Shown here: positions 1-32,782 of the stretch, piece after piece
Layout of the letters: every line of letters starts with the position of its first letter
How positions within the stretch are numbered: the stretch's first letter is position 1
Virus record (IMG/VR): IMGVR_UViG_3300025083_000128
Location: 1-32,782 of that record
DNA from: a virus
Strand: one strand, 5' to 3'
DNA: 32,782 nucleotides
The notes under the pieces: model-generated
Database searches by the model: none
What the model saw: the letters and a program-made list of their open reading frames with translations, nothing else
Told to the model about the DNA's origin: nothing
Translations under genes and position numbers: made by a program

Positions 1-1505
1 TCAACATATGTCTTAGTTGTCAAGTCTGCAGCATTAGTAGGTGTATACGTAGTAGTAATCTTAGAGCTACCCATATCAATAGCACCTGTCATAGTGCCAC
101 CAGATAAGTCTAGGAAGTTAGTTGTTACGTAATTCTGTGTAGCTGCATCTTGTGCTGCAGTAGGATCACCCAAGCCTGTAATCTTGTTTGTACCCATAGC
201 AATGTCACCAGTCATCGTACCACCTGCTAGTGGTAGCTTGGTTGCAATGCTAGTTGTAATAGTTGTGGAGAAGCTAGGGTCATCACCTAGAGCAGCAGCT
301 AGTTCATTTAGTGTGTCTAGTGTGCCTGGGGCTGAGTCTACAAGTGCAGCTAATTCTGTATCTACATAACCTTTACTTGCTGCGTCACCTGCGTTTGTTG
401 GTGTTGTTAGGTTAGTGATAGTAGCTGTAGTACCAGCATTCATATTCAACGTACCGTTGATGGTTACGTCTGTAAATGTAGATGAACCACTTGAAGCTGT
501 AACATTACCTGTCACATCACCTGTCAGGTTACCAGTTACATTACCTGTAACGTTACCTGTGATAGCACCTGATACTGGCCCAACAAAAGACGTTGCTGTA
601 ACTGTCGTGCCTGTGATAGCTGCTGGACTTGTTGCACCAATAATAGTACCGTCAATAGCCCCACCATTAATATCAGCAGTCGCCAAGGTAGCTTGTCCAG
701 ATGTCGATAGAGTTGTAAAGCTACCAGCAGCAGTAGTACTAGCACCAATAGTAGTACCATCAATAGCACCTCCGTTGATGTCTACAGTGCTGTGTGTTGA
801 TGTACCTGTTGAGGTAAGGTTAACTGTAGTTACGTCACCTGTAAAACCTGATGCACCTGTTACATCTAGAGTGTTGGAAAAAGTTGTTGCACCTGTAACA
901 CCTAGAGTACCACCGACAGTAGCATTACCTGAAGCGTCCATTGTAGTGAAGTCTGCAGCAGCAGGGGTAGTAGCACCGATAACTGTGCCATCAATGTTAC
1001 CGCCATTAATGTCTACTGTTGTGAAGGTAGAAGTACCTGTTGATGTAACGTTACCTGTTAGGTCACCAGTAACATCACCTGTGACATCCCCTGTCACGTT
1101 ACCTGTTACATCACCTGTAAGATTACCTACAATAGCATCAATGTAACCGATACCGTCAACGTACAAGTCTTTAAACTCTAGGGTAGAACTACCAAGGTCA
1201 ATATCATTAGTGACAGCAGGAATAATAGCACCATCTTGGATTCTTACTTGGGCTACTGCAGCACCACTTACCTCTGAGTGAAAGGTAACTCTGTTTGATG
1301 CTGTATCTACTGTTACTTTATTGAGGCCATCTAAGTCTGCGATAAGAGGAACATAAGTACCTTCTGCAGAAGTACCATCGTGTTTGTGGCCTGTGCTGTT
1401 ATTAAAAGCATCTCGTATTGCGTTAAACTCAGCATTAACTGGTGCAGCTTTAATAACTGCATTAGCAATAATATCAGCTACTGATTGTCTTGTATAACCT
1501 GCCAT
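1..1505 (-). CDS. Repetitive tail fibre / appendage protein, C-terminus beyond the window
   Basis: The frame is open from an ATG at 1503-1505 to the window edge, giving at least 501 residues without a stop. The N-terminus contains an EFNAIRDAF..STGHKHDGT segment of the kind found at the virion-proximal end of many podovirus fibres. The body is built of Thr/Gly/Asp/Asn-rich repeats: runs of TGDVTGNV-like units, and a recurring VDINGGxIDGTxIGA block seen three times, as expected of an extended trimeric beta-structured shaft. Near the end, LPLAGGTMTGDI resembles a common fibre repeat. An AGGT six bases before the ATG serves as ribosome site. It is the most distal gene seen in the late block, one base after the nozzle gene. 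Role inferred: host recognition or adsorption. The receptor-binding tip is not in the window. Confidence 0.82.
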   Translation of the reverse strand, partial: MAGYTRQSVADIIANAVIKAAPVNAEFNAIRDAFNNSTGHKHDGTSAEGTYVPLIADLDGLNKVTVDTASNRVTFHSEVSGAAVAQVRIQDGAIIPAVTNDIDLGSSTLEFKDLYVDGIGYIDAIVGNLTGDVTGNVTGDVTGDVTGDLTGNVTSTGTSTFTTVDINGGNIDGTVIGATTPAAADFTTMDASGNATVGGTLGVTGATTFSNTLDVTGASGFTGDVTTVNLTSTGTSTHSTVDINGGAIDGTTIGASTTAAGSFTTLSTSGQATLATADINGGAIDGTIIGATSPAAITGTTVTATSFVGPVSGAITGNVTGNVTGNLTGDVTGNVTASSGSSTFTDVTINGTLNMNAGTTATITNLTTPTNAGDAASKGYVDTELAALVDSAPGTLDTLNELAAALGDDPSFSTTITTSIATKLPLAGGTMTGDIAMGTNKITGLGDPTAAQDAATQNYVTTNFLDLSGGTMTGAIDMGSSKITTTYTPTNAADLTTKTYV

Positions 1506-1506
1506 G

Positions 1507-3045
1507 TTACAACCTGTCTCCTACTCCAAATGTAATCACAAGACCCTGTATACTGTGTGACGCATTGGTGTCATTAGTTACGTATTTAAATGAGGCTGAC
1601 TTACCTGAGCCTGAAATGTTTGTTCTTTGTACAGGCGCAGGGTTACCATCAAAGATTGCAGTACTGTTATATAAAGCCTCGTTATAGTATGCTGCAGCAC
1701 CCTCTGTAACTAGGGTAAAGTTAGTCGGGCTTAGTGTCTCAATGTCTTCATAATCATAAAGGGCCGACATAATAATCTCGTTGTCACCTTCTGATCTTAG
1801 ATAAGTTGCGACTGTATAATAAACTTTACGTTGCTCTGGGTCTTGCATATGAAAGAAAGGAGTTTGAAAAACACTTAATATGTTTTCACCGTCAAAGTCA
1901 TTACCTCTCTCTTGCCTATGCACCTTACCGTTTGAGTCACCGTGTATTACATATTCATACTGACCGATGTAACCACTAGCAGCACAAGTGGTAAATACAC
2001 CTAGCATCTGTCCGTATTCAAACTGCAATCCGTTAGGTGTTTGTCTAAAGCCACCAATAATTCCTTGACCTTCTGCAGCACCTAGGAAGTAACGGAACTG
2101 TGTCTTCTGTCGTATAACTACTGCGTCTAGCTTATCTAGATCAACATCAAATACAACATCTGTAAAGATAGACTGAATGTCTTTTGAGACTGTCTCTAGG
2201 TTAACGTCACCAATCTTATCAGTACCGCTGACAGGGCGTAGACCATCTTGTGATAAGAATAGTAGGTCACCACCTATCTCAATCACACTGTCGGTAGCCA
2301 TACAACCTAGATCGTCTGTAACTTCTTGCAGTACAAAGTTTGAGATATTGTCTCCTGCAAGCTTACGAATGTTGTTACTACCAAAGATGTATAGCACATC
2401 ACGGAAGGACTTGATAGCTACAATAGGAAAACCTACATTAATTACACCTGCACCGTTTGCTGGATCAAAGTCTGTTTCATTATAAGGAGCAGAGAACCAA
2501 AGGTTAGTTGACTCTGTTGCATCTCCTGCTAAGAATAAATGATTCTTAAATACGTGAGATACTTTAGGTGCAGAAGGTGTTGTAGATGCATTAATTTGTG
2601 TGTAAGTTGTACCATCATAAGTAGCTGCAGGATTTACACCGTCTGTAATTACTACTTTGTCATCACCCCAGTTATACTTAGTAAATCTTACTTTAGGGTA
2701 GGTTGATACATCTACACTTGCAGGGGTAGTAATAGTAACCCAAGCCTCAGTTGCAGTATCCCAATAGTATAGATAATCTGTACTACCTGTATCCCAACGT
2801 GCAGCTAATATACCATCATTAATACCATTTGCTACACAAACACCTAGTACATTACCAAAACCAGGGACTGTACCGTAGTCGTTACTGTAACCACTAATCT
2901 TTCTGTAACCACCAGTAACAGCAGGTTCGTAGTTAATTAAACCAATAGCTGAACCTGGGGATGTCTCACCTTGTGACAACACATCACGACTAGTGTTTAG
3001 ACCGCCTTGGCAGAATACTTTGAATGAGGCGAGATTGTCAGCCAT
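1507..3045 (-). CDS. Tail nozzle / tail tubular protein B-like virion protein
   Basis: 512 residues, almost entirely predicted beta-strand, with repeated aromatic-rich blade-like segments (YLYYWDTATEAW, VFKNHLFLAGD, LYIFGSNNIRKLAG, LLFLSQDGLRPVSG). These are typical of the beta-propeller nozzle proteins of podoviruses (T7 gp12 or P22 gp10 role). Together with the adaptor just upstream it would extend the short tail through which DNA leaves. Its ATG overlaps the adaptor stop as TAATG, so translation is probably coupled; no strong ribosome site is visible. The family call rests on pattern and position (adaptor, nozzle, fibre order). It could instead be another tail-hub protein. Confidence 0.65.
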   Translation of the reverse strand: MADNLASFKVFCQGGLNTSRDVLSQGETSPGSAIGLINYEPAVTGGYRKISGYSNDYGTVPGFGNVLGVCVANGINDGILAARWDTGSTDYLYYWDTATEAWVTITTPASVDVSTYPKVRFTKYNWGDDKVVITDGVNPAATYDGTTYTQINASTTPSAPKVSHVFKNHLFLAGDATESTNLWFSAPYNETDFDPANGAGVINVGFPIVAIKSFRDVLYIFGSNNIRKLAGDNISNFVLQEVTDDLGCMATDSVIEIGGDLLFLSQDGLRPVSGTDKIGDVNLETVSKDIQSIFTDVVFDVDLDKLDAVVIRQKTQFRYFLGAAEGQGIIGGFRQTPNGLQFEYGQMLGVFTTCAASGYIGQYEYVIHGDSNGKVHRQERGNDFDGENILSVFQTPFFHMQDPEQRKVYYTVATYLRSEGDNEIIMSALYDYEDIETLSPTNFTLVTEGAAAYYNEALYNSTAIFDGNPAPVQRTNISGSGKSASFKYVTNDTNASHSIQGLVITFGVGDRL

Positions 3046-3770
3046 TATGCACCGTCATTAAATGAACTAGTTCTTGCTTTACCTATAACAGTAGAACGAA
3101 TGGATAGGGCATCATCCATGAGCACTCGACGCATAGACTTAATGCCATCCTCAAAGTTATTCTGATGCATAGCTGCACTCTGCTCATTGCTACGGAAGCG
3201 CATCATAAACATCATAGCACCATCAATAACTACGTGCTTAAAGCGATCAGGGATAATACATACGTCATCATACAATGTCATATCTGAAGGGTAAGACCAA
3301 TATACGTATTCTACTTCGTATGCTGCATTAGGAATAGGTGTAACACCGAAAGACTCACCTAGTGTTTGATACACACGAGTAGGTGGTCCATCACCGTTTA
3401 CTTGATCACCACCATCATCTGCTGCACGTACATTCTGTGTGTACTCCTCAAAAGACATAGGCTTCAAGTTCATTGGGCTGTTACCCTCTGAGCTTAACTT
3501 CTTAAGATAGAACGTATCCCAGTCAACACTAGAGTAGTCTGAGGGAAAGCTATACTGTCTAGTGCCGATAGTAAGTGTTTGTGTATAAGTAGTTTTAAGG
3601 AAAGGCCATTCTTGACCGTCCTGCAGAATAAGTCTAACGCTACTGTTGATTGCATCTTTAGCTAAGGCTTGAACGTTACGTACTGTATCAAAGCCATCAC
3701 CAGCAATGTCTAGTGTAACTTCATTAAGTCTACGTAGTAATTCATTTGTTAGTGCGACAAAAGTAGCCAT
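3045..3770 (-). CDS. Head-tail adaptor / tail tubular protein A-like protein
   Basis: 241 residues. The N-terminal helical stretch (LTNELLRRLNEV, then AKDAINSSVRLIL) and the central WPFLKTTYTQTLTIGTRQYS..P motif match the adaptor proteins that sit under the portal of short-tailed phages (T7 gp11, P22 gp4 role). The C-terminal half is again helical (FKHVVIDGAMMFMMRFR). AGGA lies seven bases before the ATG. Position between coat protein and nozzle agrees. Function is inferred from family pattern and order. The link to a specific named family is from memory. Confidence 0.65.
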   Translation of the reverse strand: MATFVALTNELLRRLNEVTLDIAGDGFDTVRNVQALAKDAINSSVRLILQDGQEWPFLKTTYTQTLTIGTRQYSFPSDYSSVDWDTFYLKKLSSEGNSPMNLKPMSFEEYTQNVRAADDGGDQVNGDGPPTRVYQTLGESFGVTPIPNAAYEVEYVYWSYPSDMTLYDDVCIIPDRFKHVVIDGAMMFMMRFRSNEQSAAMHQNNFEDGIKSMRRVLMDDALSIRSTVIGKARTSSFNDGA

Positions 3771-3842
3771 AGAGTTATCCTACTATTAAATGTGCTGAAG
3801 GGCCAGCCTCTTGACAAGACCAGCCCAACAAGCTATGTAGTA

Positions 3843-4898
3843 TTAAGCAGCGTTGTAACGTGCTGTGATAAGCGCTTCTGGGCGTAGGACTTTACGTCCA
3901 TATAGATGCATACCACGTACGATGTCTGCGAATGAGTCTGGGTCACGGTAGTTCTCAACTTTGTTGATTTGCTCCGCTGATGCTACTGCATCTTCCTGAC
4001 CTGCAACGATAACACCGTAGTTGTCGTTTTGTGCTGTTGTACCTGAAGTACCTGCGCCAGTGCCTTTTGCTGGTAGGTTGTTAGACACATAAACACGGAA
4101 GCCGTGTAGGTTGTTCAACACCAAGCCATTCATTAGACCTGAGCCACCGAAGTCAGCGTTAAGTACACGTGAGTCTTCGTCTTTCAGCATTTCCATGAAT
4201 ACTGGGTCTACAACGATCCAACGTCCACGTGCATCAACACTTTGTGTATCCATCTTACGAGCCATACGAGCGACGACTGTTAGAGGAGAGACAGTTGTTG
4301 CTGACAATGCAGTTGCACCTGGTAGGCGTGGTGCTAGAGGAACTGAGTCACCTGCTGTTGCTGTACCAGCAATAGTCAAGTTACCGAAGTCAGTTGCGTC
4401 TAGGTGGTTCGCTGTTAGGAACTCGCCTGTTAGGTTACCTGCTGTGTCATGCTGTGCATCACCAGATGTTGCAGTTGAATACTCACCTGCTGATGTGTGA
4501 CCTGACAAGTACTGCATCACGTCTGCGTCCATTGAGTCAGCCATTTTATATGCTGCACGATCAGCCGCTAGTGATACATAGTCAACGTTTGCGAACTGGT
4601 CTTCGATGTCATCCATTTTGAATGCGAAGTAGTTTGCTTTGTCGATAGTCAATGAGAAGTCTTCATCGTTAAGCTTCTCAACAGAAATAGCTGTGTGACG
4701 CTCAAGAGCGTTAACAGTTACGTCTGGTTCTTTCTGAATACGAACAACATCGCCTTGGTTAGCGATCTCACCGAAGTAAGAGTTGTTTGTAATTGCGTTA
4801 GTCACAGCCGCTTTACGTAGAGCGATCTGTGCTTGTTTGGAATAGATAATCGGGGAGAAGTTCCCGTCAAATCCACCTGATGCGGATGTAATAGCCAT
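3843..4898 (-). CDS. Major capsid protein (P22 coat-like, HK97 fold expected)
   Basis: 351 residues starting MAITSASGGFDGNFSP. A strong AAGGAG precedes the ATG at 4896-4898 by eight bases. An upstream in-frame ATG at 4937 has no such site and would add 13 residues of unlikely sequence. The pattern (PIIYSKQAQIALRKAA, NQGDVVRIQKEPDVTV, DKANYFAFKMDDIEDQF, adjacent AADRAAYKMADSMDADV) fits the P22-like coat family, as does the scaffold gene directly upstream. The codon choice is more regular than in neighbours, as expected of a highly expressed gene. The gap to the adaptor gene (3771-3842) contains a short GC-rich inverted repeat at 3800-3826 with no T-tract. Confidence 0.82.
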   Translation of the reverse strand: MAITSASGGFDGNFSPIIYSKQAQIALRKAAVTNAITNNSYFGEIANQGDVVRIQKEPDVTVNALERHTAISVEKLNDEDFSLTIDKANYFAFKMDDIEDQFANVDYVSLAADRAAYKMADSMDADVMQYLSGHTSAGEYSTATSGDAQHDTAGNLTGEFLTANHLDATDFGNLTIAGTATAGDSVPLAPRLPGATALSATTVSPLTVVARMARKMDTQSVDARGRWIVVDPVFMEMLKDEDSRVLNADFGGSGLMNGLVLNNLHGFRVYVSNNLPAKGTGAGTSGTTAQNDNYGVIVAGQEDAVASAEQINKVENYRDPDSFADIVRGMHLYGRKVLRPEALITARYNAA

Positions 4899-5054
4899 AG
4901 TTAATTTCTCCTTATAGATATGGCGTGAAAGTGACACTACATATCCACTAAAGAGGCTCTTTGTAGTAGGGTGGTCAGCTATACATTAAGGGTGGCCGCC
5001 CTATATGCGCTGGGCCTATACTCTGAGGTAGTTCTTTGTCGTGGCTAGTGCTTT

Positions 5055-5085
5055 AAAAGCATACACACTTATTTTGTGTATATGC
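5055..5085 (-). terminator. Possible intrinsic terminator or processing hairpin between scaffold and capsid genes
   Basis: On the minus strand, arms of 10 bases (GCATATACAC and GTGTGTATGC) form a full 10-bp stem with one G.U pair and a 7-base loop, followed by TTTT. On the plus strand the same stem has a C.A mismatch, which favours the transcribed minus strand. It lies 34 bases after the scaffold stop and about 160 bases before the coat start. A weak terminator here would not fit the need for much coat protein unless a promoter lies just after it, so an RNA-processing or stabilising hairpin is equally possible. Confidence 0.4.
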
Positions 5086-5118
5086 TATAGTTTTACTTAT
5101 GACTTAAAGTTTGTCAAG

Positions 5119-6072
5119 CTATTTCTTTGACATATCATAAATAAACTTACCAGAGCGCTGTGCGTCCATGATCTCGTCCATGCGCTTCTCGTATTCTTTG
5201 ATAGACATCTTAGCTACTTGTGATTCACGCAAGTACTTAGACTCTTCAGTATCATTAGGTGTAGTAGTGCGTTTAGTCATGACAGACGATGCCGCACCCT
5301 TATCACTTGAACTTTTCTTAGGCTTACCTGTAATACCCTTGTCAACTTTATACAAGTCAATCACACGAGCTACAGACTTAGCGTCTTCTACATTCTCATA
5401 CAAAGCATCTTGTACCCACTTAGGTTGATCTTTAGCCCATTCATGGAATGTATCATCTGAACGTATCTCACCAAAGTCAGGGTGGATAGCTGCTAGTTCT
5501 GCTTCAGCTTTCTCACGCTTAGCTGTAACACGTAGCTCTTCAATCTCTTTCAAGCGTCCGTCTAACTCAGTAGCACGTTCATCAGCTTTCTTAGCAGCAA
5601 TAGCTTCAACGATACCTGCTACGTCTGGATACTTCTTAGCCCATGCTTCAATCTCGTCATTAGACTTAGGTAGTACAAGCTCATTCTTTGTAGCTGCTTC
5701 AAGTTGCTTCTCTAGCTTTTCTAGCTTAGCAGTAACCTCTTTGTCTTTCTCTTGCATATGGCGGCGTAGATCACCATAGCGTTGCTTGAAGGTCTTCTCT
5801 TCAGCGCTTAGCTCTGTATCATCCGCTTCTTGTGCTTCGGCTTTTGCTGGCTCTTTATCTTTTTGTTCTGATACACTCGCATCCTGAACTGGGGCGTTCT
5901 CAACTCCCTCGCTATCGGATTCACTATTGGTGGCTTCTTCCTGCGTTTCATCGTCTTGTGCCAGTCCAGCTTGTTTCATCAACTCACGTAACTCTTCTTC
6001 ATCACGTTGTACACGTGCCATATTACGTTTGTGTGATACAGAGTCAACCTGTACTTGTTCTACTTCAGCCAT
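5119..6072 (-). CDS. Probable scaffolding protein
   Basis: 317 residues, very rich in Glu, Lys, Asp and Ala. The first 100 residues are acidic and low in complexity. The middle (EKTFKQRYGDLRRHMQEKDKEVTAKLEKLEKQLEAA and the KKADERATELDGRLKEIEELR stretch) should form coiled coil. The C-terminus is a charged helix ending KFIYDMSKK, like the coat-binding tail of scaffolds. It lies immediately upstream of the coat gene, the usual scaffold position. AAGGAG sits eight bases before the ATG. There is little sequence signature in such proteins, so the call rests on composition, helix pattern and place. Confidence 0.75.
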   Translation of the reverse strand: MAEVEQVQVDSVSHKRNMARVQRDEEELRELMKQAGLAQDDETQEEATNSESDSEGVENAPVQDASVSEQKDKEPAKAEAQEADDTELSAEEKTFKQRYGDLRRHMQEKDKEVTAKLEKLEKQLEAATKNELVLPKSNDEIEAWAKKYPDVAGIVEAIAAKKADERATELDGRLKEIEELRVTAKREKAEAELAAIHPDFGEIRSDDTFHEWAKDQPKWVQDALYENVEDAKSVARVIDLYKVDKGITGKPKKSSSDKGAASSVMTKRTTTPNDTEESKYLRESQVAKMSIKEYEKRMDEIMDAQRSGKFIYDMSKK

Positions 6073-6094
6073 TTTATTACTCCTTATGTTGGGG

Positions 6095-6108
6095 CCAGCC
6101 GTAGCTGG
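6095..6108 (-). promoter_or_regulatory. Small hairpin with cUACGg tetraloop before the scaffold gene
   Basis: The minus-strand RNA reads CCAGC-UACG-GCUGG: a 5-bp stem closed by the exceptionally stable C(UNCG)G tetraloop. It lies in the 62-base gap between the 706-residue protein gene and the scaffold gene, 22 bases upstream of the scaffold ATG. There is no T-tract, so it is not a terminator. It could protect the 5' end of a processed scaffold-coat mRNA. Only the fold is seen; the role is inferred. Confidence 0.35.
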
Positions 6109-6134
6109 GTAGCCTTATAGTTATATTGGATATA

Positions 6135-8255
6135 TTAGTCTGCCCAAGTGGATGGGTCATTCATGTCAAAAGTTTTACCGCTTGCTGCATAGTCTTCTAC
6201 TTCTTGTTCAATCTGTTCTTCCATATCGCCAGCAAAGACAGGATCATCGTCGTCTTTAGGTTTAACCTGCTGAGACATCACTGTTTGTTCATCTTGAATC
6301 GCTTTACTTGATGTATCAAAGTCTTTTGTTTTACCGCCACCTAAGCCTGTCAAAGACTGGTAAAAATCTTTAGACCTAGACATAGCAGCAGGAAGAATTG
6401 TAGAAGACAGTTTGTCTGTTAGGTCAGATGTTATCTGATCACCATCAATCCATTCATCTGGTAGATTCTTGAGGAATATGCTATCTTCTATCGTTTCATT
6501 AATTTTAGTACGAATGTCTTTTGCAGCCTTTTCTCCATACATAGCTTCAATTATGTTTGCAACAGCATTAGCTCGTGCAATACCTGTCGCACGATACGCA
6601 CCTGCACCTGCTGCACCTACTAAGCCTAAACCAGACATAGCAGCGGTCATACCTGCTTTCTCGCCTTTGCTCATTTCAATCATAGCATATACATCTTTTG
6701 TAAGAGCTTCAGGGTCTGTAAAGTCTAAATCATCTGCCCAGCTTGTAGGGTCTTTAGTTTCTGTGTCTGTAGGAGGAGGTTTACTCCCATCGTCATTACT
6801 AGGTTTCACAGCAGGAGGAGCCATTGTGTAACCCATGCTTAAATAATTATTATATTCTTCTAGTGTTGTAGCTTCAACCTCTATACCTTCAGGAGAATAC
6901 ATTAATACAGGTGTAAAATCAAACTGTGAAGTTTCTTGTTGACTAATTTGTTGTAAGTTCTGCTGTGCTTGTGGAGAGAAACTAAACCCTGCGCCAAACT
7001 GTGAGAAGTCGATGTTAGCTTGTGTACCCATTGGAGCAGGTGTAGTAGGAGGTGTTACAGCCTGTGTAGTGGGAGATGCAAGCATAGAAGCTGCTGTACC
7101 GCCAAAGTTATAACCTCGTACATCACCGCCTTGGTTATACCCTGCATTACCCATAGCTACAGGTGCACCTTGGCGATACATCATCTGTTGCTGTTGGTAA
7201 GGATCAGTTTGTGTAGACTGTGTGTCTTGCTGTGTAGCAAAACCACCTACAGCCATCATCATAGTCTCAATCTCAGCCATCTCTTCAGGAGTAAGATCAC
7301 CTTCTTGCATCTCACCCATAGGCTCACCACCAATGCGTCCTTCAGCATCCATACGTGCTAGTTCAACCTTAGCTTCTTTACGTAGGTCTTCAAAGAACTT
7401 CATGCCGTAGAAACGAAGAACATCAGCAGGTACAACATACTCACCTTCGCTTAGTTGCGCTGGGATGTCATCACGTACTTCTTCAGGTAGAGAACCTGGT
7501 GGTACTTCGTTGCCTGACACAGGGTCTACTTCTGTACGGCTAGACTTAAATACCGCATCCATTTGTTCATCCATAGCTACTCCACCTTCTGCATATTTTT
7601 TACTAACTTTAGGTATATTACTTTCTACTTCTATAATCTCGTTGCCAAAGTGAATACCTTTAGGATTCTTAAAGTCTAATATCTCTACAGGGTTTAACCC
7701 TACTTCAGGCTCAAGTGTAAACTTAACTTCTGTTCCCTGTAGAATCTCACCTGCTTTACGTGGACCCCAATCTTCAGTAAGGCGTAATGCAGCAGTGTCT
7801 GCTCCTGTAGGTATAAACTCCGTAGGCATATCAGGGTTTTGATGAACACCTGCAAACTTTTCTAGTTCAGACCTTGGCATATAAATAGTCTTTACAGACT
7901 GTGGCTGAACACCAGATTCACCAGGATGTTCTGGTCTTGCGGCTTTATCTCTTACAGTTGTATTACCATCTTGTACTTCGTATGTAGAACCTTTTGCAGT
8001 CTTAAACTTTGTACCTTTTATAGCTTTCATTAAAGGGTCAGCAACAGGGCCAAGACCCAATACATCAGGAGCAACGGCTAAACCAATGTTTAACCAGCTA
8101 GGTTCGTCTGATGATAACTCTTCACCTACCTCTAGTGCTGTACCAACAGGTGTCATAGACAGTGCAGTATCTGCAGCCTTAACACTTAAAGGTTTCTTTT
8201 TACGATATTCACCTGTTAATGGACTAGTAATTGCATCAAGAAGATTGTTTGCCAT
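6135..8255 (-). CDS. Large virion-associated protein of unknown function (marine podovirus type)
   Basis: 706 residues. A central segment, RDDIPAQLSEGEYVVPADVLRFYG followed by KFFEDLRKEA (roughly residues 255-290), is a pattern I recall recurring in proteins of marine podoviruses and cyanophages beside the portal. After it comes a Gln/Gly/Tyr-rich low-complexity stretch (QQQQMMYRQGAP, YNQGGDVRGYNFGG), then a Pro/Thr-rich linker. The C-terminal part has a Gly/Ala-rich segment (AAMSGLGLVGAAGAGAY) that could insert in a membrane. GAGGG lies upstream of the ATG. The portal-to-scaffold position and composition suggest an internal or ejected virion protein, but no function can be assigned. Confidence 0.6.
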   Translation of the reverse strand: MANNLLDAITSPLTGEYRKKKPLSVKAADTALSMTPVGTALEVGEELSSDEPSWLNIGLAVAPDVLGLGPVADPLMKAIKGTKFKTAKGSTYEVQDGNTTVRDKAARPEHPGESGVQPQSVKTIYMPRSELEKFAGVHQNPDMPTEFIPTGADTAALRLTEDWGPRKAGEILQGTEVKFTLEPEVGLNPVEILDFKNPKGIHFGNEIIEVESNIPKVSKKYAEGGVAMDEQMDAVFKSSRTEVDPVSGNEVPPGSLPEEVRDDIPAQLSEGEYVVPADVLRFYGMKFFEDLRKEAKVELARMDAEGRIGGEPMGEMQEGDLTPEEMAEIETMMMAVGGFATQQDTQSTQTDPYQQQQMMYRQGAPVAMGNAGYNQGGDVRGYNFGGTAASMLASPTTQAVTPPTTPAPMGTQANIDFSQFGAGFSFSPQAQQNLQQISQQETSQFDFTPVLMYSPEGIEVEATTLEEYNNYLSMGYTMAPPAVKPSNDDGSKPPPTDTETKDPTSWADDLDFTDPEALTKDVYAMIEMSKGEKAGMTAAMSGLGLVGAAGAGAYRATGIARANAVANIIEAMYGEKAAKDIRTKINETIEDSIFLKNLPDEWIDGDQITSDLTDKLSSTILPAAMSRSKDFYQSLTGLGGGKTKDFDTSSKAIQDEQTVMSQQVKPKDDDDPVFAGDMEEQIEQEVEDYAASGKTFDMNDPSTWAD

Positions 8256-8436
8256 TAACTTTATCCCTCAAGTATTTTAGTCTACGTAATGCACGGATAC
8301 CACCTTGCGTTTGGTGCATCTCAATTACGTGTTCTGATTGCTCTAGCCGTTTATGTAGTTCTGCAATGTTATTATCTAACTCTTCACAGAACGCATCCCA
8401 TTCAGCTTTATTGTTAACGAAAGCCTTAAGCGACAT
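8236..8436 (-). CDS. Small helical protein between portal and 706-residue virion protein
   Basis: 66 residues from ATG 8434-8436 (MSLKAFVNNKAEW...), with AAGGA ten bases upstream; a GTG at 8455-8457 would add seven residues. The sequence (WDAFCEELDNNIAELHKRLEQ, then GGIRALRRLKYLRDKVNG) is predicted to be two long helices. It resembles the small proteins found next to the portal in many podoviruses. It overlaps the portal end by 11 bases and the next gene by 20 bases, so its translation is coupled to both. Function unknown; a portal-assembly or packaging accessory role is only positional inference. Confidence 0.6.
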   Translation of the reverse strand: MSLKAFVNNKAEWDAFCEELDNNIAELHKRLEQSEHVIEMHQTQGGIRALRRLKYLRDKVNGKQSS

Positions 8437-10558
8437 TACCACTGAATCCTTGCTCACCTGGTGCAGGAGCTACGCCAGTACCCATAGTACCGCCACCTGC
8501 GCCTGTCTGGTCTTGTGCATCAGCACCTGCAGGAGCTTGTTGTGGCGCTGGACCACCCGCTTCAGGAGGCATTGCACCTTGTGGAGGTGGAGCAGGTTGT
8601 TGGAACCCTTTCATGATCTCAGCTTGGATAGCTGCATCAGCCATAGAGTTAGTCACCTTGTCTGGGTCTAGGTCCATGCTCTTAGCGATCTCACGTACAA
8701 TGTAGTCCATCTTAGCGAAAGGTGCTAGCATTGGGTTAGACGCTACCTGTAGGAACTGCATTAGGCGCTGGGAGCGTACCTCATTAGCCATCAAGCTTTC
8801 AGTACCGTTAGCCTTAACTTCTAGGTCACCACGAATAGTTTCATCGAAGTCAAACTGCATGTTGAACGCAAAGAATGCACGTCCGATAGGTGCTAGCAGA
8901 TAGTCATCTACATTCTTAACAACAGTTCTAATACTGCCATTAGCTGCAGACATAAGCATACTAATGCCAGAAGCGGTACGTCCCACTCCCGATACGCCTG
9001 TCTGTCCATGTGCGAAGCTTGGGAATCCTGTGCTTTCATCAGCGAGGACACGAGCCTTGTCAAATAGCTGCATGTTCTCACCAGCCACATTGGGGAACTT
9101 AGTACCAAAGATAGCTTGGCCTGGTGCTCCACCTTGTCTACGGAACACCTTGCCTGGATACACTGATAAGTCTTGTCCTGGTACGAGGTTTGTTTCATCT
9201 ATCTCAATCAGTAGGTTACCAGATAATACAGCATTGTCAACAGCCATTCGCATAAAACCGTTCATCAATGTTTGTGTATCATCCATATTCTCAGCAATAC
9301 CTACACCAAAGAAGCTGTATGGGTTATGCTCATATGGTACTGCATAGTAAGGAATACGTGCAGGTTTGAATGGGTTTAGGACACAGCGTAGTACTTTACC
9401 GTTGCTGATCCAGATGTTAGCGTTGACTTCATGTAAGTCTTTTAGCTCTGAAGGTATATTAATACCGTTCTCTTCTAGGATGTCTACGTCTACAAAACCC
9501 CAGAACTCTAGCACTTCCCAGCGCTCAGTATCTGTAGGAGCAGTATCGTCATCCTCCATCTTCATTTCCCAATGCTTACGCACATAGTCAGAACCTGTAG
9601 CGACAGCATCCTCAATAGCTTCATCAATGAAATATGGTCTACCTTTCAATGCACGTAGCTGATTGCGTGACATCTTGTGACGCTCAACAACATACTCTGC
9701 GTCATCCATAGAAGAAGCTGCAGGGTCAGGGTAGAAGTTCCACAAAGATACGTGGTTAGTAGATGGTACAGTCTTAACTAGTGGGTCATACTCACCATCA
9801 TCATCCCAGTTAGGGTATTCTTTATCTACAGCGAATGGGCCTTTCATGACACCTGTACCTAGTAGTGCCATCTCAAATGCCATAGAGCGTAGATGCTTAG
9901 ATGCACCACTCTCTTGTAGCTGATCATGAATCTTCTTTTCCATCTTCTTAGCTGCAATCATAGCAGGATGGAATGTAGCTGTAGCAGGTGTAGTACCGTC
10001 ACCTTCAATGATCTTCTCAGATACAGGAGCTACCTTATCTTCTACTGGACCAAGGCGGCGACGAAGGTCAGCCATAGTCTCACCTGGTTTTAGCTCTGTG
10101 TCAGGACCAATAAGGTAAGGCTTGTTAGACTCTTGATTGAACGGTGTACGCATAGCATCACCAGCACGTTCAGCATTAGGGTCTAGGTTAATGTGTACCG
10201 CTTCTGCTACACCATCAGGAAGTACAGATGGGTTGATAGTAAGTGGGAACTTGTTATTACCAAAGAGTACGTCAACGATCTGACCATATGCAGCTAGAGT
10301 CTTAGTCTTAGTTACTTTAACAAACACACGTGACTTCTCGCTAGACGTGAACTGCACATCAGGTCCGTAGATACCACGGTAGTTACGATAAGAGCGTAAC
10401 CAGCGTTCTTCATCAGCGTTACGTGCATCTTCAGCACGTTTAAAGCGTTCATTCACATAAGTAACAACACTGCTCACATTATCAAACAGAGTGTCTTCTT
10501 GCTCTTCTGCAGCGACTACTTCATCTGTCTCAAAGGATAGATCGTCTATTTCTGCCAT
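8426..10558 (-). CDS. Portal protein
   Basis: 710 residues, the usual length for the long portals of podoviruses. The N-terminal part has a helical RFKRAEDARNADEERWLRSYRNYRGIYG segment, followed by the stem-region pattern FVKVTKTKTLAAYGQIVDVLF. Later come WNFYPDP and a Y..PF...PY.VPYEHNPYSFFGVGIAENMDD motif that is characteristic of P22/T7-like portals. The C-terminus is a long Pro/Gln/Gly-rich tail (roughly the last 60 residues), perhaps a disordered barrel extension. It follows the terminase large subunit gene by three bases. Forms the dodecameric vertex ring for packaging and exit of DNA. No strong ribosome site is seen; coupling to the terminase gene is likely. Confidence 0.82.
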   Translation of the reverse strand: MAEIDDLSFETDEVVAAEEQEDTLFDNVSSVVTYVNERFKRAEDARNADEERWLRSYRNYRGIYGPDVQFTSSEKSRVFVKVTKTKTLAAYGQIVDVLFGNNKFPLTINPSVLPDGVAEAVHINLDPNAERAGDAMRTPFNQESNKPYLIGPDTELKPGETMADLRRRLGPVEDKVAPVSEKIIEGDGTTPATATFHPAMIAAKKMEKKIHDQLQESGASKHLRSMAFEMALLGTGVMKGPFAVDKEYPNWDDDGEYDPLVKTVPSTNHVSLWNFYPDPAASSMDDAEYVVERHKMSRNQLRALKGRPYFIDEAIEDAVATGSDYVRKHWEMKMEDDDTAPTDTERWEVLEFWGFVDVDILEENGINIPSELKDLHEVNANIWISNGKVLRCVLNPFKPARIPYYAVPYEHNPYSFFGVGIAENMDDTQTLMNGFMRMAVDNAVLSGNLLIEIDETNLVPGQDLSVYPGKVFRRQGGAPGQAIFGTKFPNVAGENMQLFDKARVLADESTGFPSFAHGQTGVSGVGRTASGISMLMSAANGSIRTVVKNVDDYLLAPIGRAFFAFNMQFDFDETIRGDLEVKANGTESLMANEVRSQRLMQFLQVASNPMLAPFAKMDYIVREIAKSMDLDPDKVTNSMADAAIQAEIMKGFQQPAPPPQGAMPPEAGGPAPQQAPAGADAQDQTGAGGGTMGTGVAPAPGEQGFSGNVA

Positions 10559-10561
10559 TAT

Positions 10562-12151
10562 TTAGTACCCGAATGTTGAGTCTGACGCTTGAAAGCCAGA
10601 GTGTTGTTTTGCAGGATTGAAGTCCCAGATTGAACTACGTGGTCTAGTCATTATACCATAGCGTAATGCGTCATACAAGTGATCTTCTGCATTAGTATCC
10701 ACGTCTTCAGGGTTCTTCTTGTCTAGCGGTATACTAGGTATCTGCGCTATAGTATTCGTGCAGGTGGAGAAGAACACCAGCCTTGGCTCTTCAGTGAACT
10801 CATCCACCTGCAAACGGCGGTGAATCTCGTTCTTACCTGCAACCCTTGAGCCACGAGAGCGATCCGAAGGTCTCCAACGACAACCCTTCATGTTCATTTG
10901 CTCTGCCAGTGACGGGCCAGTATCTCCTCTTTTGTGCCAGAGGGACGAGTCTAACACGCCGTATCTAATAGTACCATCATTTGCTTCAGCTTCTAGCACC
11001 ATATCAGCTAGATCGAAAGCCGTAACCTTAGAACAATAAAGCTCTCTGTAGACAACCAGTTGTTCAGTCGGTGCGACAGCGAACCAGAGTACTCCAGTAT
11101 AGGAGCCGTAACCATAGTCGCAAGCTCTAAACTTAGGCCAGGAGTCAGGTATGTCGATAGGCTCCACAACGTGTATGCGTCTATTGAACTCAGGGAAAGC
11201 TGCTCCGTCATTGATGTCCCAGTTACCTTCAAGCAACTGTTTACGTTGATGCTCTGGTAGAGATAGAAGCATTGCTTCGTAGTCACCAGTGTCTGCTAGA
11301 TAAGGGTTGTCAAACAGACTAGCAGGAATGAACCTGCGTTTAAAGAGTGGTTCCCCTTCTTTGCTGTGGCCTTTGGGGAATGTGATAGTATCACCTGTCT
11401 CTATGTTCGTAGCCCAGAATGCTTCATTAGATGGCGCTGGGTCAATAAACATCTTTTTAACCCATTGGTGTCCAGCACCTCCAGGGTTTGTAGTACCACG
11501 CATATACAAGCCTAAGTTGCTGCTGTGAGCACTACGTAGACGTGACCTCATGTAGTCCCAAGCATAAGGGGTAGGCCACTGTGTAAGTTCATCAAAGCCT
11601 ATCCAGTTAAACGCTTGACCTTGGTAACGAGTAACGTCCATGTCTTTGTCAAGGTACGACATCCAAAGCCTACCACCCCTTGGACTGATCCACTGACTCT
11701 TACGCTCAGACCACTTAATACCTGGTACAGCTTTAGGGTATAGCTCTTGGCTTTTCTGGATAAGTTCACGAAGTTCCTCCGTAGTATGTCGTACTAATAG
11801 ACCACTAAAGTTAGGGTCATTCAAACCGTGAAGCGGGTCAGCCAGCATCGCATATGATTTGCCACCACCAGCCGCCCCACCATACAATACTTCCCTTTCA
11901 GATGCGCTTAGGAAGTCTGTCTGTGGTCCTGGGTTTGGTTTAAACACTACTTCTTGTGCAGTGTCAACATCAAACTCAGCAGGTTTTACTTGTGCTGCTA
12001 CAGTTTCTACTACAGGTTCACTCTTCTGGGGTGATGACTCTATAGGCTCCGATACTTTCTTCTTCGAGCCTTTTGATCTCCTGTAGCGTTTCTTCGAGCC
12101 GCTTGGCAAGCTTGCGTTTAATTGTAGCTGCTTTCTTACGTCTTCGCTCAA
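10562..12151 (-). CDS. terL: Terminase large subunit (packaging ATPase-nuclease)
   Basis: 529 residues from a TTG at 12149-12151. The ATPase domain has Walker A GGAAGGGKS (residues 91-99) and Walker B IGFDE (184-188). The nuclease domain has acidic residues at CDYG (D345), VLDSSLW (D401) and DHLYDALRYG (D490, D494). It cuts concatemers and drives DNA into the prohead through the portal encoded next. The first 70 residues are Lys/Arg/Ser-rich and overlap the upstream gene by 134 bases in another frame. The true start may therefore be further in, for example a GTG near residue 69, but that would leave very little before the ATPase domain. Function is certain; the start is not. Confidence 0.9.
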   Translation of the reverse strand: MSEDVRKQLQLNASLPSGSKKRYRRSKGSKKKVSEPIESSPQKSEPVVETVAAQVKPAEFDVDTAQEVVFKPNPGPQTDFLSASEREVLYGGAAGGGKSYAMLADPLHGLNDPNFSGLLVRHTTEELRELIQKSQELYPKAVPGIKWSERKSQWISPRGGRLWMSYLDKDMDVTRYQGQAFNWIGFDELTQWPTPYAWDYMRSRLRSAHSSNLGLYMRGTTNPGGAGHQWVKKMFIDPAPSNEAFWATNIETGDTITFPKGHSKEGEPLFKRRFIPASLFDNPYLADTGDYEAMLLSLPEHQRKQLLEGNWDINDGAAFPEFNRRIHVVEPIDIPDSWPKFRACDYGYGSYTGVLWFAVAPTEQLVVYRELYCSKVTAFDLADMVLEAEANDGTIRYGVLDSSLWHKRGDTGPSLAEQMNMKGCRWRPSDRSRGSRVAGKNEIHRRLQVDEFTEEPRLVFFSTCTNTIAQIPSIPLDKKNPEDVDTNAEDHLYDALRYGIMTRPRSSIWDFNPAKQHSGFQASDSTFGY

Positions 12152-12431
12152 TGTCTACCCTTTTCTTTAAACCCATATGTGAGATGTATCTACCAGTCTG
12201 TCTATACAACCATATAGCTACTTCTCTGTAACCATACTGCTTTAAGTGTCTCTTTGCAAGCTCTAAAGCTTCTAGTTCATCTGGTATGGGTTCTAATAGT
12301 TTATCGTTATCAGGGTGTACTCTATATCCGAAAGGCACGGTGCGTGTTGTTCTAGCTATTACGTGCCACTGTCTCTCTTCACCTTTGTGTGGTTTGGGTA
12401 GCTCCCAATACCCCAAAGATTCACGGTTCAT
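12018..12431 (-). CDS. Conserved small basic protein upstream of terminase, HTH-like
   Basis: 137 residues. The core VPFGYRVHPDNDKLLEPIPDELEALELAKRHLKQYGYREVAIWL.. TGRYISHMGLKKRV looks like a resolvase-type helix-turn-helix (Y.YREVAIWL, then GRYISHMGLKKR as recognition helix). A basic coiled tail follows (ERRRKKAATIKRKLAKRLEE). I recall similar proteins just before the terminase in marine podoviruses. It is probably a DNA-binding partner in packaging. Its last 134 bases overlap the terminase start. No strong ribosome site is visible. Confidence 0.6.
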   Translation of the reverse strand: MNRESLGYWELPKPHKGEERQWHVIARTTRTVPFGYRVHPDNDKLLEPIPDELEALELAKRHLKQYGYREVAIWLYRQTGRYISHMGLKKRVDIERRRKKAATIKRKLAKRLEETLQEIKRLEEESIGAYRVITPEE

Positions 12432-12433
12432 AC

Positions 12434-12805
12434 TTACTCGTTCTTACCTTCCTTGGCTGGCAGGATAAACACCCCACCACTGCTTGACCCTACGTCAATC
12501 TTGTCTGTCTTACCTAAACCTGCACGATCAAGCAAGTCTTTAGCTGCTGCCATCTTATCACGAATGCCTAGTTCAGTAGGGTCATGTAAAGCACCAACCA
12601 TAGCCATAGCAGCCTTGGGCGCAGTACGAGCAAAGTAAGTACGTGTCTTATCTGCGATTTCATCTTTTAAGCTTTCTACGATGGCACCAGTGCTAGATGT
12701 CTCACTATACCCAGCAAGTTTCTTAGCGGCAACAACGTCACCCCCTGCTTCATCAAACAGCACATCTAAAAACTTTTGTTGGTTCTCTGTTAGTTGTCTA
12801 GCCAT
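12434..12805 (-). CDS. Probable terminase small subunit
   Basis: 123 residues. The N-terminal LTENQQKFLDVLFDEAGGDVVAAKKLAGYSETSS is a helix-turn-helix of the type found in small terminases, where the residues bind the packaging site on DNA. It is followed by LKDEIADKTRTYFARTAPKAAMAMVGALHDPTELGIRDKMAAAKDLLDRAGLGKTDK, with the KMAAAKDLLDRAGLGKT motif that is frequent in that family. It lies two genes before the large subunit and its ATG overlaps the previous stop as TAATG. The call is from family pattern and position. Confidence 0.72.
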   Translation of the reverse strand: MARQLTENQQKFLDVLFDEAGGDVVAAKKLAGYSETSSTGAIVESLKDEIADKTRTYFARTAPKAAMAMVGALHDPTELGIRDKMAAAKDLLDRAGLGKTDKIDVGSSSGGVFILPAKEGKNE

Positions 12806-13260
12806 TAGCTCACCATATATAATGTGAAACCTAAAGCACCAAAACCTATTACTAAAAACAAACCTGTTACTGACCAGGTTATAATAGCTTCTTGTAGTTC
12901 AGCTTTACGGTACTCGTGTTCCTTCTTCTGTTTACGTATCTTGGCTTCGATAGCCACTAGTTCGTCCCATGCGGATGGCCCCATCGTGAAACTTATATAG
13001 TCTTTCAACTCTTTACGCATGGACTCTGCCTTACGCTTAGCTGCAAAAACTTCCATAGCCTCAGACTCTACTGAGCCACCTATAACTTTCCACCAAGGTG
13101 GGTTCTTAACCTGCTTCTCAGCTTGCCCTAGATCAGCCATGTGACCAGCCCACTTGTTTAGCTGGCTACCCATGTCCTGTAAGTCCTTGCCTATAGCAAA
13201 GCCTTTCTTCAGGGCGTTAAAGGCAACAGTGGCCCCACTAATTATCGTAACTGGGTCCAC
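12805..13260 (-). CDS. Tail-anchored membrane protein of unknown function
   Basis: 151 residues from a GTG at 13258-13260, preceded by GGGAGAGG. The N-terminal part is soluble and helical (GATVAFNALKKGFAIGKDLQDMGSQLNKWAGHM). A highly charged helix follows (residues about 105-125), then a single C-terminal membrane segment (TWSVTGLFLVIGFGALGFTLYMV, about residues 128-150) ending two residues from the stop. The topology is that of a C-tail-anchored protein. Late-operon position beside the terminases would allow a lysis role such as holin or spanin partner, but nothing in the sequence proves this. I recall similar membrane proteins in marine phages, without known function. Confidence 0.55.
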   Translation of the reverse strand: MDPVTIISGATVAFNALKKGFAIGKDLQDMGSQLNKWAGHMADLGQAEKQVKNPPWWKVIGGSVESEAMEVFAAKRKAESMRKELKDYISFTMGPSAWDELVAIEAKIRKQKKEHEYRKAELQEAIITWSVTGLFLVIGFGALGFTLYMVS

Positions 13261-13281
13261 AAGCCTCTCCCTCTTGACGGA

Positions 13282-13494
13282 CTATTCAGGGTACTGACGT
13301 ATTACCCGACGAATATCACCACGCCCAATACCGATGTCACTTAGTTCACGGTCTGTCATACCACGTAGCTGCATCTCAGCAATACGGATATTGGCTTGGC
13401 GTTGACGTGCTTCAATCATTGCATTGAATACTTTGACTAAAAACGCCTTAAAATTAGTGGCCCACATACGTGATTCAGAAATTACTAGTTCCAT
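13282..13494 (-). CDS. DUF1127 (YjiS-like) small protein
   Basis: 70 residues from the second of two close ATGs; AAGGAG lies seven bases before ATG 13492-13494 but only about two before the ATG at 13498-13500. The C-terminal half, LRGMTDRELSDIGIGRGDIRRVIRQ, matches the DUF1127 signature (L..M.DREL.DIGI.R.DI). The N-terminal half is a basic amphipathic helix (FKAFLVKVFNAMIEARQRQANIRIAEM). DUF1127 proteins are abundant in alpha- and gammaproteobacteria. One, CcaF1 of Rhodobacter sphaeroides, is reported as an RNA-binding protein acting in small-RNA maturation and RNA turnover. A copy inside a phage late operon suggests control of host or phage RNA, or simple acquisition from the host. The domain call is strong; the role is inferred. 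Confidence 0.75.
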   Translation of the reverse strand: MELVISESRMWATNFKAFLVKVFNAMIEARQRQANIRIAEMQLRGMTDRELSDIGIGRGDIRRVIRQYPE

Positions 13495-13517
13495 GTCCAT
13501 TCTCCTTTGTTAGTTAG

Positions 13518-13537
13518 GACGCTAGCTTTGCTAGCAC
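13518..13537 (-). promoter_or_regulatory. GCTAGC hairpin in the leader of the DUF1127 gene
   Basis: Two GCTAGC palindromes separated by three bases can form a 6-bp stem (8 with G.U pairs) just 5' of the ribosome site of the DUF1127 gene. Nearly the same 20 bases occur at 18024-18042 in front of the GP88-like gene, 4.5 kb away on the other arm. It may be an RNA hairpin affecting translation or a DNA operator. Only the repeat is certain. Confidence 0.4.
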
Positions 13538-13601
13538 ATGAACATAGTTTTACTTAAATCGTGGGCCTTTACTATTACTTTATTGGAATACCCGCTATGC
13601 G

Positions 13602-13961
13602 CTAACCAATAGGCACAAACGTTTCTGTTACAGTGAGTATAGTATCAATGTGTCCTGCAGAGTCAGGAGTAACACGTATTTCATCACCTGGTTGTAACAC
13701 TAGGTCTATCTGATTGAAGCTAACATACTCACCAGAACCTAAGTTCTTACCTTTTAAGAAGTGAGATGTGTAAGTATCTTCAGTAACATACCACGCAACC
13801 TCAACAGTATTATTACCAGAACCACCGTTTACTACGTGAATAAAGGTAACCTCTGCTGTACAGTTAGCAGGACAAGTATATACTGTTTCATATGTTGTAC
13901 CAGTGTTGTGTCCATACACAGACTTAATACGTGCTGGCTTACCCTGCTGAACAAAAGACAT
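13602..13961 (-). CDS. Small beta-sandwich virion protein
   Basis: 119 residues of alternating strands without long helices (TYETVYTCPANCTAEVTFIHVVNGGSGNNTVEVAWYV, then SGEYVSFNQIDLVLQPGDEIRVTPDSAGHIDTILTVTE). The LKAGD-like LQPGDEIRV and the W Y V pattern recall small structural proteins common in marine podo- and myoviruses, probably decoration or fibre-associated. Its ATG overlaps the preceding stop as TAATG. The two Cys (CPANC) could bind metal or form a disulfide. Function is inferred from fold type and position among late genes. Confidence 0.5.
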   Translation of the reverse strand: MSFVQQGKPARIKSVYGHNTGTTYETVYTCPANCTAEVTFIHVVNGGSGNNTVEVAWYVTEDTYTSHFLKGKNLGSGEYVSFNQIDLVLQPGDEIRVTPDSAGHIDTILTVTETFVPIG

Positions 13962-14323
13962 TACTTCTTAACAACCTTCTTGACTGTCTTAACTACCCAA
14001 GCTTCATTTACATCAGGTGTAGAGGGATCATCAGCGATGAAGTGTCCATTCTCGTCACGTGCTCGTACCATCTCCAGAGTTTCAACAACTTCAGTCTCCT
14101 CTTTCTTTTTAGCAGCTTTCTTAACCTTCTTAGGTTTAGTCATAGCTGTTTCAGCTTCTTGACAGATAGCTGTTACATTAGGGTCTTTACTTTGTACGTT
14201 ACCGTAGTTGTCTTCACCTGCAGCTTGGTTACCACGTTCATCCCACACGTAGCCATGCTCATCTACACGGTATCCTTTAGCTTCTAAAGCATCCTGATAC
14301 TTATGATAGAACTTGTTACCCAT
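13961..14323 (-). CDS. Small late protein with lysine-rich linker
   Basis: 120 residues. Residues 1-55 contain a short KGYRVDEHGYVWDERGNQAAGEDNYG segment with a repeated D-E-HG/RG pattern. A highly basic linker follows (KPKKVKKAAKKK, about 83-94). The C-terminal ARDENGHFIADDPSTPDVNEAWV is a stretch I recall as conserved in proteins of marine phages. Its ends overlap both neighbours by one base (TAATG). No enzymatic motif. A virion-associated or nucleic-acid-binding role is possible. Confidence 0.5.
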   Translation of the reverse strand: MGNKFYHKYQDALEAKGYRVDEHGYVWDERGNQAAGEDNYGNVQSKDPNVTAICQEAETAMTKPKKVKKAAKKKEETEVVETLEMVRARDENGHFIADDPSTPDVNEAWVVKTVKKVVKK

Positions 14324-14526
14324 TAGCTACTCTTCTTCATTGGGCGTTCAGCAGGGTTAGATGCACCACAATAGCCACCTTTGTTGTAACCCTTCTTCTT
14401 GGTCATACCGCCACCCATCATGCCCATCTTCTTCTTGCTCATACCACCATAGTTGTAACCCATCTTCTTAGCTACTTCTGGTGCTTCTTTCTTTAAAGCT
14501 TTCATACCTTCATTCATCTTCTTCAT
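14323..14526 (-). CDS. Lys/Met/Gly-rich small protein
   Basis: 67 residues with about a quarter Lys, plus Gly and Met repeats (KKKMGMMGGGMTKKKGYNKGGYCGASNPAERPMKK). The GYNKGGYCGASNPAERPM tail echoes the YNQGGDVRGYNFGG stretch of the 706-residue virion protein. It belongs to a chain of very small basic genes read together (14323-15608). ATGA overlap with the gene before it. Probably nucleic-acid-binding or virion-packed; no known function. Confidence 0.5.
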   Translation of the reverse strand: MKKMNEGMKALKKEAPEVAKKMGYNYGGMSKKKMGMMGGGMTKKKGYNKGGYCGASNPAERPMKKSS

Positions 14527-14708
14527 GTCTTACCCCTTTGTGACCTTGCTTTCTTTTTAGCTGTATCCGACAAGTCGCCATAATGATACAAACGTTTTGA
14601 TGTCTTACTCATGTTCTTACCCGTCATGAGCTTACCGTCTGGGTGTTTATGATAAGCACCTTTATGTACTGTACCATCCTTAAAATAGTGTTTTACTCCT
14701 GCACCCAT
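14523..14708 (-). CDS. Small basic protein conserved in marine phages
   Basis: 61 residues beginning MGAGVKHYFKDGTVHKGAYHKHPDGKLMTGK and ending KKARSQRGK. The pattern of KDG, HK and PDG.L.TGK followed by SKTSKRLYHYGDLS is one I remember from other marine phage small proteins of unknown function. Strong positive charge and His-rich N-terminus suggest nucleic acid or metal binding. It overlaps both neighbours by 1-4 bases. Confidence 0.5.
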   Translation of the reverse strand: MGAGVKHYFKDGTVHKGAYHKHPDGKLMTGKNMSKTSKRLYHYGDLSDTAKKKARSQRGKT

Positions 14709-14956
14709 TACGTTCTAAACTTCCTTACCTTCTTTGCAACTTTCTTAGGTTGAGCCACATGCTGCTTACCTGCCTTAGTGCCTTGTCGTTTTGCTCTACT
14801 TGTAGCGGCATACTCACTGCTGCTAAGAGACTTAATAGCCTTAGCAGGTAGGTAACGTTCACCAGTAGCATTAGAGCCTTGCGTAGAAGGTTTACCACTC
14901 TTAGTACGCCAGTTCTGTTTAGTCCACTTCTTTAAACTTTTCTGTGGAGACTTCAT
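14708..14956 (-). CDS. DUF5872-like small basic protein
   Basis: 82 residues. KSLKKWTKQNWRTKSGKPSTQG, then TGERYLPAKAIKSLSSSEYAATSRAKR and a basic tail PKKVAKKVRKFR, match the pattern I associate with DUF5872, found in phages and in some giant viruses. The family has no proven function. The composition suggests DNA or RNA binding. It overlaps the next upstream gene by ATGA. The domain name is from memory and should be checked. Confidence 0.6.
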   Translation of the reverse strand: MKSPQKSLKKWTKQNWRTKSGKPSTQGSNATGERYLPAKAIKSLSSSEYAATSRAKRQGTKAGKQHVAQPKKVAKKVRKFRT

Positions 14957-15138
14957 GATTTGTAGCCCCCACCTTTTGCTTTGTATTGCTTAGCAACCAT
15001 CTGGGCTTTTCTCGCAGACCATTGTCCAGGCTTGCCACCTTTACTACCTGCTTTGACTTTTGCAACGAGGTTCTTACGCATAGTTGGTTTGGTATAGTTA
15101 CCTGCAGCATTAACAGTGCTTTTCTTTTTGTTAGGCAT
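14953..15138 (-). CDS. Small basic protein (KKKSTVN...GGKPGQWSARKAQ type)
   Basis: 61 residues, about one third Lys/Arg/His. The core KPTMRKNLVAKVKAGSKGGKPGQWSARKAQMVAKQYKAKGGGY is a very recurrent small-protein pattern of marine phages. It contains GGKPGQWSARKAQ, reminiscent of a basic nucleic-acid-binding helix after a glycine turn. A competing frame at 14919-15110 covers the same bases but lacks this pattern and is rejected. TAATG overlap with the preceding gene. Function unknown. Confidence 0.6.
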   Translation of the reverse strand: MPNKKKSTVNAAGNYTKPTMRKNLVAKVKAGSKGGKPGQWSARKAQMVAKQYKAKGGGYKS

Positions 15139-15326
15139 TAAACACTACTTCCTTCAACTTTATGACAATGTGGAGTAGCATAAGCACCACCCTGACGTAT
15201 GTTAGCTGCTACTTGTTCTGCTTCCTGTAAGCAAGACTCTTCAGTGTAGAACGGTTCAGGCTTAGCTATAACTTTACATGAGAGTGCCATAGGGTCAAAA
15301 CAAACAAGTAGTATTCCTATCCACAT
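15138..15326 (-). CDS. Small probably exported cysteine-containing protein
   Basis: 62 residues. The N-terminus is hydrophobic (WIGILLVCFDPMALS) and looks like a signal peptide, followed by a soluble part with three further Cys (C17, C32, C54) suited to disulfides in the periplasm. The FYTEESCLQEAEQVAANI segment is helical. It stands out among strongly basic neighbours. A lysis-associated or envelope role is possible by position in the late block, but not shown. Confidence 0.45.
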   Translation of the reverse strand: MWIGILLVCFDPMALSCKVIAKPEPFYTEESCLQEAEQVAANIRQGGAYATPHCHKVEGSSV

Positions 15327-15329
15327 AAC

Positions 15330-15608
15330 TTACCACTTTTCTTTATTAGCCCAGTAAGCTGCACTCGTCTTACCCTTCTTGATGTTCTTAGCGTGTCGAG
15401 CTTTAAAGCTAGCACGTTTCTTCTTCATAGCTTCCGACTCACCAGCTTTGGGTTTACCTGCAGTCTTAGCACCCTGCTCACCAAAGCGTATCATCTTAAT
15501 AGTGTCACCTTCCTTGGCGAGAACTACGTGTGACTTATTAGGGTGTTTCGGTGTACGCTTAGGTTTGTTGTAACCACTAAACTTTTCACCACGGTATTCT
15601 ATGCTCAT
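15330..15608 (-). CDS. DUF6321-like small basic protein
   Basis: 92 residues. The pattern YRGEKFSGYNKPKRTPKHPNKSH, then KMIRFGEQGAKTAG and the C-terminal KKKRASFKARHAKNIKKGKTSAAYWANKEKW, matches the family I recall as DUF6321, found in cyanophages, other marine phages and giant viruses. The RASFKARHAKNI..GK.SAAYWA end resembles a nucleic-acid-binding basic helix. Its function is unknown. It is the first of the chain of small basic genes in transcription order. The family name is from memory. Confidence 0.62.
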   Translation of the reverse strand: MSIEYRGEKFSGYNKPKRTPKHPNKSHVVLAKEGDTIKMIRFGEQGAKTAGKPKAGESEAMKKKRASFKARHAKNIKKGKTSAAYWANKEKW

Positions 15609-15609
15609 C

Positions 15610-15978
15610 TTACTTCATATCCATCTTACGTGGGTCTAACAGACTACTGTGATCTCTGTCGATAAACTCTAGTGTCTTCTCTAGTAGCGCTACTCGTTGC
15701 TGTAACTCTACGATACGCATAATAGACATAGACATACTGTTTATCTCTTCCCACAACTCATCCATGTCATCCCATACATACTCTAACTCTTTAGAGTTAT
15801 CTACTACGTCACGCTTTAGGTTAACGTTATCTTCGATAGCCATCTTAGAGCCTAACTGGGATACAGTCTCTTCTAGGCTAGCTATAGTAGCAGCTTGTTG
15901 TGATACCCACCACACACCACCTGCTAGTTGTACTGCCATAGCTGCTACTAATGCAATGGGAAGCTTCACGTTATCCAT
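15610..15978 (-). CDS. N-anchored membrane protein with coiled coil
   Basis: 122 residues. One N-terminal membrane segment (LPIALVAAMAVQLAGGVWWV, about residues 6-25) is followed by a long predicted coiled coil (ATIASLEETVSQLGSKM ... ELWEEINSMSMSIMRIVELQQRVALLEKTLEFI). This topology, a short cytoplasmic start and periplasmic coiled coil, is that of inner-membrane spanins and of some holin partners. No lipoprotein partner is found beside it. Candidate lysis protein, only by topology. It overlaps the upstream gene by eight bases. Confidence 0.5.
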   Translation of the reverse strand: MDNVKLPIALVAAMAVQLAGGVWWVSQQAATIASLEETVSQLGSKMAIEDNVNLKRDVVDNSKELEYVWDDMDELWEEINSMSMSIMRIVELQQRVALLEKTLEFIDRDHSSLLDPRKMDMK

Positions 15979-16228
15979 ACTGTCTCTCTTTGTCAGGGTC
16001 TAACACTTCATGCCTACCCAAGTGTCCCTCTAAGTACATAGCTCTCTCTACGTGATCTAACGTGTACCACTCACCAGTACGTACATAGATAGCTTCTCTT
16101 ACGTAGAACACATCCGACTTTGGTATGTGTACTTTCTGCATAGCACGTGAGTCATTGTTAGCTAATGCGTTGTAAAAGTCTGTTAAGACATCTTCACTTG
16201 CATATAGTTGTACAGGTTTATGTTTCAT
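15971..16228 (-). CDS. Unknown soluble protein, first gene of the late arm
   Basis: 85 residues from ATG 16226-16228; a TTG six bases upstream is possible but that triplet lies within a TTGACA. The sequence (QLYASEDVLTDFYNALANNDSRAMQKVHIPKSDVFYVREAIYVRTGEWYTLDHVERAMYLEGHLGR) looks like a compact mixed fold. No Shine-Dalgarno sequence is visible, unusual among its neighbours. Translation may depend on the structured leader that ends about 30 bases upstream (16259-16357). No family recognised. Confidence 0.5.
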   Translation of the reverse strand: MKHKPVQLYASEDVLTDFYNALANNDSRAMQKVHIPKSDVFYVREAIYVRTGEWYTLDHVERAMYLEGHLGRHEVLDPDKERQYG

Positions 16229-16258
16229 TGTCAAGTAAAAACTTTAATCAGCAATAAG

Positions 16259-16357
16259 TACGTGCTGCAAATAACTAGTAGTTACATTGTAATTGTTACA
16301 GAGAGGGAGGAGAGGAGACACACAGTTACAATATAGTGTCGTTACTCACAGCACGTA
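16259..16357 (-). ncRNA. Structured late-leader RNA with anti-Shine-Dalgarno apical loop
   Basis: In minus-strand RNA, 16357-16341 (UACGUGCUGUGAGUAAC) pairs with 16275-16259 over 17 consecutive positions with three G.U pairs. On the plus strand those three become C.A mismatches, so the fold belongs to the transcribed strand. Inside, 16335-16326 pairs with 16292-16283 over 10 positions (one G.U). The 33-base apical loop (16325-16293) carries a pyrimidine tract reading UCUCCUCUCCUCCCUCUC, rich in anti-SD sequence. It lies between the promoter at 16400-16429 and the first late gene. Alternative: the plus-strand purine tract may be a relic ribosome site. Confidence 0.5.
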
Positions 16358-16399
16358 GTCACAATAGTATTATTGCTTTTATGATTTGTGACTGTGTAT

Positions 16400-16429
16400 A
16401 GTATAACATTAATGTAATAACTCTGTCAA
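16400..16429 (-). promoter_or_regulatory. Sigma70-type promoter for the late (structural) arm
   Basis: On the minus strand TTGACA (16429-16424, perfect -35) is followed after 18 bases by TATACT (16405-16400, five of six matches to the -10 box). Transcription would begin near 16393 and run into the hairpin leader and the virion genes. It is the best promoter match in the control region. A second TTGACA pair at 16613-16618 and 16624-16629 has only a poor -10 (CATAAC). One 11-bp iteron (16412-16422) sits in the spacer, so a protein binding it would cover this promoter. Confidence 0.6.
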
Positions 16430-16571
16430 GTACAAATATTCATATAGTTACATGTATAGTTTAATGACCTATGTCCACTTACATATTTACTACACTATGT
16501 AATAACTTTTATGTAATAACTATCTTTTATATTTACTTCTTATGTGTAACTACTCTTAAGAGTTATTACAT
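16412..16571. repeat. Four copies of the 11-mer ATGTAATAACT
   Basis: Exact copies at 16412-16422, 16497-16507 and 16511-16521 (direct) and 16561-16571 (inverted). The last abuts a 12-bp perfect palindrome ACTCTTAAGAGT at 16552-16563, around which further inverted similarity extends. Exact 11-mer repetition in 160 bp of AT-rich non-coding DNA suggests binding sites for an initiator or regulator. The first copy lies inside the late promoter spacer. Function is inferred. Confidence 0.5.
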
Positions 16572-16642
16572 TAAAGTTTAACTTAGCCCCCTACCCCCAT
16601 AGTTATGCTTATTGTCAAGCGTATGTCAAGTAAGAAATATGT

Positions 16643-16685
16643 GTGTTACACTAAAAAGTGATCATACTGTAACAAACTGTAACAC
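16643..16685. repeat. TGTAACA repeats, inverted and 10-bp tandem
   Basis: GTGTTACA (16643-16650) is inverted relative to TGTAACAC (16678-16685). Between them ACTGTAACA occurs at 16666-16674 and again at 16676-16684, a 10-bp period that places both on the same helix face. A GTGATCA (16658-16664) lies in the middle and matches the core of the three palindromes at 17092-17168. Likely protein-binding sites; the protein is unknown. Confidence 0.4.
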
Positions 16686-16743
16686 AATGTTACTAAAACT
16701 ATAGGGTACCTGCTCCAGTGGTCCATACCCCTAGCTTGTTAAT

Positions 16744-16773
16744 TTGTTAATACTGGTAATGTTACACTATAAC
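16744..16773 (+). promoter_or_regulatory. Possible plus-strand promoter
   Basis: TTGTTA (16744-16749, four of six to the -35 box) and TATAAC (16768-16773, five of six to the -10 box) are separated by 18 bases. Transcripts would start near 16780 and cross the G-quadruplex-bearing segment and the palindromes before the first early ORF at 17259. The match is moderate and such pairs arise by chance in AT-rich DNA. Confidence 0.3.
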
Positions 16774-16843
16774 ATAAGACTTCATGGTATACCTGGTTGC
16801 AAAAACCCCGTGTGTGTACTTGTGTATATACGTATAACGTAGA

Positions 16844-16870
16844 CCCCCACCCTGGCCCATGCCTCCCCCC
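16844..16870 (-). other. G-quadruplex motif on the minus strand
   Basis: The plus strand shows C-tracts at 16844-16848, 16850-16852, 16856-16858 and 16865-16870. The minus strand therefore has four runs of at least three G with loops of 6, 3 and 1 bases, a complete intramolecular quadruplex motif. It is striking because the surroundings are AT-rich. A further pair of five-C tracts lies at 16587-16591 and 16594-16598. Possible roles are transcription blocking, origin marking or packaging signal; none is shown. Confidence 0.45.
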
Positions 16871-16873
16871 ATC

Positions 16874-16954
16874 AAGATATAGCTAAGTGTTTGTTTTTAC
16901 TAGTGTTTCTACTTAAGATAGAGCTGTCAGAAATAATACACTCAAGAAATAGCT
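16874..16954. repeat. Three direct AAGATATAGCT-like repeats
   Basis: AAGATATAGCT (16874-16884), AAGATAGAGCT (16915-16925) and AAGAAATAGCT (16944-16954) differ from one another at one or two positions and have the same orientation, starting 41 and 29 bases apart. They lie between the G-quadruplex motif and the palindromes. They may be binding sites of a phage regulator; no palindromic symmetry is seen. Confidence 0.35.
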
Positions 16955-17091
16955 AATAATTCAGCATATAAAGCTTTGTTTTTGTTAGGTTTTACTACTC
17001 ATGTAGCTTGAGTGATGCACTATTTGTGTGGTATTACCCTACCCCATTGGAAGGTGGTGCGATTATACCCCATACGATGCATGTATCAACA

Positions 17092-17168
17092 TTGTGATCA
17101 CAAACACCAGAGCCATCACACCAATGTGATCACATACTATAGCATCAACACTTTTTGTGATCACAAAA
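17092..17168. promoter_or_regulatory. Three evenly spaced GTGATCAC palindromes (operator array)
   Basis: Perfect palindromes TTGTGATCACAA (17092-17103), ATGTGATCACAT (17124-17135) and a 16-bp TTTTGTGATCACAAAA (17153-17168) have centres 32 and 31 bp apart, about three helical turns, so they lie on one face of DNA. CTATAGCAT follows the second and third. They end 60 bp upstream of the TATAAT at 17228-17233, where an activator or a looping repressor would bind. TGTGA-TCACA resembles the half-sites of CRP/FNR-family proteins but without the spacer those proteins need. The binding protein is not known. Confidence 0.55.
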
Positions 17169-17204
17169 GCTATAGCATTCCCAGTACAACCAAAGCGATA
17201 CCAT

Positions 17205-17233
17205 AGCACAACCACAAGTAGAGCTTATATAAT
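17205..17233 (+). promoter_or_regulatory. Early promoter with perfect -10 and weak -35
   Basis: TATAAT at 17228-17233 is a perfect -10 box. At the -35 position (17205-17210) only AGCACA is found, a poor match, so the promoter would need help from a bound activator; the three palindromes lie just upstream. The start of transcription would be near 17240, about 20 bases before the first tiny ORF. An inverted repeat ATAGG-TGC-CCTAT at 17248-17260 covers that ORF's ribosome site and part of its start codon, and could be an operator or RNA hairpin. Confidence 0.45.
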
Positions 17234-17258
17234 AATACTGTGAAAGTATAGGTGCCCT

Positions 17259-17333
17259 ATGTCCAAACAAATAATAATTGCAAAAAGAATCGTTATAAAA
17301 CAAAGACTTATAAAAAAGTTTGATAAAAAGTAA
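17259..17333 (+). CDS. Possible 24-residue cationic micropeptide, first early ORF
   Basis: An ATG at 17259-17261 opens 24 codons ending in TAA at 17331-17333. AGGTG lies six bases upstream and the presumed start of transcription about 20 bases upstream. The peptide has ten Lys/Arg, alternating with Ile, Val and Leu (MSKQIIIAKRIVIKQR...), and should form a strongly basic amphipathic helix or strand. Its ribosome site is in a small inverted repeat (17248-17260). It could be a leader peptide, a takeover or membrane-active peptide, or chance. Too short for homology arguments. Confidence 0.35.
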   Translation: MSKQIIIAKRIVIKQRLIKKFDKK

Positions 17334-17398
17334 AAAAAGTACTTGTCAAATAAAATCCCGTATGTCATCTATTAATCATCGAAACGAACACAGCAACA

Positions 17399-17421
17399 CT
17401 AGCAGAAAGGTAAATGCTATG
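17399..17421 (+). repeat. 23-bp leader block repeated before two early genes
   Basis: The 23 bases ending in the start codon (CTAGCAGAAAGG then TAAATGCTATG) occur identically at 17399-17421 and 17730-17752. They supply the ribosome site AAAGG for both genes. A related block (GGAAAGGTAAACACGATG) precedes the third gene at 18063. Together with the repeated hairpin trailers this shows that the first early genes are built as duplicated leader-gene-hairpin units. Confidence 0.7.
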
Positions 17422-17667
17422 CAGATTGAGACTTTTATTTTGCCAACTCATTGGGCTTGTTACTTAGTGAATGCAGATGCATCGTATCTAAGCGACGATG
17501 ATCAAGTTGAGATTGATACATATGTAGATGACTTGTTAGCTAACGGATATAAATGTTTTCATGTTGCCAATGTATCACAAGATAGTTACTTTTCACGTTA
17601 TCACGATGCAGATAATGGCAATTATATCTTGACTGAGGTAGCAGAATATGAAGTCATAACTGAGTAG
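17419..17667 (+). CDS. Small early protein, DUF6926-like
   Basis: 82 residues from the ATG that ends the 23-bp leader repeat; the frame is open further upstream (from 17320) but without a ribosome site. MQIETFILPTHWACYLVNADASYLSDDDQVEIDTYVDDL and the later HVANVSQDSYFSRYHDADNGNYILTEVAEYEV fit a phage and plasmid small-protein family I remember as DUF6926 (LPS.WA..L.NGD...L.DED). The function is not known. Acidic, soluble. The stop codon lies at the beginning of a repeated hairpin element. Confidence 0.6.
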   Translation: MQIETFILPTHWACYLVNADASYLSDDDQVEIDTYVDDLLANGYKCFHVANVSQDSYFSRYHDADNGNYILTEVAEYEVITE

Positions 17668-17678
17668 TTACTTTATCG

Positions 17679-17712
17679 GGTGCATCTAATACCCTCCCTT
17701 ATTGGGTGCACC
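17679..17712 (+). ncRNA. Hairpin H1 with anti-Shine-Dalgarno loop, in repeat unit 17666-17725
   Basis: The arms GGTGCATCTAATA (17679-17691) and TATTGGGTGCACC (17700-17712) pair at all 13 positions with two G.U pairs, leaving the 8-base loop CCCUCCCU. On the other strand the G.U pairs would be A.C mismatches. The surrounding AGTTACTTTATCGGGT ... ATAAACTAAC is shared with a second unit at 17960-18021. It begins at the stop codon of the preceding gene. No T-tract follows, so it is not an ordinary terminator. Candidate processed small RNA or intercistronic control element. Confidence 0.6.
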
Positions 17713-17749
17713 TTAATAAACTAACTTAGCTAGCAGAAAGGTAAATGCT

Positions 17750-17953
17750 ATGTTTTATATGGAAGTAGACTTTTATGGTGATCATTTACGTATCGAATGG
17801 AATGGATCCGCTACCTTTAACATACAAGTCCCTATTGGTGGGCAATGGGTAGATGTAGAATGTTTCACTTGTTACGATATAGACAATGAAAACGATGCAT
17901 TTAATTATGCGCTAGACTGGATGAATGAAAACATGATGGAGGATGTAGAATAA
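17750..17953 (+). CDS. Small acidic early protein of unknown function
   Basis: 67 residues (MFYMEVDFYGDHLRIEWNGSATFNI...), with two or three beta-strands followed by an acidic C-terminal helix (ENDAFNYALDWMNENMMEDVE). It uses the same 23-bp leader as the gene before it and is followed by the same hairpin element, so the two genes are parallel units although the proteins are not alike. No family recognised. Early position suggests host takeover. Confidence 0.55.
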   Translation: MFYMEVDFYGDHLRIEWNGSATFNIQVPIGGQWVDVECFTCYDIDNENDAFNYALDWMNENMMEDVE

Positions 17954-17972
17954 ACATATAGTTACTTTATCG

Positions 17973-18008
17973 GGTACACTTGCAATCGCTCCTTACTGTG
18001 GGTGTACC
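17973..18008 (+). ncRNA. Hairpin H2 with anti-Shine-Dalgarno loop, in repeat unit 17960-18021
   Basis: GGTACACTTGCA (17973-17984) pairs with TGTGGGTGTACC (17997-18008) over 12 positions with three G.U pairs. The 12-base loop AATCGCTCCTTA-C contains CUCCUU, close to the 3' end of 16S rRNA (ACCUCCUU). Compared with H1 the fourth pair changes from G-C to A-T with both partners altered, a compensatory change that supports the RNA fold. Flanks AGTTACTTTATCGGGT and ATAAACTAAC are shared with the H1 unit. Confidence 0.6.
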
Positions 18009-18023
18009 TACATAAACTAACTA

Positions 18024-18042
18024 GACGCTAGCTTGCTAGCAC
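18024..18042 (+). promoter_or_regulatory. GCTAGC hairpin before the GP88-like gene
   Basis: GACGCTAGCTTGCTAGCAC differs by one missing T from the sequence at 13518-13537 in front of the DUF1127 gene. Two GCTAGC elements flank two bases. It lies 21 bases upstream of the start at 18063, immediately 5' of the ribosome site. A shared operator or RNA element between an early and a late gene is possible. Confidence 0.4.
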
Positions 18043-18062
18043 TACGTGGAAAGGTAAACACG

Positions 18063-18725
18063 ATGACTTGGACAGTTAAAGCTGCGACAGAAGTGAGTCG
18101 CATATCAAGTGGCAATAGCAAAATGCCAGGCTCTACATTCTCTACTGATGCATTCGCTTGCAAGGTAGGCTCTAAGCTAGCTAAGGTAGAGGGTAGCGTA
18201 TGCAGTGGATGCTATGCACGAAAGCTGCAAAAGCTACGCCCTAGTGTAGATAAGGGGTGGCGCAATAACTACTTAAAAGCTACCGACATGATAGCTAACA
18301 ATCCCGAAAAGTGGGCAGATGCAGTATCATTCCAGATAAAACGTATAGCCAATAAGTCTGGTGAAATGTTTCACAGGTGGTTTGACAGTGGTGACTTGGA
18401 CAGCGTGGACATGCTACGTGCTATCGTTATCGCTTGTGAAAAGACACCAGAGATACGCCATTGGCTACCAACACGAGAGGCTAAGATAGTCAAGCTATAC
18501 CGCAAGCAATACGGCAATGAGCCTAGCAACTTAGTCATACGTGTAAGCTCAACTATGATTGGTGATGCACCTATGCGTGGACATACGTTGACTAGTACCG
18601 TGCATCGTAAAGGTGAACACCAACACGGACATGAATGCCCAGCGCCTAAGCAAGGCAATAACTGTGGTGACTGTCGTGCATGTTGGTCAACCAAAGTACT
18701 TAACATCAGTTACACTAAACACTAA
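18063..18725 (+). CDS. GP88-like phage protein (cysteine-rich)
   Basis: 220 residues from the ATG after GGAAAGG; the upstream extension from 18033 has no ribosome site and would run through the GCTAGC hairpin. KMPGSTFSTDAFACKVGSKL followed by GSVCSGCYA (C47, C50) is the signature of the family named after mycobacteriophage gene product 88. The W.PTRE segment and a C-terminal Cys cluster (HECPAPKQGNNCGDCRACW) suggest metal or iron-sulfur binding. The biochemical function of the family is unknown to me. It is the first sizeable early gene, so an early takeover role is plausible. Confidence 0.68.
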   Translation: MTWTVKAATEVSRISSGNSKMPGSTFSTDAFACKVGSKLAKVEGSVCSGCYARKLQKLRPSVDKGWRNNYLKATDMIANNPEKWADAVSFQIKRIANKSGEMFHRWFDSGDLDSVDMLRAIVIACEKTPEIRHWLPTREAKIVKLYRKQYGNEPSNLVIRVSSTMIGDAPMRGHTLTSTVHRKGEHQHGHECPAPKQGNNCGDCRACWSTKVLNISYTKH

Positions 18726-18739
18726 GGAGGCACAACACA

Positions 18740-18916
18740 ATGAAACGCATAGGGAATAGCTTGTACTCCTATAAGGGATACACTGTAGACGGATATGAAG
18801 CTAACACAGGCTTAGATTGGCGAGTGCTTGACAATAAAGGCGAGTGGATACTAAGCCTACCAAGAAAGACAGACTGTAAGGACTGGATTGATTCGCAAGA
18901 GGAGGCGACACAATGA
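18740..18916 (+). CDS. Tiny early protein, unknown
   Basis: 58 residues (MKRIGNSLYSYKGYTVDGYEA...) after a strong TAAGGAGG nine bases upstream. The pattern of short strands with YKGYTVDGYEA...WRVLDNKGEWILSLPRKTDCKDWID resembles a small beta-sheet protein ending in a helix. Its stop overlaps the next start as ATGA. It opens a run of four very small genes linked by ATGA. No family recognised. Confidence 0.55.
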   Translation: MKRIGNSLYSYKGYTVDGYEANTGLDWRVLDNKGEWILSLPRKTDCKDWIDSQEEATQ

Positions 18917-19068
18917 AACTAGAACGTGGAGCAGCTAACATACAAGTGTATCTTTACAATGGTGCAATCACTGTTATGAGTGGTGACACAGGTAAAGTAT
19001 TACTAGAACGCAAAGCCTATGATGGTGATTGGAAGAAACTATGGAAAGCATTGGAGGGTAAGTCATGA
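18913..19068 (+). CDS. Tiny early protein, unknown
   Basis: 51 residues (MKLERGAANIQVYLYNGAIT...). A GAGGAGG lies nine bases before the ATG inside the previous gene, and ATGA overlaps mark both ends. Two strands (NIQVYLYNGAITVMSG, TGKVLLERKAYDG) precede a helix rich in Trp and Lys (WKKLWKALEGK). No family recognised. Confidence 0.55.
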   Translation: MKLERGAANIQVYLYNGAITVMSGDTGKVLLERKAYDGDWKKLWKALEGKS

Positions 19069-19217
19069 GTAAACTTAGTAAGAAAGATCAAGTATTAATC
19101 CTAGTAGCTGATCTAGGTTGGGACTACGACAGAATGTCCAGTTCAGGTCAGCAAACATACGACAAGCTATGCGAACTGCTAGGCATCGAAGTACCACAAG
19201 ACGAGGTGACGTTATGA
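19065..19217 (+). CDS. Tiny early protein, unknown
   Basis: 50 residues (MSKLSKKDQVLILVADLGWD...). GGAGGGT lies upstream of the ATG. Helix (SKKDQVLILVADLGW), loop, helix (QQTYDKLCELLGIE), perhaps a minimal DNA- or protein-binding fold. ATGA overlaps at both ends. No family recognised. Confidence 0.5.
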   Translation: MSKLSKKDQVLILVADLGWDYDRMSSSGQQTYDKLCELLGIEVPQDEVTL

Positions 19218-19414
19218 ATCTACAGTTAGCGATTGAGATATGTGAGCAGCTAGTGACTGCTGACAATGAAGAAGAAACAGAAGCATGGCAATACTTGATT
19301 GACACAGGCATGGCGTGGAAGTTACAAGGTTGGTATGGACGCACAGCCAAGCGATTGATTGACGAAGGTGTATGCACATACACAGACAGAGCAGACGAGA
19401 GGGTACAACTATGA
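19214..19414 (+). CDS. Small helical phage protein, DUF7417-like
   Basis: 66 residues starting at the ATG that overlaps the previous stop. The EAWQYLIDTGMAWKLQGWYGRTAKRLIDEGVC motif is one I have seen in small proteins of many phages and remember as a DUF7417-type pattern. It is all helical with conserved Trp and Gly. Function unknown. The end overlaps the methylase-like gene as ATGA. Confidence 0.6.
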   Translation: MNLQLAIEICEQLVTADNEEETEAWQYLIDTGMAWKLQGWYGRTAKRLIDEGVCTYTDRADERVQL

Positions 19415-20139
19415 GCAAAGGTATCGTACTATCACTGTATGACTTTACAGGTGAGGCACTAAAGCCTTGGGCAAAAGCAGGGTATACTTGCTATGCCTTT
19501 GACATCCAACACGATCCAGACACGCTAAGTATTACACACTATGATGGTGGTGGTATGATCCGCTATGTTCATACTGATCTACATAACGTTGATGTGATTG
19601 CATCATTGCAAAGTACATTCACAGGTACAAACGTAGTATTCGGCATGGCATTCCCTGTCTGTACTGATCTAGCTGTATCAGGTGCGGCACACTTCGAGCG
19701 TAAACGTATGGCTGATCCTGAGTTTCAGATCAAAGCAAGCAATCATGCACGGTGGTGTGCATCACTGTTCGAGGCACTGGACATTCCATACTTCATAGAG
19801 AATCCTGTGTCACGACTAGCAACGCTGTGGCGTAAGCCTGACCACTCATTCCACCCATACGAGTATGGCGAGTACATCCCTGACGCAGAGGCAGAACATC
19901 CACGGTGGCCTGACTACATTGCACCCAAGGATCGCTACACTAAGAAGACATGCCTATGGACAGGTGGAGGCTTCACTATGCCACCCAAACGTCCGACACA
20001 AAAGCCTGACGGATATAGTCAACAACACCTAAAGTTGGGCGGTAAATCCCAGCGCACGAAAGACATACGCAGTGCTACACCACGAGGGTTTGCACGTGCA
20101 GTGTTTGAAGCTAACGTAAAGGAGGATGAGTTAGTATGA
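19411..20139 (+). CDS. C5-cytosine methyltransferase-like protein
   Basis: 242 residues from the ATG overlapping the previous stop. LSLYDFTGEALKPWAKAGYTCYAFDIQ (residues 7-33) has the shape of SAM-binding motif I and II. FPVCTDLAVSGA (81-92) stands where the catalytic PC loop lies, with C84. ENPVSRL (130-136) corresponds to the ENV motif. KTCLWTGG and ATPRGFARAVFEA complete the pattern. The canonical PCQ is replaced by PVCT and the target-recognition part is very short, so it may act on free nucleotide, use another reaction, or be inactive. I recall related phage proteins annotated as Dcm-like. It probably protects or modifies phage DNA. Confidence 0.6.
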   Translation: MSKGIVLSLYDFTGEALKPWAKAGYTCYAFDIQHDPDTLSITHYDGGGMIRYVHTDLHNVDVIASLQSTFTGTNVVFGMAFPVCTDLAVSGAAHFERKRMADPEFQIKASNHARWCASLFEALDIPYFIENPVSRLATLWRKPDHSFHPYEYGEYIPDAEAEHPRWPDYIAPKDRYTKKTCLWTGGGFTMPPKRPTQKPDGYSQQHLKLGGKSQRTKDIRSATPRGFARAVFEANVKEDELV

Positions 20140-20336
20140 CTTACACATTTACACGAGGAGACAAGACCATGATGCTGCATGGGTATGACATTGATGCAGC
20201 CATGACTATCGCAGACCTCATGATAAAACAAACTATTGACGGATACTGGAAATGTATGGTAGGCAATACAACATCCTATACATGGAAAGAGATCGTAAGA
20301 AACAACTTAGTTACAGTTAAAAAGGAGACAAACTAA
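20136..20336 (+). CDS. Small early protein, unknown
   Basis: 66 residues if translation begins at the ATGA overlap (AAGGAGG ten bases upstream). A second possible start at 20169 has its own GAGGAG ten bases before it and would give 55 residues. The sequence after that point (MLHGYDIDAAMTIADLMIKQTIDGYWKC) is helical and then forms a short strand (SYTWKEIVRNNLVTVKK). No family recognised. Confidence 0.5.
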   Translation: MTYTFTRGDKTMMLHGYDIDAAMTIADLMIKQTIDGYWKCMVGNTTSYTWKEIVRNNLVTVKKETN

Positions 20337-20554
20337 TGAAACACCAACACAACATCATCCTAAAACACTTACGTGCTACCAAAGGTTTGACTGTACGTGA
20401 GGCAATGATTGACTACTCTATCCAGTCTTTCACCAAGCGTATCAGTGAACTACGCAAGCTAGGCTACCGCATCGACGGTGTTAAGTCTAAGCATCCTGTA
20501 ACTGGTCAACGCTACACACGCTATGTGTTAGTCGATGAACATAATGCAGCATAA
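20336..20554 (+). CDS. Small helix-turn-helix DNA-binding protein
   Basis: 72 residues, with AAGGAG eight bases upstream and a TAATG overlap. ILKHLRATKGLTVREAMIDYSIQSFTKRISELRKLGYRIDGVKSKHPVTGQRYTRYVL has the layout of a winged helix: helix 1, LTVREAM.DYSI as helix-turn, SFTKRISELRKLG as recognition helix and a beta wing. It resembles the short HTH proteins (HTH_39-like) of many phages. It is the clearest regulator candidate in the window and could bind one of the repeat sets in the control region, but that is inference. Confidence 0.65.
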   Translation: MKHQHNIILKHLRATKGLTVREAMIDYSIQSFTKRISELRKLGYRIDGVKSKHPVTGQRYTRYVLVDEHNAA

Positions 20555-20654
20555 TGGTAAATACATAGGGTATGATGATGATGGTAAGGTTGTCATCATA
20601 TCCCGCAACAAAAAGATAGTCATCAAGTACATGCACAAGGAGACACAGCAATGA
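20544..20654 (+). CDS. Possible 36-residue ORF
   Basis: ATG 20544-20546 opens 36 codons (MQHNGKYIGYDDDGKVVII...) ending in a TGA that overlaps the next ATG. It begins inside the end of the HTH gene and fills an otherwise empty gap of about 95 bases. The sequence looks like a two-strand beta hairpin. No Shine-Dalgarno sequence is visible, so it would depend on coupling. Plausible, not proven. Confidence 0.35.
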   Translation: MQHNGKYIGYDDDGKVVIISRNKKIVIKYMHKETQQ

Positions 20655-20788
20655 CTTACAGAGTACAATTCTTTGACACCGATGGTAAACTTATCTGTTG
20701 GTACAGTACAGGTAACAGAGCAGAAGCATACAAGCTAGCTGTTAAGAGTAAGAACTGGTATGCGGAGGTGGAACGTGTCAACGCTTAA
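20651..20788 (+). CDS. Tiny early protein, unknown
   Basis: 45 residues (MTYRVQFFDTDGKLICWYST...), with AAGGAG nine bases before the ATG. A strand pair followed by a helix (GNRAEAYKLAVKSKNWYAEVERV). It overlaps the next gene's GTG start by 14 bases. No family recognised. Confidence 0.5.
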   Translation: MTYRVQFFDTDGKLICWYSTGNRAEAYKLAVKSKNWYAEVERVNA

Positions 20789-21227
20789 CTACACACTCAT
20801 GGCTAGCCTGTTAGCTACACCTATCTTAGCTGATCAATCAGTGACAGGTACAATAGAAGATCACTACTCGTATTACACAGAGCGAGTACCAGAAACTAAA
20901 CGTGTATGTGAAACCGTCCAGGTTCCAGTATATGAGACACGCAAGAAGAGTGCAGACGGTGGTGATGTATTAGGTGGTATGATCATTGGTGGTCTACTAG
21001 GCAAGGCACTCACAGGTAATGACAAAGGTGCAGGAGTAGGTGCTGTGATCGGTGGTGTCGCAGGAGCAGAACGCAACAAGACTGAACAGGTAGTGACAGG
21101 CTACCGTGATGAACTACAATGCGAGACTGTTGAGACATACCGTGAAGTAGAACGTGACCAGTACGAATATAGTGTCTTGACATTCCGTCTTGATGGTGCA
21201 GAGTATAGCGTATCGTTTATCAAATAA
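20775..21227 (+). CDS. Exported glycine-zipper envelope protein
   Basis: 150 residues from a GTG preceded by GGAGGTGG; an ATG at 20760 would spoil the signal peptide. The start (STLNYTLMASLLATPILADQ) is a typical signal peptide with cleavage after LADQ or ILA. GGDVLGGMIIGGLLGKALTGNDKGAGVGAVIGGVAGAERNK is a double glycine-zipper segment of the kind found in 17-kDa-antigen-like outer-membrane proteins. Cys residues lie before and after it. It is an unusual gene in an early operon of small cytoplasmic proteins. A role in superinfection exclusion or envelope change during infection is an attractive inference. Confidence 0.62.
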   Translation: MSTLNYTLMASLLATPILADQSVTGTIEDHYSYYTERVPETKRVCETVQVPVYETRKKSADGGDVLGGMIIGGLLGKALTGNDKGAGVGAVIGGVAGAERNKTEQVVTGYRDELQCETVETYREVERDQYEYSVLTFRLDGAEYSVSFIK

Positions 21228-21237
21228 GGAGAACACA

Positions 21238-21417
21238 ATGCCTAAGTATAATGTAGAGAACCTAAAGAACATCCATCGTTATCACAACGAACTGCAACAA
21301 CAGATTGATGATGCTGATTGGATGGGTGAGTATGATGATGTTGCACACCTACGCAATGAACTGAAACATGTTAAGGAGGCTCAGGATAACGGCGATGTCT
21401 GGTATCCAATGTTCTAA
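21238..21417 (+). CDS. Small charged helical protein, unknown
   Basis: 59 residues from ATG after TAAGGAGA; the longer frame from 21190 lies within the preceding gene and lacks a ribosome site. The sequence (NLKNIHRYHNELQQQIDDADWMGEYDDVAHLRNELKHVKEA) is predicted to be two helices forming a coiled hairpin. No family recognised. Confidence 0.5.
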   Translation: MPKYNVENLKNIHRYHNELQQQIDDADWMGEYDDVAHLRNELKHVKEAQDNGDVWYPMF

Positions 21418-21420
21418 GAT

Positions 21421-21528
21421 ATGTATGTAATACCTGCACTGTTCATAATTATTTACTTAGTAGCTTTCGTATGGTTTATATACGATACAAACAAAGGTAA
21501 CGGAGATGGTAGGAACCGAAGAAGATGA
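21421..21528 (+). CDS. 35-residue single-span membrane peptide
   Basis: MYVIPALFIIIYLVAFVWF is a single membrane segment at the very N-terminus, followed by a basic tail (GDGRNRRR). The ATG comes four bases after the previous stop and its stop overlaps the next start as ATGA. No clear ribosome site. Small membrane peptides of this type occur in phage early regions and may disturb the host membrane or transport. No function is assigned. Confidence 0.45.
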   Translation: MYVIPALFIIIYLVAFVWFIYDTNKGNGDGRNRRR

Positions 21529-21764
21529 CCCGACAGATGATGTTACACACTGGATTGGCAAGATACCTAAAGAGAGTACTGACGAGTCTGAGCGTACTGA
21601 TCAACGTACTACTAGGAGGTCAAAACAACCAGACGTTCAGCGCAAGGAACCACCAGTGGCAGAAAGAGGGTAAGCCTAACATAGTATACTTCATTGACCT
21701 ACTGCTAGGCAAAGGCCACTGCGTAGAGTGTTGGGTTTACTGGAAAGTGAGGAGAAAATGGTAA
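21525..21764 (+). CDS. Conserved small phage protein (NQTFSARNxxW type)
   Basis: 79 residues. After a hydrophobic segment (LTSLSVLINVLLGG) comes NQTFSARNHQWQKEGKPNIVYFIDLLLGKGHCVECW, a motif set (NQT.SARN, GKPN, ID, HC) that I recall from small proteins of many phages and prophages. Function unknown; membrane association and the HC..C residues suggest metal binding or quality control at the membrane. The stop overlaps the integrase start. A competing frame at 21506-21673 covers part of it and is rejected. Confidence 0.55.
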   Translation: MTRQMMLHTGLARYLKRVLTSLSVLINVLLGGQNNQTFSARNHQWQKEGKPNIVYFIDLLLGKGHCVECWVYWKVRRKW

Positions 21765-22678
21765 TTAATATCCCAGGCAAGACAGCTAGTGTACGTGACA
21801 TTGTGTACTACTACTTGAACAGCGATAACTATAAACGCTTATCAAGTAAGTCACAGCGTGAGTATTCTGCACAGTTAGAGAAAGCACTTGATACTGTAGT
21901 AGAAGGTAAGCCTCTTGGTAGCTACCGTGCACGTTCACTCAAGGCTAGACATACTAACCTAGCATATCAGCAGTGGCTACAGATAGGTGCACACACAGCT
22001 AACTATCGTAAGGCTACACTCAGCACAGCGTGGCGTTACTGTATGCGCCTTGACGTTATGGAGAACGATCCAGTAAGACTGATCAAGACTGAGAACCCTA
22101 AGCCACGCAAGGTTAAGTGGTCACGTGATCAGGTGTCAACCTTTCTTGACACAGCATACTCTGACTTCAAGTGGCGTAGCATTGGGTTAATTGTACACAT
22201 GTCCTACGAATGGGCGCAACGTGTAGGTGATATGCGTGTCTTGACTTGGGATCACATTGACTTCGATGCCCAGCGCATAGACTTAACACAAAGTAAGCGT
22301 GGAGCAGACGTTCATTTGCCTATCCCAGAGGCTCTGTGTGCCATGCTACAGCAGCAGAAGGATGACTTTGGGTTCCAGACCTACGTAGCACCTAAGACTA
22401 CGCCTGTAGCAGGAGCTTATGTGCCTTACCCAGTAGACCAGATTGATGGTGCTATCAACGAAGTCAAGGATGCTGCAGGACTACCAAAGAATATCACTGC
22501 TATGGACTTACGCCGCACTGCTATCACTGAGATGGTAGAGGGTGGCGCTGACCTGGCTCAGATCATGCAAGTCAGTGGACACCGTAGCACTGAATCAGTT
22601 AACCCTTACTTAGTAAATACATTCAGCGGTGCTAAGACTGCACTAGCTAAGAGAGGAGGACGTGATGAAGAAGTGTAA
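21758..22678 (+). CDS. int: Tyrosine recombinase (phage integrase)
   Basis: 306 residues from ATG after GAGGAGAAA; the 21728 start lacks a ribosome site. The N-terminal SAM-like domain (about 10-110) binds the arm or core sites. The catalytic domain shows R155 (QRVGDM), K180 (QSKRG), R252 in MDLRRT, H275 (SGHRSTES) and the nucleophile Y284 (VNPYLVNT). The first residue of the HxxR box is Met (M249) rather than His, a tolerated but uncommon change. It would insert the phage at a host att site. It stands at the start of the replication block, as in integrase-bearing marine podoviruses. No attP was recognised. Confidence 0.85.
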   Translation: MVINIPGKTASVRDIVYYYLNSDNYKRLSSKSQREYSAQLEKALDTVVEGKPLGSYRARSLKARHTNLAYQQWLQIGAHTANYRKATLSTAWRYCMRLDVMENDPVRLIKTENPKPRKVKWSRDQVSTFLDTAYSDFKWRSIGLIVHMSYEWAQRVGDMRVLTWDHIDFDAQRIDLTQSKRGADVHLPIPEALCAMLQQQKDDFGFQTYVAPKTTPVAGAYVPYPVDQIDGAINEVKDAAGLPKNITAMDLRRTAITEMVEGGADLAQIMQVSGHRSTESVNPYLVNTFSGAKTALAKRGGRDEEV

Positions 22679-23258
22679 GATATGCCAGCAAGTAAAAGAC
22701 TTAAAGCATTTTTATAAGCATAAACAAACTAAAGACGGTGTAAATATTTACTGTAAGACATGCCAAAGTAAAATAAATGCAGAGTATCGTAAAAACAATA
22801 AAGAGAAAGTACGTAAGACAACAGAAGAATGGAGAGCAAATAATAGAGAACGTATGTTAAATAAGATGAAGGAGTACGGAGCTAAAAACAGACAGAAGCT
22901 TAGAGACTACGCAAAAACATATGCTAAAAACAATAAGGCAAAACGAAGCCATTGGAATGCAAAACGTAAAGCTATTAAACGTTCTTCTATACCTAGTTTT
23001 GTAAAGTATTGTGATCTAGAATCTAAAAGATTAAAAGCGATCTACACACTTTGTATTAATATAAGTAAAACTACAGGTGTAGAACATCACGTAGATCATA
23101 TGTGGCCTTTAGCAGATGGTGGTCCACACTGGAGTGGTAACCTGCAGATCATACCTGCTGAAGAGAACATAAAGAAACGTGCTAAGGTAGACCCTGCTAT
23201 CAAAGCAACCATACAAGAGATGCTAGCCGAAGAGGAAAGACTTCATGCAGAACGTTAA
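22665..23258 (+). CDS. HNH endonuclease with zinc-ribbon N-terminus
   Basis: 197 residues from the ATG after GGAGGACGTG. CKICQQVKDLKHFY...CKTCQSKINAEY is a Cys4 zinc finger (first about 25 residues). The middle is an Asn/Lys/Arg-rich helical repeat region. The C-terminal GVEHHVDHMWPLADGGPHWSGNLQIIPAEENIKKRAK is an HNH nuclease (DH, N and N/K residues). Free-standing HNH genes are usual homing elements in phages. Its middle part is richer in A+T and in AGA/ATA codons than the integrase and primase on either side, suggesting separate arrival. It overlaps the integrase end and the primase start by 14 bases each. Confidence 0.82.
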   Translation: MKKCKICQQVKDLKHFYKHKQTKDGVNIYCKTCQSKINAEYRKNNKEKVRKTTEEWRANNRERMLNKMKEYGAKNRQKLRDYAKTYAKNNKAKRSHWNAKRKAIKRSSIPSFVKYCDLESKRLKAIYTLCINISKTTGVEHHVDHMWPLADGGPHWSGNLQIIPAEENIKKRAKVDPAIKATIQEMLAEEERLHAER

Positions 23259-24033
23259 GAACTACATCGAAGGTCTTGATATAAAAGAAGGAATGCAATA
23301 CCGTGCTACCTGTCCTTGGTGTGGTGGTAAGAACACATTCACTGCTACCAAAGAGGATGGCACTGTAATATACAACTGCTACAAGCTTGACTGTCGCATC
23401 AAAGGTGCAACCAGTACAGGCATGACAGCAGAGGAGATCATGGGTAGATTACGCCCACGTACTACATCCGCAAAGGAGGAACAAGAATTGCTTACGTGGC
23501 CTGAACATGTAGTCACACCCAGCGCAGAGCATTCACTACACACTAAGTTTGTCAAGCGCTGGGACTTAGAGTATGAATACTTGATGTATGATGTCAAAGA
23601 TCGACGCACTGTGTTCCCAATACGACATGAAGGTAGACTCATTGATGCAGTAGGACGTGCGTTAGATGGAGCTATACCAAAGTGGTACAGATACAGTGGG
23701 GTAGCTGACGTATACAAACGTACAGTAGGTAAACCCAATGGTGTAGTTATTCTAGTAGAGGATGTCATTAGTGCAGTATCAGCAGCTAAACTTGTACCAG
23801 GTTTGACTGGTCTAGCTATCCTTGGTACATCACTTAATGTTACAATGATGAAACATTTAGAGGATTACTACAAGATAATTGTAGCGTTAGACCCTGATGC
23901 TGCACACAAGACCTTGGCATACAAGCGAGAGATAGAGTCATGGACAGGGTTAGACACAAGAGCATTACGACTTGACGATGACCTGAAGTATAAGGTAGAG
24001 TCTGATATAATTAAACTTAAGGAGATGGTATGA
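23245..24033 (+). CDS. DNA primase (zinc-binding plus TOPRIM, T7 gp4 N-half type)
   Basis: 262 residues. A Cys4 zinc ribbon (C23, C26, C45, C50: CPWC ... C....C) is followed by an RNA-polymerase/TOPRIM domain with VILVEDVISAVSA (E172) and IIVALDPDAA (D216, D218). It makes RNA primers at the fork. In T7 the same domains are fused to the helicase; here the helicase is a separate gene 1.65 kb downstream. The start overlaps the HNH gene end by 14 bases. The HNH gene's placement directly before this essential gene is typical of homing elements. Confidence 0.85.
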   Translation: MQNVKNYIEGLDIKEGMQYRATCPWCGGKNTFTATKEDGTVIYNCYKLDCRIKGATSTGMTAEEIMGRLRPRTTSAKEEQELLTWPEHVVTPSAEHSLHTKFVKRWDLEYEYLMYDVKDRRTVFPIRHEGRLIDAVGRALDGAIPKWYRYSGVADVYKRTVGKPNGVVILVEDVISAVSAAKLVPGLTGLAILGTSLNVTMMKHLEDYYKIIVALDPDAAHKTLAYKREIESWTGLDTRALRLDDDLKYKVESDIIKLKEMV

Positions 24034-24230
24034 TAGAAGAAATGAAAAGGAAACACTATGAATTGTTGTCTGCTAATAGTGCAGCAGCACTTAATAGGAT
24101 AATTCAAGAAAAGCTAGATGATGGATGGAAGCAATGGGGTTCCCCTTTCTGTAACCCTCTAACGTTAGACGATACAGGACATAGCCTATATCAATCTGTT
24201 GTAAAAGAAGAATGGATATTAGATGAATGA
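24030..24230 (+). CDS. DUF1737-like small protein
   Basis: 66 residues from an ATGA overlap, with AAGGAG upstream. KHYELLSANSAAALNRIIQEKLDDGWKQWGSPFCNPLTLDDTGHSLYQSVVKE fits the DUF1737 layout (YELL, helix, L..GW...G, strand .YQ..V). The function of the family is unknown. It is inserted between primase and ThyX genes with overlaps on both sides. Confidence 0.62.
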   Translation: MIEEMKRKHYELLSANSAAALNRIIQEKLDDGWKQWGSPFCNPLTLDDTGHSLYQSVVKEEWILDE

Positions 24231-24883
24231 TTGAAGTAACTTACATAGACCACATGGGATCTGACCTGTCAGTTGTGAACGCTGCACGAGTAAGCTTTGG
24301 TAAGAAGTCAGACTGGATGTCAAGGGTACACAATGGTGAGCCAAAGGTACTGCAGTTTAAGGATGACAAGCTGATCAAGTATCTAGCCAAGCACAAACAC
24401 TACAGCCCATTCAACCACACGTTTGTTACCTTCCACGTCAAAGCTCCTATCTTTGTAGCTCGTCAGCTTCAGAAACATGAGTACACGATTTGGAACGAAA
24501 TAAGTAGACGATACGTGGATGAAGAGCCTGAGTTTTATCAACCTGATGTTTGGCGTGGGCGTAGTGAAGACAAGAAGCAGGGTAGTGATGGTATTGTTAA
24601 GAGTAACGCTAACGTACCTTACTTTAATGACACGATGCTAGGTGTATATACGCAGCTACTTGATGAAGGTGTAGCACCAGAGCAAGCACGTATGGTGCTA
24701 CCACAGTCGATGATGACAGAGTGGTACTGGTCAGGCACTATGAAAGCAATGCATAAGATGTGCAGCCTACGATGTAAGCCTGACACACAACTTGAAACAC
24801 AGATCGTGGCTAACTATATAGATGATGAGATGGCGAAGTTATTCCCTGTATCCTGGGAAGCACTCAGAGCCTATGAGGATTGA
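24227..24883 (+). CDS. thyX: Flavin-dependent thymidylate synthase
   Basis: 218 residues. It transfers a methyl (methylene) group from folate to dUMP using FAD and NAD(P)H, giving dTMP for phage DNA. KHKHYSPFNHTFVTFHVKAPIFVARQLQKHEYTIWNEISRRYV (about 54-97) contains the ThyX motif, and EQARMVLPQSMMTEWYWSGTMKAMHKMCSLR matches the C-terminal part. The classical RHRxxSxNExSxR is altered to KHE..I.NE.S.R (residues 83-95), keeping H84, N90, E91, S93 and R95. Similar variants occur in phages, as far as I recall. ATGA overlap with the preceding gene. Confidence 0.85.
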   Translation: MIEVTYIDHMGSDLSVVNAARVSFGKKSDWMSRVHNGEPKVLQFKDDKLIKYLAKHKHYSPFNHTFVTFHVKAPIFVARQLQKHEYTIWNEISRRYVDEEPEFYQPDVWRGRSEDKKQGSDGIVKSNANVPYFNDTMLGVYTQLLDEGVAPEQARMVLPQSMMTEWYWSGTMKAMHKMCSLRCKPDTQLETQIVANYIDDEMAKLFPVSWEALRAYED

Positions 24884-24884
24884 T

Positions 24885-25088
24885 ATGACTGGGATGATTG
24901 GAGTTGAACAGGTAGAGGAACACGAGGATGGCAGTGCCACCTACCAATTCCGCCTTGATAGTAACTGTGCCAAGCTACTGCAAGAAGAAGGACTGAAGCT
25001 AGTCTTATACTGTGCAGCAGCTAAGCTAGACATCCAGGTTGTGTATGATTTTATAGAAGATCACATAAGGTACGAGAAGGAAGAGTAA
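24885..25088 (+). CDS. Small protein, unknown
   Basis: 67 residues from the ATG after GAGGATTGAT; an ATG 12 bases upstream is also possible. The sequence (MTGMIGVEQVEEHEDGSATYQFRLDSNCAKLLQEEGLKLVLYCAAAKLDIQVVYDFIEDHIRYEKEE) is strand, helix, helix. I recall similar short proteins next to thymidylate synthase and helicase genes of marine phages, without function. TAATG overlap with the next gene. Confidence 0.5.
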   Translation: MTGMIGVEQVEEHEDGSATYQFRLDSNCAKLLQEEGLKLVLYCAAAKLDIQVVYDFIEDHIRYEKEE

Positions 25089-25339
25089 TGTATACTGTAG
25101 AGTTTGAACCTGATGCATCTATCATTAAGTCACTAGATGAATCGGATACATGTGAGGACATCGAAGTTATCATAGCTGATGATGGGATAGTATTCCTTCG
25201 CCAGTTCATCGAAGAGTTAAACAGACACGAGATTATATCTATAACATATCAGCAGTTACTAGACATCATGGCTGCACTTAAGTCACCTGAAGGAGCATTC
25301 TATGCAAGATTCCAACCCGCCAAAAACAGCAATCGTTGA
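25088..25339 (+). CDS. Small acidic protein, unknown
   Basis: 83 residues (MYTVEFEPDASIIKSLDESD...). An N-terminal strand-rich part with EVIIADDGIVFLRQFIEEL is followed by a helix and a strand, as in compact alpha-beta folds. TAATG overlap with the gene before and a 38-base overlap with the gene after. No family recognised. Confidence 0.5.
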   Translation: MYTVEFEPDASIIKSLDESDTCEDIEVIIADDGIVFLRQFIEELNRHEIISITYQQLLDIMAALKSPEGAFYARFQPAKNSNR

Positions 25340-25508
25340 TACCCGTGTACCGCTTGGTTATGTCTACGTTGACCTACCTGTTGACGAAGTACTAGAAGCG
25401 TGTCGCATGTACATCAATAACAAAAAGTTTGACAATGCACTTGACGCTGTATATGACGGTGGGCATATTGAAAGTTGGGACTACTGGTCACAAGGAGATG
25501 TGAAATGA
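25302..25508 (+). CDS. Small protein, unknown
   Basis: 68 residues from an ATG with GAAGGAG eight bases upstream, which decides the start despite the 38-base overlap. VDTRVPLGYVYVDLPVDEVLEACRMYINNKKFDNALDAVYDGGHIESWDYW is a strand followed by helices. No family recognised. ATGA overlap with the next gene. Confidence 0.5.
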   Translation: MQDSNPPKTAIVDTRVPLGYVYVDLPVDEVLEACRMYINNKKFDNALDAVYDGGHIESWDYWSQGDVK

Positions 25509-25660
25509 AAGAGCTACAAGAAGAACTAAAGCAATGGCAAGCTAAGCTTCAGCACCCTAAGCTTGAAGCATATGAGCGTAAGTTGATCCAGTGTGAGATC
25601 GCATACTTACAGAAGGAAATACAGGATAGGCAGTACACAAAGAAGAAAGAGTACGCCTAG
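25505..25660 (+). CDS. Small coiled-coil protein, unknown
   Basis: 51 residues from the ATGA overlap, with AAGGAG eight bases upstream; the frame upstream to 25475 lacks a ribosome site. It is one long charged helix (MKELQEELKQWQAKLQHPKLEAYERKLIQCEIAYLQKEIQDR) with heptad-like Leu spacing, so it is probably a coiled coil. It lies just before the helicase gene. No function assigned. Confidence 0.5.
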   Translation: MKELQEELKQWQAKLQHPKLEAYERKLIQCEIAYLQKEIQDRQYTKKKEYA

Positions 25661-25684
25661 CCACAGTCTTAGAGGAGACACGAC

Positions 25685-26914
25685 ATGATGGAACTAGCAC
25701 TTATCCGTACACTTATGGACAAAGAGTTCTATGATAACCACAAGGGTATCCGTTGCCCTGATAAGATATTCACTAAAGATGTACGTAAGATCAAGCAGAC
25801 ACTAGACTATGCTATGGATACGTATGAGAAGACACTGACTCCATCTGAGTTAGAAGCTCTCTTCTATGCTGGCAACAACAGCATGACCACAGCTAACAAA
25901 GAAGCGTTCCGTGATCTGTTCAACAAGATTGCTAGAGAGAACCCACTCAACAAAGAGATAGCTGATGATGTATTGTCTAAGCTATTCCAACAAGTAGTCG
26001 GTGAAGAGATTGCTAACCTTGGCTTTGACTATGTTAACGGTAGCAAGAACACACTTGAACCATTGCGTAACTTACTGCGTGACTATCAAGATGACTTCAT
26101 GCCTAACCTCAAAGTAGATTGGGATGACATCAGCATTGAGACATTGCTTGAAGCTAACGACATCCAGTCACAATGGAAGTGGAACATACCATCCCTACGC
26201 CGTAAGGTTGAGGGTATTAGTGGTGGTCACTTAGTTGTTGTAGGTGCACGTCCTAACACAGGTAAGACTAGCTTCCACGCTAGCACTATCGCTGCACCAG
26301 ATGGCTTCGCACACCAAGGCGCTAAGTGTATGATCCTCTGTAACGAGGAAAGCTATGAACGTGTTGGCGCACGTTACCTTAGTGCAGCTACTAGCATGAG
26401 CATGGATGAAGTTAAGAACAACATGCCTGTCGCTGCGTTACGCTACAAGCCTGTCAAGGAGAACATCTTTATCAAGGATAGCACAGGTAAAGACATGTCA
26501 TGGGTAGAGGCTATCGTAAAAGCATACGAGCCAGACATTGTAGTACTAGACATGGGTGATAAGTTTGCAGCTAAGACAAGTGACAAGTCAGATGTGTATC
26601 TTAAAGAGGCAGCTATCCATGCACGTAATATCGCTAAGCAATACAAGTGTGCAATCATCTGGATGTCACAGCTATCTGCTGTAGCTGAAGGTATGGTACG
26701 TGTAGATCAGTCAATGCTAGAAGGATCGAAGACAGGCAAGGCAGCAGAGGCTGACCTGATGGTACTGATCAGTAAGAACAAACCTGTTGAAGGTCAGGAT
26801 GACGAAGAGAGTAACCAACGTCACCTCAACATTGCCAAGAACAAACTCAAAGGTGGGTGGCATGGTGTAGTACACTGTGAGTTAGACGGTGAACGGAGTC
26901 AGTACCTTGCGTAA
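25685..26914 (+). CDS. Replicative DNA helicase (SF4, DnaB/T7 gp4 type)
   Basis: 409 residues; two adjacent ATGs, GAGGAG seven bases before the first. The N-terminal 160 residues are helical and lack any primase motif. The RecA-like core begins with GARPNTGKTS (Walker A, 187-196), followed by the acidic IVVLDMGDKF (Walker B region) and IIWMSQLSAVAEGMVRVDQSMLEGSKTGKAAEADLMVLISKN, the H4 loop and arginine-finger region typical of hexameric helicases. It unwinds DNA ahead of the Pol A and works with the separate primase. Its ribosome site AGAGGAGACAC is perfectly complementary to part of the late-leader loop described at 16259-16357. Confidence 0.88.
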   Translation: MMELALIRTLMDKEFYDNHKGIRCPDKIFTKDVRKIKQTLDYAMDTYEKTLTPSELEALFYAGNNSMTTANKEAFRDLFNKIARENPLNKEIADDVLSKLFQQVVGEEIANLGFDYVNGSKNTLEPLRNLLRDYQDDFMPNLKVDWDDISIETLLEANDIQSQWKWNIPSLRRKVEGISGGHLVVVGARPNTGKTSFHASTIAAPDGFAHQGAKCMILCNEESYERVGARYLSAATSMSMDEVKNNMPVAALRYKPVKENIFIKDSTGKDMSWVEAIVKAYEPDIVVLDMGDKFAAKTSDKSDVYLKEAAIHARNIAKQYKCAIIWMSQLSAVAEGMVRVDQSMLEGSKTGKAAEADLMVLISKNKPVEGQDDEESNQRHLNIAKNKLKGGWHGVVHCELDGERSQYLA

Positions 26915-28958
26915 TGTATTGGATGTAGAGAACACAACAACTAAACGTGATGGCAAGAAGATGATGGACCCCTTCGAGCCAGGCAACACACTGACACAGG
27001 TAGGTGTGCTTGATGTAGATAACTGGAAGAACGAGAACATCATTACGCTTGATCACGTGGAGTACAAAGATAACAGTGGTGCAGGTAGAAAGACCTTGCA
27101 ATCTATCTTGGATATGACAACACTGTTGATCATGCACAATGCACAGCACGACTTGATGTGGCTATGGGAATGTGGCTACAAGTATGACGGTCCTATCTAT
27201 GACACGATGCTAGCAGAGTATTTGCTTGTACGTGGGCAGAAGATACCTGTAGGGTTAGAGGCATGTTCTGAACGCAGACAGCTAGACTTCCAGAAGGATG
27301 ACACGCTGAAGCGTTACTTCAAGGAAGGATACAACACAAATGAAATACCTCTCAACGAGCTTAGTTTTTATCTCAGGCATGATCTGCTCACAACTCGTGA
27401 GCTGTTCCTCAGTCAAGAACATGACTACGCCCAACCAGAATCAGCTTCCCTTCTTCCAGTCAGAGAAGTCACCTTCAACACCTGCAAAACCCTCACAAGA
27501 ATGTACATGTCAGGATTCTGTGTGGATAACAACGCCATTGAAGTAGTGCGTAAGGAGTTTCAGAATGAGAAAGCGCAGATCGAAGAACGTCTTCAGCAAC
27601 AAGTCAGGAAACTTATGGGGGATACACCTATCAATCTCAACTCTCCAGAGCAAATGTCCCAAGTTGTATTCTCAGTTGCGGTCAATAACAAAAAGGAATG
27701 GGCAGCGCTCTTCGACTATGTTGAAACACAAGAAGAGTTTAAAGCGGCGGTTAAAGCTAACACGACTCCGATACTACGTACCAAGGCTTTCACCTGCCCG
27801 ACATGCAATGGGGAAGGTAAAACGTACAAAGTAAAGAAGGATGGTACACGCTTCAAGAAACCTAACAACTGTAAGGATTGCGATGCACGTGGCTATCAAC
27901 TAACAAAGATCAACAAGATGGCAGGGCTATGCTTTGCTGCACCAAGTAAGAAGTGGGTAACGGCTAATGGGTTTGGCACAGGCAAAGACAACTTGGATGT
28001 ACTCATTGCGACTGCTAAGAACAACGGGATGGATAGCGCTGTGGACTTTCTTACTGATGTTAAAAGGCTATCTGCTGTTTCTAGTTACCTTAGTAGCTTT
28101 GTTGATGGTATCGACATTTATAGAAAGCCAACCACAGGGATGCTACACGTTGGACTCACTCAGCACATCACAAGTACAGGTAGATTCTCTGGACGCAATC
28201 CCAACATGCAAAACATGCCAAGAGGTGGAACCTTCCCCGTGAAGCGTGTGTTTGTATCACGATGGAACAACGGTAAAATAATGGAGGCAGACTTTGCGCA
28301 ACTCGAATTTAGGACAGCAGCGTTCTTGGCACAAGATGAAACAGCGATGGAAGAAATTGCAACAGGATTCGATGTACATTCGTACACAGCAAAAGTTATT
28401 ACTGATGCTGGCGAACCAACTACACGCCAGGAAGCCAAGGCACACACCTTTGCCCCACTCTTCGGCGCTACTGGATACGGTAGATCAAAAGCTGTAGCTG
28501 CATACTACGAACACTTCACACAGAAATACCAAGGCGTAGCCAAGTGGCACAAGAAGTTAGCTGATGAAGCTATGCGGTTCATGAAGATCACTAATGTTAG
28601 CGGAAGACAGTACGCTTTCCCTGATGTGACAAGACGTAGCAACGGTAGCGTTACACACTTCACGATGATCAAGAACTATCCAGTACAAGGCTTTGCTACA
28701 GGTGATGTTGTGCCTGTTGTGCTGTGTGAGATAGAGCGTAGGCTTATGGATATGCAGTCATGCTTAGTTAATTCTGTGCATGATTCTGTAGTGATTGATG
28801 TACATCCAGACGAGACTGAAGAAGTAATACAAACTATTACGGATATGAACGAAGACCTAAACTCTTTAGTCGAAAAGGCTTATGGTGTTACCATGAATGT
28901 GCCTCTATTATTAGAAGCAAAACTTGGTGATAATTGGCTTGACATGTCTGACGTTTAG
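26889..28958 (+). CDS. Family A DNA polymerase with DnaJ-like zinc insertion
   Basis: 689 residues from GTG 26889; a TTG at 26907 with CGGAG eight bases upstream is an equally good start. The 3'-5' exonuclease has D12/E14 (DVEN), N84/D88 (NAQHD) and Y161..D165. Residues 303-335 hold CPTCNGEG ... CKDCDARG, two CxxCxGxG-type knuckles between exonuclease and polymerase, the arrangement reported for phage HMO-2011. Polymerase motif A is ADFAQLEFR (D468), motif B RQEAKAHTFAPLFG (R513, K517, F521) and motif C HDS (H631, D632). Position 521 corresponds to E. coli Pol I F762 and is Phe. It copies the phage genome. Confidence 0.92.
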   Translation: MNGVSTLRNVLDVENTTTKRDGKKMMDPFEPGNTLTQVGVLDVDNWKNENIITLDHVEYKDNSGAGRKTLQSILDMTTLLIMHNAQHDLMWLWECGYKYDGPIYDTMLAEYLLVRGQKIPVGLEACSERRQLDFQKDDTLKRYFKEGYNTNEIPLNELSFYLRHDLLTTRELFLSQEHDYAQPESASLLPVREVTFNTCKTLTRMYMSGFCVDNNAIEVVRKEFQNEKAQIEERLQQQVRKLMGDTPINLNSPEQMSQVVFSVAVNNKKEWAALFDYVETQEEFKAAVKANTTPILRTKAFTCPTCNGEGKTYKVKKDGTRFKKPNNCKDCDARGYQLTKINKMAGLCFAAPSKKWVTANGFGTGKDNLDVLIATAKNNGMDSAVDFLTDVKRLSAVSSYLSSFVDGIDIYRKPTTGMLHVGLTQHITSTGRFSGRNPNMQNMPRGGTFPVKRVFVSRWNNGKIMEADFAQLEFRTAAFLAQDETAMEEIATGFDVHSYTAKVITDAGEPTTRQEAKAHTFAPLFGATGYGRSKAVAAYYEHFTQKYQGVAKWHKKLADEAMRFMKITNVSGRQYAFPDVTRRSNGSVTHFTMIKNYPVQGFATGDVVPVVLCEIERRLMDMQSCLVNSVHDSVVIDVHPDETEEVIQTITDMNEDLNSLVEKAYGVTMNVPLLLEAKLGDNWLDMSDV

Positions 28959-29001
28959 AGTATAACTAAGCATCTTTTAACTTTACGAAAAGGAAGTAAG
29001 T

Positions 29002-29871
29002 ATGAGTACAGAACTAGCAATCGCAAACGATCTTGGTATGTCTTTGGCTGAAGCCATTGGTGTATCATCATCAGGTGGTGAGACAAAGAGTGTGTCGCTA
29101 CCACGGGTTAACTTGATCCACAACGGCATCATGGGTAACATCGAAGTCAATGGCAAGTCAGTCAAGACTGAGGTAGTACCATCAGGTTCATACAAGATCA
29201 CACAAGGCGAAGACAATGTAGTCTATAGCATCAACCCTAGCATTCGTATCTTTGCTGTGCGTCAACAGTGGAGTAAGTGGGATTCATCTGAAGAGAAGAT
29301 GTTGAAGACTGTCATGAGTACAGACCTGAAGGGTGACCTGAAAGATAATATGGGTGGCTTCAACTTGGGTAGACCAACAGGTTACATTGAAGATTGGGAC
29401 TCTGTGCCTGAGAAGACAAAGAACCTGATCCGTAGCATCAAGCGTAAGAAGATTATCTTTGGTATGCTAACTGCTAATGATTGCATTGACGAAGCAGGTA
29501 ATCCTGTAGGTGCTATCACTGATCCAGTACCGTTTGTGTATGAGGTTCCACCATCAAGCACTAAGTCATTAGACAATGCGCTGGGTTCACTGACACGTAA
29601 GAACATCTTACCTATTCAGTACACGTTCAACCTAGCTGCTGATGAAGCTAAGCTACCTAATGGTAACGACTACGCTATCATGAAGCTTAACGCAGGTGAC
29701 AAGGTAGACATTACCCCTGAAGATCAGGACACCCTGAAACACTTCATGGAGTACATCGAATACCAGAACTCTTACATCTTAAGTCAGTGGGACGAGAAGA
29801 ACCAAGAGACTATCTCTGAAGCTGATGCATCTGTTGTGGCAGAGTTTGTCAACGTAGAAGAGGCAGACTAA
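29002..29871 (+). CDS. Probable ssDNA-binding or replication accessory protein
   Basis: 289 residues. It follows the polymerase gene after 43 bases, with AGGAAG eight bases before the ATG. The middle is beta-rich (SGSYKITQGEDNVVYSINPSIRIFAVRQQWSKW) with aromatic residues, and the C-terminus is long and acidic (NVEEAD), as in single-stranded DNA-binding proteins whose acidic tail contacts polymerase and helicase. KKIIFGMLTAND and VPFVYEVPPSSTKSLDNALG are strong patterns likely to be family-specific. Position between polymerase and recombination nucleases agrees. The role is inferred; no signature proves it. Confidence 0.5.
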   Translation: MSTELAIANDLGMSLAEAIGVSSSGGETKSVSLPRVNLIHNGIMGNIEVNGKSVKTEVVPSGSYKITQGEDNVVYSINPSIRIFAVRQQWSKWDSSEEKMLKTVMSTDLKGDLKDNMGGFNLGRPTGYIEDWDSVPEKTKNLIRSIKRKKIIFGMLTANDCIDEAGNPVGAITDPVPFVYEVPPSSTKSLDNALGSLTRKNILPIQYTFNLAADEAKLPNGNDYAIMKLNAGDKVDITPEDQDTLKHFMEYIEYQNSYILSQWDEKNQETISEADASVVAEFVNVEEAD

Positions 29872-30746
29872 TGAACCATCATGCTGAACTAGCTGTCTAC
29901 GACTATTTAGCACGTGCTACTAAGGGCGAGACAGACATGGCTGAAGACATCCGTAAGCAAGTAGCTGCGGATGTTGAGGCTGCACTAGAGAAACAGTTCA
30001 GCAGCGGTCCACGTGACAAGTTTAAACTACGGATGTCCAACATTGGGCGTCCGACTTGTCAGTTGTGGTTTGAGAAGAATGAACCTGAAGATAAAACACC
30101 TCTACCTCCCCACTTTCTGATGAACATGATCATTGGTGATATTGTAGAGGCAGTGTTTAAAGGACTTCTTCGTGCTGCTGATGTTGACTTCAAGGACAAC
30201 GATAACGTTACGCTTAAGCTTAGTGATGGCACTGAGATCAATGGTGAGTACGACATGGTTATGGATGGCAAAGTGGATGACGTTAAGTCTGCATCACCCT
30301 GGTCATACAAGAACAAGTTTGCTAGCCTAGAAGCATTAGCACAAGGTGATGGCTTCGGGTATATCCCACAGCTAGTTGGCTACGCTACTGCAGCAGAGCT
30401 AGACGTTGGTGGTTGGTGGGTAGTGAACAAAGCTAATGGTGAGTTTAAGTATGTAGATGCATCAGGTGTAGACACTGGTGAAGTACTTGAACGAGTCGAA
30501 GCTACTGTGTCACACATCAATGAAGACAAACCATTTGAGCGTTGCTATGAGGCTGTCCCTGAGACTCACTATCGTAAGGCTACAGGTAACCTAAAGCTTG
30601 GTTCTGAGTGTGGCTTCTGCTCATTCAAACACAAGTGCTGGCCTAACCTACAGACGCTACCTGCTGTTAAGTCTACAGCACAGCAACCGCCTATGGTAGA
30701 CTACGTGTTAGTACAGCCTGAGTACTTAGAGGTTGATCTTGGCTAG
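29871..30746 (+). CDS. PD-(D/E)XK exonuclease with iron-sulfur cysteines (Cas4/AddB-like)
   Basis: 291 residues. GDIVEAVF (E93), GEYDMVMDG (D128), VDDVKSA (D137, K139) and YIPQLVGY (Q167, Y171) form the RecB-family nuclease core. A lone Cys (C63, GRPTCQLWF) near the N-terminus and a C-terminal CGFCSFKHKCW cluster (C-x2-C-x5-C) reproduce the four-cysteine iron staple of Cas4 and AddB. It probably resects phage or host DNA in recombination or supplies nucleotides. It starts at a TAATG overlap. No cas genes accompany it, so a CRISPR role is not indicated. Confidence 0.78.
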   Translation: MNHHAELAVYDYLARATKGETDMAEDIRKQVAADVEAALEKQFSSGPRDKFKLRMSNIGRPTCQLWFEKNEPEDKTPLPPHFLMNMIIGDIVEAVFKGLLRAADVDFKDNDNVTLKLSDGTEINGEYDMVMDGKVDDVKSASPWSYKNKFASLEALAQGDGFGYIPQLVGYATAAELDVGGWWVVNKANGEFKYVDASGVDTGEVLERVEATVSHINEDKPFERCYEAVPETHYRKATGNLKLGSECGFCSFKHKCWPNLQTLPAVKSTAQQPPMVDYVLVQPEYLEVDLG

Positions 30747-31173
30747 ACGTACACACTTAAAGAGCTATCGCAGTGGCCTAGAGAAAGAGGTTGCTGCGTG
30801 GCTTAAACCTAAGCAAAAGAAAGTCAGATACGAACAGCTTAAGGTAGAGTGGGAAGACTTAAAGTATCGTACCTACACACCTGACTTCGTGCTTGACAAC
30901 GGAATCATAATAGAAACTAAAGGCATCTTCGATTCAGCAGATAGACGCAAACACCGTGAGGTACAGCGTCAGCACCCTGAGCTAGACATACGGTTTGTAT
31001 TCAGTAATGCTAACTCAAGGTTGTACAAAGGTGCTAAGTCTAGGTATTGTGATTGGTGTGACAAGTATGGCTTTAAGTGGGCGCACCGTGTGATACCCGA
31101 AGAGTGGTTAAAAGAAGACGGTGAAGAGATCAAAGTCAAACGAATAGAAGTTAAAACAAAAAGGAAAGTATAA
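30739..31173 (+). CDS. Endonuclease I-like Holliday junction resolvase (T7 gp3 type)
   Basis: 144 residues from the TTG at 30739 (AGAGG six bases upstream); a TTG at 30733 is too near that site. SGLEKEVAAWL (E15), YTPDFVL (D49) and IIETKG (E59, K61) correspond to T7 endonuclease I E20, D55, E65 and K67. Length is close to T7 gp3 (149). It resolves branched DNA before packaging and can degrade host DNA. It overlaps the nuclease gene by eight bases, consistent with a recombination pair. Confidence 0.85.
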   Translation: MARRTHLKSYRSGLEKEVAAWLKPKQKKVRYEQLKVEWEDLKYRTYTPDFVLDNGIIIETKGIFDSADRRKHREVQRQHPELDIRFVFSNANSRLYKGAKSRYCDWCDKYGFKWAHRVIPEEWLKEDGEEIKVKRIEVKTKRKV

Positions 31174-31502
31174 TGGGGCATACACTAAGGGACGATGAAC
31201 TAGCTATCGTAATACGTCCACAGAACTACGAAGAAGATTGGGATGGTGACTGCTCTATTGAGTTGGTATCATCTAAGGATAACCCAGTGCCTAACGTTGT
31301 GATGGCACACATCATGAATGTAGCTACCCTGATGTCGGCATTCCTTGATGTAGCATCGGAGCACCCTGACGTTTATGACTTAGTAGAAGAACATCGTAAC
31401 TATCTCATGGGACTTGACGATGAAGAAGAAGAGCTTGAGGTTACACGTGAAGGTAATGTATATACACTGAACACATGGACTAAGACGAAGGGTAACGCAT
31501 GA
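31173..31502 (+). CDS. Acidic protein of unknown function
   Basis: 109 residues starting at a TAATG overlap after AAAGGAAAG. The sequence (HTLRDDELAIVIRPQNYEEDWDGDCSIELVSSKDNPVPNVVMAHIMNVATLMSAFLDVASEHPDVYDLVEEH) has a strand pair followed by helices and an acidic patch (DDEEEELE). I recall similar short proteins in T7-like marine phages in the same location. No function known. ATGA overlap with the next gene. Confidence 0.5.
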   Translation: MGHTLRDDELAIVIRPQNYEEDWDGDCSIELVSSKDNPVPNVVMAHIMNVATLMSAFLDVASEHPDVYDLVEEHRNYLMGLDDEEEELEVTREGNVYTLNTWTKTKGNA

Positions 31503-31768
31503 AGATAGAACCAACACTAAAGAGTATGCTACTTGAAGATGACATTGATCCAGTAAACAAACCTGTTCATTACAACCAGGCTGGCATTGAATGCATTGAG
31601 GCTATCGAAGCTATGACTGAGAACATGTCAGGACATACAGCACCACACGCAGCTAACGTACTAAAGTATCTCTGGCGGCACGAATACAAGAATGGTCTTG
31701 AAGATATTGATAAAGCTATCTGGTATCTTAACAGACTACGCAAACGCTATACGGAGAAATATAAATGA
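31499..31768 (+). CDS. DUF3310 protein
   Basis: 89 residues. DPVNKPVHYNQAGIECIEAIEAM ... HAANVLKYLWRHEYKNGLEDIDKAIWYLNRL is a complete DUF3310 pattern (NKP.HY, IE.I, NVLKYLWR, K.G.EDL.KA.WYL). The family is widespread in phages next to nucleotide-metabolism and replication genes. It has been annotated as nucleotide kinase-like, which I regard as unproven. ATGA overlaps both neighbours. Confidence 0.8.
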   Translation: MKIEPTLKSMLLEDDIDPVNKPVHYNQAGIECIEAIEAMTENMSGHTAPHAANVLKYLWRHEYKNGLEDIDKAIWYLNRLRKRYTEKYK

Positions 31769-32250
31769 TAAACGAAGATGACATAGAAGCAATGCGCCCA
31801 CGTATGCCACACGAGAAAGTAGCAGACTTTATTGTAGCATTCAAAGGATCACTAGACCCACGCTTGTGGATCAGCTTGATTGATGAAGAGCTAGCAGAGT
31901 TTCGTGCTGAAACATTCGGTACACATAACCACTTGAAGGAACTATGTGATCTACTATATGTATCGACAGGGTTATCTCTTACAGTACCTGAACATATAGG
32001 AATGCTAATGCGTGATGATGAACGAGAGAAGTCTCTCAAGCAGCAAGGGCAGGTGAGCCGTGCATTAGAGGAAGGCTTAAGGTACTACGGTGAGGATGTA
32101 TTTATGGAAGCATTTGCACGTGTGCATGACAGTAACATGTCTAAGCTAGACAGTAACGGCAACCCTATACTACGTGAAGATGGCAAGGTTATGAAAGGGC
32201 CAAACTATAAGAAGCCCGATCTTACTGATTTACTGGAAAAGGCGGCATGA
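31765..32250 (+). CDS. MazG-like nucleotide pyrophosphohydrolase
   Basis: 161 residues. LIDEELAEFRAET....HLKELCDLLYVSTG carries the E..E ... E..D metal-binding arrangement of all-alpha NTP pyrophosphatases. The C-terminal FARVHDSNMSKLDSNGNPILREDGKVMKGPNY matches the phage group related to phosphoribosyl-ATP pyrophosphohydrolase. It hydrolyses nucleoside triphosphates (or ppGpp-like nucleotides, as suggested for cyanophage MazG) to monophosphates and would adjust the nucleotide pool for the reductase and ThyX. ATGA overlaps both neighbours. Confidence 0.8.
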   Translation: MINEDDIEAMRPRMPHEKVADFIVAFKGSLDPRLWISLIDEELAEFRAETFGTHNHLKELCDLLYVSTGLSLTVPEHIGMLMRDDEREKSLKQQGQVSRALEEGLRYYGEDVFMEAFARVHDSNMSKLDSNGNPILREDGKVMKGPNYKKPDLTDLLEKAA

Positions 32251-32408
32251 AGTTTGACATTAGAATGACAATAGATATAGATGAAGAAGACAACATACTT
32301 CCTATATCAGAAGATATGTATGAGCAAACCGTTAAGGAACTTATACAGGATGTTGTATACGATATAGATGCAGAGATTAAACAGATAGAGGTGAAACAAA
32401 AATCATGA
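32247..32408 (+). CDS. Small acidic protein preceding nrdJ
   Basis: 53 residues (MKFDIRMTIDIDEEDNILP...) starting at an ATGA overlap and ending at another with nrdJ. One strand (KFDIRMTIDID) and one long helix (YEQTVKELIQDVVYDIDAEIKQIEVK) are predicted. I recall comparable strand-helix proteins beside replication genes of marine podoviruses. Function unknown. Confidence 0.5.
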   Translation: MKFDIRMTIDIDEEDNILPISEDMYEQTVKELIQDVVYDIDAEIKQIEVKQKS

Positions 32409-32782
32409 GCAACTACCTACCAACAGACTACCAATCATTTATTCATAAGTCACGTTACGCTAAGTACTTTGATAACTACGGACGTGAGTCATGGGATGAC
32501 ACAGTAACACGCTACTCTACTAACGTCATTGGTGACAAGGTAGATGCTGAGACTAAGCATGACCTAGAACAAGCTATCGTAGGTCTAGAGATCATGCCAT
32601 CCATGAGAGCTATGATGACTGCTGGCCCAGCGCTAGAGCGTGACAACACAGCAGGTTACAACTGTTCATACCTACCCGTAGATGACCCTAAGAGCTTCGA
32701 CGAAGCGATGTACATCCTCCTCTGCGGTACTGGAGTCGGCTTCTCTGTTGAACGTCAGTACATATCTAAGCTTCCCGAAGTG
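32405..32782 (+). CDS. nrdJ: Class II (B12-dependent) ribonucleotide reductase, N-terminal part
   Basis: 126 residues are visible and the gene continues beyond the window. MPSMRAMMTAGPALERDNTAGYNCSYLPVDDPKSFDEAMYILLCGTGVGFSVERQYI (about 64-120) is the N-terminal substrate domain of monomeric adenosylcobalamin-dependent ribonucleoside-triphosphate reductases. C87 is the first redox-active cysteine. The enzyme makes dNTPs without oxygen or a small subunit and needs host cobalamin. The class fits marine alphaproteobacterial hosts. ATGA overlap with the preceding small gene. Confidence 0.88.
   Translation, partial: MSNYLPTDYQSFIHKSRYAKYFDNYGRESWDDTVTRYSTNVIGDKVDAETKHDLEQAIVGLEIMPSMRAMMTAGPALERDNTAGYNCSYLPVDDPKSFDEAMYILLCGTGVGFSVERQYISKLPEV

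Follow-up and report, generated by a model that had tools for sequence, protein, structure and literature searches.

The small RNA NfeR1, one of the alphaproteobacterial alpha-r14 RNAs, silences mRNAs at the translation start through anti-Shine-Dalgarno (anti-SD) loops, which it presents on stems that differ widely in sequence (PMC10746234). The alpha-r14 RNAs are chromosomal and have three hairpins, each with an identical, ultraconserved CCUCCUCCC (PMC10746234). The CcsR (cuckoo) RNAs of Rhodobacteraceae are also of the anti-SD type; they are often linked to a DUF1127 gene, and arise by processing of the ccaF1 transcript, from its 3′ part (PMC10253847). In phages P1 and P7, the c4 antisense RNA is thought to act by base-pairing of its loops with the region of a phage mRNA where ribosomes bind (PMC12197685). 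A literature search of incomplete coverage turned up no account of an RNA of this kind in HMO-2011-type phages, and the papers describing these phages mention no regulatory RNA.

We analysed a stretch of viral DNA of 32,782 nucleotides (IMG/VR record IMGVR_UViG_3300025083_000128, positions 1 to 32,782), referred to here as the window. It is a fragment of an HMO-2011-type phage, with the Roseobacter phages CRP-2 and CRP-603 as close relatives. In the relatives the minus strand carries the terminase, portal, coat and tail genes, and the plus strand the replication genes. The intergenic region between these divergent operons is AT-rich and contains many repeats. Three hairpins had been predicted around this region: H3 on the minus strand, between the structural and replication operons and upstream of an 85-aa gene, and H1 and H2 among the small genes at the beginning of the plus-strand operon. 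The features discussed below are as follows.

16400..16429, minus strand: P1, a sigma70-like promoter, TTGACA-N18-TATACT, with 11/12 consensus matches
16357..16393, minus strand: SL1, first hairpin of the predicted RNA, with stem AGUCACAA/UUGUGACU and an A-rich loop
16259..16357, minus strand: SL2, identical with H3, a long hairpin with a pyrimidine (anti-SD) loop, from folding and family comparison
16297..16321, minus strand: exposed H3 loop, GUGUCUCCUCUCCUCCCUCUCUGUA, with three CUCC motifs by loop motif counts
16235..16258, minus strand: spacer past H3 without an SD-like motif; it starts with a T run in many relatives, weak in the window
16206..16234, minus strand: P2, TTGACA-N16-TACAACT, a conserved element overlapping the start of the 85-aa gene
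15974..16228, minus strand: 85-aa gene, first after H3, which opens the structural operon (homologue comparison)
17665..17726, plus strand: H1 unit, an intergenic hairpin after an 82-aa gene, outside the H3 family (fold and homologues)
17959..18022, plus strand: H2 unit, a paralogous intergenic hairpin after a 67-aa gene (fold and homologues)
25671..25681, plus strand: predicted target, the DNA helicase ribosome-binding site AGAGGAGACAC, perfectly complementary to the H3 loop over 11 nt

All three hairpins folded as described in the original prediction and where it had placed them, with z-scores of about -5: H1 at -19.9 kcal/mol (z -5.3, 14 bp, loop CCCUCCCU), H2 at -22.8 kcal/mol (z -4.8, 13 bp, loop AAUCGCUCCUUA) and H3 at -34.5 kcal/mol (z -4.8). 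None of 200 shuffled controls for H1, H2 or H3 folded as well as the native sequence. The predicted strand asymmetry was also found, the opposite strands folding more weakly (H1 -12.9, H2 -20.8, H3 -25.0 kcal/mol), with a small difference for H2, and the motif singled out for H3, UCUCCUCUCCUCCC, is contained within the loop given above. The anti-SD reading proposed for all three was favoured for H3, where covariation was found and the CUCC loop is kept, but not for H1 and H2, the homologous site of which occurs without CUCC. The three hairpins are not one class, and H1 and H2 are kept apart from H3.

The arms of H1 and H2 are duplicated with a compensatory change, GCA/TGC to ACA/TGT, as predicted. 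In the homologues L128-L131, however, the same site after the 82-aa gene is kept and is occupied by an unrelated hairpin, the loop of which lacks CUCC, which goes against the anti-SD claim for this pair. One contig (L038/L127) contains a single recombinant hairpin, its 5′ part from H1 and its 3′ end from H2, and the 67-aa gene is missing. Such a hybrid points to recombination between the units. Both observations favour H1 and H2 being intergenic cassettes for mRNA processing or stability and recombination joints, rather than anti-SD RNAs, and we consider this probable, although both loops contain CUCC and the compensatory change is common to both copies. As the two are paralogous copies of a single unit, the likeness of their loops is not independent evidence. 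T4-type phages contain promoter-early stem-loop cassettes, repeated intergenic hairpins among small early genes that mediate gene shuffling. H1 and H2 resemble these in being repeated, intergenic and situated among small early genes, but they belong to a different phage group.

For H3, leaders of the 85-aa gene were collected from named phages and 80 IMG/VR loci, and shared 8-mers sorted them into 51 clusters. Of these, 41 have a hairpin whose pyrimidine loop bears CUCC; the clusters are related by descent, so that their counts are not independent events, and the 41 include contig L109, where the hairpin is displaced. The ten clusters without H3 were the isolates CRP-1, CRP-345, CRP-9, CRP-13 and HMO-2011, and, inside the clade, L078, L085, L087, L120 and L121. 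The stems are unrelated in sequence between clusters, each arm pairing with its own partner: the mean pairing energy was -26.4 kcal/mol for cognate arms, compared to -10.0 kcal/mol when arms were swapped between clusters, and in most clusters the arms paired better with each other than in all of 60 shuffles. When unlike stems were aligned together (A2), RNAalifold gave six pairs only, the arms having been misaligned by MAFFT, and arm swapping and subgroup alignments were used in its place. Compensatory changes were found at 6 of 17 pairs in one subgroup and 4 of 10 in another, with similar counts in further stem groups, and slid controls were near zero. For H3, covariation in related phages, which the original prediction had proposed as a check, was strong, and the CUCC loop was kept in almost all.

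Covariance models built from one stem group found other groups on the correct strand, with E-values down to 5e-7; the same models gave no match in CRP-9, CRP-13, CRP-1, CRP-345 or HMO-2011. In a whole-genome scan, H3 was the single outstanding hairpin of its kind per genome. Pattern searches with the exact H3 loop or the H1/H2 arms returned mostly chance matches and a few relatives, and when the 85-aa gene was looked for among bacterial genomes, six metagenome bins only were returned, with no prophage identified. Since H3 recurs in dozens of phages on stems that share no sequence likeness, it is far beyond chance. H3 belongs to a widespread, undescribed structured RNA of HMO-2011-type phages.

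The AT-rich intergenic region between divergent operons, with its many repeats, might instead harbour an element that acts as DNA and extrudes as a cruciform, for example an origin or a packaging or recombination site. An element of this kind would not prefer one strand. In stems located by a strand-neutral score, G.U pairs outnumbered A.C mismatches by 105 to 28 across the family (p = 1e-11), extending to the family what had been claimed for H3 from the G.U pairs of the window, and the sense fold was stronger than the antisense fold in 30 of 36 clusters. The G.U excess indicates that selection acts on RNA of the strand originally named, and we regard a DNA element as highly improbable.

While the stems turn over, the loop keeps its UCUCC and CUCC motifs. 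All 36 representative clusters contained at least one CUCC in the loop, and 32 contained at least two. The density of CUCC was 0.094 per nt in the loop and 0.0008 in the rest of the leader, a contrast inflated by the fact that the loop was found partly by this motif; the arm-pairing test is independent of the motif. CUCC and UCUC were about 3-fold above the expectation from base composition and UCUCC was enriched too, while CCCU, UCCC and UCUU were not enriched beyond composition. GUCU and GUGU were also strongly enriched in loops, which are rich in YC dinucleotides. Exact CCUCCUCCC occurred in 3 of 36 clusters, and CUCCUCCC in 8. The hairpin with a CU loop is usually single and accompanied by SL1; two such hairpins were seen in L098/L099 and L116 only.

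The H3 unit is preceded by its own predicted promoter. P1 has a predicted transcription start near 16393, and its match to the consensus was equalled in none of 100 shuffles. Nearly every one of 36 clusters had a site of this type, TTGACA-N17/18-TATACT, averaging 10.1 consensus matches, versus 8.6 in shuffles, and the RNAs predicted from these sites are about 70-200 nt long, mostly 120-170 nt. SL1, the hairpin between P1 and H3, was found in 26 of 28 leaders tested, with a mean z of -2.9 and a z of -4.4 in the window.

Past the H3 stem, the T fraction in the family rises to 0.75-0.78 at positions +4 and +5, compared to a background of 0.36, as would be expected of a terminator. In the window and the phages nearest to it the U-tract is weak, and the H3 loop, at about 25 nt, is larger than is usual for an intrinsic terminator. 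The enrichment immediately past the stem, together with one cluster (L087) that retains the hairpin and the T run without the CU loop, would fit H3 serving mainly to attenuate or terminate transcription of the structural operon, its CU loop incidental. An incidental loop would not retain CUCC in 41 of 51 clusters amid complete stem turnover, and termination need not affect transcripts from P2, which lies downstream of the hairpin. We therefore think it improbable that attenuation is the main role of H3.

Each of the 57 distinct sequences has the P2 element, TTGACA-N16-TA(C/A)AACT, which is conserved at third codon positions as well. The TTGACA before the ATG, initially puzzling, is explained as half of this second promoter motif. 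P2 is probably the structural operon's own promoter, because the motif also stands upstream of the ATG in CRP-9 and CRP-13 and recurs at conserved sites elsewhere in these genomes. In contig L109 the H3 unit stands alone, separated from P2 and the 85-aa gene by an intervening gene of roughly 230 codons. From this arrangement, H3 is best seen as a small RNA gene in its own right, and as more than a leader of the 85-aa gene. The 6S RNA of phage lambda is a short terminated leader RNA of the late promoter. H3 resembles it as a short structured RNA just before the structural operon, but in H3 a second promoter motif follows the unit, and it is the loop, not termination, that has been conserved.

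The distance from H3 to the ATG is usually 25-36 nt, and an SD-like 4-mer between hairpin and ATG was absent in 34 of 36 clusters and present in two; sequestration of an SD in cis is therefore unlikely. This fixed place before the first structural gene, which itself has no SD, would also suit a cis leader element that controls the structural operon by binding a protein through its pyrimidine loop, be it ribosomal protein S1, an RNA-binding protein of host or phage, or Rho, the last at a C-rich site, and the YC-rich composition of the loop agrees with this. A candidate partner is the DUF1127 protein encoded in the window and in relatives, since the family has an RNA-binding member, CcaF1. As a partner it was rejected: there was no match in CRP-207, which has H3, and there were partial matches in CRP-1 and CRP-9, which do not, so that the presence of DUF1127 does not track with H3. 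Protein binding is further opposed by the enrichment beyond composition of CUCC and UCUCC and not of CCCU, UCCC or UCUU, and by L109, in which H3 precedes another gene. We consider a protein-binding leader unlikely.

Searches with the Rfam 15 covariance models, which would cover c4 RNA if it is among those families, gave no match at the gathering score in the window or in 20 related loci, and noise only at a relaxed threshold (E up to 5). Like NfeR1 and the alpha-r14 RNAs, H3 presents an anti-SD loop on divergent stems, but it is phage-borne, usually has one motif hairpin together with SL1 and its A-rich loop, and shows the exact CCUCCUCCC in only the three clusters noted above. The likeness to CcsR and CcaF1 extends to a DUF1127 gene in the window (13285-13500), on the same strand as H3 and not adjacent to it. 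Unlike the CcsRs, the H3 RNA lies about 2.8 kb upstream of that gene, behind its own predicted promoter, and not all of these phages have the gene. The best explanation is that H3 may work like the CcsR and alpha-r14 RNAs but is a member of neither, because the exact motif, multiple motif hairpins and co-transcription with DUF1127 all fail. The c4 RNA is the closest phage RNA in mechanism, by its loop-based pairing, but it regulates one defined gene (ant), and in temperate phages.

On balance, we favour the view that H3 forms the main part of a gene for an anti-SD small RNA that acts in trans. Host sigma70 RNA polymerase would start at P1, giving an RNA of about 150 nt with SL1 and SL2, and in many relatives the RNA would end at the T-rich stretch past SL2, an intrinsic terminator that is weak in the window. 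The stem would need only to hold the loop open, its sequence drifting while the pairing, as observed, is kept. The loop, which repeats the anti-SD of 16S rRNA, would pair in trans with purine-rich ribosome-binding sites and block translation. Likely targets would be host mRNAs and the phage early replication genes, which have the strongest SDs; the many structural genes with weak SDs would be spared, and P2, a separate promoter motif past the unit, would drive their operon.

Pairing of the loop with phage ribosome sites, another check proposed at the outset, ranked the helicase first, with weak significance and without support from energy. DNA helicase was the top predicted target among 25 conserved phage genes in six genomes (Fisher p = 0.012, uncorrected for the 25 genes). 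A permutation test on these related sequences gave p = 0.02 for exact matches, and total pairing energy gave no support (p = 0.55). Pairing of the helicase site with the loop extends over 11/11 nt in CRP-2, CRP-603 and the window, and over 9 nt in G001, and phages without H3 have AGGAGAA at the helicase ribosome site instead. These matches are suggestive only of early replication genes, helicase first, as the best predicted phage targets, and host mRNAs are equally plausible targets. DNA polymerase was rejected as a common target, its pairing being strong in CRP-207 and G002 only. With gene starts from a simple purpose-made gene caller, SDs were stronger for early than for structural genes in most genomes with H3 (0.47 and 0.24, respectively), and so they were in phages without it (0.55 and 0.33). 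Since the asymmetry is also present without H3, it is not an adaptation to H3 and was rejected as proof of function.

More tentatively, and with considerable doubt, the H3 RNA could be a translational switch that shuts off host mRNAs and early replication genes, the helicase foremost, while translation continues for many structural genes, whose SDs are weak. The RNA would imitate the 3′ end of 16S rRNA, and the conserved UGU beside CUCC would favour GGAGACA sites in particular.

The HMO-2011-type group counts among the dominant phages of the sea. CRP-2, CRP-603 and CRP-207 carry H3 and have cultured hosts, so that its expression and targets are directly testable. If the favoured reading is true, the anti-SD-loop design of alphaproteobacterial small RNAs would be common to phages, and a phage RNA bearing the ribosome's own anti-SD would steer translation without a protein.

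In the subgroup formed by the isolate CRP-207 and the related genomes G002 and G003, H3, the minus-strand hairpin upstream of the structural operon, carries the loop CUCAUGUCUC, which complements the start region of the DNA polymerase gene, GAGACAUGAG. The complementarity is exact over 10 nt in CRP-207 and 9 nt in G002, and is lost in G003. At three loci (L098, L099 and L116), two CU-loop hairpins in tandem, rather than one, were observed upstream of the 85-aa gene that opens this operon.

The window also holds the following features:

5117, minus strand, and 28939, plus strand: further copies of the promoter-like motif
13285-13500, minus strand: gene for a DUF1127 (PF06568) protein, within the structural operon
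16206-16234, minus strand: promoter-like motif at the 85-aa gene
17092-17183, plus strand: three copies of the palindrome TGTGATCACA, in the divergent intergenic region
17419-17667, plus strand: 82-aa early gene matching DUF6926 (PF21977; 28.4 bits, cut-off 27)
18063-18725: GP88-family gene

The promoter-like motif, TTGACA-N16/17-TA(N)AACT, forms conserved recurring sites in every HMO-2011-type genome examined. The copy at the 85-aa gene extends into the reading frame, where it constrains third codon positions. The palindromes, spaced by 31-32 bp and also present in CRP-603, resemble an operator at which a phage regulator, or one of the CRP/FNR type, would bind.

Among the plus-strand intergenic hairpins, H1 is joined to the 3′ end of its paralogue H2 in a recombinant hairpin at L038 (8196-8298) and L127, with deletion of the 67-aa gene. 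In another phage group (L128-L131), repeated intergenic hairpin units of the TTAGCCGTTGCGGCGGCTAA type precede AGAAAGG ribosome sites; these are apparently a distinct cassette sharing the layout of the H1/H2 units.

The DUF1127 protein has structural-operon counterparts in CRP-2 and CRP-603, and matches in CRP-1 and CRP-9, isolates without H3, are partial. As CcaF1, a Rhodobacter DUF1127 protein, binds and matures anti-Shine-Dalgarno-type RNAs (CcsR/CcaF1 system, PMC10253847), a possible link between the phage protein and H3 is, by analogy, worth considering. Homologues of the GP88-family gene in Veravirus CRP-4 are 84% identical, which suggests that unrelated RCA phages have exchanged genes.
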